This document shows positions 1-64,000 of a stretch of 64,000 nt of DNA, piece after piece. A program made the translations under genes and the position numbers. Positions within the stretch are counted from its first letter, which is position 1. Each line of letters opens with the position of its first letter. The DNA is from Halorussus limi (lineage in GTDB: Archaea; Halobacteriota; Halobacteria; Halobacteriales; Haladaptataceae), in the NCBI RefSeq assembly GCF_023238205.1, contig NZ_CP096659.1, positions 496,001 through 560,000 on the forward strand, given 5' to 3'. The notes below the pieces were generated by a model. The model saw only the letters and a list, made by a program, of their open reading frames with translations. It did no database searches and had not been told where the DNA came from.

Positions 1-19
1 TTGGTGACTCCGCTTGTCT

Positions 20-1012
20 TCATTCGTCCGGCGTCAATGATTCCCACTTGTGTTTCGGCGTATAGTACCGTTTGAGCCAGTCCGCAAGTCCGTCAAGTCC
101 GGGGAACAGAACTCGCTCAGTGATGTTTGCTTGGTCTAAATAATCCCGGATCTGTGGTTTCAAATCAGCTGGGATGATTATTTTGTCCCCGACTCCGGGA
201 TTGTCCTCAAGCCACTCATCTAACTTCGCGTTCGGACTTGGCATCACTGAGAAGAGTGCAGATTGATTAATTATTCGTTCGTCAAGGGACGGCGGTTCGA
301 AAAAGAGAGCGAAGTGCCCCAGTTCATCGAATTCTCTAAGTGAATCCTGAACGCTCGGGAAGGAGATTGACTCCGGATCGACCGTAAATTGTTTTTCCCA
401 CTCCCTCCGCTTCTCCTCCATCGATTTAGACTTCCGAATCTCGGGTTCCATCTCTCGTCTAATATCACGGACTCTTTCTTTCTCCTCAACGATTGACGGG
501 ACTGCCCCGTCCAACATATCTACCGTGAAGATGCTCGATTGCTCCTCTTTGAGAACGTGAGACAGCACGTCCGGAAGTTGCTCGTGAGCCTTTCTCTGAT
601 TTACTCGCCAGATGACTCCTTCTGAATCGAATTTCTCTGTATTCTCCGTTGTGAAGTGTGCAGCGACGAGAGGCGAGAACGTCCAATCGAGTAACCGTGT
701 TGGAAGCCCGTGGTGTTGTGCTACCGAAAGGAGGTGCCATACAGACTGAGTTGGAACATCCTGATACGCGTACTTGCTGAAATTCCGGAGCAGGTGGCTT
801 TCGATATTCTCGTACTTCTCGACTGGAGGAGTGTCCGCATCCTCGTCCTGTTCCTCGATGAGTCGAATCAGCGAGGTCCGGAGGTCGTACTCGACGTCCG
901 ACTGGCCTCGGAAGACGTACGGCGAACGATACCGCCCGAGGTCCTCGTTCTGCTCGTCTTCGAAGAGGAGCGACTGGAGGTGCTCCCAGCTTCTGACCCG
1001 AATCTCGTTCAT
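20..1012 (-). CDS. FRG domain-containing protein
   Basis: 330-residue protein with an FRG domain. The name-giving Phe-Arg-Gly is at residues 34-36 (VFRGQS), and the second family block, QHHGLPTRLLDW, is near residues 99-110. The C-terminal half has no domain I recognise. No signal peptide or membrane segment is visible. FRG domains are of unknown biochemical function; they recur in accessory and defence-associated proteins, so a role in phage or plasmid conflict is possible but only inferred. The gene uses more A/T-rich codons than its neighbours, which suggests recent transfer. It starts at an ATG; the 5' neighbour lies across a 40-nt gap on the same strand and its 3' end is 20 nt from the window edge. 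Confidence 0.85.
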   Translation of the reverse strand: MNEIRVRSWEHLQSLLFEDEQNEDLGRYRSPYVFRGQSDVEYDLRTSLIRLIEEQDEDADTPPVEKYENIESHLLRNFSKYAYQDVPTQSVWHLLSVAQHHGLPTRLLDWTFSPLVAAHFTTENTEKFDSEGVIWRVNQRKAHEQLPDVLSHVLKEEQSSIFTVDMLDGAVPSIVEEKERVRDIRREMEPEIRKSKSMEEKRREWEKQFTVDPESISFPSVQDSLREFDELGHFALFFEPPSLDERIINQSALFSVMPSPNAKLDEWLEDNPGVGDKIIIPADLKPQIRDYLDQANITERVLFPGLDGLADWLKRYYTPKHKWESLTPDE

Positions 1013-1052
1013 ACCGCTTCCCTCTCAGGTCTGCCACTTCAGCGTTCCGCGC

Positions 1053-1760
1053 CTACGTTCTCGCTTCCAACTTCTTCACCCGCGTCGCCAGCGCGAGAAA
1101 CGTCGCTGCGACGGTTATCACGACCGCTCCGGCCGCCGCGATTTCGTGGGTCGGCGAGGGGTGGGAGAACCCCTCGACCAGCGCCTCCTGACCGGGCAGC
1201 GCGGTGTGGTGGGGTGTACCGACGACGGGGAGGAAGTAGTCCACCACGTCGTTGAACCCGTACCAGACCACCGCGACCAGCACCGCGCCGACCGGGAAGT
1301 CGCTGTACCGATGAATCAGGAACGCCTCGGCGACCATGCCGAGGTGGCTCCAGAACAGGAAGTTGTACATCAGCACCGAGTTGTACGAGAAGCCCTCCAT
1401 GAACGCCAACAGGGTGAACGGCGTCCAGAGACCGAGTTTGAGACAGCCGAAGAAGGCCAAGGCGTTGACGACCTCGGAGTTGCGACCGAGTTTCCAGAGC
1501 GCGAGACTGGCCGCGATGAATAGCGTGGCAATCGGGCTGTCGGGGACGAACGGCCACATCACCGGCGGTTCGACCGCGAACTGCCACGTTATCAGCGGGT
1601 CCGAGAGCGGGAGCGGATGGAAGCCGTAGTACCAGAAGCCGAACGCGGTCCCGGCGAGATTGACTGCGACGATGACCCACGCGAACCGAAGCGCGAAGTC
1701 CTCCAGCGACTCCGGGAGGGGCGCGAGATACCGCGGCAGGTCGGCGCGGTCCGGAAGCAT
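1053..1760 (-). CDS. DUF1405 family membrane protein
   Basis: 235-residue polytopic membrane protein with about five or six hydrophobic segments (for example the stretch after residue 27 and the stretch ending near residue 225) and an extended N-terminus. It matches the DUF1405 family as I recall it (FGFWYYGFH motif after the first helix). No function is known for the family. The start is an ATG with an AAGCTTTG TATA-like element about 26-32 nt upstream (around 1785-1792), consistent with a leaderless mRNA. It is divergent from pdxS across 115 nt. Confidence 0.8.
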   Translation of the reverse strand: MLPDRADLPRYLAPLPESLEDFALRFAWVIVAVNLAGTAFGFWYYGFHPLPLSDPLITWQFAVEPPVMWPFVPDSPIATLFIAASLALWKLGRNSEVVNALAFFGCLKLGLWTPFTLLAFMEGFSYNSVLMYNFLFWSHLGMVAEAFLIHRYSDFPVGAVLVAVVWYGFNDVVDYFLPVVGTPHHTALPGQEALVEGFSHPSPTHEIAAAGAVVITVAATFLALATRVKKLEART

Positions 1761-1875
1761 ACCCGAGTCGTCTCACGTCCGGCGCAAAGCTTTGGCGGTC
1801 TCGGGCGCTCTGAAGTCCCGGCAGGCGACAGTGGCAATCGGTAGCCATTAACCGTTCGCGTCGCAACCAACCCGC

Positions 1876-2784
1876 ATGGCCGAACAGACAGACATCGAGG
1901 AGCTAAAGCGAGGCAGCGAACTCGTCAAGCGCGGGTTCGCGCAGATGCAGAAGGGCGGAGTCATCATGGACGTGGTGAACCGCGAGCAGGCCCGCATCGC
2001 CGAGGACGCGGGCGCCGTCGCGGTGATGGCGCTCGAAGCCGTCCCGGCCGACATCCGCAAGCGCGGCGGCGTCGCGCGGATGGCCGACCCCGCCGACGTC
2101 GAGGAGATAATCGACGAGGTGTCCATCCCGGTGATGGGCAAGTCCCGCATCGGTCACGCCAAGGAGGCCCAGATTCTGGAGGCCGTCGGCGTGGACATGA
2201 TAGACGAGTCGGAGGTCCTGACGCCCGCGGACGACAAGTATCACATCGACAAGCGCGAGTTCACCTCGCCGTTCGTCTGCGGCGCGCGAAACCTCGGCGA
2301 GGCCCTGCGCCGCATCGAGGAAGGCGCGGCGATGATTCGCACGAAGGGCGAGGCGGGCACCGGCGACGTGAATCAGGCGGTTCACCATCAGCGCAACATC
2401 AAGGGCGCGATTCGCGAAATCGAGGGCATGACCAAGGAGGAGCGCGAGGCGTTCGCTCGCGACATCGAGGCGCCCGCCCACCTCGTCCACGAGACGGCCG
2501 AGGAGGGTCGCCTGCCAGTCGTCAACTTCGCGGCGGGCGGCATCGCCACGCCCGCGGACGCCGCGCTGATGATGCACCACGGCTGTGACGGTATCTTCGT
2601 CGGGTCGGGCATCTTCGGCGCGGAGGACCCCGAGGCGATGGCCGACGCCATCGTGGAGGCGACGAACAACTGGGACGACCCCGAGCGACTCGCCGCCATC
2701 AGCAAGGACATCGGGTCGGGCATGAAGGGCGAGGCCAACGCCGACCTGCCCGACGAAGAGAAGCTACAGGGCCGCGGGAACTGA
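1876..2784 (+). CDS. pdxS: Pyridoxal 5'-phosphate synthase lyase subunit PdxS
   Basis: 302-residue (beta/alpha)8 barrel synthase that makes PLP from ribose 5-phosphate, glyceraldehyde 3-phosphate and ammonia supplied by the glutaminase PdxT. Both catalytic lysines of the family are present: K89 in [11 protein letters not shown] and K157 in [11 protein letters not shown]. The phosphate-binding loop [13 protein letters not shown] and the GIFVGSGIF strand follow. Length is normal for the family. pdxT is not in this window, so the two subunits are unlinked here. The ATG start is close behind a short AT-rich element (CCATTAACCG near 1845-1855). Confidence 0.97.
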
Positions 2785-2939
2785 GCAGGCTGCGTTCACC
2801 GAGTCCAACTCGATGGGCCTCGCCGGACGACCGCTGGCGGCAGTCGGTCCGTCGTCCGCCGCGGGGTCGCTCGACGCGGCGCGTCGGGGGGTGAACGATG
2901 ATAACTCTTTTGTCGTCATCCGCGAAATGAGGCCGCAGA

Positions 2940-5375
2940 ATGCAACGGAACCGAGACGACCGGTCAGACGCGCCGATATCCGCCCTCTATATCGACGACG
3001 ACCGGAGCCTCCTCGATCTCACCAAGGACTTTCTGGAGACCCAGACCGACCGCATCGAGGTCGAGACGACCGACTCCCCGCGGCGGGGGCTCTCGCTGCT
3101 CGCCGAGCGGGAGTTCGACGCGGTCGTCTGCGACTACCAGATGCCGGAACTCGACGGTCTCGACGTCCTCGAGACGGTGCGCTCGGAGCGCGACAGCGAC
3201 ATCCCGTTCGTCATCTTCACCGGGAGAGGCCGCAAGGAGGTGGCCGTGGAGGCGCTCAACCTCGGTGCCGACCGCTACATCCAGAAAGGGGGTGACCCGA
3301 CCTCCCAGTACGGCGTACTCGCGCAGGCCATCGAACAGGAGGTCGAACACCACCGCACTCGACGTCAGCTCCACCGGCGCGACGAGAACCTCCAGATAGT
3401 CCTCGAATCCATCGGCGACGCCGTCATCACCACCGACGTCGAGGGGCGGGTCACCCGGATGAACTCGGTCGCGGAGGAACTCACCGGGTGGGACGAGAAC
3501 GACGCGGTCGGCGAGCCGCTCCCCGCCGTCTTCGAAATCCTCAGCGAGGACGACCGCGAACCGGAGGAGAGCCCCGCCCAGCGGGTGCTCGAGGAAGGGG
3601 AGGTCGTCGGCCTCGCCAACGGGACGGTGCTCGTGCGGAAGGACGGCTCGGAGCGATTCATCGCCGACAGCGCGGCCCCCATCGAGGACGAGAGCGGGGC
3701 GGTCAACGGCGTGGTCATCGTCTTCCGGGACGTCACCGACGAGTACCGCAAGCGGAAGCGCCAGCGCCGACAGCGACAGACCATCATCGACGTGTCGGTC
3801 GACGCGGACGTGACGGGCGGGAACCTCGAAGCGGGCGCGCGGACGATAACCGAGGCGGCGGCCGAGACGCTCGGCGTCGACCGCGTCGGCGTCTGGCTGT
3901 TCGAGCACGACAACACGGTCCTCCGCAACGTCGACCTCTACGAGCGGTCGACGGACAGCCACGAGTCGGGGAGCGAACTCACCGCCAGCGAGTACGGCGA
4001 CTACTTCGACGCACTGCAGGCGAACCGAGCCATGGCCGTGACCGACGCCCGCGAGGACCCCCGGACTGCCGAGCTCGCGGAGCCGTACCTCGAACCGCTG
4101 GGCATCGGCTCGATGCTCGACGCGACGGTCCGCTCCGGCGGCGAGGTCATCGGCGTCGTCTGTCACGAGCACGTCGGCGACGCCCGCGAGTGGACCGACG
4201 ACGAGCGCCGGTTCGCCGGGGAGATCGCCGACCAGTTCCGACGCCTGCTCTCGAACTGCAAGCAGCAGGAGCGCGAAACCGCTCTCCGGGGACTCCACGG
4301 CATCGCCACGGACATCACGACGTTCGAAACTCCCGAGGCCGTCTGCGAGCGGACCATCGACGTGGCGGAGACGATTCTCGACTTCGACAGGTGCGTCATC
4401 AATCTCGAGGAAGACGGGATGCTCCCGATAGCCACGATATCGGAGGGCGTCCCGCCCGACGGCGCCACGCCGATGTCGGTCGACGAGGGCATCGTCGGCA
4501 AGACCTACCGGTCCGGCGAGTCGTTCCGCTTCGCCGACGTCCGAGAGGCCGAAGAGGCGAACCCGCAGGGACCGTACCGCGGGGCGCTCAGCATCCCCAT
4601 CGGCGACCACGGCGTCTTCCAGACCGTCAGCGACCAGGTCGACGCCTTCGACGAGGACGACCTGGAACTCGCCGAACTGCTCGTCTCGCACGCGGAGCGG
4701 GCGCTCGACCAACTGGAGAAGGAGCGCGAACTCCGCCAGCAGAACGAGCGACTCGACGAGTTCACCAGCGTCGTCTCCCACGACCTGCGTAACCCCCTGA
4801 ACGTGGCCGCGGGGCGACTCGAACTCGCCCGCGGGGAGTGCGACAGCGACCACCTCGACGACGTGGCCCGCGCTCACGACCGAATGGATTCGCTCATCGA
4901 GGATCTGCTCGCGCTGGCCCACGAGGGGCAAGCCGCGATAGAGACCGAATCGGTCGACTTCGGGGCGGCCGTCGAGGCGGCCTGGCGGACCGCCGACGCG
5001 CCGGAGGCGGCCCTCGTGAACGACGCGGAGTGCTCCATCGGCGCCGACGAGAGCCGACTCCAGCAGTTGCTCGGGAACCTCTTCTGCAACGCCGTGGAAC
5101 ACGGCGGTCCGAGCGTGACCGTCCGGGTCGGGAGCTCGACCGACGGGTTCTACGTCGCGGACGACGGGCCGGGCATCCCGGCCGGCCGGCGAGACGACGC
5201 GCTCGACATGGGGTTCTCCACGAGCGAGGAGGGCACGGGGTTCGGACTCTCGATAGTCGAGCGCATCGCCGAGTCCCACGGGTGGGACGTGACGGTCACT
5301 GAGAGCGAGTCGGGCGGCGCGCGCATCGACGTCACCGGCGTCACCGTCTCGGACGAGCGGAGTTCGACCGAGTAG
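2940..5375 (+). CDS. Receiver-PAS-GAF-GAF sensor histidine kinase
   Basis: 811-residue soluble sensor kinase. Domains in order: response-regulator receiver (about 13-135) with phospho-acceptor D65 in [12 protein letters not shown] and the acidic cluster IDDD near 18-21; PAS (about 147-265); GAF (about 275-425); a second GAF-like domain (about 435-595); HisKA with H614 in VVSHDLRNP; HATPase with N-box [12 protein letters not shown]1 DDGPGIP and G2 GTGFGLSI. There are no membrane segments, so the input is cytoplasmic (ligand, redox or light). The receiver at the N-terminus suggests it is itself a phosphorelay target. No partner regulator is adjacent; the next gene is convergent. The ligand is unknown. 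Confidence 0.92.
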
Positions 5376-5425
5376 CACGGCGAAGCCGACGAAACGGTCC
5401 GCACCGGCGTCCGTTGATTCTACAC

Positions 5426-6310
5426 TTACGCGCGATATATTTCCGCACCGCGACCGATTTCGGTCTGGTAAGCGAACGAATCGACGCCCTCGTCGGCGAA
5501 CGCGCCGACCATCGCCGAGGCGACCGCTCGCCGCTGGCCGCGGTGGCGACACACCGCCAGGACGCCCGGCCCGGCGCCCGAAATCGTCACGCCGGTCGCG
5601 CCCGCCTCGCGGGCCGCCTCGGTGACGGCGTCGTAACCGTCCACGAGTTCGGCGCGGGCGGGCGTCACCACCGGGTCGGTCAGGCCCCGGCCGACCAGTT
5701 CCGGGTCGTCCCGGGCCATCCCGGCGACCAGCGTCGAGGCGTTGCCGACCGTCTCGACCAGTTGGTCCATTCCGACCGTCTCTGGGACGACGCCGCGGGC
5801 GTCGCGGGTCGAGACCACGATGTCGGGCAGGCAGACCACGACCGGCAGGTCGGCGTCCATCGTCGTGATGCCGTCGTCGGTGACGATGGTGAACCCGCCC
5901 AGAATCGAGGGCGCGACGTTGTCGGCGTGGGCCTCCCCGGAGACGACCGCCTCGCCCTCGGCCGCGAGTCGGACCAGTTCCTCGTCCGAGAGGCCGCGGT
6001 CGTAGAGTTCGTTGAGCGCGACGGCCGCGCCCGCGGCGCTCGCGGCCGACGAACCGAGCCCCGACGACGGACGCACGCCCTTGTCGATTCGGATGTGGGC
6101 AGGCGCGTCGAGTTCGCGCGCGACTACGCCGGCGGTGTTCTCCGACGGGTCTGTCGGGACGAACTCCGCGCCCGCGCCGGTCACGGAAATCGTCGTCTCG
6201 CTGGCGCGCTCGACCCGCACCACGTCCGCGGGGTGGCCGAGCGCCGCCCCGAACACGTCGAAGCCACTGCCGAGATTCGCGCTCGTCGCCGGGGCCCGCA
6301 CCGTGAGCAT
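5426..6310 (-). CDS. thrB: Homoserine kinase
   Basis: 294-residue GHMP-family kinase that phosphorylates homoserine to O-phosphohomoserine in threonine synthesis. The N-terminus [16 protein letters not shown] and the ATP-binding motif [13 protein letters not shown] (residues about 90-105) are diagnostic, and the C-terminal [16 protein letters not shown] is the third GHMP motif. I start it at the ATG at 6310 because family members begin at this point; the open frame runs much further upstream but that part overlaps the adk promoter and start on the other strand. It is divergent from adk. Confidence 0.95.
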
Positions 6311-6440
6311 ATGCCCGTGGCTAATCAGGGCCAAATCAAAAATCTGCCGGGCCGGACCGGCGACTCCGCGCGACCGAAACCGAACCGCGAGGGCGACGCG
6401 GGGCGGACCCGCCGTCCCGGGCCGACGACTTTCTTTAAGA

Positions 6441-6450
6441 CCTTTATATG
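6441..6450 (+). promoter_or_regulatory. TATA box of adk
   Basis: CCTTTATATG lies 25-30 nt before the adk ATG at 6473, preceded by a purine/T-rich stretch. This is the usual spacing from TATA box to transcription start in haloarchaea and would give a leaderless or nearly leaderless adk mRNA. Confidence 0.55.
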
Positions 6451-6472
6451 TGGGCGACGCAGGTCGAGACAC

Positions 6473-7117
6473 ATGGACCCGCACATTCTGATACTGGGCG
6501 CACCGGGCGCAGGCAAAGGGACTCAGAGCGACCGCATCGTCTCGGAGTTCGGCGTCGAACACGTCACGACGGGCGACGCGCTCCGGGCGAACAAGGAGAT
6601 GGACATCAGCCACCTCGACCTCGAGTACGACACGCCGGGCGAGTACATGGACCAGGGCGAACTCGTCCCCGACGCCGTGGTCAACGAAATCGTCGAGAAG
6701 GCGCTCTCGGAGGCCGACGGCTACGTCCTCGACGGCTACCCGCGGAACCTCGAACAGGCCGAGACCCTCTCGGAGATGACCGACCTCGACGCGGTCCTCT
6801 ACCTCGACGTCGACGAGGACGTGTTGGTCGACCGCCTGACCGGTCGGCGCGTCTGCGAGGAGTGCGGCGCGACCTACCACGTCGACTTCAACCCGCCCGA
6901 GGAGGAGGGCGTCTGTGACAAGTGCGGCGGCGAACTCTACCAGCGGGAGGACGACACCGAGGAGACCGCCCGCGAGCGCATCCGCGTCTACGAGGAGAAC
7001 ACCGCGCCCGTCGTGGAGTTCTACGACGACGAGGGCCGTCTGGTCCGCATCGACGGCGAGCAGACGCCCGACGAGGTCTGGGTCGACGTGAAGGGCGCAA
7101 TAGAGTCGAACGCCTGA
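6473..7117 (+). CDS. adk: Adenylate kinase
   Basis: 214-residue adenylate kinase (ATP + AMP to 2 ADP). The P-loop [10 protein letters not shown] is at residues 9-18, the NMP-binding segment contains TGDALR, and [11 protein letters not shown] is the AMP-site motif. The LID carries a four-cysteine zinc-type motif (CEECG ... CDKCG). I chose the ATG at 6473 because the protein begins directly before the P-loop strand and a TATA box sits about 27 nt upstream. In many archaea adk follows secY and precedes the DUF106 gene, cmk and truB/cbf5; here a lipoprotein gene on the other strand separates it from DUF106, and secY is 47 kb away. Confidence 0.97.
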
Positions 7118-7190
7118 GACCGCCGCTCTTTTCGCCGCACGGTATTTTTCAGGACACTCCGACAGAGAATCGAAATCCGATGTTTTAGAA

Positions 7191-7221
7191 AGGAATAGTC
7201 AGGTGAGAGAAATATATTCCT
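7191..7221. terminator. Hairpin between convergent adk and lipoprotein gene
   Basis: AGGAATA (7191-7197) and TATTCCT (7215-7221) form a perfect 7-bp inverted repeat with a 17-nt spacer, in the only AT-rich part of the 114-nt convergent gap. T-runs at 7132-7135 and 7145-7149 follow adk. It could act as a bidirectional terminator; this is inferred from position and structure. Confidence 0.4.
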
Positions 7222-7231
7222 GCCTGAACAC

Positions 7232-8890
7232 TCACTCTGACCACGTCGCGCCCACGTCCTCGGACGGCGACCACCGCACCGCGAGGTCGCCGACCGTCGC
7301 GTCGGCCGGGACCTGAAACACCAGCCACCCCCGCTCGGTCTCGTCGGGGTCGTAGGCCGCGGTCGGCGCGTAGAACGGCCCCTCCACCGGCGACGCGAAC
7401 GTCGTGTTCCCATTCGAGGACTGGTGGAACACGCCGTAGGACTCCTCGCCGACGGCGACCGAGAACCGACCGGGGCCGGGGAACGCGATTCGCTCGTCGG
7501 TCGCGTTCCGGACCGCGACCCGGACGAACGCGAACGTCTTTCCGGCGGGTGCCCGGAACGACTGGTTCTGGCCGTCGTCGTAGACGTACGACTGGAGCAG
7601 GCCGTCGAACGCGTCGCTCCCGACGTTCACGCGCACCTCCGCGCCGTCGGGCGTCGTGAACGACTCGCCGAGTCCGCGCTCGGCCGCGCGGACGCCGACG
7701 GTCTCGACGGGGCGTCCCGGCCGGAGGCGGTACTCGGCCCGGCCCGCCTCCGGGGCGGTCCGCTCGGTCGTCCACGTCCGACGTTCGCCGGGCGCGAGTT
7801 CCACTTCGACGGTCTCGCGCGCACGCCACTCGTCCTCGTCGGCGTATCGGTGCTCGAAGACCCCGCGGTAGGTCCCCGGAACCGACCCCGTGTTCTCGAC
7901 GGTCGCAGTCGCGGAGAGCGCCGCGCCGACTTCGGTCTCGGCCGGCAGCGAGAGGTCGGTGACTTCGAACCGCGGTAGTTCGGTCGCGTCGAACTGCCAG
8001 CGGACCTCCGGGGCGGAGTCGCTCGTCTCGCCCGACGCGGTTTCGTCGGCCTCGCCGCCGCGGGCGTCGCCCCGTGCGCGATTCCACGCGACCTGAAGCC
8101 CCTCGGTCGCGCGCTCGGTCGCCACGTCGGCGACCAGCCATCCCGTCCGGGAGTCGCCGGGCGCGAGCGCCGACGCGCCGAACGGGTCGCCGTCGACGCC
8201 GTCGAGGGACGCGAGACCGTCCGCCGCGCCGTCGAGGGTCGCAACGACCTCGCCGTCCGACACGGAGAACGACGACGGGCCAACGGGGAGCGACCCTCCG
8301 GTCCGGTTCTCCATCCAGATGCGGACGACCGCGAGGACCGACTCGTCGGGCGCGGACTCGTCGTCGGACGCGAACGCGTCGCCGGACGCGAGGACGTCGC
8401 GCCCGTCCGGCGCGTCGAACAGTAGCGCGTCGCGGTAGGCCGGGTCCGCCACCGACAGCGCGAGACCGTCGGCGAAGGCGAACCGCTGGCCGCCGGGGAG
8501 CGACTGCGTCGCGGCCGAGACGGTGTGAGCGGCGCCGGTCCCGGTGAGTCGGAACCGGTGGCGTCCCGCGTGCGAGAGCGAGAAGGGTCCGACCTCGACG
8601 CTCCGGGACTCCGAGGCCGACACGTCGCCGATTCGAATCCGGGTGTCGTCGCCCGGCCCGCGACCGTCCGCGGTCAGCGTGTCTGTGAAGTTCCCCGACT
8701 CGCCGCCCGCGTTCGTCGCCGAGACCGACAGCGAGAACGTCTCGCCGACGCCGACCTCGTCCGGTCCCGAGAGAGTCACGTCCTCGAACGTCGCTGGTCC
8801 GCTGTCGAGCGCTCCTCCGAACACCTGACATCCCGCGAGCGACGGCAGAGTGGCCGTGGTAGCGAAAGAAAGGAGTTTCCGACGGTTCAT
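7232..8890 (-). CDS. Tat-type lipoprotein with CARDB/DUF4352-like domains
   Basis: 552-residue exported protein of unknown function. The N-terminus MNRRKLLSF is a twin-arginine signal and SLAGC gives a lipobox Cys at residue 21, so it should be lipid-anchored outside the membrane. Two regions resemble each other: residues about 110-260 and 400-552 both have a telokin/DUF4352-like pattern ending in a hydrophobic GWLV strand (RTGWLVADV, RGWLVFQV). Between them, and near the N-terminus, are CARDB-like beta domains (for example VGAALSATATVENTGSVPGTY). I start it at the ATG at 8890; an in-frame TTG two codons earlier is less likely. The gene sits on the opposite strand between adk and DUF106. Confidence 0.75.
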   Translation of the reverse strand: MNRRKLLSFATTATLPSLAGCQVFGGALDSGPATFEDVTLSGPDEVGVGETFSLSVSATNAGGESGNFTDTLTADGRGPGDDTRIRIGDVSASESRSVEVGPFSLSHAGRHRFRLTGTGAAHTVSAATQSLPGGQRFAFADGLALSVADPAYRDALLFDAPDGRDVLASGDAFASDDESAPDESVLAVVRIWMENRTGGSLPVGPSSFSVSDGEVVATLDGAADGLASLDGVDGDPFGASALAPGDSRTGWLVADVATERATEGLQVAWNRARGDARGGEADETASGETSDSAPEVRWQFDATELPRFEVTDLSLPAETEVGAALSATATVENTGSVPGTYRGVFEHRYADEDEWRARETVEVELAPGERRTWTTERTAPEAGRAEYRLRPGRPVETVGVRAAERGLGESFTTPDGAEVRVNVGSDAFDGLLQSYVYDDGQNQSFRAPAGKTFAFVRVAVRNATDERIAFPGPGRFSVAVGEESYGVFHQSSNGNTTFASPVEGPFYAPTAAYDPDETERGWLVFQVPADATVGDLAVRWSPSEDVGATWSE

Positions 8891-9017
8891 ACGCAACAGT
8901 CTGACAGCTCATTTAAAACTCCTCCGGCCGCGACGCGCGGTCCGGGCGACTGGCGCTGCCCACTGCGGCCGCACGAGAGCGAAAGTTGATTAACCGGGGG
9001 ATTCCAAATCTGTCACA

Positions 9018-9932
9018 ATGGCACGGACCGCGGACAAAATCGAGTCGCTCATCGCCGACGATTCGGCGATGGCCGACGCCTTGGCGGTCGTCTACGACCG
9101 CACCGACGGCGGCTCCGAGCGCATCGAGTGGGCCGACGTCAACGACGACCTCACGAGCGGTCAGTGGGGCCGACTCATCGAAAAGGACGTGTTGGAGAGC
9201 GTCGGCGACGAGTTCCGAATCGCCGACCCCGACGCAGTCGAGGCGGCGCTGGACGACGAACCGACCGCGACGGTCTCGACGGCGACGCCGGACGTCGACG
9301 CCGACGACGACGTCGAGGAGTCGTCGTGGACCACGTGGGACAAACTCGCCGCGGTCGGCGCCGGCGGACTGTTCCTCGGCTACTCCCAGCAGCCGATTCG
9401 CAACATCGTGGGGAGTACGGTCGAAATCTTCATCGGTCCCGTCGACAAGGTGTTGCCCTTCTACATCGTCGTGTTGGTCGTCGCTCTCCTGACCGGCCTG
9501 TTCAGCACCCTCCTGCAGGCGAACCTGATGGACATGGAGAAGATGAGCGCGTATCAGGACCGCATGAAGGACATCCAGGAGAAGCGCAAGCAGGCCCGCG
9601 AGCGCGGCGACGACGAGGCGCTCGAACAGATTCGCGAGGAGCAGATGGACGCCATGGGCGACCAACTCGGCATGTTCAAAGAGCAGTTCCGCCCGATGGT
9701 CTGGACGATGTTCGTCACCATCCCCGTCTTCCTCTGGATATACTGGATGGTGCTGGACGGCCACGTGGCTCCGGGCGAGTTCCGAATCGTCGCACCGCTC
9801 GTCGGCGAGGCCAAGTGGACCGCGAAGATCCTCGGCCCGATGCAGATGTGGATCGTCTGGTACTTCCTCTGCTCGATGAGCCTGACCCAACTCATCCGGA
9901 AGTCGCTGAACATCCAGACGACCCCGACCTGA
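9018..9932 (+). CDS. DUF106 family membrane insertase-like protein
   Basis: 304-residue protein of the DUF106 (EMC3/TMCO1) family, archaeal relatives of the YidC/Oxa1/Get1 insertases. Residues 1-100 are a soluble, acidic N-terminal domain resembling a winged helix. A membrane part follows: a hydrophobic segment at about 140-165, a long charged coiled region (YQDRMKDIQEKRKQARERGDDEA) and two or three more helices to the C-terminus (WTMFVTIPVFLWIYWMVL). The coiled cytosolic loop between helices 1 and 2 is typical of Oxa1-like insertases. In archaea this gene sits beside secY, adk and cmk; here it keeps cmk and cbf5 as neighbours. Confidence 0.9.
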   Translation: MARTADKIESLIADDSAMADALAVVYDRTDGGSERIEWADVNDDLTSGQWGRLIEKDVLESVGDEFRIADPDAVEAALDDEPTATVSTATPDVDADDDVEESSWTTWDKLAAVGAGGLFLGYSQQPIRNIVGSTVEIFIGPVDKVLPFYIVVLVVALLTGLFSTLLQANLMDMEKMSAYQDRMKDIQEKRKQARERGDDEALEQIREEQMDAMGDQLGMFKEQFRPMVWTMFVTIPVFLWIYWMVLDGHVAPGEFRIVAPLVGEAKWTAKILGPMQMWIVWYFLCSMSLTQLIRKSLNIQTTPT

Positions 9933-10278
9933 ACCGAAGTTTCGAGTCCGGGGTTCCGTTTTTCCGGGTCGCGTTTTTTCGACCGGAACTTTCGGGGAAG
10001 CGTGCTGCTATCGACTCCACGACTTAGACTGCACCGCATCGACCCCACCGCGCTACATTTCCTACACCGTTCTACACGCCGACACCGAGCCACGTCACCG
10101 ACATTGGCCCACAGAACCGACACTGGCCCATATCACCGACACCGCCCCGCACTGCCCGCACCGCGCAACCTCCGCGGCCACGGACGCGCCCGCCGTTTCT
10201 CGCACGGAGACGACCCGACACGAACCCCCGGCCGGAGAAGTTCAAAACCTCTTTCAGAGCGCCGCTCCGAGATGAGAT
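9933..10278. other. 346-nt intergenic region, DUF106 to cmk
   Basis: I see no gene here. Directly after DUF106 are T-runs (CCGTTTTTCC, CGTTTTTTCG, about 9957-9980) that look like a terminator. Positions 10078-10153 hold degenerate 19-bp tandem repeats (listed separately). The last 40 nt contain TTCAAAACCTCTTTCAGAG, a possible promoter for cmk-cbf5. In some other archaea rpl34e occupies this place; no such frame is present. Confidence 0.6.
10078..10153. repeat. Degenerate 19-bp tandem repeats
   Basis: Four consecutive units of exactly 19 nt start at 10078, 10097, 10116 and 10135. The core is CCGACAYYG; the second and third are the closest pair (ACCGACATTGGCCCACAGA and ACCGACACTGGCCCATATC). 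They lie upstream of cmk. They could be a leftover duplication or a series of protein-binding sites with just under two helical turns of spacing. No function is known to me. Confidence 0.6.
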
Positions 10279-10854
10279 ATGCTAATTACGGTCTCCGGAC
10301 CACCGGGTAGCGGCAAGAGCACGACCGCCTCCGAACTGGCGGCGACGCTCGGCTTCGACCACATCAGCGGCGGGGACATCTTCCGCGAACTCGCCGACGA
10401 GCGAGACTACACCACCTTGGAGTTCAACAAACTCGCCGAGGAGGACGACCAGATAGACCGGGACCTCGACCGCCGCCTCCAGCAGATAGCCGCCGAACGC
10501 GACGACGTGGTGCTGGAGTCGCGCCTCGCCGGGTGGCTGGCGGGCGACCACGCCGACTTCCGCATCTGGCTCGACGCGCCGCTGGAAGTCCGCGCCGAAC
10601 GCATCGCCGACCGCGAGGGGAAGTCTGTCGAGGCGACCCGCGAGGAGACCGCGGCCCGGCAGGGCAGCGAGGCCGAGCGCTATCTGGAGTACTACGGCAT
10701 CGACATCACCGACCTCACTATCTACGACCTCTCGGTCAACACTGCTCGATGGGACGCCCCCGCGGTGCTGGACATGCTCGTGACCGCAATCGAGGAGTAC
10801 GACCCCGAGACCGACGAGGGCAGGTACCCGGTGGACACCGATTACGATTTCTGA
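10279..10854 (+). CDS. cmk: Cytidylate kinase (archaeal AAA_33/CMP kinase type)
   Basis: 191-residue CMP/dCMP kinase. The P-loop GPPGSGKST is at residues 6-14, followed by [12 protein letters not shown], the archaeal Cmk signature, and a [16 protein letters not shown] segment with the REGKSVE lid. It is shorter than bacterial Cmk, as is usual in archaea. It precedes cbf5 by only 4 nt, so the two are surely cotranscribed. It starts at an ATG at 10279. Confidence 0.96.
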
Positions 10855-10858
10855 CGCC

Positions 10859-11803
10859 ATGCTCCGCGGACCCCCAGACGAACGGTCGCCCGACGAACTG
10901 CTCGCCTTCGGCGTCGTGAACCTCGACAAGCCGCCCGGCCCCTCGGCCCACCAGGTCGCGGCGTGGGTCCGCGACATGGCGGGGGAGGCCGTGGCCTCCG
11001 TAGAGCGCGCCGACCGGCGCGCGGAACCTATCGACCAGGCCGCCCACGCCGGTACGCTCGACCCGAAGGTCACGGGCTGTCTCCCGGTCCTGACCGGCGC
11101 GGCGACCCGACTCTCGCAGGTGTTCCTCGAAGGTGCCAAGGAGTACGTCGCAGTGCTGGAACTCCACGACGACGCGCCCGCCGACGTGGAGGACGTCGTC
11201 GCAGAGTTCGAAGGGCCGCTCTATCAGAAACCACCGCGAAAGAGCGCGGTCGCCCGCCGACTGCGCGTCCGGGAAATCTACGACCTCGACGCGCTGGAGG
11301 TGACGGACCGCCGAGTCCTGCTCCGGATTCGCTGCGAGAGCGGGACGTATATCCGGAAGCTCTGTCACGACCTCGGACTCGCGCTCGGGACGGGCGCGCA
11401 CATGGGCGACCTCCGCCGGACCGCGACCGACCCCTTCGACGATTCGACGCTGGCGACGATGGAGGACCTCGCGGACGGGTTAGCGAGGTGGCGCGAGGGC
11501 GAGGCGCGAAGCGACGAACCGCGAGCAGCGGGGAGCGACGACTGGCTCCGAGAGGTCGTCAGCCCGGCCGAGCGCGCGCTGACGCACCTCCCCGCGGTGA
11601 CGATTGCGCCGAGCGCGGCCGAACAGGTCGCGCGGGGCGCGCAGGTGTACGCGCCGGGAGTCATCGAGGCCGAAGACGCCGAGGAGGGGCAGTTGGTCGC
11701 GTGCTTCACGCCGGAAGACGCCGCGGTCTGTCTGGGAACGATGGTCGGCGACGCGGACGCGGAATCGGGGGTAGTGGTGGAGTTAGAGCGCGTGTTGGTG
11801 TAG
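10859..11803 (+). CDS. cbf5: H/ACA RNP pseudouridine synthase Cbf5
   Basis: 314-residue TruB/Cbf5 family enzyme, the catalytic subunit of guide-RNA-directed pseudouridylation; it may also act alone on tRNA U55. The catalytic Asp lies in HAGTLDPKVTGCLPV (about residues 62-76), with the motif KEYVAVLELH and the GTYIRKLCHDLG segment after it. The C-terminal about 80 residues (from LTHLPAVTI) form the PUA domain. It follows cmk by 4 nt. The N-terminal extension seen in some archaeal Cbf5 proteins is short here. Confidence 0.96.
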   Translation: MLRGPPDERSPDELLAFGVVNLDKPPGPSAHQVAAWVRDMAGEAVASVERADRRAEPIDQAAHAGTLDPKVTGCLPVLTGAATRLSQVFLEGAKEYVAVLELHDDAPADVEDVVAEFEGPLYQKPPRKSAVARRLRVREIYDLDALEVTDRRVLLRIRCESGTYIRKLCHDLGLALGTGAHMGDLRRTATDPFDDSTLATMEDLADGLARWREGEARSDEPRAAGSDDWLREVVSPAERALTHLPAVTIAPSAAEQVARGAQVYAPGVIEAEDAEEGQLVACFTPEDAAVCLGTMVGDADAESGVVVELERVLV

Positions 11804-11956
11804 TCGGTCGTCCGGTCTCGAAGCGCCGTGTTCGGAGTATCGCGCGTGTAGGCCGGGACAGAGTGACAGACGAGGACCGAACCGACATCCGCTCTCCACC
11901 GGTTGTCCCCTGCCGCCAAACCCATCTTTTTCACCCCGCCCGGCCACCTGCAAGCC

Positions 11957-13084
11957 ATGCAACTCGGAACCGCGGACTCCGAACCCGGCGAACTCGCTAC
12001 CGGGTGGCTCGACGCGACCGACCTGCCGACCGGCGCCCCCGAGCGCCTTCCCGTCCTAATCGCCGAAGGGGAAGAGGACGGCCCGACGCTCTGGATTACG
12101 GCGGCCATCCACGGTAACGAAGTCACCGGCCTCGCGGTCGCACAGGACGTGATGACCGACGACCTCGCGTCGGAAATCCGGGGCACCGTGGTCTGCATCC
12201 CGAATCTGAACCCCGCGGGCCTGCGCCGCAATTCCCGCACCTCCTACTACGACGACGAGGACCCCAATCGCTACTTCCCCGACCCCGACGCCGAGAGCAG
12301 TCGTCCGCCGAGCGTCCAGCAACTGGTCGACGAGCGCGTCTACGAGGCGTTCGCCGACTCGGCCGACGCGCTCGTGGACCTCCACACTGCCCACGTCGGG
12401 TCGATGCCGTTCCTGATTCGGGACCGCGTGCTGTACGGGGAGAGCGAGGCGCAACGCGCCTCGGAGAGTGGAGCGGCGGAGCCGCGAGACTGGCGGACGG
12501 AATCGGAGGCCGAGGACCTCGCCGCCGACCTCGAATCGCTCGTCGAGGCGTTCGGTATGCCGGTCGTCAACGAGTACGCCGCCGCGGAGTACACCGAGCA
12601 GAACCTCCAGCGTTCGACAGCCGGCGCGGCCCTGAACAACGCCGGAATCCCGGCGTTCACCGCTGAGTTGGGCGGCCACGAGGTCGTGGAGGAAGACACC
12701 CGCGAGGCCGGCGTCACGGGCGTCCGGAACGTCATGCGCGAACTCGGCGTGCTCCCGGGCGACCCCGACCCCGACGCGGTCGGTCCCGAACCGCCGGTCG
12801 AGTACCCCGTCAAGCGCGCGGTCCATCCTCACACCGACACGCCGGGCGTCGCGCGACACCGCGTCGAAGCGGGCGACGTGGTCGCCGAGGGCGACCCAAT
12901 CGCCGACGTCTGCACGCCCCACGGCGAGACGAAGGCGACCGTCGAGTCCGACCACGACGGCTACGTCATCGGCAGGTTGCACGGAGTCGCGGTCTACGAG
13001 AACGACCCGCTGGCGAGCATAGCGGTCCGCGACGATGGCGACGTCGTGGTCCCCCGCGACGCCGACGCGGAGTCGGGCGAGTGA
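11957..13084 (+). CDS. Succinylglutamate desuccinylase/aspartoacylase family protein
   Basis: 375-residue zinc-dependent carboxypeptidase-like amidohydrolase (M14-related AstE/ASPA family). The zinc motif is ITAAIHGNEVTG (His and Glu near residues 55-58), with the third ligand in DLHTAHVGSMPF. The C-terminal 90 residues are a biotinyl/lipoyl-like beta barrel (VEAGDVVAEGDPIADV) common in this family. The substrate cannot be read from the sequence. I chose the ATG at 11957 over an upstream in-frame GTG at 11903 because homologs begin around the GELATGWL segment and CATCTTTTTCACC lies just ahead of it. Confidence 0.88.
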   Translation: MQLGTADSEPGELATGWLDATDLPTGAPERLPVLIAEGEEDGPTLWITAAIHGNEVTGLAVAQDVMTDDLASEIRGTVVCIPNLNPAGLRRNSRTSYYDDEDPNRYFPDPDAESSRPPSVQQLVDERVYEAFADSADALVDLHTAHVGSMPFLIRDRVLYGESEAQRASESGAAEPRDWRTESEAEDLAADLESLVEAFGMPVVNEYAAAEYTEQNLQRSTAGAALNNAGIPAFTAELGGHEVVEEDTREAGVTGVRNVMRELGVLPGDPDPDAVGPEPPVEYPVKRAVHPHTDTPGVARHRVEAGDVVAEGDPIADVCTPHGETKATVESDHDGYVIGRLHGVAVYENDPLASIAVRDDGDVVVPRDADAESGE

Positions 13085-13124
13085 GTCGGGATTCGGCCCG
13101 AAATCGCTCGACGTGAAACGAAGC

Positions 13125-13132
13125 GCTTAACT
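13125..13132 (+). promoter_or_regulatory. Putative promoter of tRNA-Pro
   Basis: GCTTAACT within GAAGCGCTTAACTCGG is a TATA-like element about 42 nt before the mature tRNA 5' end, leaving room for a leader of about 15-20 nt to be removed by RNase P. Confidence 0.4.
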
Positions 13133-13173
13133 CGGAGACGGGCTTTTGTCCAGTTGCACGCAGAGTGCATTGC

Positions 13174-13244
13174 GGGACCGTAGGGTAGTGGTATCCTCTG
13201 CCGATGGGGTCGGTAGGACCTGAGTTCGAATCTCGGCGGTCCCA
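13174..13244 (+). tRNA. tRNA-Pro (anticodon GGG)
   Basis: 71-nt cloverleaf. The acceptor stem GGGACCG pairs fully with CGGTCCC, discriminator A at 13244. The D arm is GGGTAGTGGTATCCT, and the anticodon stem TGCCG/CGGTA (one G-U) closes the loop ATGGGGT with anticodon GGG. The T arm contains GAGTTCGAATCTC. There is no intron and no encoded CCA. A CTTTTC tract directly follows and may terminate transcription. Confidence 0.95.
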
Positions 13245-13370
13245 CTTTTCCGCGAAGCCAACTGGAGAGCGATAGCTACAGTCAATCGACAGGCCGCCTC
13301 TCCATCTCGATTTCGCGCGTTCTCACGTTCGAAGCTGCCGCTCTCGTCCCGAACGGGGAGTCGAGTGTGC

Positions 13371-13403
13371 GAAAAAACGGAATTTGCAAAACCGGAAATT
13401 CCG
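13371..13403 (-). terminator. Hairpin and T-run terminator of the PGF-CTERM protein gene
   Basis: On the minus strand, just after the stop codon at 13416, CGGAATTT and AAATTCCG form a perfect 8-bp stem around a 10-nt loop (13378-13385 and 13396-13403), followed at once by six T residues (13372-13377). An overlapping 13-bp palindrome CCGGAAATTCCGG is at 13392-13404. This is the layout of a bacterial-type intrinsic terminator. Confidence 0.65.
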
Positions 13404-13415
13404 GCTAGCGGTCGG

Positions 13416-16400
13416 TTAGGCTCGGTCGCTGCGACGGAGCGCCAGCAGTGCGCCAGCGACGATGGAAACGAGCGTCACGCTCGCACCGAAACCGGGGACG
13501 CCACCGTCACTGCTCGCGGTAGCGGTCTCGGTGGTCGCGGCTTCGGTCGTGTAAGTCGCGGTCGTTTCGGTCGTCGGTGCCGCCCCGGTGGTCGTCGCCG
13601 TCGACGTTTCCATCGGCGTCGGTTTCACAGTCGTGGTCGCTGCGGCGGTCGTCTCCGTAGTGGTCTCGTCGGCCGAGGTACCGCCGATTCCCCCGACGGA
13701 GGCACTTGCCCCGGACGCGTCGTCGCTGGAACTCGACCGCTTCGCGATGGTGAGCGTTCCGGTCGAGTAGTGGAGGCTCACGTTCACGTACGCACCGCTC
13801 TTGACGACCGTGACGTCGCTGTGGACGTCCTGTCCGGTGAAAGAGGCCTGAAGTTGGCTCTTCGGATCTGTGACTCCCCACGCGTCGAGTAGCGAGTTCG
13901 GAAGGAACGCGTCGTAGTGACCGTAGTTCAAACGCCCCTCGGCGGTCCGGTGCGGTGCCGCGAGACTGATTTCGAGATGCGGCCGGGTCCCGTCGCTGCC
14001 GTCGACGTATCGAGGCATGCTGTACATCTGCGCGTCGGTCGTCACCTGCATCCCGGTGACCGCGCTCGCGTTCTCGCCCGCAAGACCGTCTTGGACAGTC
14101 CCGACGCCGAGCATGACGGCGGCGTCGAATCCGATGTCCGCCGAGTCGTTCTTGACGTTGGCGGACCACTCGGCGGGGCTACTCGGGTAACTACCCGAGA
14201 ACTCGGTCTTGTAGTCTAACTGCGACGGCTGAACCTCGACGGTGACGTTCGTCGTGTTCTCCGTCGGGCCCTCGGACGTCGTCCATTCGAGCCCCTGACC
14301 GCGACCGATCACGGTACGGGGCGTGTAGTTCCGGACGGTGAAGCTGATCTCGAAGCGAGAGCTGTTATCGACGCCCAGTTCCGAGAGATCGTAGTCGTAG
14401 CGATCGCCCGACGAGAGCCAAGCGTTGACGAACCCACCGTTGTACTCCGCGTGGGCGGTCGGTGAGGTGGACGGGCGAGTCCCGCCGAGGAAGTCCACGC
14501 TGACGCTGTCCGAGACGAGGACGGACCCTCGAACCGTTCCGTCGAACGTGTGGCGCTTTCCGTCCCCGAAGACGATGGCACCGCTGAAGTTGCCCTCTTC
14601 TGTGAAGCGGTGTTCGAGGAACACCGACGCCGACTCGTTCGCGGGCACGTAAATGGACCGCGAGTCTACGACCGCGCCGTCGATGGTCAGGTTGACGGAC
14701 CGAACCGCGGCGCCATCACCGTCGTTGGTCACTTCGGCGTAGACTCCAGCCGTAGTGTTGTTGACGGGATTGCTCGGGGGGTACACCCGCGAGAGGGTCA
14801 GGTTCGGTGTTCCGCCCGTCTCGTTCCTGACGATAAGTTGGTGGCTGGTCTGGTTGAACCAGACGTACTTGCGGCCCGTCGACTCGAAGCTGAAGTTGAA
14901 CGTTTCAGTCGCGGTTTTCCCCGAACCGAGTACGAGTTCGCGGCTTTCGTACTGACTCGATCCGTCGCGGGAGTACGCCGAGACGGACACTCGCCGACTC
15001 CGCGTCTCGTTCGTGGGGTTCTCGTACGTCTGGGTGACCGTGACGTTCTCACCGACGCTGACCACGTCGGCGGAAAGCGACGCGCTTCTGGTCTTGACGG
15101 CGTACTCGGCCGTTACCGCCGTCGGCGCGCGCTCGTTGACTCGCACGTCGTACGTACCGGGGCGATACACCGAGGCCGTGAGGTTGACCGTCCGATTCTC
15201 GCCAGCCCCGACGGAGACCGTCTTGGAGCGGTACCGCCACGAATCCTCGTTCCGTCTCTCGGCGACTGCCGTCACGACGAACTCCCGCGCGGAGCCACCG
15301 GTGTTCTCGACGGTCGCACTCGTTTCGATATCGTCCGCGAGGTAGACGTCGGTCGCGGCAACGTCGTAGCTCGTTACCGTCACGCTCGGAACGCTCACGT
15401 TGACGACGCCGACGCCGCGTTCGTTCACGGATATCGGGTGGGTTCCGCCGACGTCGAAGGTCGGGGAGAACGAAACTGTCTCCGTCTGACCGGGGTCGAC
15501 GGTGACGTTCCCGACGAGTTGCTTCGACCCGCCCCATTCGAGGAAGACGAGTTTCGAGGCCGTCCGCTCGCCGCTGTTGTACAGCGAGACGTTGATCTCG
15601 CTGGACTCACCCGCCGAAACGTCACTACCGACAGTGGTCTCGTCGGTGAGGACGTTCACCGGGTTCTCGGTCACGTTTATCTGCTCGGTTGACTTCGAGG
15701 AGACGTAGAACCGCTTCGTCGTGGCGTACTCGAAGTGGCGGACGAACGAGACGTTCCGCGTCTCCCCGGCGTCCAGCGTGACCGTCTCGGTGGCGACCAG
15801 CGTCCGGAAGCCGTAATCGGGATCGTACGCCTCCAGTTCGACACTCTTGCTGACCGACGACGACGTGGGATTGTGCAACGTCGCGTTGACGGTGACGTTC
15901 TGGTACGTCTTCAGGGCGGTCTCGGACGCGGTCACCGCCCGCGTTTCGATCGGGTTCGGTTCGATAGTGACCGACTTCGTCGGTTCGACGTTGACTCGGA
16001 CGTATCGCTCTCCCGCTTCCTCGAACGAGACGTTGAACGTCTCGGTCGTTCCGCCGGCGGGGACCGTTACTCTGCGGACGCGCTCGCGACCGGCCGAGAC
16101 GGCGACCGTGAACGGTTCCGCGGAACTCCCGCCGTTGTCGAGGGTGACCTCAACGCTCACGTTGTTCTCGGCGTAGGCCGTCGACGGGGAGACGCTGACG
16201 TTGGACACGCTGACGGGCGACTCGACCGTGACGGTCGAGAAGTCGTCAGCCACGATTTCACCCGAGGACTCGTTGAACAGGAACGCCGAGAACCGGAACG
16301 CACCGCCGCCGTAGGCGTCCTTCGGAATCGTGAACGCCACGACGTCGCTGGTGGAGGACAGCGTCTGATTGATTCCCGCTTTCGAGGACTTCGTCGCTTC

Positions 16401-16670
16401 AGCGGTGAAGTTCGGACCGGCCACCCGTAGTTTCAGGTCGCTCAGGTCCGCGTGACCCCTCGCGTTGTACGCGACTTCGATGGTCGACGCCGAAGCGGTG
16501 TCGTTTATCGTCGCGTCCGGGACTGAGACGCTCGGCGCCGTGTTTCCGACGCTCACGTTCCCCGAACTGGTCACCTCCGCGCCCACCGGGACGGACGAAA
16601 GTAGTGAGAATAGAAGTAACGCCACTAGGCAAATTGAACGAATCCTGTCTTTCGTCTCTTTATCTGACAT
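13416..16670 (-). CDS. Large secreted surface protein with Ig-like repeats and PGF-CTERM anchor
   Basis: 1084-residue cell-surface protein. A Sec signal peptide covers about residues 9-31 (ICLVALLLFSLLSSVPVGA). At least six CARDB/Ig-like beta repeats follow, with the motif xNVSVEVTLDNxG-type strand near residues 168, 255, 353, 447, 540 and 642, about 87-102 residues apart, each ending with a -GxTxTxxFNVSF- strand. Residues about 700-930 form a different, unrecognised domain. A Thr/Ser-rich stalk (about 965-1045) precedes the C-terminal PGF motif, a hydrophobic helix and RRSDRA, which is the PGF-CTERM signal processed by archaeosortase ArtA. Many N-x-S/T sequons suggest N-glycosylation. Its promoter is in an AT-rich gap. 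Confidence 0.85.
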   Translation of the reverse strand: MSDKETKDRIRSICLVALLLFSLLSSVPVGAEVTSSGNVSVGNTAPSVSVPDATINDTASASTIEVAYNARGHADLSDLKLRVAGPNFTAEATKSSKAGINQTLSSTSDVVAFTIPKDAYGGGAFRFSAFLFNESSGEIVADDFSTVTVESPVSVSNVSVSPSTAYAENNVSVEVTLDNGGSSAEPFTVAVSAGRERVRRVTVPAGGTTETFNVSFEEAGERYVRVNVEPTKSVTIEPNPIETRAVTASETALKTYQNVTVNATLHNPTSSSVSKSVELEAYDPDYGFRTLVATETVTLDAGETRNVSFVRHFEYATTKRFYVSSKSTEQINVTENPVNVLTDETTVGSDVSAGESSEINVSLYNSGERTASKLVFLEWGGSKQLVGNVTVDPGQTETVSFSPTFDVGGTHPISVNERGVGVVNVSVPSVTVTSYDVAATDVYLADDIETSATVENTGGSAREFVVTAVAERRNEDSWRYRSKTVSVGAGENRTVNLTASVYRPGTYDVRVNERAPTAVTAEYAVKTRSASLSADVVSVGENVTVTQTYENPTNETRSRRVSVSAYSRDGSSQYESRELVLGSGKTATETFNFSFESTGRKYVWFNQTSHQLIVRNETGGTPNLTLSRVYPPSNPVNNTTAGVYAEVTNDGDGAAVRSVNLTIDGAVVDSRSIYVPANESASVFLEHRFTEEGNFSGAIVFGDGKRHTFDGTVRGSVLVSDSVSVDFLGGTRPSTSPTAHAEYNGGFVNAWLSSGDRYDYDLSELGVDNSSRFEISFTVRNYTPRTVIGRGQGLEWTTSEGPTENTTNVTVEVQPSQLDYKTEFSGSYPSSPAEWSANVKNDSADIGFDAAVMLGVGTVQDGLAGENASAVTGMQVTTDAQMYSMPRYVDGSDGTRPHLEISLAAPHRTAEGRLNYGHYDAFLPNSLLDAWGVTDPKSQLQASFTGQDVHSDVTVVKSGAYVNVSLHYSTGTLTIAKRSSSSDDASGASASVGGIGGTSADETTTETTAAATTTVKPTPMETSTATTTGAAPTTETTATYTTEAATTETATASSDGGVPGFGASVTLVSIVAGALLALRRSDRA

Positions 16671-17040
16671 CGTAATCAGGTTGATAATTGAGGGTTGAAA
16701 AGGCTATCCCTCTTGGCAATTCAATACGATAATACAACGATATATTTGGAGAATTACAAACATAACTGCCTGCCGACACGCTCGGCGGCACGTGTCGTGG
16801 AACGGCGCGACTCGACGGCGAAGAGGGGCGCGCAGGTCGCGGACAGGGCTGGCCACCGCGGTACCGACCCCCGAATGGACGACCTTCGCGGGGCGCTTTC
16901 CGCCGCGGACCCCGGACAGAAGTTCGACCGGTTCCCTTCGCGTTCCAACGCGGCGCGAGCGAACTGCTGGCCATCCGCGTCCGAGTCGGAAACGACCGCG
17001 AACTGACGCTTATTACCCCGGCACCCGACGCTCCGCACAC
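16671..17040. other. 370-nt divergent intergenic region
   Basis: Positions 16671-16770 are strikingly AT-rich for this genome and carry the promoter of the minus-strand surface protein gene (several TATA-like strings such as ATACAACGATATAT). The GC-rich rest holds only a doubtful 43-codon frame (16875-17006). CGCTTATTACC at 17006-17016 is a good TATA box for the GNAT gene starting at 17041. Confidence 0.5.
16875..17006 (+). pseudogene. Possible remnant of a small gene
   Basis: A 43-codon frame starts MDDLRGALSAADPGQKFDRF with normal haloarchaeal composition, then becomes atypical (Arg/Asn/Trp/Cys). In another frame the same DNA reads GASELLAIRVRVGNDRELTL from about 16950 to 17015, which looks more protein-like. 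This pattern would fit a decayed or frameshifted gene. I do not recognise a family; it may be chance. Confidence 0.2.
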
Positions 17041-17592
17041 ATGCCCGAACAGACGTTTCTCGAAGGCAACCGCGTGACTCTCTGCGTTCCCCGGGAGTCC
17101 GACGTGGCGTTTCTGGTCGAAAACGAGAACCACCCCGCGGTCCGAGCAACCCGGAGCGCCACCGCACCGACCGGCCCCGACGACGTGCGCCGCCGACTGG
17201 GCGGGACGCTCGGCCGCAGCGACGACACCGTCTCGCTCGTGGTCCGGGCCGACGGCGAGCGCGTCGGCCACGTCCTCCTCATACGCGAGCGACCGAACGA
17301 CCCGACTTACCGCCGGGCGGAACTGGCCTACTGGGTCGCGCCCGACGCGCAGGGGAACGGCTACGCCACCGACGCGGCCGGGAGTCTGCTCGACCACGGA
17401 TTCGACCGCCTCGGTCTCCACAAGGTGACGGCGAAGGCGTTCGCCGACAACGCGGCGTCCCGGCGCGTGCTGGAGAAACTGCACTTCGAGCGAGAGGGCG
17501 TCTTCCGCGACGAGGCGTTCGTCGGCGGCGAGTTCGTGGACGTGGTGCGCTACGGACTGCTGGCCGACGAGTGGCGCGCGGCGGGGACGTAG
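17041..17592 (+). CDS. GNAT family N-acetyltransferase (RimJ/RimL type)
   Basis: 183-residue acetyltransferase. The N-terminus LEGNRVTLCVPRESDVAFL and the acetyl-CoA motif VAPDAQGNGYATDA (motif A, about residues 100-113) followed by HKVTAKAFADNAASRRVLEKLHF are characteristic of the RimJ/RimL-like group that acetylates ribosomal protein N-termini, amines or antibiotics. The substrate is unknown. The ATG at 17041 has a TATA box (CGCTTATTACC) 25-35 nt upstream, so the mRNA is probably leaderless. It is convergent with ilvD. Confidence 0.92.
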   Translation: MPEQTFLEGNRVTLCVPRESDVAFLVENENHPAVRATRSATAPTGPDDVRRRLGGTLGRSDDTVSLVVRADGERVGHVLLIRERPNDPTYRRAELAYWVAPDAQGNGYATDAAGSLLDHGFDRLGLHKVTAKAFADNAASRRVLEKLHFEREGVFRDEAFVGGEFVDVVRYGLLADEWRAAGT

Positions 17593-17637
17593 GCCGAGGA
17601 GTAGAACGGAGAGGCGCGGGCCGAGAAGTAGAACGGA
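17592..17637. repeat. Two 19-bp direct repeats, 27 nt apart
   Basis: GGCCGAGGAGTAGAACGGA (17592-17610) and GGCCGAGAAGTAGAACGGA (17619-17637) differ at one base. They lie at the stop of the GNAT gene in the convergent gap to ilvD. This is probably a small local duplication. Confidence 0.6.
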
Positions 17638-17662
17638 AGTCCGAACGAGCCCCGACGAACCG

Positions 17663-19369
17663 CTAGTCGTGCTTCACGCCCGGATTCGTCACGGCACCGT
17701 TCGCCGCGGAGTCGAACGTCGCGCCGTACTTCGCCAGCACGCCGTTCCGGTAGGCCGGTTCCGGGTCGTCGCGGGCGTCGAGTCGGGCGTCAAGTTCGTC
17801 GTCCGAGAGGTCGACTTCGAGCGTTCGGTCGGGGATGTCGATGGTGACGTGGTCGCCGTCCTCCAGCGCGCCGATGGGACCGCCGTCGAACGACTCCGGC
17901 GCGACGTGACCGATCATCGGCCCGCGGGTCGCGCCCGAGAACCGGCCGTCGGTCACCATCGCCACGTCGTCCTCGTGGCCCGCGCCGACGACAGCGGAGG
18001 TGACGCCGAGCATCTCGCGCATGCCGGGACCGCCTCGCGGTCCCTCGTTGCGGATGACGATGACGTCGCCCGACTCGATGCGGCCCTCTTGGACGTAGCG
18101 CATCGCGTCCTCCTCGGCCTCGAAGACGCGGGCGGGTCCCTCGTGGCGGAAGTCGTCCTCACCAGTGACCTTCAGGACCCCGCCGTCGGGCGCGAGATTG
18201 CCGGTGAGAATCTTGATGGCTCCCTCCTCGTGGAAGGGGTCGGAGACGGGCCGGATGAACTCGGCGTCGATTTCCGAATCTTCCGGCAAATCAAGTTGTT
18301 CCAGTTCCTCCGAAATCGTCCGACCCGTCACGGTCATCGCGTCGCCGTCGAACAGTCCCGCGTCCACGAGGCGGCGAATCACGACGGGCACGCCGCCCTG
18401 CTCGTAGAGGTCGTACATCACCCGCTCGCCGCCGGGTTGGAGGTTGGCTATCTTGGGCGTCCGGCGCGAGATTGCGTCGAACTCCTCGATGTCGAGGTCC
18501 ACGCCGGCCTCGGCCGCGAGCGCGAGCAGGTGGAGGACGCCGTTGGTCGACCCGCCGATGGCGACCTGTAGCGCGATGGCGTTCTCGAACGACCGCTTGT
18601 CGAGGATGTCGGAGGGCCTGCGGTCGTTCTCGATGCAGTCGAGGACGAGTTCGCCCGACCGCTCGGCGACTTCGTATCGCTCGTCGAACTCCGCGGGCGC
18701 GCCGGCGCTCCCGAGCGGTGCGAGACCGAGCGCCTCCGAGATGGAGGCCATCGTGTTCGCGGTGAACATCCCGCCGCAGGACCCCGCGCCGGGGCAGGCG
18801 TGGCGTTCGAGGTCGTCGAGTTCGTCCTCGCTCATCTCGCCCTGGGCGACCGCGCCGACGCCCTCGAAGACGTTCTGGACGGTGACCTCCCGGCCGTCGT
18901 GTTCGCCGGGCATGATGGACCCGCCGTAGAGGAAGACGGAGGGCAGGTCGGTCCGAATCGCGGCCATCATCATCCCCGGCAGGTTCTTGTCGCACCCGCC
19001 GACCGTGACCAGACCGTCCATGCGCTCGCCGAACGCGACCAGTTCCACCGAGTCGGCGATGACCTCGCGCGAAATCAGGGACGCGCGCATCCCCTCGGTC
19101 CCCATCGAGATGGCGTCCGAGATGGTGATGGTGCCGAACTCGATAGGCATCCCGCCCGCCGAGTCGACGCCCTCGTAGGCCGAGGCGGCCACGTCGTCCA
19201 AGTGGACGTTGCACGGCGTGATGTCGGCCGCGGGGTTGGCGACGCCCACCATCGGCGACGAGAGGTCGGCGTCGTCGTACCCCATCGCGCGGAACATCGC
19301 GCGGTGCGGCGCCCGCTCGACGCCGTCAGTGACTTCGCTGCTCCGCAGATTTCCGGGTTTCTCGGTCAT
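17663..19369 (-). CDS. ilvD: Dihydroxy-acid dehydratase
   Basis: 568-residue Fe-S dehydratase that turns 2,3-dihydroxy-isovalerate and its methyl homolog into the 2-keto acids of valine and isoleucine synthesis. The cluster-binding cysteines are in VGGCDKNLPG (about residue 127) and CPGAGSCGGMFTANTM (about 191 and 197); the C-terminal RFSGATRGPMIGHVAPE block is intact. Length and ends are normal. The ATG at 19369 is right for the family. No other branched-chain gene is beside it, so it is a single-gene unit here. Confidence 0.97.
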   Translation of the reverse strand: MTEKPGNLRSSEVTDGVERAPHRAMFRAMGYDDADLSSPMVGVANPAADITPCNVHLDDVAASAYEGVDSAGGMPIEFGTITISDAISMGTEGMRASLISREVIADSVELVAFGERMDGLVTVGGCDKNLPGMMMAAIRTDLPSVFLYGGSIMPGEHDGREVTVQNVFEGVGAVAQGEMSEDELDDLERHACPGAGSCGGMFTANTMASISEALGLAPLGSAGAPAEFDERYEVAERSGELVLDCIENDRRPSDILDKRSFENAIALQVAIGGSTNGVLHLLALAAEAGVDLDIEEFDAISRRTPKIANLQPGGERVMYDLYEQGGVPVVIRRLVDAGLFDGDAMTVTGRTISEELEQLDLPEDSEIDAEFIRPVSDPFHEEGAIKILTGNLAPDGGVLKVTGEDDFRHEGPARVFEAEEDAMRYVQEGRIESGDVIVIRNEGPRGGPGMREMLGVTSAVVGAGHEDDVAMVTDGRFSGATRGPMIGHVAPESFDGGPIGALEDGDHVTIDIPDRTLEVDLSDDELDARLDARDDPEPAYRNGVLAKYGATFDSAANGAVTNPGVKHD

Positions 19370-19477
19370 ACGTCCGCATGACGGCGGAGGTGCTTAAGTT
19401 GCCGCCCTCGGACAGATGTTGCTGTCACACCTCGGGACGGCCGAACATCTCCGGGAGCGTCGCTCCCGCGGGTCCGC

Positions 19478-20530
19478 TCACTCCGCGAGGTCGAGGACGA
19501 CCGACTGGGCCTCGTAGTCCTCCACGAACGCGCCGTCGCCCCCGACGCTGTACCTCCCCGCGCCGGTCTCGACGACCAGCGCCGCCTCGACCGGGAACGA
19601 GTTGTTCGCGGGTTCGACCAGTCCCTGTCGGACCGCGACGACCCGGCCGGTTATCTCGTCGGGACCGTCGTCGGCGTCGACCGGACGACCCCGGACGGTG
19701 GCGGTCAGTTCCGCGCCCGCCCGTAGCTTGAGGGTCGCCTGAAGCACCGCCTGCCGGAAGTCGTCGTAGGTCTCGGGGAAATCGTGGGCCTCGGCGACGT
19801 ACACCTCCTCGGCCATCGGCCAGTAGTTGCCGAAGAACGAGCCTATCAGCACCGGCGCGAGCTGTCGCTGCGTGAACGCGATGGCGCGCTCGCCGCTGTT
19901 CGACCGGGCTATCATCTCGGGCGGCGCGACGAGGCTCCGGGTCCGGTCGACCGTTATCATGGTCGGCATCGGTTCCTGCCACGCGCGGGCGACCGTGGCG
20001 ACTCCCTCGAGTCCGAGGTCGTCGCCGGGGTCGGCCCCGGTCACGACCAGCAACACGAGGACGCCCCGCGAGACCGCGTCCCGCAGTTCGTCGGCGACCT
20101 CCGAGAGGTGGGCGTGAGGTATCGACAGCGCGACCTCCTCGTCGGCGGCCTCGATGAGCGCGGTGGCGCGCTTCAAGACGGTCACGCGGGACTTGATGAC
20201 CTCGAACTGGTCGGTCTGGGGCGTGGCCCGCGAGTAGCGGGCTTCGAGGGCGGGCCCCATGCGCTCTACGTCCTCGGTAAGCGAGTCGACCACCTCTTGG
20301 GGCGGGACCGCCCGGACCGTCGTCGGGACCGAGTGGTCGTTCACCGAGACGAAGCCCCGCTCCTCTAACTCCTCGCTGACGCTGTAGACGTACCGCTTGG
20401 AGACCCCCGCGTCGTCGGCGACGACGCTGGCCTTCGCTTCGCCGTGGTCGAGGACCGTCAGATAGATGTCTATCTCCTTGTCCGAGAAGCCGAACTCCCG
20501 GAGTAGCCGGGAGAGCGTCGAGTCGTCCAT
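19478..20530 (-). CDS. trmB: TrmB family sugar-responsive transcriptional regulator
   Basis: 350-residue regulator. Residues 1-75 are the TrmB winged helix (LLREFGFSDKEIDIYLTVLDHGEAKAS ... GVSKRYVYSVSEEL, written in two parts), followed by a short coiled segment, and residues about 105-350 are the TrmB sugar-binding domain (PLD-like part, then a beta-rich C-terminal part). Archaeal TrmB binds maltose, trehalose or glucose and controls sugar ABC transport and glycolysis/gluconeogenesis genes. It is the first of two minus-strand genes next to amylase, glucoamylase and a maltodextrin-type ABC transporter, so it most likely regulates this locus, perhaps globally. Confidence 0.9.
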   Translation of the reverse strand: MDDSTLSRLLREFGFSDKEIDIYLTVLDHGEAKASVVADDAGVSKRYVYSVSEELEERGFVSVNDHSVPTTVRAVPPQEVVDSLTEDVERMGPALEARYSRATPQTDQFEVIKSRVTVLKRATALIEAADEEVALSIPHAHLSEVADELRDAVSRGVLVLLVVTGADPGDDLGLEGVATVARAWQEPMPTMITVDRTRSLVAPPEMIARSNSGERAIAFTQRQLAPVLIGSFFGNYWPMAEEVYVAEAHDFPETYDDFRQAVLQATLKLRAGAELTATVRGRPVDADDGPDEITGRVVAVRQGLVEPANNSFPVEAALVVETGAGRYSVGGDGAFVEDYEAQSVVLDLAE

Positions 20531-20612
20531 TGTTCACATCTCTCCGATGACGCCACTTAACAGTGGCTGGTACCGCGGTTCTCGTCCGGCGCGCTCGGTC
20601 CCTCGTTCGCGC

Positions 20613-22766
20613 TCAGTCCTCGGATTCGAGGACGACCGCGTCCGCGACCGCGACGCCGTCCCCGGCCGCGACCGACTCGCCGGTCAGCAGGTCGGTGGTC
20701 CCGACCGGTTCGCCGACCGAGACCTCGTGCGGGTCGTCGCCGAAGTTGAGGACGACCACGACCCGCGAGTCGCCGTCGTCGCGGGCGTAGGCGACGGTGG
20801 GGTCGGGAGTCGAGTCGTCCGGACCGCCCGTTCGGCCGTCTCCCGAACGGTCGTCCGCCGGGCGGTCCCCGTCCGTCCGGCCCTCGCAGGTCCACTCGAC
20901 TCGCTCGACCGCGCCGGTCCGGAGGACCGACCGTTGGTCGCGCAGGGCCGAGAGACGGCGGTGGAACGCGGTCAGGTCGGCGTCCCCGTCGTACCACTTC
21001 ATCTCGCCGCGCTGGTCCTCGACGCCCCGCTCCTGCCCGTAGTAAATCATCGGCGCGCCCGGCAGGGTGAACGTCGCGGCCGCGGCCGCCCGGAGCGCCG
21101 ACTCGCCGCACTCGGCGAGGTAGCGGGTCTCGTCGTGGTTCTCGACGTACCGGAGGAGCAGCGACGACTCGGGGAACCCCTCGCGTCGGGTGGCGTCGAG
21201 CGCGTCGAACAGCGTCTCGGCAGGGGCGTCCCCCCGGCCGATTTCCCGGAGTGCCCCGTAGAGCGCGGTGTCGTAGTGGGCGTCGAACTCGTTCTCGTGG
21301 AACTGTGGGTCCCGCGGGACCGTCTCGTCCAGCAGGAAGAACTCGGGGTCCTCGGTCTTCAGGCGCTCGCGGACCTCCTTCCAGAAGCCGTGGGGGACGC
21401 CCCACGCCACGTCGGCCCGGAAACCGTCCACCAGCGGCGCCCACTCCTCGACTACGTCGAGCATCCACGACCGGACCGACGGCGAGTCGTAGTTCAGGTT
21501 CGGGATGCGGGTCCAGTTGAACAGGTATCCCGGCGTGCCCTCGCCCGCCCAGTCGACGTCGTCTACGTCGGTCGCGTCCCGGTCGGTCTCGTCGGGGTCC
21601 GCGGGCACTCGCTCGTAGTAGTCGGCGTACTCGGGCACGCCCGCCGCGTGCATCTGGAACGCGGGGTGGTCGCGCGAGGTGTGGTTGAGAACGAGGTCGA
21701 ACACGACCCGTATATCGGCCGCCCGGAGTCGGGCGACCAGCGACTCGAACTCCGCGCGCGTCCCGAGGTCGCCGGCGGTGTCGAAGTAGTCGGTCACGTG
21801 GTAGCCGTGGTCGGTGGGACTCTCGACCACGGGGGTGAGCCAGAGGCAGTCCACGTCGAGCGATTCGAGGTAGGGGACCCGGCGCTCTATCTCCTCGAAC
21901 GTCGTCTCGACCGTCTCGCCCGCGAACCGCCGGACGAATATCTGGTAGACGGTGGCGTGCGTCGCCCACTCGGGCGGGTCGTTGGGCCGCGAGACGGTCG
22001 CGCTCCCCGCGTCCGAGTCATCCGACTCCACGAGAAGCGTGTCGGCGACGCTGTGGCGCTCGGCGACCGCGACCGCGTGAATCCGCGCCCGGTCGGGCAG
22101 GTCGGCGACCGGCACGCGGAGTCGGGACCCCTCGACCGAGACGGCCGACTCGTCGAGGTCGTCGCGGTCGTCGAGGCGGAACTCCGCGTCGGGGTCGCTC
22201 CCGTCCGGGGCGGCCTCGGTCCGCGCGGTCACGACCAGCGTCCCGTCCTCGACGCGCCCGTCGAGGTGAATCCGGGGACGCCCGGGGCCCGGCACGGAGA
22301 CGTCGACGGTCCGGGAGTGTTCGAAGTCGTCGTTGGCCACGCAGATGCCCTCGTGGTCGCCCGGCGGGAGGTCGAACGTCGCGACGTACTCCTCGCCCTC
22401 CCGGGTCATCCGGTCCCGGCCGAGCGTGTAGTCGTTGAACGGGCCGGTCAGCGAGACCGACGCTATCTCCTCGTCGGGGAGGTCGAACTCCGACGCGGCG
22501 ACCGCGAACCGCGTCTCTCGCCGGGGGTCGGGGAACGCCCGGACGGTCTGTCGGTGGGTTCCGTCGGGCGCGGTCAGTTCGAGTTCGTAGGCGCCGGGTT
22601 CGTCCGGCGTGAAGTGGACGATCGCGCCGTCGCCGACGCTGGCCTCGCTCTCGGCGGGACGGTCGCGGACCCGCCACGAGAAGTCTGCGGTCGGGTCCGG
22701 GCGGCGCGGCGCGAGTTCGACCGACTCGCCCGCGTGGACGAATCTCGGTGGACCGGGTTCGTGCAT
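20613..22766 (-). CDS. GH13 alpha-amylase family enzyme (cyclomaltodextrinase/neopullulanase-like)
   Basis: 717-residue glycoside hydrolase. Residues 1-about 260 form N-terminal beta domains including a CBM48/E-set-like part. The GH13 barrel has all conserved regions: DLVLNH (about 365), nucleophile Asp in DGFRADVAWG (about 450), acid Glu in LLDETVP (about 476) and VENHDETR (about 543). The C-terminal domain ends with a typical beta sandwich. There is no signal peptide, so it acts in the cytoplasm on imported maltodextrins. I start it at the ATG at 22766 (MHEPGPPRFVHAGE); the frame is open further but crosses the glucoamylase promoter. An acidic Gly/Asp-rich insert near residues 635-655 is absent from usual relatives. 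Confidence 0.9.
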   Translation of the reverse strand: MHEPGPPRFVHAGESVELAPRRPDPTADFSWRVRDRPAESEASVGDGAIVHFTPDEPGAYELELTAPDGTHRQTVRAFPDPRRETRFAVAASEFDLPDEEIASVSLTGPFNDYTLGRDRMTREGEEYVATFDLPPGDHEGICVANDDFEHSRTVDVSVPGPGRPRIHLDGRVEDGTLVVTARTEAAPDGSDPDAEFRLDDRDDLDESAVSVEGSRLRVPVADLPDRARIHAVAVAERHSVADTLLVESDDSDAGSATVSRPNDPPEWATHATVYQIFVRRFAGETVETTFEEIERRVPYLESLDVDCLWLTPVVESPTDHGYHVTDYFDTAGDLGTRAEFESLVARLRAADIRVVFDLVLNHTSRDHPAFQMHAAGVPEYADYYERVPADPDETDRDATDVDDVDWAGEGTPGYLFNWTRIPNLNYDSPSVRSWMLDVVEEWAPLVDGFRADVAWGVPHGFWKEVRERLKTEDPEFFLLDETVPRDPQFHENEFDAHYDTALYGALREIGRGDAPAETLFDALDATRREGFPESSLLLRYVENHDETRYLAECGESALRAAAAATFTLPGAPMIYYGQERGVEDQRGEMKWYDGDADLTAFHRRLSALRDQRSVLRTGAVERVEWTCEGRTDGDRPADDRSGDGRTGGPDDSTPDPTVAYARDDGDSRVVVVLNFGDDPHEVSVGEPVGTTDLLTGESVAAGDGVAVADAVVLESED

Positions 22767-22871
22767 ACCTCCACGAGACGGGGCGACCCACTTCACTGTT
22801 CTGCAAATCGTGTACGTGTGAAAAACAATTACACCAAAAGTTATTAAGCGACTCCCCGCAAGCTTTCGCCA
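22767..22871. promoter_or_regulatory. Divergent promoter region of amylase and glucoamylase
   Basis: The 105-nt gap is AT-rich at 22795-22850. AGTTATTAAG (about 22838-22848) is a TATA box 24-33 nt before the glucoamylase ATG. GTGTA and TTACAC half-sites flank GTGAAAAACA at 22810-22834, and GTGAA/TTCAC strings also occur here as they do upstream of the binding-protein gene. A TrmB operator is likely somewhere here, but I cannot fix its exact bounds. Confidence 0.45.
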
Positions 22872-25001
22872 ATGAAACTTCGCGACGCTCTCGACGACTT
22901 CAAGCGTCACGAGAGCCACGAAAAGCTGTTTCCCGGCGAGCGCCGGACCACGACCGGACGGTTCTCGGGATACACCCCCGCCGCCGGCGCGGGCCGACTC
23001 GTCCACGTCGGCCGCGACGGGAGTCCCCGCGACTTCGGGTCGCCGCTGACCGGCCGCCACGGACTCGACGTCGCCAGACTCGGCGTGCGCCGCGACGGCG
23101 CTCTCCGCTGGTTCGACGAGTGCGAGACGAGTTCTCAGTGCTACCGGGGCGAGACGACGCTCGTCGTCACCGAACACCGACTCCCCGACGGCGAGACGGT
23201 GACGCAGTACGACCTCACGCTCGGTCAGGCGCACGTGACCCACGTCGAGCGCGAGGGGCGCGACGACTCGGCGGCCGGCGAACTCGTCGCGTTCCTCGGG
23301 TTCGCGCCCGACGGCCGCGACACGGGCGTCAGCCAACTCCACCACGCCGACGCGGTCGAACTGTACCACGACGCCGAACACGACTACGCCGCGAGCGCGA
23401 CCGGGTTCGAGACCGCTCGCGGGTGCGTCCCCGCCGACTTCGAGCGACTCCTCGACGACGAACCCGTCGAGCGACCGCTGGCCGAGGCGGACGGTCGGCG
23501 GGAGGAGTCGAGTCTGAGCGGCGACCTGTTCTGCGAACTCCCCTTCGAGGACGGCGCGACGACGCTGGTGACTCTGCTAACCGACGCGAGCGAGACCGAC
23601 CGCGCGGCGGCGCTCGACCTCCTCGACGCGGTCCTCGCCGAGTACGCCGACCCCGACGCGCTGGCGCGGGCGGCCGCCGAACGCGCGCCCGAGGTCCCCG
23701 ACGACCTGCCGGACGGCGACGTGGTAGCCGCCGACCTCCGGGCGCTCGGCCTGCTGTCGGCCCCGACCGGTCTCCGCATCGCGGGACCCGAGTTCGACCC
23801 CTACTACGCCCACTCGGGCGGGTACGGCTACACGTGGTTCCGCGACGACGCCGAGATATCGCGGTTCCTCCTGCGCGCCGACCGCCGGTTCGACCTCGGA
23901 CTCGACGACTGGCACGCCCGGAGCGCCGAGAGCTACTGCGAGACCCAACTCGCCGACGGGACGTGGCCCCACCGCGTCTGGCCGCGGAACCGGACGCTCG
24001 CGCCGGGGTGGGCCAACAGTCACCTCTCGGTCGGCGGCGACACCGACTACAGCGAGTATCAGGCCGACCAGACCGCCAGCGTCGTCGCGTTCCTCGCGGA
24101 CGCGCTCCCGGAACTCGACGCCGACCTCGCCGACAGGACGGCCGGGACGCTCGCGGACGCGCTCGACGGACTCGACCGGACGCTCGAACCCGACGGGCTT
24201 CCGGTCGCGTGTCAGAACGCGTGGGAGGACGCGACCGGCCGGTTCGTCCACACCGCCGCGACGTTCCTCGAAGCGTACGCCGCGGTCGCCGCCGCCGGCG
24301 CGGACCTCCCGGAGAGCGCGGCCGACCTGCCGGACCGGGCCGCCGAGCAGGCCGACCGCGTCTACGAGGCGCTCGACGACCTCTGGGTCCCCGAGCGCGG
24401 CATCTACGGCTACCGACTCGTCGCCGAGACCGACGACGATGGCGACGGTTCGCTCGACCGACTCGAACCGGGCGACATCGACACCCGGTGTGACTCGGGG
24501 TCGCTCGCGCTGGCGAGCGCTCACGTCGCGTACGCCCGCGTGGGAGAGGTGGACGACCGCCGCCTCGACAGGTTGGTCTCGCACGTCAGCACGGTCGTGG
24601 ACGAACTCCACCGCGACCCGCCGGAGAGTTCGGTCCGCGGTCTCGCGCGCTACGAGGGCGACGACTGGCGGGCGCGCTCGCAGGACGGCGAGAAGATATG
24701 GACTGTCTCGACCGCGTGGGGCGCGTTCGCCTGCGCGAACCTCGCGACGTTGCTGGACGACCGCGGCGACCGCCGCGCCGAGGAGTTCGCGGCGACGGCC
24801 CGCGACTTGCTCGGACTCGTCCTCCCCGACGGCGCGCTCTGTCCGAACGGGGCGCTACTCCCCGAGCAAGTGTTCGACGACGGGACTCCCGACAGCGCCA
24901 CGCCGCTGGGGTGGCCGCACGCGCTTCGGACGACGACGCTCTCACTGCTGGACCAGCACGACGCGCCGGTCGAGGAACCGGCCGCAGTCCCCGAAGAGTA
25001 G
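22872..25001 (+). CDS. GH15 glucoamylase (glucan 1,4-alpha-glucosidase)
   Basis: 709-residue glycoside hydrolase that releases glucose from maltodextrin ends. Residues 1-about 270 are the N-terminal beta-supersandwich; the (alpha/alpha)6 barrel follows. Substrate-site motifs include GYTWFRDDAE (about 320-330), DGTWPHRVWPRN, YQADQTA and the general-acid region QNAWEDATGRF (about 448). There is no signal peptide, so it is cytosolic. It is divergent from the GH13 gene and convergent with malK. Together the two enzymes would turn imported maltodextrin into glucose. Confidence 0.92.
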   Translation: MKLRDALDDFKRHESHEKLFPGERRTTTGRFSGYTPAAGAGRLVHVGRDGSPRDFGSPLTGRHGLDVARLGVRRDGALRWFDECETSSQCYRGETTLVVTEHRLPDGETVTQYDLTLGQAHVTHVEREGRDDSAAGELVAFLGFAPDGRDTGVSQLHHADAVELYHDAEHDYAASATGFETARGCVPADFERLLDDEPVERPLAEADGRREESSLSGDLFCELPFEDGATTLVTLLTDASETDRAAALDLLDAVLAEYADPDALARAAAERAPEVPDDLPDGDVVAADLRALGLLSAPTGLRIAGPEFDPYYAHSGGYGYTWFRDDAEISRFLLRADRRFDLGLDDWHARSAESYCETQLADGTWPHRVWPRNRTLAPGWANSHLSVGGDTDYSEYQADQTASVVAFLADALPELDADLADRTAGTLADALDGLDRTLEPDGLPVACQNAWEDATGRFVHTAATFLEAYAAVAAAGADLPESAADLPDRAAEQADRVYEALDDLWVPERGIYGYRLVAETDDDGDGSLDRLEPGDIDTRCDSGSLALASAHVAYARVGEVDDRRLDRLVSHVSTVVDELHRDPPESSVRGLARYEGDDWRARSQDGEKIWTVSTAWGAFACANLATLLDDRGDRRAEEFAATARDLLGLVLPDGALCPNGALLPEQVFDDGTPDSATPLGWPHALRTTTLSLLDQHDAPVEEPAAVPEE

Positions 25002-25071
25002 GAAGCGCTCGGAAGACGGCGATTGTAGAAGAGACGGTCCCGCGTTCAGTTTCTCCGCGTCACTGCGTCGC

Positions 25072-26196
25072 TCAGACCGTCGGGGCCGCCGACTGCTCGG
25101 TCTCGTACAGCAGCGACTCGCCGTCGTCGGCGTCGAAGAAGTGGAGGTTCGACGCGTCGAACGCGACGTGAATCTGCTCGCCCTGTTCCGGTTCCACGTC
25201 GGAGGCGACTCGCGCGATGAAGTCCTCGCCCACGCCGAGGTGGAGGTAGTTGTCCGACCCGACGGGTTCGATGACCTCGACCGTGGTCTCGACGGCGTTG
25301 CGCCCCGGTCCGGAGACCGACACGTCCTCGGGCCGGATGCCGATTCGGACCCGGTCGTGACCCCGAACCGCGTCCCGCAGACGCTCGTCGGTGAGTTCGT
25401 AGTCGAACCCGTCCTCGCCGAGGAGTCGGGTCGTCGCGCCGTCGTCCTCGACGCTCACTGTCAGGAAGTTCATGCTCGGCGACCCGATGAACCCGCCGAC
25501 GAACTCGTTGGCCGGGTCGTCGTACACCTCCTTGGGAACTCCGGTCTGCTGGAGTTCGCCGTCGTTCAGGATGACGATGCGGTCGCCCATCGTCATCGCC
25601 TCCTCCTGGTCGTGAGTCACGTAGACGGAGGTCGTTCCGAGTTCGTTCTGGAGTCGCTGAATCTCGGTGCGCATCGTCGTCCGGAGTTTGGCGTCGAGGT
25701 TCGACAGCGGTTCGTCGAACAGGAACACGTCCGGGTCGCGCACGATGGCCCGGCCCAGTGCGACCCGCTGTTTCTGGCCGCCCGAGAGTTCGTCGGGTTT
25801 CTGGTCCAGCAGGTCCTCGATGCCCATCATCTCGGCCGTCTCGCGCACCGTCTCGCGGCGCTCGTCCTTCGAGAGGTCGGTACTCATCCGGAGACCGAAC
25901 GCCATGTTCTGCTCGACCGTCTTGTGGGGGTAGAGCGCGTAGTTCTGGAACACCATCGCCACGTCGCGCTTGCGGGCGTGGACGTCCGTCACGTCCTCTC
26001 CGCCTATCGAGATGCGGCCCGAGGTCGGGCGTTCGAGTCCCGCAATCATCCGCAGGGTGGTGGATTTCCCGCAGCCGGACGGGCCGACCACGGTGACGAA
26101 CTCCCCGTCGTCCACGTCCAAGTCGATGTCCTCCACGGCCACTATCTGACCGTTAGTGTACTCTTTTCTGAGGTCGTCCAGCGTTACTGTCGCCAT
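25072..26196 (-). CDS. malK: Maltodextrin ABC transporter ATP-binding protein
   Basis: 374-residue MalK/UgpC/MsmK-type ATPase. Walker A GPSGCGKST is at residues 38-46 (K44), signature LSGGQKQRVALGRA at about 134-147, Walker B VFLFDEPLSNLD and the H-loop YVTHDQEEAM follow. The C-terminal 130 residues are the TOBE regulatory domain. It is divergent from the binding-protein and permease genes, which it should energise. Such ATPases often serve several sugar transporters. Confidence 0.95.
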   Translation of the reverse strand: MATVTLDDLRKEYTNGQIVAVEDIDLDVDDGEFVTVVGPSGCGKSTTLRMIAGLERPTSGRISIGGEDVTDVHARKRDVAMVFQNYALYPHKTVEQNMAFGLRMSTDLSKDERRETVRETAEMMGIEDLLDQKPDELSGGQKQRVALGRAIVRDPDVFLFDEPLSNLDAKLRTTMRTEIQRLQNELGTTSVYVTHDQEEAMTMGDRIVILNDGELQQTGVPKEVYDDPANEFVGGFIGSPSMNFLTVSVEDDGATTRLLGEDGFDYELTDERLRDAVRGHDRVRIGIRPEDVSVSGPGRNAVETTVEVIEPVGSDNYLHLGVGEDFIARVASDVEPEQGEQIHVAFDASNLHFFDADDGESLLYETEQSAAPTV

Positions 26197-26386
26197 CCTT
26201 CTCCGTGAGTACGTCCCCCATGGTTTAGTTCTTGCCCTCTTCGGTGAATGTGTGACGCATTATTTCGTCGTTGTTTGGAACGACGACCGTCCGGTCGTTC
26301 GGGTCGACGCCCGAGCGAAACCGACGGTTTTACCACGTACGACGCGACGGAGAGTACGAAACGACGTTCTGGGCGGTCGGCGGGGG

Positions 26387-26414
26387 TTTCACGAAACGGT
26401 CGTATCGCGTGAAA
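26387..26414. promoter_or_regulatory. Inverted repeat upstream of the maltodextrin transport operon
   Basis: TTTCACG (26387-26393) and CGTGAAA (26408-26414) are perfect 7-bp arms with a 14-nt spacer; the centre-to-centre distance of 21 nt equals two helical turns. It lies immediately upstream of the BRE/TATA region (CTTTAAGTT, 26435-26443) of the binding-protein gene. It is a good candidate operator for TrmB or a second regulator. Confidence 0.5.
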
Positions 26415-26434
26415 GACCATGTGGAAACCCAAGG

Positions 26435-26443
26435 CTTTAAGTT
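26435..26443 (+). promoter_or_regulatory. TATA box of the binding-protein/permease operon
   Basis: CTTTAAGTT, preceded by CCCAAGG (a plausible BRE), is 32-40 nt before the ATG at 26475. The predicted transcript start near 26467 leaves a leader of about 8 nt. Confidence 0.5.
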
Positions 26444-26474
26444 ATGAACAACTAATTCAACACTTATTCACCCC

Positions 26475-27764
26475 ATGACAATGAATCGCAGAAAAGCGCT
26501 CAAGAGCATCGGTGTGACGGGCATTATCGGCGGTCTCGCGGGTTGCGCGAGCGTCCAGCAGCAGAACGAAACGACGACGTCCGGCGACGACGGCGCTGAC
26601 GACACGACTGCCGCGGACGACTCCGAGACGACCACCGCGTCCGGTCCCGCGGGGACCGCGAAAGCGTGGTACCGCCTGCAGGACACGGAGCTACAGGCCC
26701 GCAAAGCCGCCTTGAAACAGTTCAACGAGAACTCCAAGCACACCATCGAGGGTTCGGACGTCTCGGACCTGAAGAAGAAGACCACGAGCGCGATTCCGGC
26801 CGGACAGGGGCCGCATCTGTTCGACTGGGCGCACGACTGGGTGGGCGACTACTACCAGCGCGGGTTCGTCACCGACCGGAGCGACCAACTGAACGTGGAC
26901 CTCGGCACCTACACCGACGCCGCGGCCGAGGCCGTCCAGTTCGAGGGGAACGTGGTCGGACTCCCGTACGCCGCCGAGACGGTGTCGCTCGTCTACAACG
27001 AGGAGATGGTGGACGAAGCGCCCGAGACCGTCGCCGACATGAAGTCGGTGATGGACGAACACCACGACCCCAAGAACAACACGTACGGCCTGGCCTACCC
27101 GTTCGACCCCTACTTCGTCAGCGCGTGGGCGCAGTCGTTCGGGGGCTACTACTTCGACCCCGAGAAGGACCCGATGCTCGGTCTGTCGAAATCCGAGACC
27201 GTGAAGGGAATCCAGTTCGCGCTCGACAACTTCAAACCCTACATGCCGAAAGACCCCAGCTACGAGGCGCAGGCCGCCCCGTTCTCGGAGGGTAACGCGG
27301 CGTTCGCCATCAACGGCCCGTGGTACCTCGCCACGCTGAAGGAGAAGGGCGTGGACTTCGGCGTCGCCAAGCTCCCTTCGCCGAAGGGCGGCGAGGCCCG
27401 ACCGCTCACCGGCATCCAGATGTGGTACTTCGCGAAGGCCATGGGCGAGGACGACGCCGACACCGCCGCGGCCCAGTCGTTCGCCGAGTGGTACACCACC
27501 AACGAGGACCTGCTCGAGAAGGCCGCCAAGAATCAGGGGAGCATCCCGGTTCTCGAAAGCCTCGCGGGGAGTGACGCGCTCCCCTCGGACGTCCGGGCCT
27601 TCTCCGAGACGGTCCAGCAGGGCGCCCCGATGCCGACCCATCCGAAGATGGGGAAGGTGTGGCAACCGCTCACCGACGCGCTCACCAAGGTGTTCAACGG
27701 CGACGCGGGCGTCGAGGCGGCGATGAAACAGGCCGAGAAGACCGTCCGAGAAAACTGGGAGTAG
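26475..27764 (+). CDS. malE: Extracellular maltodextrin-type solute-binding lipoprotein
   Basis: 429-residue family 1 solute-binding protein. The signal has twin arginines (MNRRKALKS) and a lipobox GLAGC with Cys at residue 24, so it should leave by Tat and be lipid-anchored, as is usual in haloarchaea. A Thr/Asp-rich linker (about 28-60) precedes the two-lobed binding domain with KGPHLFDWAHDWVG-like and AFAINGPWYL motifs typical of maltose/maltodextrin binders. The second ATG (26481) could also start it. It is followed after 9 nt by the permeases. The symbol is by function and context. Confidence 0.9.
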   Translation: MTMNRRKALKSIGVTGIIGGLAGCASVQQQNETTTSGDDGADDTTAADDSETTTASGPAGTAKAWYRLQDTELQARKAALKQFNENSKHTIEGSDVSDLKKKTTSAIPAGQGPHLFDWAHDWVGDYYQRGFVTDRSDQLNVDLGTYTDAAAEAVQFEGNVVGLPYAAETVSLVYNEEMVDEAPETVADMKSVMDEHHDPKNNTYGLAYPFDPYFVSAWAQSFGGYYFDPEKDPMLGLSKSETVKGIQFALDNFKPYMPKDPSYEAQAAPFSEGNAAFAINGPWYLATLKEKGVDFGVAKLPSPKGGEARPLTGIQMWYFAKAMGEDDADTAAAQSFAEWYTTNEDLLEKAAKNQGSIPVLESLAGSDALPSDVRAFSETVQQGAPMPTHPKMGKVWQPLTDALTKVFNGDAGVEAAMKQAEKTVRENWE

Positions 27765-27773
27765 ACCGAACCC

Positions 27774-28739
27774 ATGAGTACTGCCTCTAGCGTCGCCCGG
27801 CGCGTCGAGGACGTGCCATTCCTCGAACGAGAAGACGCGTCGCTGTTGCTCGTCCTCCCCGGACTGTTCGTCTTCTCGGCGTTCATGCTGTTCCCCATCC
27901 TCTACCTGCTGGGCATCTCGTTCACGAACGCCGAACCGTCGAACCTGTTCGCGGGCGACGGCGCGCTGTCGGTGCTGACCTTCGGGGAGGCGGCGTTCGT
28001 CGGCGTCCGCAACTACGTCACGGTGCTGACCGACCCGAACTTCTGGAACTCGTTCGGCGTCACGTGGCTGTTCGTCGCCACGAGCGTCACGCTGAAGATA
28101 ACTCTGAGCATCGGCGTCGCGCTCATCGTCACCGGCGACCGGGTCCGGGGCAAGCGACTGATGCGCTCGCTCATCATCATTCCGATGGGCCTGCCCGCCA
28201 TCTTCACCATCACGGTGTGGCGGGGCATCTTCAGTTCGGCGGAGTTCGGACTGGCGAATCAGGTCCTCCGGGCGGTGGGCCTCTCGTCGGTGTCGTGGCT
28301 GAGCGACCGCTGGATGGCGTTCCTCGCGTACAACGTCACCGAGGCGTGGCTGGCGTACCCGTTCATGGTCATCATCACCGTGAGCGCGCTGCAGGACGTC
28401 TCGGAGGAACTGCACGAGGCCGCGAAGGTGGACGGCGCGGGCTACCTCGCCCGGTTTCTTCACGTCACGCTGCCGTCCATCAAGCGCCCGGTGCTGTTCG
28501 CGTCCATCCTCACGGCCGCCGCCTCGTTCCAGCAGTTCCTCATCCCGTACGTGTTCAATCAGGGCGGCCCGGCGCGCGCGAACGAACTCATGGTCGTCTA
28601 CGGCTACCGCGAGGCGTTCACCTACTTCCAGTACGGGCAAGGTGCCGCGATTAGCCTCATCGCCGTCGCGTTCATCGGCGTGTTCATGTGGCTGAACGTC
28701 AAGCGCGGTAAACTCGCCGACGGGGTGAACGACGCGTGA
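27774..28739 (+). CDS. malF: Maltodextrin ABC transporter permease MalF-like
   Basis: 321-residue inner-membrane permease with six predicted helices. The cytoplasmic EAA loop that contacts MalK reads EELHEAAKVDGAGYLARF (about residues 215-232). It lacks the long periplasmic P2 loop of E. coli MalF, as is normal for the MalF/UgpA-type subunits of archaea and Gram-positives. It overlaps the next permease by 4 nt (GTGA), so the two are translationally coupled. Confidence 0.92.
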   Translation: MSTASSVARRVEDVPFLEREDASLLLVLPGLFVFSAFMLFPILYLLGISFTNAEPSNLFAGDGALSVLTFGEAAFVGVRNYVTVLTDPNFWNSFGVTWLFVATSVTLKITLSIGVALIVTGDRVRGKRLMRSLIIIPMGLPAIFTITVWRGIFSSAEFGLANQVLRAVGLSSVSWLSDRWMAFLAYNVTEAWLAYPFMVIITVSALQDVSEELHEAAKVDGAGYLARFLHVTLPSIKRPVLFASILTAAASFQQFLIPYVFNQGGPARANELMVVYGYREAFTYFQYGQGAAISLIAVAFIGVFMWLNVKRGKLADGVNDA

Positions 28740-29818
28740 GTCTGCTTCGCTCCGTCGTCCGGAACGTCAAGGACGACGCGGTCGGACTGGCGACGACGCC
28801 CGTCGACACGTACCGCGAGGCGCGCTACACCGCCGAGGGAGTGCTGGCGGGCGACATCTCGCCCGTCCGGCCGCTGAAGAGTCTGGGCCTGACGGTGGGC
28901 GCGCTGGTCGTCGTCCTCGCGCTCCTGTTCCCCATCTACTGGATACTCATCTCGGCGCTGTCGGGGTCCGGCGGGTCGATACACTCGGTCGACGGCCTGC
29001 GACTGTTCCCCGAGCAACCCTCGATACAGCCGTTCGTATGGGTGCTGGGCGACCTCATCGTTCCGAGCTATCGCATCGGACTGGCCATCCCGTTCACCGA
29101 GTCGGCGCTGGTGTTCGACACGCCACAGATAACGTTCCTCGACGCGTCGGCGCACGGCGTGGACAACCCCTCGGACTTCAAGAAGTTCTTTTGGAACAGC
29201 CTCACGGTCGCCGTTCCGACGGTCATCCTCTCGATGTGTCTCGTCGTGCCCGGCGCGTACGCGCTCTCCCGCCGGAAGTTCGTCGGCCGCCGGAAGATTC
29301 TGTTCGGCTACGTCCTGCTCACGCAGGTCGGCGGCGGACTGGGTATCGCGCTGCTCATCGGTCTCTACACCGTGTTCGTGCAGGTCGGACTCAACGACAG
29401 CAAACTCGCGCTGTCGGTCTACTACGCGGCGACGGCCGTCCCGTTCAACACGTGGCTGTTGAAGACCTACATGGACGGCATCCCCGTCTCCTACGAGGAG
29501 GCCGCAGTCGTCGACGGCGCGCCCGCGTGGCGGGTCGTGGTCGAGGTCATCCTCCCGCTGTCGAAGGCGGGGTTGGCCACCGTGTTCATCTTCACCTTCC
29601 TCACGGGATGGACCGAGTTCGTCGTGGCCCAGACCCTGCTCGGGACCGAGAACTACACCCTTCCGGTCGGCCTGTTCTCGCTGGTCTCGGAGTACTCGGT
29701 GCCGTGGGCGCGGTTCTCGGCGTTCGCGCTGACGTTCGCGTCGCCCATCATGCTGGTCTACCTGTTCGCCCAGCGGTACATCGAGGGCGGACTGTCGTTC
29801 AGCGGGATGGAAGGCTGA
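28736..29818 (+). CDS. malG: Maltodextrin ABC transporter permease MalG-like
   Basis: 360-residue permease starting at GTG inside the stop of the previous gene. An N-terminal cytoplasmic extension of about 50 residues precedes the first helix. A roughly 60-residue external loop follows helix 1 (SGSGGSIHSVDG onward), and five more helices follow with the EAA motif VSYEEAAVVDGAPAWR. It completes the importer with MalE, MalF and MalK. The operon appears to end here; the next gene has its own promoter. Confidence 0.92.
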   Translation: MSLLRSVVRNVKDDAVGLATTPVDTYREARYTAEGVLAGDISPVRPLKSLGLTVGALVVVLALLFPIYWILISALSGSGGSIHSVDGLRLFPEQPSIQPFVWVLGDLIVPSYRIGLAIPFTESALVFDTPQITFLDASAHGVDNPSDFKKFFWNSLTVAVPTVILSMCLVVPGAYALSRRKFVGRRKILFGYVLLTQVGGGLGIALLIGLYTVFVQVGLNDSKLALSVYYAATAVPFNTWLLKTYMDGIPVSYEEAAVVDGAPAWRVVVEVILPLSKAGLATVFIFTFLTGWTEFVVAQTLLGTENYTLPVGLFSLVSEYSVPWARFSAFALTFASPIMLVYLFAQRYIEGGLSFSGMEG

Positions 29819-29996
29819 GGTCGGTCGCTCCTGTCACTTCGGGGCGACTTCGTCGCTGGACCGGCGTCTTTCGGTCGTCCCGCCGGGAAACGAACCGCGG
29901 ACGGGCGCGCTCCGGCGACTCGGGGCCGAACGGTCCGCGACCCGCCGAAATCCTAGAATGAGAACATACTTTTCGGGAGGCCGCCGAAGGGATGCC

Positions 29997-30956
29997 ATGG
30001 ACCTGACGGTCGCCGTCGCCCACTATCCCGAAGGCGCTGGCCACGCCACTCGGATGCTCGCGGTCGGGCAGGCCTTCGAAGACGCGGGGGCGGACATCGC
30101 GCTCGCCGGCGGCGGCCCCGGCTCTCGCTTCATCGAACACAACGGCTACGACGTGTTCCGGGCCGCCCCGGTGGATTACATCGGCGACTACCAGCAGGGG
30201 TCGCTCGGCCGAGTGCTGACCAGAAGCCTCCCCTACAGCGGCAAGCGCGTCTTCGACTTCGTGCGGTGGCTCCGCCGGGTGGACCCCGCGGCGCTGGTGA
30301 CCGACGACATGTTCGCCGCGATGGCGGCGTCGCTGACCGGGACGCCGCTCTACATCGTCACCCACAACGCGGCCTCCTACTACGACGCCGCGGTCGAGCA
30401 GGTGTTCACGTGGCTGCTCAACCGCTACCAGTTGGGCGCGGCCGAGTCGTTCCTCTACCCGGCGGTCTGGCCGCCCGACGAGGGCGACCCGCCGGGCGTG
30501 ACTCACGTCCCGCCCGTCGCGCTCGACCCCGCGGGCTGTCGCGGTCCCGACGAGGAAATCGGCGTGCTGGTCGTGCCGAGCGTCTACTCCACGAACTTCG
30601 ACGTGCTCGCCGAGACGCTCCGGACCGAGGGCCACCGCGTGACGCTGGTCGGCGACGACCACTGGGAGGCGGTGCCCGCGCTCCTGCCGTGGATTCGAGC
30701 CGCCGACGTGGTGGTCTGCTCGGGCTACTCGACCGTGATGGAGGCCGCGGTCGGCGGGACGCCCTGCGTGATCTACCCCTTCACCGACGAGCAACACGGC
30801 GTGACTCGGGTCATCGAGCGCCGCGGCGTCGAGGGATTCCAAGTCGAACACTCGGTCACGCACGTCGCTCGCGCGGTTCGCCACCCGCCCGCGTCCCCGA
30901 GCCACGACAACGGCGTCGAACGCGTGGCCGACCACGTCCTCGAAGAACTCACCTGA
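29997..30956 (+). CDS. GT-B fold glycosyltransferase (MurG/GT28-like)
   Basis: 319-residue protein with the two-domain GT-B pattern. The N-terminal block AHYPEGAGHATRMLAVGQAF resembles the acceptor-side Gly-rich loop of MurG-like enzymes; the C-terminal half has the sugar-nucleotide site VCSGYSTVMEAAVGGTPC ... TDEQHGVTRVIE (about 240-275). Donor and acceptor are unknown. I start it at the ATG at 29997 because an AGAACATACTTTT promoter element lies about 28 nt upstream; the in-frame upstream start at 29958 would place that promoter within the gene. A role in glycolipid or protein glycosylation is a guess. Confidence 0.75.
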   Translation: MDLTVAVAHYPEGAGHATRMLAVGQAFEDAGADIALAGGGPGSRFIEHNGYDVFRAAPVDYIGDYQQGSLGRVLTRSLPYSGKRVFDFVRWLRRVDPAALVTDDMFAAMAASLTGTPLYIVTHNAASYYDAAVEQVFTWLLNRYQLGAAESFLYPAVWPPDEGDPPGVTHVPPVALDPAGCRGPDEEIGVLVVPSVYSTNFDVLAETLRTEGHRVTLVGDDHWEAVPALLPWIRAADVVVCSGYSTVMEAAVGGTPCVIYPFTDEQHGVTRVIERRGVEGFQVEHSVTHVARAVRHPPASPSHDNGVERVADHVLEELT

Positions 30957-31009
30957 CCAGTTTTTGCCACTGTCGGAACTACGAACCCCGTTCCCCGACA
31001 ACCGAGGAT

Positions 31010-31975
31010 ATGGCACGAGTCGCAGCCGGAGCGCGCCTCCACTTCGGCTTTCAGAACCTCTCGCTGGCGCACGAGCGCATATACGGGTCGCTCGGGGTCG
31101 CGCTCGACTCGCCCGCGGTCGAGGTGACCGCCGAGCGAGCGGAGGCGGTACGCTGTTCTCACGACGACGCCGACGCGTACGTCCGCCGCGCGGTCGAACT
31201 CCTCGGCGTACCGGGCGCGAACGTGACCGTCGAGCGAACGCTGCCCCGACACGTCGGTCTGGGGAGCGGGACGCAGTTGGCGCTCGCGGTACTCGCGGCG
31301 GTCGCGAGCGCTCACGGCCGCGAGCCACGGGTCCGCGAGCGCGCTCCGAAACTGGGTCGCGGCGGTCGGAGCGGTATCGGAGTAGCGACCTTCGAGTCCG
31401 GCGGGTTCGTCCTCGACTCGGGCCACCCGACCGAGCGATTCACGGCCGACCGGCCCGAGCGTGGGGCGTGGTCGGTCCCGTCGGTTGCGGCCAGCCACGA
31501 GGTTCCGGACGACTGGCGGTTCGTGGTCGTCCTCCCCGACGCGGAACCCGGTCGGAACGGCGACGACGAGGACGCGAGCATGCGGTCGGTCGTCGAACGC
31601 GCGGACCCGCAACTCGCCGACGAAATCGCCGCGGTCGTGACTCGCCGCGTCCTCCCGGCCGTCGCCGAGGACGACCCCGAGGCGTTCGGCGCGGCGGTCG
31701 CCGAGGTGGGCCGACTCAACGGCGCGTGGTACGCCGACGAGCAGGGCGGGGTCTACCGTCCGCCGGTCGGAGAACTCGTCGCGGAACTCTCGGGGTCGCC
31801 CGCGGTAGCCGGTGCCGGTCAGTCGTCGTGGGGTCCCGCCGTCTACGCGGTGACGACCGAGCGCCGCGCGGCCGCGGCCCGCGAGGCGGCCCGCGAGGCG
31901 CTCTCGGCCGCGGGCGTCGGCGGCGAGGTGCTGGTCGCAGAACCCCGGAATCGAGGCGCTGACATCGACGGGTGA
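31010..31975 (+). CDS. Beta-ribofuranosylaminobenzene 5'-phosphate synthase-like GHMP protein
   Basis: 321-residue GHMP-superfamily protein of the RFAP synthase (MptG) type, which in methanogens joins PRPP and p-aminobenzoate in tetrahydromethanopterin synthesis. N-terminus GARLHFGFQNLSLAHERIYGS and the glycine-rich motif PRHVGLGSGTQLALAV (about 83-98) are diagnostic. The C-terminal GAGQSSWGPAVYAVT is the family's last motif. I chose the ATG at 31010. mch lies 2 kb away, which points to a linked C1-carrier theme. The true acceptor in haloarchaea is not certain. Confidence 0.85.
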   Translation: MARVAAGARLHFGFQNLSLAHERIYGSLGVALDSPAVEVTAERAEAVRCSHDDADAYVRRAVELLGVPGANVTVERTLPRHVGLGSGTQLALAVLAAVASAHGREPRVRERAPKLGRGGRSGIGVATFESGGFVLDSGHPTERFTADRPERGAWSVPSVAASHEVPDDWRFVVVLPDAEPGRNGDDEDASMRSVVERADPQLADEIAAVVTRRVLPAVAEDDPEAFGAAVAEVGRLNGAWYADEQGGVYRPPVGELVAELSGSPAVAGAGQSSWGPAVYAVTTERRAAAAREAAREALSAAGVGGEVLVAEPRNRGADIDG

Positions 31976-32248
31976 GTTGGTGCAGTCCTCTCGGAGTAGT
32001 CGGACTGGCGGTCGAGGGAGGAGAGCGGCTTTACTGCCGTTATCGAGGCGGTTTCACCGCCGAGCGACGCTGCCGAGCGGTTCGTCGGCTTCCCATTTGC
32101 GACCGCACGAGACGTCCGAAAACGGTTCGTCCGTTCTCGTATTTGAAGATTCGTGTCGGGGGGCAATTTCGAGGGAATCAGCGGACGGGCGGGCCTCGTA
32201 GACGAAAGACCCAAGCACCCCCGCTGAGACGCCCGTAACGAGAGCTAC

Positions 32249-33085
32249 ATGGACCGAGTTCCGTTCGGCATCTCCCGACTGGACGACATCATCGGCGGCG
32301 GCGCGCCGCCGGGAAGCGTGGTCCTGCTGGCGGGCGAGGCCGGAGCCGGTGCCCGCGAGTTCTGCTACACCAGTGCGACCATCAACGGGTTGGCTCACAC
32401 CGACGAGGACCAGTTCGAACTCCACTACGGCGAGGTGTCCGACCGGGCCGCGGTGCCCGAGGACATCCACTACGTCTCGTTCACCGCCAGCGGCGACGAA
32501 CTCCGGCGCGAAATCGAGTTCACGATGAGCGAGGAACTGGTCCGCGCGGGCGTCGAGACCGTGGAGTTCGCCGACTTCAGCCAGGAGTACTTCCAACTCT
32601 CGGCGATTCCCCGCGAGTGGTACACCCGAAAGACCCAGACCATCACCGACCTCGGACAGGGGAGCGACCGGCGGGGCGTGCTGGAGGCCCTCGGCGAGTA
32701 CCTCAACGAACACGCCACGGGCAACCTCGTCGTCATTGACTCGCTGACCGACCTCGCCCGCGCGCCGAACGAACACCTAGACTGGAGCAACATCACACTG
32801 CTCGTGAAGGGCCTCCAGAAAGCGTCTCGCGCGTGGGACGGCCTGATTCTCGTCCTCGTGAATCAGGAGGCCCTGTCGGACACCCAGATGGGAAGTCTGA
32901 TGGGCGCGGCCGACGGCACCATCGCCTTCGAGTGGGAGACCGGCGGCAACGAGCGCGACCGGGTGATGTTCGTCCGGGAGTTCCGCGGCGTCCTCTCGCG
33001 ACTGGAGGAGGAGGACATCATCCGGTTCGAGACCGAGATTCACGACGGCGGCTTCGACGTCAGTAACGTCCGGAAGATCCGGTGA
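32249..33085 (+). CDS. RecA/KaiC-superfamily protein with degenerate P-loop (HTR-like)
   Basis: 278-residue RAD55/KaiC-like protein. The fold signature at the N-terminus is FGISRLDDIIGGGAPPGSVV. The Walker A loop reads GEAGAGAREF (29-38): Ala35 and Arg36 replace the usual Lys and Ser/Thr, so normal ATP hydrolysis is doubtful. Walker B (NLVVIDSLTDLAR) is intact. The family is known in haloarchaea as HTR-like proteins, function unknown; a regulatory or scaffold role is inferred. Its 5' flank of 273 nt contains a GGCGGT-TTC-ACCGCC hairpin (32047-32061) but no clear partner gene. Confidence 0.85.
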   Translation: MDRVPFGISRLDDIIGGGAPPGSVVLLAGEAGAGAREFCYTSATINGLAHTDEDQFELHYGEVSDRAAVPEDIHYVSFTASGDELRREIEFTMSEELVRAGVETVEFADFSQEYFQLSAIPREWYTRKTQTITDLGQGSDRRGVLEALGEYLNEHATGNLVVIDSLTDLARAPNEHLDWSNITLLVKGLQKASRAWDGLILVLVNQEALSDTQMGSLMGAADGTIAFEWETGGNERDRVMFVREFRGVLSRLEEEDIIRFETEIHDGGFDVSNVRKIR

Positions 33086-33124
33086 GAGAGTCAGTGGGGA
33101 CCGAAAACAGGGCGGGACGTTCGT

Positions 33125-33385
33125 CTACACCTCCACGCAGACCCCAATTCTGTCGACGCAGACGTTCCGAGTGCGGTTCTCGCGGCGACGGGTCCGACGG
33201 AAGCGCTGCGCCGTCTTCGCGGCGAACAACCCGGCGAGACCGAGCGCGGCGACACCGGTCGCCGTCACCGGATACGAGACGAACAGCACCAGCGCGGGAG
33301 CCAACAGCGCCGTCAGGACCGTTGCCGCGACGGTTCGTCGAACGCTGTGGTCCGAGCGCGGGTCTTCGTTAGGTGGGTATCTCAT
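33125..33385 (-). CDS. Small haloarchaeal membrane protein
   Basis: 86-residue protein with two hydrophobic segments (about 18-38 and 42-60) flanked by charged ends: an acidic N-terminus MRYPPNEDPRSDH and an Arg-rich RRTRRREN stretch after the second helix. It belongs to no family I can name. I use the ATG at 33385; an ATG at 33415 would add ten residues unlike the rest. A CAGTTATGG element about 25-33 nt upstream of 33385 supports the shorter form. Confidence 0.6.
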   Translation of the reverse strand: MRYPPNEDPRSDHSVRRTVAATVLTALLAPALVLFVSYPVTATGVAALGLAGLFAAKTAQRFRRTRRRENRTRNVCVDRIGVCVEV

Positions 33386-33594
33386 TGCGCGTGAACATAC
33401 GGACCTCGCGCCCATAACTGTAATCTGTATTATATTTCTGTAGCGGCGCTTACTGAAGCTCGGTTATGTAGGCTACGTGACAGCGACGCTCGTGAGAGCA
33501 ACGTCCCGCGAGTAAGTCCTTCGAATCTGCCTGTTGTCGCCATAATCACTTAAGCGAGCGGCCAAGCGCGGACCGCCGAGGAGTACCGGCGCGG

Positions 33595-34083
33595 TCACTC
33601 GACTACGTACTCTCCGTCCACTCGTCCGGCCAATCCCAGCAACACCGCCCAGTCCAGTAGGCACTTCACCCTCTCGCCCCAAATCTGTTGCCACGAACTC
33701 GGATTCTTGTGGTGTTCCCACGTCGGCACCTCGCTCTCGAACTCCTCGAACGCTTCTTCGGCGGAGAGCGGCCTCTCTGCGTCCGCCAGAATCGCCAACA
33801 ACGCGGGCACGCCGAAGACGTTCTCGCGGAACTGCTCGCGCAGGAACTTGGGGTCGGGGTCCTCGCGCGTCCGGGTGAATCCCGACGACTGCTCTTCGGC
33901 CAGTCCGAGAGCGCGCAGGAACGTCAGCCACGTCCGTGCTTCGTCGCGACTCGTCAGGTCGGTCCGGTCGAGCATCCGGGCGCAGCAGTCGTCTTCGCTC
34001 CCCGGCACCAGCGGAACCGCGCGCTGTGCGTCCGCCACGAAGTCGAGATTCTCGGGAGGTTCGGGGACAAGTTTGAATTGCAT
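33595..34083 (-). CDS. Uncharacterised acidic protein
   Basis: 162-residue soluble protein. I do not recognise a family. Secondary-structure pattern and the repeated helical blocks with spacing like winged helices (LTFLRALGLAEE; ERVKCLLDWAVLLGLAGRVDGEYVVE) suggest one or two DNA-binding-like wHTH domains, possibly a regulatory or toxin-antitoxin-like role, but this is inference. It starts at an ATG and lies 29 nt downstream of mch on the same strand, so it may be cotranscribed with it. Two Cys in a row (CCARML) near residue 33 stand out. Confidence 0.65.
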   Translation of the reverse strand: MQFKLVPEPPENLDFVADAQRAVPLVPGSEDDCCARMLDRTDLTSRDEARTWLTFLRALGLAEEQSSGFTRTREDPDPKFLREQFRENVFGVPALLAILADAERPLSAEEAFEEFESEVPTWEHHKNPSSWQQIWGERVKCLLDWAVLLGLAGRVDGEYVVE

Positions 34084-34112
34084 CTGGTATCACCTCGTCT
34101 CCTCGCCGGGTC

Positions 34113-35045
34113 TCAGATGCCGAAGCTCTCGGCCAGCATGTCTTCGTCGCGCTCGCCGACGACGTAGGTGTCGCCGCCGATTACGTCGACGGTCGCCCGA
34201 GCGGGCGCGAAGACGCTCTCCTCGACCTCGTAGAAGTCCCAATCGACCGACTCGAAGATGTCGGCGAAGTGGGTGCCGTACTCGTCGTTCGCGGTCGAGA
34301 CGATTTCGTCGAAGCGGTCGAACTCCTCGCGGACCGTGAGGTGGACCGTCCCGCCGTAGGCCAGCGCGTCGTTGGTCCGCGCGATGGCGGTCTCCTCGTC
34401 GCCGGCCACGGGCGCGACCGGGGCCGACCCGGTGGCGCTCACCACGTCGAGGGGGTCGTAGCCGAGTTCCGCGAGTCGGAAGACGGCCATCTCGGCCGCG
34501 CGCGAGGCGATGCTGACGCTCCCGGCGAGACTCGCGGTCGGGACCGACGCGAGGAAGACGCTGCTCGTCTCGACGCCGGTCAGGTCCGCGACCTGCTCGG
34601 CGACCGACTCGGTGGGGTAGTCGCCGCTCTCGACCGCCAGCACCGCGAAGTCCGACACGTCCTCGTAGCCGACGCGGGCGAACTCGTCCTCCTCGGCGAC
34701 GAGCGCGCGGGCCGGGCCGCTCCCGAGTCCCTCGAAGTCCTCGGTCGTGACCTCCCATCCGGCCTTCTGCGAGCAGAGCAGCGCCAGCGCGGGGTGGTCG
34801 CTGGTCAGTTCGACGTACTGGAAGGGCGCGCCCGCAACCTCGTCCATCCGGGTCTGGACCGTGGCGAGGCCCGCGGTCTGCATCTCGGCGAGCAGGAGTC
34901 CGGCTTCGACGCCGCCGTCGAACTCGTGGCCGAAGTCGAGGACCGTGGCTCCGTTTTCGAGTTCGCGAGCGCCGATGTCCAACTCCTCGGCGAAGTCGAG
35001 GGCTTCGTCGGCAAGTTCCAACGCGTTCCGATTGAGACTGTCCAT
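34113..35045 (-). CDS. mch: Methenyltetrahydromethanopterin cyclohydrolase
   Basis: 310-residue enzyme for the reversible hydrolysis of the methenyl-tetrahydropterin C1 carrier. The N-terminus MDSLNRNALELADEALDFAEELD fits in length and pattern, and the central SDHPALALLCSQKAGWEV (about 82-99) and YGGTVHLTVREEFDRF motifs are typical of Mch. In methanogens it uses H4MPT; in haloarchaea the carrier may be a folate or modified pterin. An RFAP-synthase homolog is 2 kb away. The ATG at 35045 is clear. Confidence 0.93.
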   Translation of the reverse strand: MDSLNRNALELADEALDFAEELDIGARELENGATVLDFGHEFDGGVEAGLLLAEMQTAGLATVQTRMDEVAGAPFQYVELTSDHPALALLCSQKAGWEVTTEDFEGLGSGPARALVAEEDEFARVGYEDVSDFAVLAVESGDYPTESVAEQVADLTGVETSSVFLASVPTASLAGSVSIASRAAEMAVFRLAELGYDPLDVVSATGSAPVAPVAGDEETAIARTNDALAYGGTVHLTVREEFDRFDEIVSTANDEYGTHFADIFESVDWDFYEVEESVFAPARATVDVIGGDTYVVGERDEDMLAESFGI

Positions 35046-35080
35046 GGGCGTGGGTTGGGCGTCGCTCCGTAAACCGTTTA

Positions 35081-35566
35081 TCAGTCAGCAGTGCGCGAGG
35101 CAGCGTCGGTCCGAATCGCCGCCCCGTTCCCGACGAGATACGCGACCGGCTTTCCGACGTAGTCGCCGTGTCGTCCGTCGTCGCCGTAGTAGGCCGCGCC
35201 CTGACAGAGAACCACGACCCGATAGCCGCCGCGGACGGCCTCTACCGCGTTGACGCTACAGCCGACGGTTATCTCGTCCACGGTCGAACCGTACATCGAG
35301 TTGTACATCCGACGCTCCTCGTAAGCGACCGCGTATCGTTCGGCGCTCTCCTCGGTCCACGTCTCGGGAGGTTCGGGCGGCGACTTCGGCCCTTCCGGGA
35401 GTTCGTGTCGCTCCTGCGGAAGCGCGGTCGGCGTCTGTTCGGTCGTCGGTGTCTCTCCGGGCGCAGTGTCCGGCGACTCGGTCCTCCAATCCCCGGTACA
35501 GCCACCGAGGAGAACCGCCGACGAACCGCCCGCGGCGCACAGAAATCGGCGTCTGGGGGAGTTCAC
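35081..35566 (-). CDS. Small Tat lipoprotein, unknown function
   Basis: 161-residue predicted lipoprotein with a twin-arginine start (PRRRFL) and lipobox LLGGC, Cys at residue 23, followed by a Pro/Thr/Glu-rich linker (about 25-70) and a compact domain with two Cys (GCSVNAVEAV ... VVLCQGAAYYG) that may form a disulfide. I do not recognise the family. Translation starts at GTG (35566); there is no better ATG. It is 35 nt upstream of mch on the same strand. Confidence 0.65.
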   Translation of the reverse strand: MNSPRRRFLCAAGGSSAVLLGGCTGDWRTESPDTAPGETPTTEQTPTALPQERHELPEGPKSPPEPPETWTEESAERYAVAYEERRMYNSMYGSTVDEITVGCSVNAVEAVRGGYRVVVLCQGAAYYGDDGRHGDYVGKPVAYLVGNGAAIRTDAASRTAD

Positions 35567-35612
35567 GGTCGGGAGTCACCGCGATGTAGTAAGTGCTTTG
35601 TCGTCTTTTCGG

Positions 35613-35924
35613 TCATCGCTCCCGTTTGGCCTCCCGGCCGAGCGCGTCTTCGACCGCATCGACCTTCTCGTGCGCGCGTTGCTCGCGCGTGCGTTTGTCG
35701 TCTATCTTCAGGAACGTACTCACGCGGTCGCCGTCCACCGCCTCGTGGGCGGCCTGCGCGGCGGCGAACAGTTCGTTCACGGTGTCGGCCTCGATGACTG
35801 TCCCCATCGGATTGGTCTCGTAGGACACGTCGTAGTCGTCGAGCGCGGCGACGGCCTTCGCCACCTCGTCGGCCATGCTGTCCTCGGTCACGGGCGCGAC
35901 ACTCAGGAGTGCGATTGCGGTCAT
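35613..35924 (-). CDS. MTH1187 family thiamine-binding protein
   Basis: 103-residue protein of the MTH1187/YkoF-like family (ferredoxin-like fold, forms dimers or tetramers). Diagnostic: MTAIALLSVAPV at the N-terminus, the DYDVSYETNPMGTVIEA block (about 29-45) and RVSTFLKIDDKR near the C-terminus. Members bind thiamine or hydroxymethylpyrimidine and are thought to buffer or signal vitamin B1 precursors. Length is normal. It has an ATG start. Confidence 0.9.
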   Translation of the reverse strand: MTAIALLSVAPVTEDSMADEVAKAVAALDDYDVSYETNPMGTVIEADTVNELFAAAQAAHEAVDGDRVSTFLKIDDKRTREQRAHEKVDAVEDALGREAKRER

Positions 35925-36038
35925 AGCGAGTAGACGGACGGGCGGCAGTTCCTTTGTCTTTGACGTCTGCGCTGGTGGGTCGGCCTCTCGGGACGACGCC
36001 GGGCGAAGAAATCCGCGCCACCGCCGAACCGCCGACGG

Positions 36039-36472
36039 TCACTCCGTTCGTATCTTTCGGAGCAAGTAGTCGAACGCGTCGTCGATGAACCCACCGCTCT
36101 GTCGCCCGGAGAACGCGAACTTGTACCGGACGCCTCGCGCGTGGACGATAAGCACGGTGCCCGCTTGAACCGAGTCGTAGTAGGCGGAGGTCAGTTCGCC
36201 GTAGGGGCGGTAGAGGTGTTTCTCCCCCGGTCGGACTCGCCGTAGACCTGTATCGACTTATCGGTCAGGAGGAACGAGGCCGATTCGACGCCCAATTCGG
36301 TCCTGTCGATTTCGACGGAATCGCCACTGGACTTCGTGAACAAGAGATGATGTGGCTCCTCGTCTTCACACAGATGCGTCACGTTCGAGTAGTACCGCTT
36401 TTCGCCGGTTAGCTTCTTGCTCGATACCGACTCTCCCTCCGCGTTCGAGACGAGTTCCTCGATGGAAGTCAC
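36039..36472 (-). pseudogene. Frameshifted PH-like domain protein gene
   Basis: Two frames join into one plausible protein. Frame 1 starts at GTG 36472 (VTSIEELVSNAEGES) and reads to a stop at 36191. At the C5 run 36224-36228 (G5 on the coding strand) adding one G lets the frame continue as GEKHLYRPYGELTSAYYDS and on to the stop at 36039-36041. The joined product, about 144 residues, looks like a bacterial PH domain (LLTDKSIQVYG ... LIVHARGVRYKFAFSG). It is either a real one-base deletion, a phase-variable tract or a base-calling error. A TATATTACGG element about 20-28 nt upstream supports the GTG start. Confidence 0.7.
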
Positions 36473-36641
36473 GACGAACCCGTTCGCGGTCGCCGTAATA
36501 TAGATAGCGGACTCACCCCGTCTGCGATTTCACGCAGAAGTAGCTACAAATAGCCGATGTCACCCGTATTTTCACGTTCGAGTGATACCAGTATTTCCAG
36601 CGGCACAAGGCTTATCTGAATGTCAAAGATGCAGTTTTAGT

Positions 36642-37250
36642 ATGCGAACTTCCCTCCGTCGCATCGGTGCCGGTGCGTTCGCCTACGTCGTCTCGTACGT
36701 CCTGATTGGACTGGTGACCGTCCCCCGATTTGACCAGTACCTCACACACGACCCGAGCAACGCCGTCGGCGTCCTCGACGCGTACCACTCGGCCGGGAGT
36801 CCGCTGTGGCAGGCCGTCGGTTGGTTCACGCTGAACGCCCACGCAGTTCCCATCAACGTCGGGTCGGGCGACGTCAACTTCGTCTCCGACGGGGCGATGT
36901 GGCTCGGCATAATCCCCGGGTGGCTGGGACTCGTCCCGATGGTAGCGTGCCTACTGGTCGGGGTGGCGGTGACCGCAACGAGTCGTTCGTCGCCCGTCCC
37001 GGTGAGCGTCGGCGCACACATGATTCCCGGGCATCTGTTCGCCATGCTGGTTTCGACGGTCGCGTTCGCAGGCGCGGTCGGCCCCGTGACCGCATCAGCC
37101 TCGTTGACGGTCAACGTTCGGGACGGCAGGTGGCTGGTTTTCGTCGTCCTCTCGCCACTCGTCTTCGGGTCACTCGGCGCGCTGCTGGGGCGGTCGCCCG
37201 TTCTCACAGCTACCATCGAACGCCTGCGGTCGGGCCCGTCGCTCCGATAG
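36642..37250 (+). CDS. Haloarchaeal polytopic membrane protein
   Basis: 202-residue membrane protein with about five helices: one near residues 8-28, a hydrophobic central region (WLGIIPGWLGLVPMVACLLVG), one near 125-150, and one near 165-185. Loops contain NVGSGDVNFVSDG. The family is not known to me. I start it at the ATG at 36642, which has a GGCTTATCTG TATA-like element 25-33 nt upstream; an upstream in-frame start at 36582 adds an unlikely tail. It is divergent from the PH-like gene. Confidence 0.75.
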   Translation: MRTSLRRIGAGAFAYVVSYVLIGLVTVPRFDQYLTHDPSNAVGVLDAYHSAGSPLWQAVGWFTLNAHAVPINVGSGDVNFVSDGAMWLGIIPGWLGLVPMVACLLVGVAVTATSRSSPVPVSVGAHMIPGHLFAMLVSTVAFAGAVGPVTASASLTVNVRDGRWLVFVVLSPLVFGSLGALLGRSPVLTATIERLRSGPSLR

Positions 37251-37284
37251 AACGCTGTTCGCCATCTCGAAAACCCCGAACTGC

Positions 37285-37479
37285 TTACCGAACTGGGAGC
37301 GACGAGAGATGACGAGGGTTCTCGCGCAGGTAGTCGGAGGCCATCTTGCCGGAAATGATCGGGAGATTGACGACGTCTCTGCGTACACCGAGTCGGGCAG
37401 TCCGGGCGTCGACGGAGAACTGTCTCTCCACTTGCCGCGTAGCGTCATCTCCGGAACTCGAAGAAGAACGTAGACTCCG
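37285..37479 (-). pseudogene. Possible gene remnant next to tRNA-Gly
   Basis: A 64-codon open frame without an ATG ends at the TAA at 37285. Its last about 50 residues read as normal protein (RQVERQFSVDARTARLGVRR, then VVNLPIISGKMASDYLREN and NPRHLSSLPVR). Only an internal GTG could start it. It looks like the C-terminal part of a helical protein, left over between the membrane protein gene and the tRNA. I do not recognise the family. Confidence 0.3.
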
Positions 37480-37504
37480 TTAGAGGCGTTGTGAACGGGA
37501 GAAG

Positions 37505-37575
37505 TGCGCTGGCGGGGATTTGAACCCCGGTTGCGACCATGGCAAGGTCACGTGATACCACTACACTACCAGCGC
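37505..37575 (-). tRNA. tRNA-Gly (anticodon GCC)
   Basis: 71-nt cloverleaf on the minus strand: acceptor GCGCTGG pairs with CCAGCGC, discriminator A; D arm TAGTGTAGTGGTATCA; anticodon stem GTGACC/GGTCGC region with loop TTGCCAT and anticodon GCC; T arm CGGGGTTCAAATCCCCG. No intron and no encoded CCA. Confidence 0.95.
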
Positions 37576-37608
37576 CCTGCGAGTGCATTTACCGATAATG
37601 CCCGGATA

Positions 37609-37617
37609 CTAAATAAG
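37609..37617 (-). promoter_or_regulatory. TATA box of tRNA-Gly
   Basis: On the minus strand CTTATTTAG lies 34-42 nt upstream of the mature 5' end, the only strongly AT-rich octamer there. It leaves a short 5' leader of about 8-10 nt. Confidence 0.5.
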
Positions 37618-37725
37618 GCTTCCGAATCGAACCAGAATCGAGGGACGGTGACACGATTCAAGGTCCGATTTCCGGCGCTACGAGCTTTGTGACGCGCCCC
37701 CACGGGTAGAACCAAAGCGGCACCC

Positions 37726-37733
37726 TTTTAAGA
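37726..37733 (+). promoter_or_regulatory. TATA box of the ribosomal protein operon
   Basis: TTTTAAGA, preceded by CGGCACCC, is the best promoter element before the SPOUT methyltransferase and r-protein genes. A start near 37758 would give a leader of about 30 nt that contains the hairpin at 37763-37785. Confidence 0.5.
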
Positions 37734-37762
37734 ACCAAGCCGGTACGATTCGCTACAGTCTA

Positions 37763-37785
37763 GTGACGGGGCGTCGAAGCGTCAC
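37763..37785 (+). promoter_or_regulatory. Leader hairpin before the first gene of the r-protein operon
   Basis: GTGACG (37763-37768) and CGTCAC (37780-37785) make a 6-bp stem with an 11-nt loop, three nt before the start codon at 37789. It would fold almost the whole predicted 5' leader and could affect translation initiation; autogenous control is a hypothesis. Confidence 0.4.
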
Positions 37786-37788
37786 GGT

Positions 37789-38679
37789 ATGACCGTCAGC
37801 CTACTCGTTCCGTCATCCCTCGTCCGGGAAGCCGAAGACAAGCGCGAGGCGACTCGCAAAATCGGCTACGTCGCCCGCGCGGCGACGGTGTTCCGGGCCG
37901 ACCGCCTCGGGGTCTTTCCCGACCCCAAGGGGGAGGAGAAGTGGGGTGGCGGGTTCGTAAGTACAGTGCTGAAGTACGCCGCGACGCCGCCCTACCTCCG
38001 AAAGGAGGTATTCGGCAAGCGGGACGAACTGGAGTACGCGGGCATCCTACCGCCGCTCCGCGCCCCGTCGCTGACCGGCTCCGAATCCGAGGGTTCGGGG
38101 TCGTTAAGACAGGGAATCGTGACCGAGGTCGGACCTGAAGGGCGCGTTCGGGTCAATTGCGGACTGCAACACCCGATCTCGCTCGTCGTGCCACCAGAAA
38201 TGGAGGTCGACGAGGGAGAGCGCGTAACCGTCAGGATCTCTTCGCGAAGTCCGGTCCGTGCGAAACTCGTAGACGAGCCCCTTCCGGGCTGGTCGGTGAC
38301 GCGCACGGACCTTCCGGCGGCACTCGACCGCGACGACGCGGGCGTCCGAATCGCGACGTCCCGTCACGGGGTCGAGTTGACGACCCGGCGGCTGACCGAC
38401 GTGGTCGGCCGGACCGAACGCGACGGTATGACCGTCGTGTTCGGTTCACCGGGTCGCGGCCTGCCGGAGATACTCGATCTCCCCACCGACTCGCTGGCCG
38501 ACGAACGGCCGAGCGACGACGGGGAGGACGAGGCGGACGCGGAGTCCGGAGTCGAATCGGGCGCACCCGGCCGGTTTGACCTCTGGCTGAACGCGGTTCC
38601 GAATCAAGGCAGCGAGGTCGTGCGAACGGAAGAAGCGATGTTCGCCTCCCTCGCCTGCCTGAACCTCAAAGAGAAGTGA
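37789..38679 (+). CDS. SPOUT-class RNA methyltransferase (RNA uridine N3-methyltransferase-like)
   Basis: 296-residue SPOUT (alpha/beta knot) protein of the family found upstream of rpl3 in archaea (formerly DUF171). N-terminal part MTVSLLVPSSLVREAEDKRE with VARAATVFRADRLGVF is the SPOUT start. An OB-like insert (about 105-165, GIVTEVGPEGRVRVNCG) follows, and the knot ends with DLWLNAVPNQGSEVVRTEEA. The C-terminal third has an acidic Asp/Glu insert (about 240-260), probably a halophile feature. It likely methylates rRNA. It is 4 nt before rpl3, so it heads the operon. Confidence 0.88.
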   Translation: MTVSLLVPSSLVREAEDKREATRKIGYVARAATVFRADRLGVFPDPKGEEKWGGGFVSTVLKYAATPPYLRKEVFGKRDELEYAGILPPLRAPSLTGSESEGSGSLRQGIVTEVGPEGRVRVNCGLQHPISLVVPPEMEVDEGERVTVRISSRSPVRAKLVDEPLPGWSVTRTDLPAALDRDDAGVRIATSRHGVELTTRRLTDVVGRTERDGMTVVFGSPGRGLPEILDLPTDSLADERPSDDGEDEADAESGVESGAPGRFDLWLNAVPNQGSEVVRTEEAMFASLACLNLKEK

Positions 38680-38683
38680 TACG

Positions 38684-39700
38684 ATGCCAGAAACAAGCAG
38701 ACCACGTAAAGGTTCGCTAGGGTTCGGCCCCCGCCAGCGCGCGACCAGTGAGGTGCCGCGCTTCAACTCGTGGCCCGACGGAGACGGTAATCCGTCCCTT
38801 CAGGGCTTCGCGGGTTACAAGGCAGGCATGACCCACGTGGTGATGGTGAACGACGAATCCGACTCCCCGCGCGAGGGGATGGAGGAGACCGTTCCCGTCA
38901 CCATCGTGGAGACGCCGCCGATGCGGGCGGTCGCTCTGCGAGCCTACGAAGACACGCCGTACGGCAAGAAGCCGCTGACGGAAGTGTGGGGCGACGACTT
39001 CCACGACGACCTCTCGCGCACGCTCGACGTGCCGGAGGACCACGACGTCGACGCCGCCGAGTCCGAACTTCGCGCGGCGCTCGAGGACGGCGACATCGCC
39101 GACCTTCGCGTCGTCACCCACACCGTTCCCGACGAGGTGCCCAGCGTTCCGAAGAACAAGCCCGACGTGATGGAGACTCGCGTCGGCGGCGGGTCGCTCG
39201 GCGACCGCGTCGACTTCGGACTGGACCTCCTCGAAGACGGCGGGGAACACGACATGAACGACGTGTTCCGCGCGGGCGAGTACACCGACGTCAGCGGTGT
39301 CACGAAAGGCAAAGGCACGCAGGGTCCCGTCAAGCGATGGGGCGTCCAGAAGCGGAAGGGCAAGCACGCCCGTCAGGGATGGCGCCGACGGATCGGCAAC
39401 CTCGGTCCGTGGAACCCCTCCCGGGTCCGCTCGACGGTGCCCCAGCAGGGCCAGACCGGCTACCACCAGCGCACCGAACTCAACAAGCGCCTCATCGACA
39501 TCGGTGAGGACGACGACATCAACGTCGACGGCGGCTTCGTCAACTACGGCGAAGTCGACGGTTCCTACGCGCTGGTCAAGGGCTCGGTCCCCGGTCCGGA
39601 CAAGCGTCTCCTGCGTTTCCGCCCGGCCATCCGGCCGAAAGACCAGCCGCGCCTCGACCCCGAGGTGCGGTACGTAAGCACCGAATCCAACCAAGGATAA
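38684..39700 (+). CDS. rpl3: Ribosomal protein uL3
   Basis: 338-residue large-subunit protein that binds 23S rRNA near the peptidyl transferase centre. The archaeal N-terminus PRKGSLGFGPRQRA and the tip loop KRWGVQKRKGKHARQGWRR (about 212-230) with GNLGPWNPSRV are typical. It is close to the usual archaeal length of about 335. The ATG is 4 nt after the SPOUT gene. Confidence 0.98.
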   Translation: MPETSRPRKGSLGFGPRQRATSEVPRFNSWPDGDGNPSLQGFAGYKAGMTHVVMVNDESDSPREGMEETVPVTIVETPPMRAVALRAYEDTPYGKKPLTEVWGDDFHDDLSRTLDVPEDHDVDAAESELRAALEDGDIADLRVVTHTVPDEVPSVPKNKPDVMETRVGGGSLGDRVDFGLDLLEDGGEHDMNDVFRAGEYTDVSGVTKGKGTQGPVKRWGVQKRKGKHARQGWRRRIGNLGPWNPSRVRSTVPQQGQTGYHQRTELNKRLIDIGEDDDINVDGGFVNYGEVDGSYALVKGSVPGPDKRLLRFRPAIRPKDQPRLDPEVRYVSTESNQG

Positions 39701-39703
39701 ACT

Positions 39704-40450
39704 ATGCAGGCAACTATCCGCACCCTCGACGGCGAGGAAGACGGCACGCTCGACCTGCCGGACGTCTTCTCGAAGACGGTCCGGCCGGACCTCATCAAGC
39801 GCGCCGTTCTCGCCGCGCAGGCAAACCGCAAGCAGGACTACGGCGCGGACGACTACGCCGGGATGCGAACCTCGGCGGAGTCGCCCGGCAGTGGTCGCGG
39901 GATGGCTCACGTCCCCCGAACGAACGGACAGGGCGCACGAGTGCCCCAGACCGTCGGGGGTCGCAAGGCCCACCCGCCGAAAGAAGAGAAGGACCGCTCG
40001 CTCGACATCAACACGAAGGAGCGCAAGAAGGCGGTTCGGTCGGCCATCGCGGCGACGACCGACGCCGACCTCGTGGCCGAGCGCGGCCACCGGTTCGACG
40101 AGGACCTCGACCTGCCGCTCGTCGTGAGCGACGACTTCGAGGACCTCGTGAAGACCAAGGAGGTCGTCTCCTTCCTCGAATCCGTCGGCGCGGACGCCGA
40201 CATCGAGCGTGCCGAGGAGAACAAGACGGTCCGAGCGGGTCGCGGTACCACCCGTGGGCGCAAGTACAAGACGCCCAAGTCGGTCCTGTTCGTGACCGGC
40301 GACGAACCCTCGAAGGCCGCCCGCAACCTCGCGGGCGCCGACGTGGCGACGGCGCAGGAACTCAACGCCGAGGACCTCGCGCCCGGCGCGCATCCCGGCC
40401 GACTCACCGTCTGGACCGAGAGCGCAATCGAGGAGGTGGCCGACCGATGA
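39704..40450 (+). CDS. rpl4: Ribosomal protein uL4
   Basis: 248-residue protein lining the nascent peptide exit tunnel. The N-terminal body starts [20 protein letters not shown]; the extended tunnel loop contains [18 protein letters not shown] (about 65-82), followed by GGRKAHPPK. The ORF overlaps rpl23 by 4 nt (ATGA), so translation is coupled. Confidence 0.98.
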
Positions 40451-40698
40451 GCGTCATCGAGTACCCGTGGGTCACCGAGAAGGCGATGAACCAGATGGAC
40501 TTCGACAACAAGCTTCAGTTCATCGTGGACCTCGACGCCGAGAAGCCCGAGATTCGCGACGAAATCGAGGCGCAGTACGAGGTCACCATCGAGAAGATCA
40601 ACACGCAAGTCACCATGAACGGCGACAAGAAGGCCACGGTGACACTTTCGGAGGACGACGACGCGCAGGAAGTCGCCTCCCGAATCGGGGTGTTCTGA
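40447..40698 (+). CDS. rpl23: Ribosomal protein uL23
   Basis: 83-residue protein at the exit tunnel mouth, a docking site for SRP and the Sec translocon. Typical motifs: [20 protein letters not shown] at the N-terminus and [20 protein letters not shown]. Standard archaeal length. Confidence 0.98.
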
Positions 40699-40701
40699 CA
40701 C

Positions 40702-41421
40702 ATGGGACGACGAATTCAAGGACAGCGACGCGGTCGCGGGACGCCGACGTTCCGCGCCCCGTCGCACCAGTACAAGGCGGACCTCACGCACAAGAAGCCC
40801 GAAGAGGTCGACACCGTCTCCGGCACCATCGTGGACATCGAACACGACCCGGCCCGGAGCGCACCGGTGGCGGCCGTCGAGTTCGAGGACGGCGACCAGC
40901 GCCTCATCCTCGTGCCCGAGGGCGTCGGCGTCGGCGAGACCATTCAGGTCGGCGTCAGCGCCGAAATCAAGGAAGGCAACACCCTGCCGCTGGCCGAGAT
41001 TCCGGAAGGAGTCCCGGTCTGTAACGTCGAGCGCCAGCCCGGCGACGGCGGCAAGTTCGCTCGCGCCTCCGGCGTGAGCGCGAACCTCGTCACGCACGAC
41101 CGCGACGCGGCCGTCGTGGAACTGCCCAGCGGCGAGGTCAAGCGCCTCTCGCCCGACTGTCGGGCGACCATCGGCGTGGTCGCAGGCGGCGGCCGAACCG
41201 AGAAGCCGATGGTCAAGGCGGGGAACAAGTACCACAAGATGAAATCGCGCGGCACCAAGTGGCCGAACGTGCGCGGCGTCGCGATGAACGCCGTCGACCA
41301 CCCGTTCGGTGGCGGTGGCCGCCAGCACCCCGGCAAGCCGAAGTCCGTCTCGCGGAACGCGCCGCCCGGACGGAAGGTCGGGGACATCTCGTCCCGGCGC
41401 ACGGGACGGGGAGGAAACTAG
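40702..41421 (+). CDS. rpl2: Ribosomal protein uL2
   Basis: 239-residue protein next to the peptidyl transferase centre. [20 protein letters not shown] is the archaeal start. The functionally key His region [20 protein letters not shown] (about 193-212) is intact, followed by a basic, Gly-rich tail. Three nt separate it from rpl23. Confidence 0.98.
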
Positions 41422-41422
41422 C

Positions 41423-41848
41423 ATGAGCGAAGGCGAATACCGAACCGGCCGCGAAGGTGAGTTCACCTTCCGCGGTTACGACCTCGACGAACTGCAGGAC
41501 ATGAGTCTTGAGGAAGTCGCGGAACTGCTTCCCGCACGCCAGCGGCGAACCATCGAGCGCGGTCTGTCCACCGAGCAGGAGAAGCTGCTCGAAGAGGCCC
41601 GCGAGGCCACCGAGGAAGGCTCGGCCAACGACCCGATTCGGACACACCTCCGGAACATGCCGATTCTTCCCGAGTTCGTCGGGAAGACGTTCTCGGTGTA
41701 CACCGGTCAGAGCTTCGAGCGCGTGTACGTCGAACCGGAGATGCTGGGCCACTACCTCGGCGAGTTCCAGCTGACGCGGAAATCGGTCGAACACGGACAG
41801 GCCGGTATCGGCGCGACCCGCTCCTCGAAGTTCGTGCCACTCAAGTGA
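41423..41848 (+). CDS. rps19: Ribosomal protein uS19
   Basis: 141-residue small-subunit head protein. The conserved core [21 protein letters not shown] (about 79-99, quoted in part) and [15 protein letters not shown] ... [12 protein letters not shown] end are archaeal. An acidic N-terminal extension of about 20 residues precedes the [22 protein letters not shown] segment. I start it at the ATG at 41423 directly after the rpl2 stop; the longer open frame upstream lies within rpl2. Confidence 0.97.
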
Positions 41849-41852
41849 TACC

Positions 41853-42314
41853 ATGGGAATCAGTTACAGCGTCGAGACCGACCCGGACACCACCGCCAAG
41901 GGGATGCTCCGGGAGCGGCACATGAGCCACAAGCACAGCAAAGCCATCGCCCGCGAAATCAAGGGCATGACCGTGGAGGACGCCCAAGAGTACCTCCAGC
42001 AGGTCATCGACGGCGAGCGGTCGGTGCCGTTCAAGCAGCACAACAGCGGCGTCGGCCACCGTAGCGACATCGACGGCTGGGACGCCGGTCGCTACCCCGA
42101 GAAGGCCAGCGAGGCCTTCCTGACCCTCATCGAGAACGTCGTCAACAACGCCGACCAGCAGGGCTTCGACGGCGAGTCGATGGAGATCATGCACGTCGCC
42201 GCCCACAAGATCGGCGAAGTGCAGGGCCGCAAGCCCCGAGCGATGGGACGGGCGAGCGCGTGGAACACGCCCGAGGTAGACGTCGAACTCGTACTCAAAG
42301 AGGTGCAGGAATAA
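41853..42314 (+). CDS. rpl22: Ribosomal protein uL22
   Basis: 153-residue exit-tunnel protein. N-terminus MGISYSVETDPDTTAKGMLR; conserved GRYPEKASEAFLTLIENVV and the tunnel-loop end GRKPRAMGRASAWNTPEVDV (about 125-144). Its TAA stop overlaps the rps3 ATG by one base (TAATG). Confidence 0.97.
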   Translation: MGISYSVETDPDTTAKGMLRERHMSHKHSKAIAREIKGMTVEDAQEYLQQVIDGERSVPFKQHNSGVGHRSDIDGWDAGRYPEKASEAFLTLIENVVNNADQQGFDGESMEIMHVAAHKIGEVQGRKPRAMGRASAWNTPEVDVELVLKEVQE

Positions 42315-43249
42315 TGGCAGACGAACAACAGTTCATTCACGACGGACTCCAGCGGTCCCAGATCGACGAGTTCTTCTCGGACGAACTCGGCCGTGCGGGC
42401 TACGGCGGCATGGACGTCGCCAAGACCCCGATGGGTACCCAGATCGTCCTCAAGGCCGAGAAGCCCGGTATGGTCATCGGCAAGGGCGGGAAGAACATCC
42501 GGAAGATCACCACGCAACTCGAGGAGAAGTTCGACCTCGACGACCCGCAGATCGACGTCCAGGAAGTGGACGAACCGGACCTCAACGCCCGCATCGTCGC
42601 AGACCGACTCGCCAACGCGCTCGAGCGCGGTTGGTACTTCCGGAAGGCCGGACACACCACCATCGACCGCATCATGGACGCCGGTGCGCTCGGTGCGGAA
42701 ATCGTCCTCTCCGGGAAGGTTACGGGCGCCCGCTCGCGCGTCGAGAAGTTCAACCGCGGGTACATCAAGCACAACGGCGAACCCGCCGAGGACATAGTCG
42801 ACCACGGTCAAGGCGTCGCCGTCCTGAAACTCGGCACCATCGGCGTGGACGTCAAGATCATCCCGCCGGGAGCCGACCTGCCCGACGACTTCGAGATTCA
42901 GGAGGGCGCGAGCCCCGAAGAGGTCGTCCCCGAGGCCGTCGAGGCCAACGAGCAGGCCGGCGTCGAGGAACTCCTCGAAGAGCCGACCGACGAGGAACTC
43001 GAGGAACTCCGCGAAGAGGACGAGGCGGGCGAGGAGCCCGCCGAACCCGGCGAGGAGGAACTCGACGAGGAAGTCGTCGAGGAGGTCATCGAGGACGAGA
43101 CCGACGAGGAGTCGGCCGACGAGACCGAATCCGACCAGTCCGTCGAAGAGGAACTCGACGACCTCGAGGAGGAAGTCGAGCAGGAAGCCGAGGACCTCAT
43201 GGACGAGATGGAAGGCGAGGAGAGCGACGAAGAGGAGGGTGACGACTGA
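42314..43249 (+). CDS. rps3: Ribosomal protein uS3 with long acidic C-terminal tail
   Basis: 311-residue protein at the mRNA entry channel. KH domain motif [13 protein letters not shown] is at about residues 56-68 and the C-terminal core ends near [18 protein letters not shown] (about residue 195). The last about 115 residues are almost entirely Glu and Asp with little else, a halophile-specific tail whose role is not known. I start at the ATG at 42314. Its TGA stop overlaps the rpl29 ATG by one base. Confidence 0.97.
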
Positions 43250-43458
43250 TGGCCATCCTTCACACCGAGGAAATCCGCGACATGACTCCCGCAGAGCGCG
43301 AGTCGGAACTGGAAGACCTCGAAACCGAACTCCTCAACGCGAAGGCCGTGAAGGCCGCCGGTGGCGCACCGGAGGACCCCGGCCGATTCAAGGAACTTCG
43401 CCGCACCATCGCGCGGATCAAGACGGTCCAGCGCGAGGAAGGCGACCTAGACGAATAA
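43249..43458 (+). CDS. rpl29: Ribosomal protein uL29
   Basis: 69-residue protein. [20 protein letters not shown], central [20 protein letters not shown] and the [13 protein letters not shown] helix are characteristic. It is translationally coupled to rps3 and lies 2 nt before rnp1. Confidence 0.97.
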
Positions 43459-43460
43459 CG

Positions 43461-43889
43461 ATGCCACTCACACCCGAGAACCTGACGCGACACGAACTCA
43501 ACGGACTCCACGTCCGCGTCGCCGACGCGCCGAACCCGGACCTCGTGGGAATCGAGGGCCGGGTCGTCGCCGAGACGCAGGGCACGTTGAGCGTCGCGTC
43601 CGACTCTCGGGTGCGGCAGGTGCCCAAAGAGGGCTCGACATTCGAGTTCGCGCTCACAGATGAATCCGCCGACCTCGCGAAGGGGTCGGGGACCGCGTCC
43701 AAACTTGCATCGGAAACTGCCGGAGTACGCTCCGGTCAGTCTGGTGTGTCCGGCGAGACTGGCTCGCCGGACTCCGGGGGACACCCCCGCGATTGCGAGG
43801 GCGTGGCCTACGTTACGGTGGATGGCGCGCGGCTGCTCTCACGACCCGAATTGCGCACCGAAAACGCAGGTGAATCCACATGGCAATAG
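43461..43889 (+). CDS. rnp1: RNase P protein component 1 (Rpp29/POP4)
   Basis: 142-residue Rpp29-type subunit of archaeal RNase P. The core [14 protein letters not shown] ... [21 protein letters not shown] is a small beta barrel; the core resumes at [20 protein letters not shown]. Between them, residues about 72-113 form a Gly/Ser-rich insertion whose DNA is a row of strong hairpins (43716-43789). Rpp29 of other archaea is about 90-100 residues, and haloarchaeal forms are often longer in this place. It overlaps rps17 by 10 nt. Confidence 0.93.
43716..43789 (+). repeat. Row of three hairpins inside rnp1
   Basis: Hairpin 1: CCGGAG-TACG-CTCCGG (43720-43735), extended by ACTG/CAGT across one bulged T. 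Hairpin 2: GTCCGGCGAG-N5-CTCGCCGGAC (43748-43772), ten perfect base pairs. Hairpin 3: CGGGGG-ACA-CCCCCG (43775-43789). They sit in the variable insert of the protein, in frame, with 8 and 2 nt between them. Confidence 0.75.
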
Positions 43890-44257
43890 GACTGAACGTA
43901 TCAGAGCCGGAAGGGACCTGCTCCGACGAGAACTGCCCGTTCCACGGAACGCTGTCCGTGCGCGGTCAGACGCTCGAAGGAGAGGTCGCTTCCACAGACA
44001 TGGACAAAACCGTGATCGTCGAGCGAGAGTACGACGTTCCGGTTCCGAAGTACGACCGGTACATGAAGCGCCGGTCCCGCGTTCCGGCACACCACCCGGA
44101 TTGCATGGAACTGGAAGTCGGCGACACGGTTCGTATCGCAGAGACCCGACCGCTTTCGAAGACGAAGAGCCACGTCGTCGTCGAGCAGTTCGAGACGACG
44201 CGGAGCTTCGGAGCGGGCGGAACCGAACAGCAAGACGAAACGGAGGGCGAGGAATAA
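43880..44257 (+). CDS. rps17: Ribosomal protein uS17
   Basis: 125-residue OB-fold protein binding 16S r[23 protein letters not shown] with a Cys pair is the archaeal N-terminus; [20 protein letters not shown] and [20 protein letters not shown] (about 56-75) form the conserved OB core. An acidic tail ends the protein. It overlaps the rnp1 stop by 10 nt and the rpl14 start by one base. Confidence 0.97.
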
Positions 44258-44655
44258 TGGAAGCGCTCAAAGCCGACGTCACGCAGGGCCTCTCGAAGGG
44301 CTCGCTCCTCAACTGCGCCGACAACACGGGCGCACGCGAGGTCAAACTCATCAGCGTCTCCGGCTACTCCGGCACCAAGAGCCGCCACCCGAAGGCGGGT
44401 ATCGGTGACAAGGTGACCGTCTCGGTCACGAAGGGTACCCCGGAGATGCGACGGCAGGTGCTGGAGGCGGTCATCGTCCGCCAGCGCAAGCCGATTCGTC
44501 GCCCCGACGGTACCCGCGTCAAGTTCGAAGACAACGCGGCCGTCATCATCGACGACGTCGAGGAACCGCGCGGGACCGAGATCAAGGGTCCCATCGCGCG
44601 GGAAGTCGCAGAGCGGTTCGGAAGTATCGCGAGCACCGCTACGATGATAGTATGA
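44257..44655 (+). CDS. rpl14: Ribosomal protein uL14
   Basis: 132-residue protein at the subunit interface. Conserved stretches: [40 protein letters not shown] and [21 protein letters not shown] chose the ATG at 44257 overlapping the rps17 stop; the longer upstream frame runs through rps17. Overlaps rpl24 by 4 nt. Confidence 0.97.
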
Positions 44656-45008
44656 CTCAGCAACCACGCAAACAACGAAACCAGACCGAGCGCGCCTCGC
44701 TCCACGAGCGACACGAGCAGGTCAAGGCGACGCTCGCCGACGACCTCCGCGAGGAGTTCGACACCCGCAGCGTCCGCGTCAACGCGGGCGACACCGTCGA
44801 GGTGATGCGCGGGGACTTCGCCGGCGAAGAGGGCGAAGTCGTCAACGTCGACCTCCGGGACGCGGTCGTTCACGTCGAGGACGTGACCCTGGAGAAGGCC
44901 GACGGCGAGGAAGTGCCCCGGCCGCTCGACGCGAGCAACCTCAAGGTCACCGACCTCGACCTCGAAGACGACCTGCGCGAGGAGCGCCTCCGAGGTGAGA
45001 ACGAATGA
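44652..45008 (+). CDS. rpl24: Ribosomal protein uL24
   Basis: 118-residue KOW-domain protein. KOW motif [20 protein letters not shown] (about 38-57) and the archaeal basic N-terminus [20 protein letters not shown] are clear; the last 25 residues are acidic. Overlaps rps4e by 4 nt. Confidence 0.97.
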
Positions 45009-45703
45009 CGAAACACCAGAAGCGACTCTCAGTTCCGAAGTCCTGGCCGGTCGAGCGCAAGACGGACACCTTCACCGTGAAGGCCGACTCCGGCCCGCAC
45101 GGCGAGGACGGCGTGCCCCTCATCATCCTGCTGCGGGACGTGCTGGGCTACGTCCAGTCCCGGAAGGAAGCACGCTACGCCCTCGACCAGGGCAACGTGC
45201 TGGTCAACGGCGACGAGAACGCCGCCGAGGACCGACCTATCGGGATGTTCGACATCGTCGCGTTCACCGAGCGCGAGGAGTACTACCGCGTCTTCCCCGA
45301 CGAGGGCGGTCGGCTCACGCTGACCCCCATCGACGGCGACGACGCCGAGAGCAAACTCGGGAAGATAGAGGACAAGACGATGATTTCGGGCGGCCGGACC
45401 CAACTCAACCTCCACGACGGGCAGAACATCCTCGTCGAGGACGACGAGTACAGCGCCGGCGACTCGGTCGTCGTCAGCAACGACGACGACGAAATCGTCG
45501 CTCACTTCCCCTATGAGGAAGGCAGCCTCGTGACCGCGGTCCGCGGCTCGCACGCGGGCGACATCGGCGAAGTCACCGAGATTCAGGTCACGCCGGGCAG
45601 CGGCTCGAACAACGTCGTGGTCGAGACCGACGACGGCACCTTCGAGACGGTCGAGGAGTACGTCGTGGTCATCGACGAGAACTTCGTGGGTGATGACGAA
45701 TGA
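45005..45703 (+). CDS. rps4e: Ribosomal protein eS4
   Basis: 232-residue archaeal/eukaryal small-subunit protein with N-terminal motif [18 protein letters not shown], an S4-like RNA-binding domain ([20 protein letters not shown], about 43-62) and a C-terminal KOW domain ([20 protein letters not shown]). The length is typical. Overlaps rpl5 by 4 nt. Confidence 0.97.
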
Positions 45704-46224
45704 GCGAAGCCGAATCCGACTTCCACGAGATGCGCGAACCGACCGTCGAGAAGGTCGTCGTCCACATGGGCGTCGGCGAAGGTGGTCGGGAACTCGCGGA
45801 CGCCGAGGACATCCTCGAAGACGTGACCGGCCAGCAGAGCGTGCGGACGCTGGCCAAGTCCACCAAGCCCGAGTTCGGCATCCGGCAGGGCGACCCCATC
45901 GGCACGAAGGTCACCCTGCGCGACGACGAGGCTCGGGAGTTCCTCCAGAAGGCGCTACCGCTGGCCGACATCGCGGCTCGTCAGTTCGACGAGACCGGGA
46001 ACTTCAGCTTCGGCGTCGAGGAACACACCGAGTTCCCGAGCCAGGAGTACGACCCGAACGTCGGCATCTACGGTCTCGACGTGACGGTCAACCTCGTGCG
46101 ACCGGGCTACCGAATCAGCAAGCGGGACAAGGTCACGCGGTCGGTCCCCTCGGCACACAAGCTGGACGCCGAGGACGCCATCGCGTTCCTCGAATCGAAC
46201 TTCGACGTGGAGGTTGAACGATGA
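45700..46224 (+). CDS. rpl5: Ribosomal protein uL5
   Basis: 174-residue protein that binds 5S rRNA in the central protuberance. Motifs [20 protein letters not shown] and [20 protein letters not shown] (about 66-85) and the [20 protein letters not shown] block are conserved. It overlaps rps14 by 4 nt. Confidence 0.97.
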
Positions 46225-46403
46225 GTGAAAGTGAAATAGACTCCGAGGCGACCGGAGAACACGCCGCCAAGCGCACCGGCCAGACGGACGAGTGCCAGCG
46301 CTGCGGTCGGAAGCAGGGTCTCGTCGGCAAGTACGACATCAACCTGTGTCGGCAGTGTTTCCGCGAAGTCGCCCGAAGCATGGGCTTCAAGAAGTATCGA
46401 TAA
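46221..46403 (+). CDS. rps14: Ribosomal protein uS14 (zinc-binding)
   Basis: 60-residue protein with a CxxC-x14-CxxC zinc motif ([19 protein letters not shown] then RQC) and the C-terminal [14 protein letters not shown]. The first about 20 residues are an extra acidic stretch ([18 protein letters not shown]) not present in most archaea but usual in halophiles. Confidence 0.96.
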
Positions 46404-46405
46404 CT

Positions 46406-46798
46406 ATGGCAGGAAACGATCCGCTGGCCAACGCGCTCTCCGGCATCGACAACGCCGAGAGCGTCGGTCATCTGGACCACACCGTACAGCCCGCCTCGAA
46501 CGAGATCGGCAGCGTACTCGAAGTCTTCTACGACCGAGGGTACATCGACGGCTTCGAGTTCGTCGACGACGGTAAGGCCGGTCAGTTCGAGGTCGAACTG
46601 AAAGGCGCCATCAACGAGTGCGGCGCGGTCAAACCCCGGTACTCCGCCGGGTCCGACGACTTCGAGAAGTGGGAGAAGCGGTTCCTCCCCGCCCGTGACT
46701 ACGGGGCGCTCGTCGTCACGACCAGCCGCGGCGTCATGAGCCACTACGAGGCCCGCGAACAGGGCGTCGGTGGCCAGGTCATCGCCTACGTCTACTAA
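46406..46798 (+). CDS. rps8: Ribosomal protein uS8
   Basis: 130-residue protein that organises the 16S central domain. [20 protein letters not shown] is the archaeal start, and the C-terminal [20 protein letters not shown] (about 103-122) is the conserved rRNA-binding block. I use the ATG at 46406 after the rps14 stop. Confidence 0.97.
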
Positions 46799-46800
46799 CA

Positions 46801-47337
46801 ATGGCACGAACAGAACTCGAAATTCCGGACGACGTGACCGCGGAGATGGACCACCTCGAACTCACCGTCGAGGGACCGGAAGGCGCCGTTACGCGACGCC
46901 TCTGGTACCCCGACGTGTCGGTGACCGTCGAGGACGGCTCCGTGGCCATCGAGAGCGAGGAGGAAGACGCCAAGACCAACGCGACCGTGGGCACGTTCGA
47001 GAGCCACGTTCGCAACATGTTCCACGGCGTGACCGAGGGCTGGGAGTACACCATGGAGGTGTTCTACTCCCACTTCCCGATGCAGGTCCGCGCCGAGAAC
47101 GGCGAGGTCGTCATCGAGAACTTCCTCGGTGAGAAGGCTCCCCGAACCACCGAAATTCACGGCGAGACGACCGTCGACGTGGACGACGAGGTCCTCACCC
47201 TGAGCGGGCCGAGCATCGAGGACGTCGGCCAAACGGCCGCGGACATCGAGCAGTTGACCCGCGTGCAGGACAAGGACACCCGCGTCTTCCAGGACGGCGT
47301 CTACATCACCGAGAAGCCCCAGACTGGAGGTGTCTAA
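46801..47337 (+). CDS. rpl6: Ribosomal protein uL6
   Basis: 178-residue protein near the sarcin-ricin loop. EIPDDVTAEMDHLELTVEGP and the VRNMFHGVTEGWEYTMEVFY stretch (about 66-85), the NFLGEKAPR and GQTAADIEQLTRVQDKDTRV blocks are characteristic. It lies 2 nt after rps8 and 3 nt before rpl32e. Confidence 0.97.
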   Translation: MARTELEIPDDVTAEMDHLELTVEGPEGAVTRRLWYPDVSVTVEDGSVAIESEEEDAKTNATVGTFESHVRNMFHGVTEGWEYTMEVFYSHFPMQVRAENGEVVIENFLGEKAPRTTEIHGETTVDVDDEVLTLSGPSIEDVGQTAADIEQLTRVQDKDTRVFQDGVYITEKPQTGGV

Positions 47338-47340
47338 CGA

Positions 47341-48057
47341 ATGGCAGACGACAACGACGAACCCCAATCGCTCGAAGACGTAAGCGGGGTCGGCCCGAGC
47401 AAGGCCGAAGCGCTCCGCGACGCAGGCTTCGAGTCCGTACAGGACGTGAAGGCCGCGAGTCAGGACGACCTGGCAGAGGTCGAAGGCATCGGGAACGCCC
47501 TCGCCGCCCGTATCAAGGCGGACGTCGGCGGTCTCGAAGTCGAAGAGGAGACCGAGGCCGAAATCGAAGAGGAAGAGCCGGAGGAACCGGAAGCCGAGAC
47601 CGAGGAGGAGGTCGAGACCGAACTCCAGCCCCGCGGGCTGGTCGACAAGACCCCCGACCTCACCGAGCGCGAGGAGGAACTCCTCACGCAGCGCAAGCGC
47701 GTCGGCAAGCCGCAGTTCAACCGGCAGGACTACCACAAGAAGAAGCGGACCCCGACCTCGTGGCGACGCCCGCGCGGCAAGCTATCGAAGCAGCGCCGCG
47801 GCATCAAGGGCAAAGGCGACACGGTTCAGGCCGGCTTCCGAACGCCGACCGAGGTGCGCGGCAAGCACCCCAGCGGCTTCGAGGAGGTCCGCGTCCACAA
47901 CACCGACGACCTCGAAGGCGTCGACGGCGACCGCGAAGCGGTCCGCATCGCCTCGAAGGTCGGCGCTCGCAAGCGCGAGCGCATCGAGGAACAGGCCGAA
48001 GAACAGGGCGTTCGCGTCCTGAACCCGACCTACGTCGAAGTGGAGGTTGAAGAATGA
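47341..48057 (+). CDS. rpl32e: Ribosomal protein eL32 with N-terminal HhH domain
   Basis: 238-residue haloarchaeal form of eL32. Residues 1-65 are a helix-hairpin-helix domain ([20 protein letters not shown] ... [12 protein letters not shown]), followed by a Glu-rich linker (about 66-100). The conserved eL32 body starts near [16 protein letters not shown] and includes [20 protein letters not shown] and [20 protein letters not shown]. The HhH fusion is known in haloarchaea (HL5). Overlaps rpl19e by 4 nt. Confidence 0.96.
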
Positions 48058-48494
48058 GCGACCTGAGCGCACAGAAGCGACTCGCGTCCGACGTCCTCGA
48101 CGTCGGCGAGAACCGCGTCTGGTTCGACCCCGAAGCGCAGGGTGCCATCGCGGAAGCGATTACCCGCGAAGACATCCGCGAACTCGTCGAGGACGGCTCG
48201 ATAGAGGCGAAAGACAAGAAGGGCAACTCCCGCGGTCGCGCCCGCAAGCGGAAGGCCAAGCGCGACTACGGTCATCAGACCGGCGCTGGCACCCGAAAAG
48301 GGAAGTCGGGCGGCCGCCAGCAGGGCAAAGAACAGTGGCAGCAGACGATTCGCGCGCAGCGAACGAAGCTCCGCGAACTCCGCGCCGAAGGCGAAATCAC
48401 GCAGTCTCAGTACCGAGACCTGTACGACAAAGCCAAGGGCGGGGAGTTCCGTAGCGTCCAGTACCTGCTCAACTACATCGAGAGTAACTACTAA
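48054..48494 (+). CDS. rpl19e: Ribosomal protein eL19
   Basis: 146-residue long helical protein. [20 protein letters not shown], the basic [20 protein letters not shown] block (about 60-79) and the [20 protein letters not shown] end are characteristic of archaeal eL19. It is translationally coupled to rpl32e. Confidence 0.97.
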
Positions 48495-48496
48495 CA

Positions 48497-49048
48497 ATGG
48501 CAACAGGACCACGATACACGGTGCCGATGCGCCGTCGCCGCGAGGTCCGGACTGACTACCATCAGAGGTTGCGCCTGCTGAAATCGGGCAAGCCCCGGCT
48601 GGTCGCTCGCAAGAGCAACCAGCACGTCAGGGCGCAGCTGGTCACGATGGGTCCCAACGGCGACGAGACGGTTGCGAGCGCGTTTTCCGGCGACCTCGAA
48701 GAGTACGGCTGGGAAGCCCCCACGGGCAACCTCCCCAGCGCGTACCTGACGGGGCTGCTGGCCGGGAAGCGAGCGCTCGAAGCCGGCATCGAGGAGGCCG
48801 TCCTCGACATCGGTCTCAACACCGCGACACCCGGAGGCAAAGTATTCGCAATACAGGAAGGCGCAATCGACGCCGGGCTCGAAATTCCCCACAACGACAG
48901 CGTGCTGGCCGACTGGTCGCGCAACCGCGGCGAACACATCGCCGAGTACGCCGAGCAGTTGGACGAACCGCTGTACAGCGGGGATTTCGACGCCACAGAA
49001 CTACCCGAGCACTTCGACGAAGTGCGAGAGACGCTCATGGAGGACTAA
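48497..49048 (+). CDS. rpl18: Ribosomal protein uL18
   Basis: 183-residue 5S rRNA-binding protein. MATGPRYTVPMRRRREVRTD with YHQRLRLLKSGKPRLVARKS (about 21-40) is the archaeal/eukaryal N-terminal block, and AYLTGLLAGKRALEAG and PEHFDEVRETLME the C-terminal one. Standard archaeal length. Confidence 0.97.
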   Translation: MATGPRYTVPMRRRREVRTDYHQRLRLLKSGKPRLVARKSNQHVRAQLVTMGPNGDETVASAFSGDLEEYGWEAPTGNLPSAYLTGLLAGKRALEAGIEEAVLDIGLNTATPGGKVFAIQEGAIDAGLEIPHNDSVLADWSRNRGEHIAEYAEQLDEPLYSGDFDATELPEHFDEVRETLMED

Positions 49049-49051
49049 CGT

Positions 49052-49696
49052 ATGTGTGCTAACCACGACGGCTGGGAACCCCAGACCCGTCTCGGCCGCA
49101 AAGTCGCCGAGGGCGACATCGACACGATGGCTGACGCCCTCAACTCCGGACTCCCGCTGAAGGAGCCGGAGCTTGTCGACCAGCTGCTGCCGGGACTCGA
49201 AGACGAGGTGCTGGACATCAACATGGTCCAGCGCATGACCGACTCCGGTCGCCGCGTGAAGTTCCGCTGCGTCGTCGCCATCGGCAACCGCGACGGCTAC
49301 GTCGGCTACGCCGAGGGCCGCGACGACCAGGTCGGCGGTGCCATCCAGAAGGCGATCGACATCGCGAAGCTGAACATGATTCAGGTCAACCGCGGCGCGG
49401 GGTCGTGGGAGGACCGAAGCGAACGACCTCACTCGCTGGCCCGCCGGACGAAAGGCAAGGCAGGCAGCGTCGAGGTCGAACTGATTCCGGCCCCGACCGG
49501 CCTCGGTCTCGCGGCGACCGACACCGTCCGCAAGATTCTTGAACTGGGCGGCGTCGAGAACGCGTGGACCAAGAGCCACGGCAACACCCGGACGACGCTC
49601 AACCTCGCGAAGGCGACGTACAACGCGCTGGAGAACGCCGCGGAGTCCCGCGGCCCGCGCGGCCGGACCGACTACAGCGAGGAGGTGGCCGAGTGA
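49052..49696 (+). CDS. rps5: Ribosomal protein uS5
   Basis: 214-residue small-subunit protein for accuracy and mRNA unwinding. The dsRNA-binding domain contains [20 protein letters not shown] (about 71-90), and the C-terminal part has [20 protein letters not shown] and [20 protein letters not shown]. The stop overlaps the rpl30 ATG by one base. Confidence 0.97.
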
Positions 49697-50160
49697 TGAA
49701 GGCGGTCGTTCAGATTCGCGGCGAAGTCGACATGAACGGCGACACGCAGGACACGCTGAAGATGCTGAACCTGCACCGCGTCAACCACTGCACGCTCGTC
49801 CCGGACACCGACGCCTACCGCGGCATGGTCACGAAGGTCAACGACTACACCGCGTACGGCGAACCCAGCCAAGACGTGCTGGAGACGGTGCTCGAGAAGC
49901 GCGCCGAACCCGAGGAGGGCGACGCCGACGTCGACGACGAGTGGGTCGCGGAGAACACCGACTACGACGACGTGAGCGCCCTCGCGAGCGCGCTGCTGGA
50001 CGAGGAGACGACGCTGCGCGAGCAGGGTCTCTCCCCGGTCCTCCGGCTTCACCCGCCGCGCGGCGGTCACGACGGCATCAAACACCCCACTAAAGAGGGC
50101 GGTCAGCTCGGCAAGCACGACACCGAGCAGATCGATTCGCTCCTGAAGGCGATGCGATAA
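49696..50160 (+). CDS. rpl30: Ribosomal protein uL30
   Basis: 154-residue long archaeal form. KAVVQIRGEVDMNGDTQDTL and LHRVNHCTLVPDTDAYRGMV (about 25-44) are conserved; the C-terminal part has LHPPRGGHDGIKHPTKEGGQ. I use ATG 49696; a GTG one codon earlier is possible. Confidence 0.96.
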   Translation: MKAVVQIRGEVDMNGDTQDTLKMLNLHRVNHCTLVPDTDAYRGMVTKVNDYTAYGEPSQDVLETVLEKRAEPEEGDADVDDEWVAENTDYDDVSALASALLDEETTLREQGLSPVLRLHPPRGGHDGIKHPTKEGGQLGKHDTEQIDSLLKAMR

Positions 50161-50162
50161 CC

Positions 50163-50654
50163 ATGACGGACAAGAAACGACGACAGCGCGGCTCCCGCAC
50201 GCACGGCGGCGGTAGTCACAAGAACCGGCGCGGAGCCGGTCACCGCGGCGGTCGCGGACGCGCGGGTCGCGCCAAACACGAGTTCCACAACTACGAACCG
50301 CTCGGCAAGCACGGCTTCTCGCGACCGGACAAGGTTCAGGACGAGGTCCTGACCGTCACGGTCCAGAAGCTCGACGAGGACGCGGCCCTGCTGGCCGCCG
50401 AAGGCGACGCCGAGGAGACCGACTCCGGCTACCGCCTCGACGCACGCGACGTCGTCGAGGACGGCTGGGGCGCCGACGCCGTGAAGGTGCTCGGCGACGG
50501 TCAAGTCCGCAACCGACTCGAAGTCACCGCCGACGCCTTCTCCGCGAGCGCGGTCGAACTCATCGAGGAGGAAGGCGGCGACGCAGTCCTCAGCGACCGC
50601 GCCGAGGAAGCCGAGGAAGCCGAAGACGACGACGAATCGGACGACGACGAGTAG
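50163..50654 (+). CDS. rpl15: Ribosomal protein uL15
   Basis: 163-residue protein. The Gly/Arg-rich N-terminus RGSRTHGGGSHKNRRGAGHR and the GRAKHEFHNYEPLGKHGFSR block (about 36-57, quoted in part) are typical, with EVTADAFSASAVELIEEEGG near the C-terminus and an acidic tail. It is the last gene of the cluster; a hairpin and T-run follow. Confidence 0.97.
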   Translation: MTDKKRRQRGSRTHGGGSHKNRRGAGHRGGRGRAGRAKHEFHNYEPLGKHGFSRPDKVQDEVLTVTVQKLDEDAALLAAEGDAEETDSGYRLDARDVVEDGWGADAVKVLGDGQVRNRLEVTADAFSASAVELIEEEGGDAVLSDRAEEAEEAEDDDESDDDE

Positions 50655-50665
50655 TCGCGCCGTTC

Positions 50666-50700
50666 CGCGGAAATCTCCGCGTTCTTTTCCGTTTCTTTTT
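50666..50700 (+). terminator. Terminator of the S10-spc operon
   Basis: CGCGGA-AATC-TCCGCG (50666-50681) is a perfect 6-bp hairpin 11 nt after the rpl15 stop, followed by TTCTTTTCCGTTTCTTTTT. It separates rpl15 from the four-gene insertion and from secY. Confidence 0.6.
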
Positions 50701-50770
50701 CGACGCGAGAGCCGACGGCTCAGCGACGAGCGGGTGAAACGCTTATGAGGCCACCACTTCAATACGGTGT

Positions 50771-51430
50771 ATGACCTACGATACCGTCGTCTTCGACAAC
50801 GACGGTGTCCTCGTCGGTCGGACGAGCTTCGAAGTCCTGCGGGAAGCAACCTGCGAGACGTTCGAGGAGTTCGGCGTGACCGACCCGGACCCCGACCACG
50901 TGGACGACATGACGGTAGGCGCGACGCCGAGTCGCGTCAGCGAAGTTTGTGGGACGTACGACCTCGACCCCGAGACGTTCTGGCGCGCGCTCGACAGCAC
51001 GTCGTCGCGCGCCCAGCAGCGGGAGGCCCGCGAGGGCCGCAAGACGCCCTACGACGACGTACACACGCTGGCGGACCTCGATACCTCGATGGGAATCGTC
51101 AGCTCGAACCAACAGGAGACGGTCGACTTCCTCATCGACCACTTCGAGGTTGACCACCTGTTCGAGACAGCGTACGGCCGCGAGGCGACCATCAAGAGCC
51201 TCGACCGCCGGAAGCCTAACTCCCACTACATCGACCGGGCGCTGTCTGACTTAGACGCCGACTCGGCGCTGTTCGTCGGCGACAACGAGTCCGACATCCG
51301 GGCCGCCGAGAACGCCGGCATCGACTCGGCGTTCATCCGTCGGCCCCACCGCCGAGACTGGGACCTGAACGTCTGGCCGACGTGGGACATCGACTCGCTG
51401 GACGACCTCCACCGAATCTGCAGCGCCTGA
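50771..51430 (+). CDS. HAD superfamily hydrolase (subfamily IA)
   Basis: 219-residue HAD phosphatase. Motif I FDNDGVLVG (nucleophile and acid Asp at 9 and 11), a helical cap domain (about 18-85), motif II IVSSN (Ser at about 112), the motif III Lys in SLDRRKP and motif IV LFVGDNESDI (about 176-185) are all present, so it should be an active phosphatase. The family includes phosphoglycolate phosphatases; the substrate is unknown. A TATA-like CGCTTATGAGG lies about 30 nt upstream. Confidence 0.92.
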   Translation: MTYDTVVFDNDGVLVGRTSFEVLREATCETFEEFGVTDPDPDHVDDMTVGATPSRVSEVCGTYDLDPETFWRALDSTSSRAQQREAREGRKTPYDDVHTLADLDTSMGIVSSNQQETVDFLIDHFEVDHLFETAYGREATIKSLDRRKPNSHYIDRALSDLDADSALFVGDNESDIRAAENAGIDSAFIRRPHRRDWDLNVWPTWDIDSLDDLHRICSA

Positions 51431-51479
51431 GGAAGGCGGAAGGTTCGGTTGGCCGCTGGTCGAGCGGTAGCGAGAGGCG

Positions 51480-52013
51480 TCACTCGCCGCCTGACCGGTG
51501 TCCGTCCTCGGAGACGAGCAGTTCGTCGTCGGCAACGCCCAGTCGCTTGCCTGCCGTTTCCACGGCACCCTCGGCCCGACGGAGCGTCCCGGCCGCCCCG
51601 AGACCGAACTGCGGCATGTTGTTGTAGACGCTCTCGCAGTCGCCGGGGTCCACCACGTACGTCTCGTGGAAGATACCGACGTCACCCGTCCCGGAGTTCG
51701 ATTCGTTGTACGAGGCCCACGCCGGGACGTGTTCCCGGTCGAAGTCCCGGGCGTACTCCCGGAGACGTTCGAACGAGTCCCAGTACTGTATCGTCAGCAG
51801 TACGCGCCAGCCGACGACAGTTTCGTAGTGCAGGAGTCCGGACTCCGGGTCGGCGTCGAGTTCCCGGAGCATCCGCGGCATCGCCAGCGCAACCGGGAGC
51901 CACTTGTGTACCTTCCGGAGGCGGTTGATTCGCATCCCGATGACGAACACCACGAACTCCCCGTCCATCTCCGCAGTGGTGCGCTCGGTGCGGACTCGAT
52001 TCGCGTCGGTCAC
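51480..52013 (-). CDS. DUF4188 family protein
   Basis: 177-residue protein matching the DUF4188 family (dimeric alpha/beta-barrel, monooxygenase-like): EMDGEFVVFVIGMRINRLRK, then KWLPVALAMPRMLRELDADP, LLTIQYWDSFERLREYARDF and FHETYVVDPGDCESVYNNMP. The catalytic activity is not known. The start is uncertain: GTG 52013 (VTDANRVRTERTTAEM, near family length), ATG 52058 (fifteen more residues) or ATG 51968. It is divergent from a Bat-type regulator across a short gap, which suggests regulation by it. Confidence 0.8.
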   Translation of the reverse strand: MTDANRVRTERTTAEMDGEFVVFVIGMRINRLRKVHKWLPVALAMPRMLRELDADPESGLLHYETVVGWRVLLTIQYWDSFERLREYARDFDREHVPAWASYNESNSGTGDVGIFHETYVVDPGDCESVYNNMPQFGLGAAGTLRRAEGAVETAGKRLGVADDELLVSEDGHRSGGE

Positions 52014-52112
52014 GAGGTGTAGATTTATCCCGACCGAAGTTAGACGTTTCACCAACATGTTGGCGGTTTGCCCAGCACGAGCGACCGGGTCCGCCGAGCG
52101 GGAGGCGACTCC

Positions 52113-52784
52113 GTGATTCGAGCGCGATTCCGAATGACGCTCCCGCCCGATACGTGGATTTCGTCGGTTTCGCGGTCGCATCCCGACGCCACGTTCCGGC
52201 TACTCACCGGCGTTCCGGTCGAAGACCGAGCGATGGAACTGGGCGAAATCGTCGGCGGGGACTGCGAGTCGGCCGCGGAAGCGATTCGGACTCACCCCGC
52301 CGTGGTCGCCTACGACTCGCTCTACGCCGACGAGGAGCGGACACTCGCCCAGTACGAATCGACCGATCAGGGGCTCTACGAGTTTCTGGGCCGTTCGTCG
52401 CTCCCGCCGGAGTTCCCCGTCGTCGTCACCGACGGGCGCTTCGAGTTCGACCTGACCGCGACCCGCGAGCAGTTCGAAGCGGTCGGAACCGCGCTGGACG
52501 AGAGCGCCTTCGACTACGACCTCCTGTCGGTGGTCGAGACCGGCGACGAGACGGACAGTCGGACCGACCGCGAGGGCGGGCTAACCGGCCACGGCGGCCT
52601 GTTGACCGACCGCCAGCGAGAGTGTCTCGACGCGGCGCTCCGCGAGGGTTACTTCGAGGTGCCTCGCGAGTGTACGCTGGCCGACCTTGCGGAGACGCTG
52701 GAAATCGACAAGTCCACCGCGAGCGAGATACTGCGCCGCGGCGAGCGTCGGGTTCTCGGAGCGGTCCTCCTCGGGAACGACTGA
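52113..52784 (+). CDS. Bat-type helix-turn-helix (HTH_10) transcriptional regulator
   Basis: 223-residue regulator. The C-terminal HTH_10 domain reads LTDRQRECLDAALREGYFEV ... CTLADLAETLEIDKSTASEI (about 158-205), the domain of bacterio-opsin activator Bat and many haloarchaeal regulators. The N-terminal half is a sensory-type domain like other Bat-family members that lack PAS/GAF. It starts at GTG 52113; a longer frame upstream would overlap the DUF4188 gene. Target genes are probably the divergent DUF4188 gene. Confidence 0.85.
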   Translation: MIRARFRMTLPPDTWISSVSRSHPDATFRLLTGVPVEDRAMELGEIVGGDCESAAEAIRTHPAVVAYDSLYADEERTLAQYESTDQGLYEFLGRSSLPPEFPVVVTDGRFEFDLTATREQFEAVGTALDESAFDYDLLSVVETGDETDSRTDREGGLTGHGGLLTDRQRECLDAALREGYFEVPRECTLADLAETLEIDKSTASEILRRGERRVLGAVLLGND

Positions 52785-52839
52785 TGGCGGGGCGCGAGCT
52801 CCAGACGTTGAGCCACGGCGTCACGAGAGCAGTCCACGG

Positions 52840-53619
52840 CTATCCGAGCGGTTCGGACGGCCGCGTCGCGTCGTACGTCTCCCGGAGAGTGTCGGCGAAC
52901 TGTCCGCCCTTCCGGAGCGCGATGGTGACGACGACGAACTCCCCGCCTTCGGGCCGGAGGACGAACACCTCGCGCGGGGCCGACCCCTCCTGCTCGTTCA
53001 CCCTATCGACCAGCGGTTCGACCGGACGGGTGCCGTCGCGGAACGCCTCGAAGATGCCGTTCGTCGGGTCCTCGCCGAAGACGTAGAGGACGCCGTTGAC
53101 CTCGCTGTCGGTGTTGCGCGTGACCCTGCTGTTCATCGAGTCGCCGGCGGTGCGCGCCTCGGTCCACGTCTCGCGGGCCGCGTCGAACATGGGTTCGGCG
53201 TCGTCGGCGAAGACGTACAGCGTCGGGCGGCGGACCGACAGCGACCGGACGGTCGGGTCGGGACTCGACCAGTCGAGGTCGGCGTCCACCAGATACCCGG
53301 GCCGGAGGTCCGCGACGGGAGCGTCGTGGCCCGACTCGGCGGTGACGACCGGTTCGAAGGTCTGGCGGTCGAGAAGTCGAACCGGGCCGTCCTCGGGCGC
53401 GGCCAGCACGCGGTAGCGCCTCTCGTCGGCCGTCCGGTCGGCGTCCGCGGTTCGGTCGTCCCCGTCCCCCGCGTCGGCCTCCTCGGTTCCGTCGTCGGTC
53501 GCGGCCCGACCGTCGGCCGACCGGTCGTCCGTGCGCCAGATGTCGTCTGTTCGAGTGTCGTCGTCAGTCCGAGCGTCGTCGCCGATTCCGTCGCCGTCGG
53601 AAGCCCGCTCGTCGGTCAT
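52840..53619 (-). CDS. Haloarchaeal DUF6663-like protein
   Basis: 259-residue acidic protein. Residues 1-65 are a low-complexity Asp/Thr/Arg-rich leader with imperfect (TDDxR)-type repeats. The rest starts at RRYRVLAAPEDGPVRLLDRQ and has the blocks LRPGYLVDADLDWSSPDPTV, LYVFADDAEPMFDAARETW and GVLYVFGEDPTNGIFEAFRD. I believe this is DUF6663; the function is unknown. The ATG at 53619 is preferred to upstream starts because those lack acidic composition. Confidence 0.7.
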   Translation of the reverse strand: MTDERASDGDGIGDDARTDDDTRTDDIWRTDDRSADGRAATDDGTEEADAGDGDDRTADADRTADERRYRVLAAPEDGPVRLLDRQTFEPVVTAESGHDAPVADLRPGYLVDADLDWSSPDPTVRSLSVRRPTLYVFADDAEPMFDAARETWTEARTAGDSMNSRVTRNTDSEVNGVLYVFGEDPTNGIFEAFRDGTRPVEPLVDRVNEQEGSAPREVFVLRPEGGEFVVVTIALRKGGQFADTLRETYDATRPSEPLG

Positions 53620-53742
53620 GCGCTCGCTACGAATCGAAGCCGGGAAAATCGCTCGCATCGGGTCGGTCGCCGCGAGCGCGTGGCAGTGTTCGCCCGAAAC
53701 GTGTGAAGGCCTCACTCCCCGACCGTGACTCAAAGCGAAGCA

Positions 53743-53750
53743 CATACAAG
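53743..53750 (+). promoter_or_regulatory. Promoter element of secY
   Basis: CATACAAG lies 25-32 nt before the secY ATG at 53775. secY needs its own promoter here because the r-protein operon stops at 50.7 kb and the preceding gene is on the other strand. Confidence 0.45.
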
Positions 53751-53774
53751 CCCCCGTCCGATGTATTGCGATAT

Positions 53775-55247
53775 ATGAGTTGGAAAGAAGCCGCAGAACC
53801 AGTACTCACCCGGATGCCGTCGGTGAGGCGTCCGGATGGCCACGTTCCGTTCAAGCGGAAGCTTGGATGGACCGCGGGCGTGTTGGTTCTGTATTTCTTC
53901 CTCACGAACGTATTCCTGTACGGGGTCAACATCGGAGGCAACGACGCCTTCGGCCAGTTCCGCTCGATTCTGGCGGGCGGACAAGGGACAGTTTTGCAAC
54001 TCGGTATCGGTCCGATAGTCACCGCGAGCATCGTCCTCCAATTGCTCGGCGGTGCCGACCTGCTCGGACTCGACACCGACGACCCCCGCGACCAGGTGCT
54101 GTATCAGGGTCTGCAGAAGCTGCTGGTGGGCGTGATGATCTGTCTGACCGGTCTGCCGATGGTGTTCGCCGGCGGCTTCCTGCAGGTGGACCAGCAGGTC
54201 GCCCAGAGCCTGCCGTTCGGTACGATGGGCGTCAAGTGGCTCATCTTCGCCCAAATCGCGGTCGGCGGCATCCTCGTCCTGTTCATGGACGAGATAATCA
54301 GCAAGTGGGGCGTCGGCTCCGGTATCGGGCTGTTCATCATCGCAGGAGTCAGCCAGAAGCTGCTCGGCGGCCTGTTCGCGTGGCCGAGCCTTCCGGGTCA
54401 GACCGGTCTCGTCCCGACGTGGATCGGCCTGATCACCGGTAGTGCCGAAAACGCGCCGTCCCTGCTGACCGGGAGCGGGATTCAGTATCTCATGCTCAAC
54501 GGTGGCGGAATCCTCGCGCTCGTCACGACGGTCCTCATCTTCGCAATCGTCGTGTACGCCGAGAGCGTCCGGGTCGAGATTCCGCTGAGCCACGCCCGCG
54601 TCAAGGGCGCTCGCGGTCGGTTCCCCGTGAAGCTCATCTACGCCAGCGTCCTGCCGATGATTCTCGTCCGGGCGCTGCAGGCCAACATCCAGTTCCTCGG
54701 CCGCATCCTCTACAGCCAACTCGGCGCGGGCGGGATGCCCAACTGGCTCGGGACGTACTCGGGCGGCTCGCCGACCGGCGGGCTGTTCTACTACCTCGCG
54801 CCGATTCAGGCGCGCGGGCAGTGGATGTGGTGGACCGGGACGGTCGGCCAAGAGCCGTGGCAGGTCCTCATTCGGGTCCTCATCGACCTGACGTTCATGG
54901 TCGTCGGCGGTGCCATCTTCGCGGTCTTCTGGGTGGAGACCACCGACATGGGTCCGGAAGCGACCGCCGAGCAGATTCAGAACTCCGGGATGCAGATTCC
55001 CGGCTTCCGCCAGAACACGGGCGTCATCGAGAAGGTCATGGAGCGCTACATCCCGCAGGTGACGGTCATCGGCGGCGCATTGGTCGGCCTGCTGGCCGTG
55101 CTGGCGAACATGCTCGGCACCATCGGTGGCGTCTCCGGGACCGGCCTGCTGCTGACAGTCTCCATCACGTACAAGCTATACGAGGAGATCGCCGAAGAGC
55201 AGTTGATGGAGATGCACCCGATGATGCGCGAGATGTTCGGCGGATAG
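53775..55247 (+). CDS. secY: Preprotein translocase subunit SecY
   Basis: 490-residue protein-conducting channel subunit with ten predicted helices. MSWKEAAEPVLTRMPSVRRP is the N-terminus, and EIPLSHARVKGARGRFPVKL (about 279-298) is the cytoplasmic loop that contacts the ribosome. GGGILALVTTVLIFAIVVYA and the last helices follow the archaeal pattern. It is a little longer than methanogen SecY because of an extra external loop (about 335-385). Normally it follows rpl15 directly; here four genes intervene. Confidence 0.97.
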   Translation: MSWKEAAEPVLTRMPSVRRPDGHVPFKRKLGWTAGVLVLYFFLTNVFLYGVNIGGNDAFGQFRSILAGGQGTVLQLGIGPIVTASIVLQLLGGADLLGLDTDDPRDQVLYQGLQKLLVGVMICLTGLPMVFAGGFLQVDQQVAQSLPFGTMGVKWLIFAQIAVGGILVLFMDEIISKWGVGSGIGLFIIAGVSQKLLGGLFAWPSLPGQTGLVPTWIGLITGSAENAPSLLTGSGIQYLMLNGGGILALVTTVLIFAIVVYAESVRVEIPLSHARVKGARGRFPVKLIYASVLPMILVRALQANIQFLGRILYSQLGAGGMPNWLGTYSGGSPTGGLFYYLAPIQARGQWMWWTGTVGQEPWQVLIRVLIDLTFMVVGGAIFAVFWVETTDMGPEATAEQIQNSGMQIPGFRQNTGVIEKVMERYIPQVTVIGGALVGLLAVLANMLGTIGGVSGTGLLLTVSITYKLYEEIAEEQLMEMHPMMREMFGG

Positions 55248-55352
55248 ACCGTACGAAACCTCGTCGCCGTCTTCTCGTCGTCGATTCTGTTTTCGCTCGC
55301 TACGTGACCGGAACGTCCCACGAGCGCACGCTCCCTCGGTAGTCGAAGCCAT

Positions 55353-55387
55353 CTCCCGTCCGTTGACCGGACGTAGGCCGACGGGAG
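55353..55387. terminator. Inverted repeat downstream of secY
   Basis: CTCCCGTC (55353-55360) and GACGGGAG (55380-55387) are perfect 8-bp arms around 19 nt. It could end the secY transcript or be a site for the reductase promoter; there is no T-run after it. Confidence 0.3.
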
Positions 55388-55460
55388 CCGAAACGCGCCG
55401 GACCGTTCGACGGACGCGGGGGCAAGAGCTTCTTTTGCGCTCGCGGCCGTCTACGACTTC

Positions 55461-56891
55461 ATGCCCGAATTCGATATCATCGTCCTCGGCGGGGGGACCG
55501 GCAACGTCGTGGCGTCGGCCGCGGCCGAGGAGGGGTTGGACGTGGCGCTGGTCGAGCGCGACAAACTCGGCGGTACTTGCCTGAACCGCGGCTGTAACCC
55601 GTCGAAGAAGCTCATCCACCGAGCGGACGTAGTCGAGACAGTCCGGCGGGCCGACGCGCTGGGCGTAGAGGCCAGCGTCGAGAGCGTCGCGTTCGCCGAC
55701 ATCGTGGACGACGTGACCGAGAAGATAACCGCGGCGGCCGAGGCGAAGGCCGAGGACGCCCGCGAGAACGAGAACATCGCGTTCTATCAGACCGAAGGTC
55801 GGTTCGTCGGCGAGCGAACCGTCGAGGTGGACTCGACGGACGGCGTCGCGGTCGGTGACTGCGACGACGGCGACTCCGCAGAACTCACCAGCGAGCGAAT
55901 CGTCCTCGCCGGCGGTTCCCGACCGACGGTTCCCGACTCCATCGACGGCACCGACGAGGTGGACTTCCTGACGAGCGCCGACGCGCTCCGCCTCCGGGAG
56001 CGCCCCGACCGCCTCGTCGTGGTGGGCGGCGGGTACATCGCGGCCGAGATGAGCCACTTCTTCGACGCGATGGGGACCGAGGTGGTCGTCGTCGGTCACG
56101 GCGACGTGCTGGTGGACCGCGAGGACCCCGAGATAGCCGAGTTCCTGACCGACGCCTACGCCGAGCGACACGAGGTCCACACCGGCTACGAGGTGACCGA
56201 ACTGGCCGAAGACGGGACCGAAGCGGGTGAGGGTGCGAGAGTCGTCCGCGCTGAGTCCGAGGACGGCGAGGAGATAGCGGTCCGCGGCGACGAGATACTG
56301 GTCGCGACCGGTCGCCGGCCGAACTCGGACGCGTGGAACGTCGCGGCCGCGGGCATCGACACCGACGAGAAGGGGTTCGTGGAGACCGACGAACACCTCG
56401 AAACCTCGGTGGACGGAGTGTGGGCAATCGGGGACATCGCGGGCAATTACATGTTCAAGCACTCGGGCGACAAGGAGGCGGAGTACGCGGTCCGCAACGC
56501 TGTCCGGGGAGAGAGCGCGCAGGTCGAGTACCCCGGCATGGCCCACGCCATATTCGGGTCGCCGCAGGTGGGCAGTCTGGGGAAGACCGAGGACGAACTC
56601 GACCGCGACGACTACGAGGTGGGGACCTTCGAGTACGACCGGACCGCGCTCGGGTCGGCGCTCGAAACGGGCGGGTTCGCCAAGGCCGTCACGGCCCCGG
56701 ACGGCGAGATTCTGGGATTCCACATCGTCGGCCCTCACGCCTCGATGCTGATTCACGAGGTCGCCACCGCAGTCGCTGCGGGGGCCGACGCCGACGACGT
56801 GGCCGAGACCATCCACGTCCACCCGGCGCTCTCGGAGGTCGTGCAGGGCGCGTTCCGGGAGGTCCGAGGCCACCCGCCGACCGGCATCTGA
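55461..56891 (+). CDS. FAD pyridine nucleotide-disulfide reductase (lpd- or GCR-like)
   Basis: 476-residue flavoprotein. FAD site GGGTGNVVASAAA at 10-22, redox-active cysteines C40 and C45 in GGTCLNRGCNPSK, NAD(P) site VVVGGGYIAAEMSHFF (about 190), and the C-terminal HPALSEVVQGAF with the catalytic His-Glu pair. Lipoamide dehydrogenases usually have CLNVGCIPSK; the Arg and Asn here resemble thiol-reductase relatives such as mycothione reductase or the bis-gamma-glutamylcystine reductase (GCR) of Halobacterium. No 2-oxoacid dehydrogenase genes are near, which favours the second view. Confidence 0.85.
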   Translation: MPEFDIIVLGGGTGNVVASAAAEEGLDVALVERDKLGGTCLNRGCNPSKKLIHRADVVETVRRADALGVEASVESVAFADIVDDVTEKITAAAEAKAEDARENENIAFYQTEGRFVGERTVEVDSTDGVAVGDCDDGDSAELTSERIVLAGGSRPTVPDSIDGTDEVDFLTSADALRLRERPDRLVVVGGGYIAAEMSHFFDAMGTEVVVVGHGDVLVDREDPEIAEFLTDAYAERHEVHTGYEVTELAEDGTEAGEGARVVRAESEDGEEIAVRGDEILVATGRRPNSDAWNVAAAGIDTDEKGFVETDEHLETSVDGVWAIGDIAGNYMFKHSGDKEAEYAVRNAVRGESAQVEYPGMAHAIFGSPQVGSLGKTEDELDRDDYEVGTFEYDRTALGSALETGGFAKAVTAPDGEILGFHIVGPHASMLIHEVATAVAAGADADDVAETIHVHPALSEVVQGAFREVRGHPPTGI

Positions 56892-57007
56892 GGCCCGGCG
56901 GTGTACGGCGGGTTCTACCTCCTGCTGTCGCTGTCCCAGTTCGCGGCCCCGATTCACCCGCGGCCTCGGCGGTCCCCCGAGCGGACGCCGAACCGACGAA
57001 CGACCGC

Positions 57008-57916
57008 CTATATTCGGTGGAGACGCGCCGTCCAGAACTCCCGGAAGGCGTCCGATAGGGCGTCCTCCGGGTCGCCGGTCGCGTCCACCGCGCTCGTCGC
57101 GTCGGCGCGGTCCTCGAACTCCCCGAGGAGCGTGCGCTGGCCGACGACGAAGAGGCGGTCGGCCGACGACTCGGCCAGCGCCGCGTCGATGGCGGCCTCG
57201 CACTTCTCGAGGTGTTCGTCTATCTGGGCGTCGCGGCGGCGCTCGAACCGGCCCTGCGAGAAGCCGCCCTTCGAGTGGTCGCCCTTCACGTCGCTCTCGA
57301 ACCCCTCGAAGGCGACTCGGTCGCGGCCGTCGTAGGTGCCGACCGCGAACAGGTCCGACCGGACCAGCGCGAGCGCGAACTCGCCGGTCGGCAGGAACCA
57401 CTCGCGGTCGATTCGGAAGCCGTCGCTCCACTCGGCGAAGGTGTCGGGCGCGACCGGCGGGACGAGCGCCGCGCTCACGAGGCCCGCGTCGTCGGTGACC
57501 GCGAGGCAGGGCCGCGCGCGGGCGACCAGTCCGGCCCGGTCGCCGAACGCGTCCTCGACCTCGTCGGGCAGTCCGGCGTCCCCGTCGCCGACCATCGCGG
57601 TCAGCGCGCCCTCGGGGTCGGTCTCGACGGATTCGAGCCGCGACAGGACCTCGGCGAGGCGGTCGCCCCGGACGGTCTCGACCCCGCGGAACTCGAGGCC
57701 GGCCTCGTCGGACTCGGTGCGCTCGACCCGGTCTTCTAACTCCTCGATGCGGTCCTCCAGCCGGTTGACCCGCTGTTCGGCCTCTTGGCGGGCGGTCGCG
57801 GCCTCGGACCGCCGCTCCTGTTCGGCCTCCAACTGGCGTTCGAGGTGGCGCTTCTCGTCTTCGAGGTCGGCGATGCGCTCTTTCAACTCCGCGCGACCGA
57901 GCAGCTGGTCGAGCAT
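57008..57916 (-). CDS. Vms1/ANKZF1-type peptidyl-tRNA hydrolase
   Basis: 302-residue protein. Residues 1-about 80 are a long coiled coil (ELKERIADLEDEKRHLERQL...). The rest is an eRF1-like domain with KGDHSKGGFSQGRFERRRDA (about 205-224), the loop that in Vms1 carries the catalytic Gln that cleaves peptidyl-tRNA on stalled ribosomes. So a role in ribosome rescue is likely. I start at the ATG at 57916; the frame is open upstream but that part lacks homology-like composition. Confidence 0.85.
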   Translation of the reverse strand: MLDQLLGRAELKERIADLEDEKRHLERQLEAEQERRSEAATARQEAEQRVNRLEDRIEELEDRVERTESDEAGLEFRGVETVRGDRLAEVLSRLESVETDPEGALTAMVGDGDAGLPDEVEDAFGDRAGLVARARPCLAVTDDAGLVSAALVPPVAPDTFAEWSDGFRIDREWFLPTGEFALALVRSDLFAVGTYDGRDRVAFEGFESDVKGDHSKGGFSQGRFERRRDAQIDEHLEKCEAAIDAALAESSADRLFVVGQRTLLGEFEDRADATSAVDATGDPEDALSDAFREFWTARLHRI

Positions 57917-58220
57917 TCGCCGTGACAAGTGGCCGGAGACGCCTTGTAGCTTCTGCTTGGGTGTCGCGTAGCGGTCTTTGGAACGAATTTCATTTCCTAG
58001 ACGCCACTGTGGGTTTCTTTCGCATTTCTCTACGATGCCGAGTCGTCCGCTCGCCTTCGACTCGCTCGAACCGCGGCCGCACATAGATATTCGCCCGGCC
58101 CGGACGCGACGCGCGGCCGCCCTGTCGCCCGTTCCTCCGCCACCAATCTATATAGTTTAGGGTGTTAAATATATACTTCCTGCGCTACGCTTATCAGCCT
58201 CAGGCGGGTACGTTCGACCA
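57917..58220. other. 304-nt divergent intergenic region
   Basis: No gene is visible. The AT-rich core 58140-58175 (CTATATAG, TTAAATATATAC) and GCTTATCAGCC at 58188-58198 are promoter-like; the latter is a good TATA box for the phosphoesterase gene. On the minus strand, GAATATCTATG (about 58084-58094) is a possible promoter but is 170 nt from the Vms1 start. Confidence 0.45.
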
Positions 58221-59231
58221 ATGACAGAGGGAAGTGGAGTCCGAAAGCTTCGACCCGCCGCGCCTGAACCGACCGGTTCCGACCACATCGACGCCGAGTG
58301 GGCCGAACTGAGTTCCCGTGCAGAACCGGCCACGCTCGCGCGGTTCGCCGCACCGCGCGCGGCGACCCGAACCACGCTGGCGGTGTTCTCCGACCCGCAC
58401 CTCTCGACCGCGAAGGAGGGGACGTGGAAGGCCTTCCACCGGACCGAGGCCCGCCTCCGGGCCGCGGTCGCCGACGCCAACGCCCGCGGAGTGGACGGCG
58501 TCGTCGTCGCGGGCGACCTGACCGAGGACGGCCGCCCCGAGGACTTCGACGCCGCCGCCGACGTGCTGGCCGGCCTCGACGCGCCCTTCGTCGCGGTGCC
58601 GGGCAACCACGACGTGCCGAAGGCGTTCGACGACCACGACACCCCGCCCGTGAGCGAGTTCGAAGCGCGCTTCGCGCCCCACTCGTTCCCCTACCGGACC
58701 GAACTCGGCGGTGTAGACGTGCTGGGCCTGAACTCAGCGTCCGCGCCCGACGGCGAACTCGACGCGACCCACGACGGCGCTATCTCCGAGGACCAACTCG
58801 CGTGGCTCGAATCGACGCTCCCCGAGACCGACGCCGCGCTCGTGGTCTCGCACCACAACCCGCCGGGTCTCGAATCCCACCTCGCCGACGGCCACTACGC
58901 GCCCCACCCGCCGGTCGGCGACGCGCCCGCGTTCGTGGACGTCCTCGCCGACCACGACGCCCTCCACCTCTCGGGACACGTCCACCTGCCCGCGGCCATC
59001 TCGGGAGACATCCGAGGACTCGTCTGCCCCGCCCTCTCGTCGTTCCCGCAGGCGTACGTCCTCGCGGAGGTCGGACCCGAGGGAACGACGCTCCGACTAG
59101 TCCCGGTCGCCGACCCCGAGGGCGTCGCGGAGGCCCACGACCTCGCTGTCGGTCGCTCCGACCGGAGCGCCGACATCGCCGCGACGGTCGAGAGCCAACT
59201 CGCGGACCTGCCGCTGGTGGACGAGCGGTAA
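58221..59231 (+). CDS. Calcineurin-like metallophosphoesterase
   Basis: 336-residue phosphoesterase with all metal-binding motifs in order: FSDPHLS (about 58-64), VAGDLTEDG (about 97), PGNHDVP (about 128), VSHHNPPG (about 210) and SGHVHLP (about 252). The first about 50 residues are not part of the fold. It is of the CpdA/YfcE-like group; substrates could be cyclic nucleotides, nucleotides or phosphodiesters. There is no signal peptide. A GCTTATCAGCC box lies about 25 nt upstream. Confidence 0.92.
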   Translation: MTEGSGVRKLRPAAPEPTGSDHIDAEWAELSSRAEPATLARFAAPRAATRTTLAVFSDPHLSTAKEGTWKAFHRTEARLRAAVADANARGVDGVVVAGDLTEDGRPEDFDAAADVLAGLDAPFVAVPGNHDVPKAFDDHDTPPVSEFEARFAPHSFPYRTELGGVDVLGLNSASAPDGELDATHDGAISEDQLAWLESTLPETDAALVVSHHNPPGLESHLADGHYAPHPPVGDAPAFVDVLADHDALHLSGHVHLPAAISGDIRGLVCPALSSFPQAYVLAEVGPEGTTLRLVPVADPEGVAEAHDLAVGRSDRSADIAATVESQLADLPLVDER

Positions 59232-59256
59232 GCCGCAAAACAGGCCACCGTTCGAG

Positions 59257-59520
59257 TCAGTCCCTCTTCTCGTCGTCCGATACGTCGCCGGTCCTCGGCA
59301 CGTCGTCTCCTCGCGCGTCGTCGGTTCGCTGCGCGCCGTCAGTCCCCAGTGCGTCGTCCGTCCCCCACGCGTCGCCGTTCTCGGGCGGACGATTCCCGCC
59401 AGCGACCCCGCCGTCGTATCGCTCGCGTCCGAAGAACCCGCGGAGCGCCATCGTCGTGCCGACGTAGGAGGCGGCGACGAGGACGACGAATCCGAACAAT
59501 AGTTCGAGGACCATCACCAT
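59257..59520 (-). CDS. Small membrane-anchored protein
   Basis: 87-residue protein: one N-terminal hydrophobic helix (VLELLFGFVVLVAASYVGTT), then a short basic stretch and a low-complexity Asp/Gly/Thr-rich tail with repeated GTDD/RTDD units. The family is unknown. Start candidates: ATG 59520, ATG 59514 or GTG 59532. It lies on the carA strand, 66 nt downstream of it. Confidence 0.55.
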   Translation of the reverse strand: MVMVLELLFGFVVLVAASYVGTTMALRGFFGRERYDGGVAGGNRPPENGDAWGTDDALGTDGAQRTDDARGDDVPRTGDVSDDEKRD

Positions 59521-59598
59521 CGTTCCGACCACTCCACCCCCGCGAATGTAAACTCGGCGAAAAGAGGCCGCGGGAGAACCGTCGGAGGCTATCGGCCG

Positions 59599-60669
59599 TC
59601 AGTCGGCCGTGACGGGAGTTCGGCTCTGCTCGCCGGCCATCTCCACCACGTCGTCGAAGAAACCGAGCGTGTCGTGCGGGCCGGGGTTCGCCTCGGGGTG
59701 GTACTGGCGGGTCAGGACCTGCAGGTCGTCGCTCTCCAGTCCCTCGGCGGTGTCGTCGTTGACGTTGACCTGCGTCACGTCGAGTTCCGGGCCGGGTTCG
59801 GCGACGGTGTAGCCGTGGTTCTGAGTGGTCATGACGACCTTGTCGCTCCGGAGGTCCCGGACGGGTTGGTTGACCCCGCGGTGGCCGAACGCCATCTTCT
59901 CGGTGGTGCCGCCGAGCGCGCGGGCGACTATCTGTTGGCCGAGACAGATGCCCGCCAGCGGAACCTCGCCGACGAACTCCGAGACCAGCGCCTCGGCGGC
60001 TTCGAAGTTCGCGGGGTCGCCGGGACCGTTGGAGACGAACAGGACGTCGGGGTCGAGGTCGGCGACTTCGGCCGGCGTCACGTCGTAGGGCAGGACGTGG
60101 ACCGTCGCGTCGCGTTCGAGCAGCGACTCCACGATGGACCCCTTCGCGCCGCAGTCGACGAGCGCGACATCCGGGCCGTCGCCGCCCTCGTAGGTCGTCT
60201 GGCTCGAGACGCTGACCTGCGCGCCAATGTCCGTGTGGTCGCTCATCCCCGGACAGTCCGCGAGCGCGTCCTTCGCCTTCTCGGGCGAGGCGTCGGGTCC
60301 GGCCGAGATGCCGCACTTCATCGCGCCGCCCTCTCGAATCTGGCCGACGAGGTCGCGCGTGTCGAGTTTGTCCACCGCGGGGACGCCCTCGCTTTCGAGC
60401 CACGAGGCGACGTCGTCGGTGAGTTCTCGCGCGACGACCGCGCGCGGGTGGACTCGCTCGTCCTCGAAGCGCTCCTCTCGGACGCCGTAGTTGCCGATGA
60501 GGGGGTAGGAGAACGTGAGTACCTGCTCCTCGTAGGAGGGGTCGGTCAGGCTCTCTTCGTACCCGGTGTACGCGGTCGTGAATACCAGTTCGCCGTGGGA
60601 CGTGCCCGGAGCGCGACAGCGCGCCTCCACGACGCTGCCGCCTTCCAGTGCGACGTATGCGGCCGACAT
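59599..60669 (-). CDS. carA: Carbamoyl-phosphate synthase small (glutaminase) subunit
   Basis: 356-residue glutamine amidotransferase subunit that feeds ammonia to CarB for pyrimidine and arginine synthesis. The N-terminal domain starts AYVALEGGSVVEARCRAPG; the class I triad is C in GICLGQQIVARALGG (about 245), H and E in HPEANPGPHDT (about 333). carB is not in the window. I use ATG 60669 because family members begin M(x)AYVALEG and the TATA box TTTATACGG (60693-60701) is at the right distance; a start four codons upstream is possible. Confidence 0.96.
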   Translation of the reverse strand: MSAAYVALEGGSVVEARCRAPGTSHGELVFTTAYTGYEESLTDPSYEEQVLTFSYPLIGNYGVREERFEDERVHPRAVVARELTDDVASWLESEGVPAVDKLDTRDLVGQIREGGAMKCGISAGPDASPEKAKDALADCPGMSDHTDIGAQVSVSSQTTYEGGDGPDVALVDCGAKGSIVESLLERDATVHVLPYDVTPAEVADLDPDVLFVSNGPGDPANFEAAEALVSEFVGEVPLAGICLGQQIVARALGGTTEKMAFGHRGVNQPVRDLRSDKVVMTTQNHGYTVAEPGPELDVTQVNVNDDTAEGLESDDLQVLTRQYHPEANPGPHDTLGFFDDVVEMAGEQSRTPVTAD

Positions 60670-60692
60670 TACGAGATTCATACGAAACCCGG

Positions 60693-60701
60693 CCGTATAA
60701 A
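60693..60701 (-). promoter_or_regulatory. TATA box of carA
   Basis: TTTATACGG on the minus strand lies 24-32 nt before the ATG at 60669, implying a leaderless mRNA. The 19-bp palindrome begins 18 nt further upstream. Confidence 0.5.
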
Positions 60702-60718
60702 CCTTGCTTTCGTAGTGA

Positions 60719-60737
60719 GATTACGAATTTCGTAATC
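60719..60737. promoter_or_regulatory. Perfect 19-bp palindrome between carA and lrp
   Basis: GATTACGAATTTCGTAATC is a perfect palindrome about a central T. It is midway between the divergent carA and Lrp genes, just upstream of the carA TATA box and about 35 nt before the lrp ATG. A related half-site ATTACGA recurs at 60668-60674 by the carA start. This is the expected form and place for an Lrp/AsnC operator. Confidence 0.7.
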
Positions 60738-60771
60738 ATCAAGTGAGGTCCGCGTCTACTGTCGCATCTCC

Positions 60772-61185
60772 ATGGACGAACTCGACCGCGAAATCCTGAG
60801 CATCCTCCGCCGAGACGCTCGAAAACCGTACACGGAGATCGCCGAAGAGGTGGGTACCTCGGAGGGAACGGTGCGCAACCGCGTCGAGCGCATGACCGAC
60901 GACGGCGTCATCGAGCGGTTCACCATCGCCACCCAGACCGGCAACGTGAAGGCGATGATAGAACTCGACGTGGCGGTGGACGTCAACACCTCGGACCTCG
61001 GCGAGCGAGTAGCCGACTGGGAGCAGGTGGACTTCGTCTGGCAGGTCTCGGGCGAGGAGGACATCGTGCTGGTCGTGGACGCCGCCGACACCCAGAGCGT
61101 GAATCAACTGATAACGAGAGCCCGCGAGTTGGAGGAGGTCGTGAACACGAAGACGCGACTGATTCTCGACGAGAAACTGGGGTGA
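60772..61185 (+). CDS. lrp: Lrp/AsnC family transcriptional regulator
   Basis: 137-residue regulator. N-terminal HTH: DELDREILSILRRDARKPYT ... VGTSEGTVRNRVERM (about 3-55). C-terminal RAM domain with WEQVDFVWQVSGEEDIVLVV and LILDEKLG; the ligand pocket would bind an amino acid. It is divergent from carA across a perfect palindrome, so autoregulation and control of carA by an amino acid (perhaps glutamine or arginine) are likely. Confidence 0.93.
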   Translation: MDELDREILSILRRDARKPYTEIAEEVGTSEGTVRNRVERMTDDGVIERFTIATQTGNVKAMIELDVAVDVNTSDLGERVADWEQVDFVWQVSGEEDIVLVVDAADTQSVNQLITRARELEEVVNTKTRLILDEKLG

Positions 61186-61314
61186 CGCTTCGGCAGGTCC
61201 GCCGACTCCGATTACGAAAAACGAATCCGGTCGAAACGGAACCTCGGACCCGAGGTTTCGAACGTCGGAGTTCTCCGCGCGCGGCCCGTCGGCGGACCCC
61301 GCCTCGCCGACGCG

Positions 61315-62037
61315 TCACTTCGGCGGTTCGCCGACGCCCGGCGTCTCCAGCCACTCGGGGTTCTGGAGTCCTCCCTTCTCCTCGTGGACCCGCCGGTAGA
61401 GCGTCCGGAGCGCGCGATTGAACGGACCGCGGTGGACCCGGGGCCTGACCCGACCCTCGCGGATGGCCGCGACGACCGACTCGGGCGTGAGTTCGTCGGC
61501 CTCGATTTCGGTGTAGGCCCGTCCGACCTCGACGGGGTAGTGGGCGTCGCTCCCGCCGACCAGCGGCAGGTCGTGGCGGTCGGCGAGTTCCCGGACCCAC
61601 TCCTCGGTCCGGGGGTGTTTGCCGTTGACCTCGATGGCGTCGAAGTCCGCCTCCACCTCCCGGACGGTGCTGTTGCGGTACGGATGGGCGACGATGGCCG
61701 CGCACCCGCGGTCGTGGGCGAGTTCGACCGCCTCCTCGGGCGAGAGGTCGCCCGGTTCGGTCCGGGTCGGCGGGTCCGGGCCGACCACGAGGACGTGACC
61801 GTGGGTCGTCGTGACCTCGATGCCGGGAATCGTCGCCGCGAACGGTCCGGTCGAGTCCGGTCCGTCGCCGAGGTCGAACGAGCGATAGTAGTCGTGGTTG
61901 GTCAGCGCCACTCCGTCGAGTCCCCGCATCCGCGCGGCCCCCGCCAACAGTCGGACCCCCAGCGGGTCGTAGTGCTCCGCGACCCGCCCGTGCCCGTGGA
62001 AGAATCGCGTGTGGGCGTGCAAATCGACTGCGTACAC
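61315..62037 (-). CDS. PHP domain-containing phosphoesterase
   Basis: 240-residue PHP-superfamily protein. Metal ligands: DLHAHTRFFHG (about 5-15), TNHD (about 46-49), IEVTTTHGHVLVVG and GGSDAHYPVEVG (about 170-181). Its family includes histidinol phosphatases and 3'-5' nucleases; substrate unknown. Translation starts at GTG 62037, because the family begins right at this strand; the frame is open much further upstream only by chance across the divergent gene. Confidence 0.88.
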   Translation of the reverse strand: MYAVDLHAHTRFFHGHGRVAEHYDPLGVRLLAGAARMRGLDGVALTNHDYYRSFDLGDGPDSTGPFAATIPGIEVTTTHGHVLVVGPDPPTRTEPGDLSPEEAVELAHDRGCAAIVAHPYRNSTVREVEADFDAIEVNGKHPRTEEWVRELADRHDLPLVGGSDAHYPVEVGRAYTEIEADELTPESVVAAIREGRVRPRVHRGPFNRALRTLYRRVHEEKGGLQNPEWLETPGVGEPPK

Positions 62038-62092
62038 GCGGAAACGTAATAGCCGGTAGACCTTTGGCTTTCTGCCCCGAACAACGTGTCGT

Positions 62093-63106
62093 ATGGCCGA
62101 TATTCGGGGGGCGCTCGCGGGCGGGAGCGTGGGGGAAAACGCCGTCTCGGGCGACCGACTCGTCGCCGACGGCGGCGTACCCGGCGACCGGATACTCGTT
62201 CTCAATCCGGTCAGCGGAAACGGAGACCACCGCGAGCGCGTCCGGACGCTGGCCGACCGGGCCGGGTTCACGGTGATAGAATCCCGGGCGAGCGGCGAGG
62301 CCGTCGAGTTCGGTCGACTCGCGGCCGAGGCCGGGGCCGACCTCGTGGCCGCGGCGGGCGGCGACGGGACGGTGAACGAGGTGGCCCGCGGTCTCGCCGC
62401 CGCCGACGCCTTCGACGCGGTGACGTTCGGCGTCGTCCCGACCGGGACGGGCAACAACTTCGCGGGGAACCTCGGCATCGAGGGCGTCGAACACGCCTTC
62501 GAGGTCCTCGCGAACGGCGAGCGTCGGCGCATCGACGTGGCGACCGCCGAGGAGGACGCGGCGGACCGGGAGGGCTCTGAACTCTTCTTGAACTCCTGCA
62601 TCGCGGGCCTGACCGCGGAGGCCAGCGCCTCGACCTCGCCGGAGTTGAAGGACCGACTCGGGATGCTGGCCTACGTCGTCACCGGTCTCCGGACGGTCCG
62701 GGAGTTCGACGCGCTCCCGCTGGCGGTCGAGGCGGCCTGCCCTGACGCCGAGCGGACGTGGTCGGGCGAAGCGGTGATGGTCCTCGTGGGCAACGCCCGC
62801 CGGTTCCCCGCCGAGGGGCGCTCGCAGGCCAACTGCGAGGACGGTCTGCTCGAAGTGACCATCATCGAGCGCACGCCACCGTCGAACCTGCTTCAGGAGG
62901 CCGCGGTCCACCGCCTGTTCGGCGACGAGACCGAACACGTCACGAACGTTCGCGCCTCGGAGTTGCGGGTGGACGTGCGCCGCGACGAACCGGTCGGGTT
63001 CAGTTTCGACGGCGAGACCGCCGAGTACGAGGCGCTGACGATGGAGACGGGAGAACGGTCGCTGGAGATTCCGGTCGGCGAGAGCTACGACCCCGACCCC
63101 GAGTGA
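62093..63106 (+). CDS. Diacylglycerol kinase-like lipid kinase
   Basis: 337-residue DAGK catalytic family enzyme. Nucleotide site: ILVLNPVSGNGDHRERVR (about 33-50) and GGDGTVNEVARGL (about 95-107); substrate-side motif PTGTGNNFAGNLG (about 120-132); C-terminal beta part with FSFDGETAEYEA. No membrane segments; it would phosphorylate a lipid at the membrane surface, possibly a step in archaeal lipid synthesis or recycling. The first about 30 residues are a variable extension. It is divergent from the PHP gene. Confidence 0.9.
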   Translation: MADIRGALAGGSVGENAVSGDRLVADGGVPGDRILVLNPVSGNGDHRERVRTLADRAGFTVIESRASGEAVEFGRLAAEAGADLVAAAGGDGTVNEVARGLAAADAFDAVTFGVVPTGTGNNFAGNLGIEGVEHAFEVLANGERRRIDVATAEEDAADREGSELFLNSCIAGLTAEASASTSPELKDRLGMLAYVVTGLRTVREFDALPLAVEAACPDAERTWSGEAVMVLVGNARRFPAEGRSQANCEDGLLEVTIIERTPPSNLLQEAAVHRLFGDETEHVTNVRASELRVDVRRDEPVGFSFDGETAEYEALTMETGERSLEIPVGESYDPDPE

Positions 63107-63135
63107 GTCAGGTCGGCCGAGCGGGCCGCTCGGAG

Positions 63136-63357
63136 TCAGGTTTCGAGTCGATACCGGTACGGCGACGACCGGATGACGGTCACGTCGCCGCGGCGGGCGC
63201 GCCGACCGAGGACGGTAGCGACGCGGTGGGCGCTCTCGAACGACTCGCCGCGGGCTTCGAGCAACCGGAGGATTTCGCGCGCGGTCAACGGCTGGTCGGC
63301 GTCAGCCTCGGCGAGGACGGTCCGAATGAGGTCGTACTCCCTCGCACGCTGGGCCAT
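63136..63357 (-). CDS. Small winged-helix-like protein
   Basis: 73-residue protein with a helical start (REYDLIRTVLAEADADQPLT), a helix-turn-helix-like segment (AREILRLLEARGESFESAHR ... VATVLGRRARRGDV) and a C-terminal beta wing (VTVIRSSPYRYRLE). It looks like a stand-alone wHTH, probably DNA-binding. No close family is certain. It has an ATG start. Confidence 0.7.
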   Translation of the reverse strand: MAQRAREYDLIRTVLAEADADQPLTAREILRLLEARGESFESAHRVATVLGRRARRGDVTVIRSSPYRYRLET

Positions 63358-63498
63358 GTGTATGTTCTTTCGTGTGGGATGCTGTCACTTAACGCTCAGT
63401 CAGACGAGCGTCTGACGCTCTCCCGAAGTCGGCCCAAATCGCTCCGAGTCCTCCGAATCGGCCCAAAACCTATACCGCGGAGCCGGAATGAAACACAC

Positions 63499-63846
63499 AT
63501 GACACGTAAAGCGACGCTGCTCGCGGTGTCCGGGGCGGGGCTGACGGTCGCGGCACTCGTCGCGGTCGGCGGTGCGGGCGTCGCCGTCTTCCTCTTTTTC
63601 GCGGCAGGACTCCTGCTGGCCGCGCTGTTCGGGGAGGCCGGGACGAGTCCGGCCCCGGAAGGAGCAGGTCCGTCCCCGGAAGGCGACGGCGGCGACGGCA
63701 TGGGCGAGACGCTGGAGTACGCCGAGCAGGACGGCTCGCCGACCCAGCGCGGCCGCTCGGTCGATTGGGGGTCGGTCGCGCTGGCCTACGTCGCCGGTCT
63801 CTGTCTGTCGAGCGTCGGCGCACTGATAGCCATCGCGCTCTCCTGA
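63499..63846 (+). CDS. Small membrane protein with two or three helices
   Basis: 115-residue protein. Two adjacent hydrophobic helices at about 6-25 and 28-45 (LLAVSGAGLTVAALVAVGGA, then VFLFFAAGLLLAALFG), a Gly/Pro/Asp-rich soluble loop, and a third helix at about 92-112 (VALAYVAGLCLSSVGALIAI). The function is unknown. ATG 63499 is chosen; the upstream open part lies within a region with no gene-like composition. A CCTATACCGC element lies about 22-30 nt upstream. Confidence 0.7.
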   Translation: MTRKATLLAVSGAGLTVAALVAVGGAGVAVFLFFAAGLLLAALFGEAGTSPAPEGAGPSPEGDGGDGMGETLEYAEQDGSPTQRGRSVDWGSVALAYVAGLCLSSVGALIAIALS

Positions 63847-63864
63847 GCTACTGCGAGAATAATC

Positions 63865-64000
63865 CTACACCGCTTGGTCGTGGGGCCCGGAGAAGTCCCG
63901 TTCGCGGCGGTACTGCTCGACGAACTCCTCGATGTCGAAATCGAGCATGTCGTCCTCGAACTGGGCCATCGCGTCGTCGTCCTCTGCGTGGCTGACGGCG
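63865..64000 (-). CDS. C-terminal part of a protein cut by the window end
   Basis: Partial minus-strand gene ending at the TAG 63865-63867. The visible 44 codons read AVSHAEDDDAMAQFEDDMLD and FDIEEFVEQYRRERDFSGP, ending HDQAV. The composition is a normal acidic haloarchaeal C-terminus. The family cannot be named from this fragment. Confidence 0.6.
   Translation of the reverse strand, partial: AVSHAEDDDAMAQFEDDMLDFDIEEFVEQYRRERDFSGPHDQAV

Follow-up and report, generated by a model that had tools for sequence, protein, structure and literature searches.

Background

The closest described relative of the locus analysed here is the Trh3 circuit of H. salinarum, reported by Ashworth et al. 2014. 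In this source, Trh3 shares a promoter with carA, 18 species retain two conserved signals within that promoter together with a motif at carB, and ChIP places Trh3 at the trh3, carA and carB promoters; the correlation of trh3 expression with carA and carB is weak (0.45 and 0.40) and not significant (PMC4177876). Trh3, whose locus tag is VNG1816G, is also tied by ChIP to translation-associated genes (PMC4236453), and its ligand is predicted to be arginine or lysine (PMC4177876, PMC4236453). A second related system is LysM: in Sulfolobus, lysM lies within lysYZM and controls lysWXJK (PMC8578740, PMC4046817). In E. coli, finally, carAB is regulated by ArgR and PurR, as cited in PMC4177876.

The present locus was found in a 64-kb stretch of DNA, hereafter the window, from a haloarchaeon near Halorussus. 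As in the Trh3 circuit, it contains an Lrp-like gene that is divergent from carA and shares a promoter with it, with conserved signals, predicted here to be operators, in this common promoter and at carB; carB is adjacent in H. salinarum but lies 55 kb away here, and the Trh3 targets seen by ChIP in H. salinarum are wider than the narrow target set observed in our comparison. We regard the regulator, by its gene position and neighbourhood, as the counterpart of H. salinarum Trh3, and the palindrome described below is an instance of the circuit published in 2014 for one species. Likeness to LysM of Sulfolobus/Saccharolobus, the lysWXJK activator, appears in the best NCBIfam model of the regulator and in a tie to LysW genes in two genomes (G006 and G008). 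LysM is amino-acid responsive, a property that is predicted here, and the differences are a model score that stays below the cut-off and a main predicted target that is carbamoyl-phosphate synthase (CPS), not the lysW genes. With E. coli carAB the locus would have in common the joint control of both CPS subunits, arginine being a signal in E. coli, but there one operon is controlled, whereas here two separate transcription units would come under a common operator. ArgR and PurR are themselves unrelated to the haloarchaeal Lrp regulator. In the open-licence PMC literature, as far as its available portions go, we found no description of the array geometry, the two-copy loci, the co-loss with the regulator or the LysW-operon relatives reported below.

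The carA-lrp locus and its palindrome

The original prediction had named the two genes, and profile searches agree with both names and coordinates. The small subunit of CPS, carA, is encoded on the minus strand (59599-60669, in an ORF that opens at 60681) and matches TIGR01368 over the cut-off with 355 bits. Its start is likely to be the ATG at 60669 instead of 60681, because TTTATA lies about 30 bp ahead of the former and an ATG is kept there in relatives. This TTTATA (60696-60701, minus strand) is, judging by its position, the probable carA TATA element, and its columns 60697-60700 are conserved at 1.6-1.9 bits. On the plus strand, the gene at 60772-61185 (lrp) encodes an Lrp/AsnC (feast/famine) regulator with the two domains of this class, an AsnC-type helix-turn-helix (PF13404, 64.5 bits) and a RAM ligand domain (PF01037, 47.6 bits), both over cut-off. 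Its closest named relatives, in Halorussus aquaticus and H. ruber, share 98% identity. We call it LysM-like since its top NCBIfam model is NF040947 LysM, at 117.1 bits and thus under the curated cut-off of 180; the regulators of G008 and G006 score 113.1 and 120.2, also under 180.

The 19-bp palindrome announced between the two genes, GATTACGAATTTCGTAATC, is indeed located at 60719-60737; its 9-bp arms match perfectly across a single central base. It has no second occurrence at up to 3 mismatches within the window and appears in 0 of 100 dinucleotide shuffles of it. Perfect palindromes with 9-bp arms and a 0-1 bp spacer number 5 in the window, compared with 0-3 in 20 mononucleotide shuffles, and palindromy by itself was therefore dropped as evidence for an operator; near-palindromes being common in the window, the case for an operator is based on conservation. 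The heptamer ATTACGA has 6 copies in the window, 2 of them within the palindrome, against a chance mean of 2.2 (3 of 100 shuffles reach 6), and the copy expected by the carA start is present at 60668. The window's second-best score with the weight matrix described below, 10.8, belongs to ATTACGAAAAACGAATC at 61211-61227, 26 bp past the lrp stop codon and away from any promoter.

The three-site array at carA and carB

Sites were aligned from the 250 bp upstream of each Lrp gene, using the best 80 of 239 confirmed loci. A 17-mer at 0-3 mismatches from ATTACGAANTTCGTAAT precedes lrp in all 80 of these relatives, so that the palindrome is kept with the carA-lrp pair, a dependence on which the original prediction had staked its reading; among evenly drawn genomes, the site stands ahead of lrp in 58 of the 58 that have the regulator. 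Measured from the end of the 17-mer, the distance to the lrp start is nearly fixed, at 30-35 bp in 77/80 relatives and 76-79 bp in the other three (L060, L071, L077). Three further elements are conserved in the same alignment: a TTCGWAR half-site 20 bp off, TTAT at the expected carA TATA and a dyad over the carA start. The operator thus comprises site 1, the palindrome GATTACGAATTTCGTAATC with its core RTTACGAAWTTCGTAAY (60719-60737, unstranded); site 2, the half-site TTCGTAG on the plus strand (60709-60715), which abuts the carA BRE region; and site 3, the dyad ATTACGAGATTCATACG (60668-60684, unstranded), which reads TACGAgatrCGTA in most relatives. Placement between two divergent promoters had been anticipated and is what we see, since the palindrome immediately precedes the carA promoter and stands about 44 bp ahead of the lrp start. 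The recurring ATTACGA at 60668 exists as claimed but is not a lone half-site: it forms the left arm of the site 3 dyad and belongs to the third site of a fixed three-site array. The start of site 3 is offset from site 1 by 52 bp in 64/81 rows and by 51 bp in 17/81 (80 relatives plus the window). The middle site at carA has the form of a half-site, which is why offset 20 is top-scoring for it in just 46 of 81 rows. Scores of the third site are poor and exceed 0 in 51 of 58 genomes. We infer that the offsets of 20, 31 and 51-52 bp correspond to about 2, 3 and 5 helical turns.

When the whole genome was searched at up to 3 mismatches, 8 matches came up. The second best of them (2 mismatches) precedes carB by about 80 bp, and exactly 20 bp beyond it stands another site, with 3 mismatches. 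For the comparison across genomes, a weight matrix was built solely from 22 distinct lrp-carA sites and used to scan the 200 bp upstream of carB in 59 evenly drawn Halobacteriales genomes (at least 90% complete), and the background was taken from 300 windows of equal size within the analysed stretch, whose top score is 9.0. The region upstream of carB exceeds this value in 56 of the 59 genomes, with a median of 18.5 (the carB start is misplaced in rows L123, L165 and L170, which shifts the distances to the start and leaves site presence unaffected). The geometry of the carB array is that of carA: site 2 is at +20 and the best third site at +51 in 54/56. The TATA offset is 36-39 at carA and within 48-53 at carB, about 12 bp apart, while the array spacing is constant. 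The sites of the array thus keep their spacing to one another but not to the core promoter, a pattern suggestive of one oligomer that occupies all of them.

Besides carB, the original prediction had pointed to gln and arg genes as places for further copies; carB has a version of the palindrome, but arg, pyrB and gln of this genome do not. The highest scores, 5.9 in the genome's arg cluster (15 kb), -7.4 at pyrB and 6.1 in the glnA/lrp region, are all below the background top of 9.0. Among 30 lysX loci scanned, from 58 genomes with a lysX match, a site above 9 was found in G008 only. Operator-like matches with no more than 2 mismatches are rare, numbering 1-7 in each of the 59 genomes, and a reversed control pattern is absent from 52/59. 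Among the matches listed, the recurrent ones are at lrp-carA and carB: the 29 loci L130-L158 from this search comprise 26 at lrp-carA, 2 at carB and 1 at neither. Twenty extra operator-like matches among those listed, 4 of them outside ORFs of at least 80 aa, have no common target that we could see. Another perfect palindrome, ACTACGAAATTCGTAGT, is intergenic in two genomes of different families (L325:1001-1017 and L332:1001-1017), and the adjoining ORFs have equal sizes in both (262 and 119 aa) and low third-position G+C; it is possibly a mobile element or the site of another regulator.

Absent, differently placed and separated operators

We consider it very probable that the LysM-like Lrp protein encoded next to the palindrome, the counterpart of Trh3, has its operator here, with the palindrome as the strongest among three dimer sites, and that it controls lrp itself, carA and, at a distance, the unlinked carB. 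The site, its conservation, the array, the target set and the co-occurrence with the regulator are direct observations, and the genomes that depart from the common arrangement provide comparisons for the rest.

Regulator and carA are neighbours in 56 of the 58 genomes that have the regulator gene. Operators at both lrp-carA and carB are present in 56/56 genomes with a carA-adjacent lrp versus 0/3 otherwise, a contrast that represents about two evolutionary events and not 59 independent ones, and for this reason no probability is given for it. G007 is the sole genome of the 59 without a regulator match (at E 1e-16); its carA and carB have no operator, with best scores of 2.7 and 3.2 in the regions examined, and lysX is still present. 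An ORF resembling isopentenyl-diphosphate isomerase by eye lies beside carA in G007 (L285:2367-2942) and beside carB in the genome of the window (L197:537-1124), which hints that G007, where the regulator is lost, has been rearranged. In the two deep-branching genomes, G006 and G008, the regulator (69% and 60% identity) heads a complete LysW-type arginine/lysine operon, lrp-lysW-lysX-argC-argB/lysZ-argD/lysJ-argE/lysK by NCBIfam (L284:6788-12294 in G006, L228:191-5729 in G008), preceded in G008 by a carbamate kinase gene (arcC) just upstream. The palindromes GTTACGAAGTTCGTAAC and TTTACGAAGTTCGTAAG stand 192 and 38 bp ahead of lrp in G006 and G008, respectively, and no operator is found at carA and carB of these two genomes. 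This linkage of the regulator to the LysW pathway is absent from the genome of the window and from the other carA-linked genomes.

These cases bear on the possibility that one or more other Lrp-type proteins, singly or as hetero-oligomers, bind the site and that the neighbouring gene is not its main user. Candidates exist, as the genome has 11 PF01037 matches, 9 of them over cut-off, H. salinarum Lrp-like proteins have motifs and targets in common (PMC4236453), and Ss-LrpB and LysM co-bind in Sulfolobus (PMC4046817). The operators nevertheless track this particular gene, since the only genome without it has none and the palindrome accompanies the gene where it has another position, and no strong site was found at the other Lrp loci examined (best score 6.1, beside glnA). 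We judge this explanation improbable.

The distance between carA and lrp provides a second comparison. Of the 56 genomes in which the two genes are neighbours, 53 have 85-98 bp between them and one strong site there, and the remaining three have 648-789 bp; the distance is 3096 bp in L072 (Haloparvum sedimenti) and 387 bp in L085 (Halorubrum alkaliphilum). All five separated loci have an own strong site 1 both at carA and at lrp, and the lrp-side copies retain the third site at offset 51 in 5/5, although those of L072 and L085 have no carA start and no recognisable carA TATA. In Haloparvum sedimenti, a large ORF that resembles penicillin acylase by eye lies between the two genes (L072:1051-3534). 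If the palindrome served autoregulation of lrp only, its proximity to carA being a by-product of divergent gene order, one could understand that lrp retains its own copy in the separated loci and that G006 and G008 have a site at lrp and none at carA or carB. Against this stand the strong site 1 retained at carA in the same 5 loci, the array at the unlinked carB in 56/59 genomes and the ChIP signal of Trh3 at carB in H. salinarum (PMC4177876), which make such a restricted role very improbable.

Least probable of all is that the conserved sequence is a core promoter (BRE/TATA) or a start-region RNA element and not a regulator site: site 3 does overlap the start of carA and the TATA of carB, and BRE-like A residues adjoin site 2, but the spacing of the sites is constant while the TATA shifts by about 12 bp, the lrp-side copies of L072 and L085 keep the sites without carA TATA and start, and G007 has both genes without the sites.

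Proposed regulatory mechanism

Under control by the adjacent regulator, an Lrp oligomer would fill the three sites together, since they face roughly the same side of the helix (offsets 0, 20 and 51-52 bp, or roughly 2 and 5 turns), and would wrap or bend about 70 bp of DNA. Site 1, over or beside the lrp promoter, may mediate autorepression; its place immediately ahead of the promoters of carA and carB would be the one at which archaeal Lrp activators bind. Site 3 covers the start of carA or the TATA of carB, so that binding there could repress. The cell may in this way set both CPS subunits together. The original prediction had envisaged a response to amino acids; arginine would be the likeliest signal and lysine the next, and the regulator would activate when no arginine is bound. 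The oligomer, the ligand and the sign of control are those parts of the proposal that we infer.

In one haloarchaeon, the LysW-type (ArgW) genes make arginine and not lysine, and the deletion strains are arginine auxotrophs (PMC10433800). Because of the LysW-operon link, the role of the ArgW genes in making arginine and the published arginine/lysine predictions, arginine is our first choice of ligand, a prediction that we hold with modest confidence. As to the sign, PMC2995911 describes archaeal Lrp activators as binding just upstream of the promoter and proposes that the effector turns off activation by LysM. Since sites 1 and 2 fit the position of an archaeal Lrp activator at carA and carB, and site 3 fits repression, we favour activation in the absence of arginine, as a guess at little better than even odds.

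Evolution of the regulator and its target

A carB tree (256 columns, 46 rows) was built from 34 of the 59 Halobacteriales and rooted with 12 outgroup genomes of the phylum; with a warning for long branches, it unites G006 and G008 (100/99) in a lineage that is sister to the remaining 32 sampled Halobacteriales (100/99). G007 falls within this main 32-genome clade, beside G025. In the regulator's own tree, the position of G006 and G008 was not resolved. Because of the rooting of the carB tree and the likeness to the Sulfolobus lysM arrangement, location of the regulator in the arginine/lysine operon is more likely the ancestral state.

We see about an even chance that the regulator and the palindrome form a unit that switched target inside one pathway. 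In such a history, the unit headed a LysW-type arginine operon in the ancestor, as is still the case in G006 and G008 and much like lysM among the LysW genes of Sulfolobus. The main haloarchaeal line would have seen it transferred to the neighbourhood of carA and would have gained a corresponding three-site array at the unlinked carB, while its arginine operon no longer had the unit. Splitting of carA from lrp by inserted DNA would then have doubled the operator, and loss of the regulator, as in G007, would have led to operator decay. If this is true, feedback would have shifted from the ornithine branch to the common carbamoyl-phosphate step.

Conclusions

Carbamoyl phosphate feeds both arginine and pyrimidine synthesis. 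The genes carA and carB, which form one operon in E. coli, are apart in haloarchaea and are seemingly coordinated by a single regulator that has few targets and a strictly laid-out operator. Separated, duplicated and lost operators serve as natural tests in the comparison. It may also allow one to trace how a regulator, together with its site, switched targets within one pathway, with arginine as a concrete candidate ligand.
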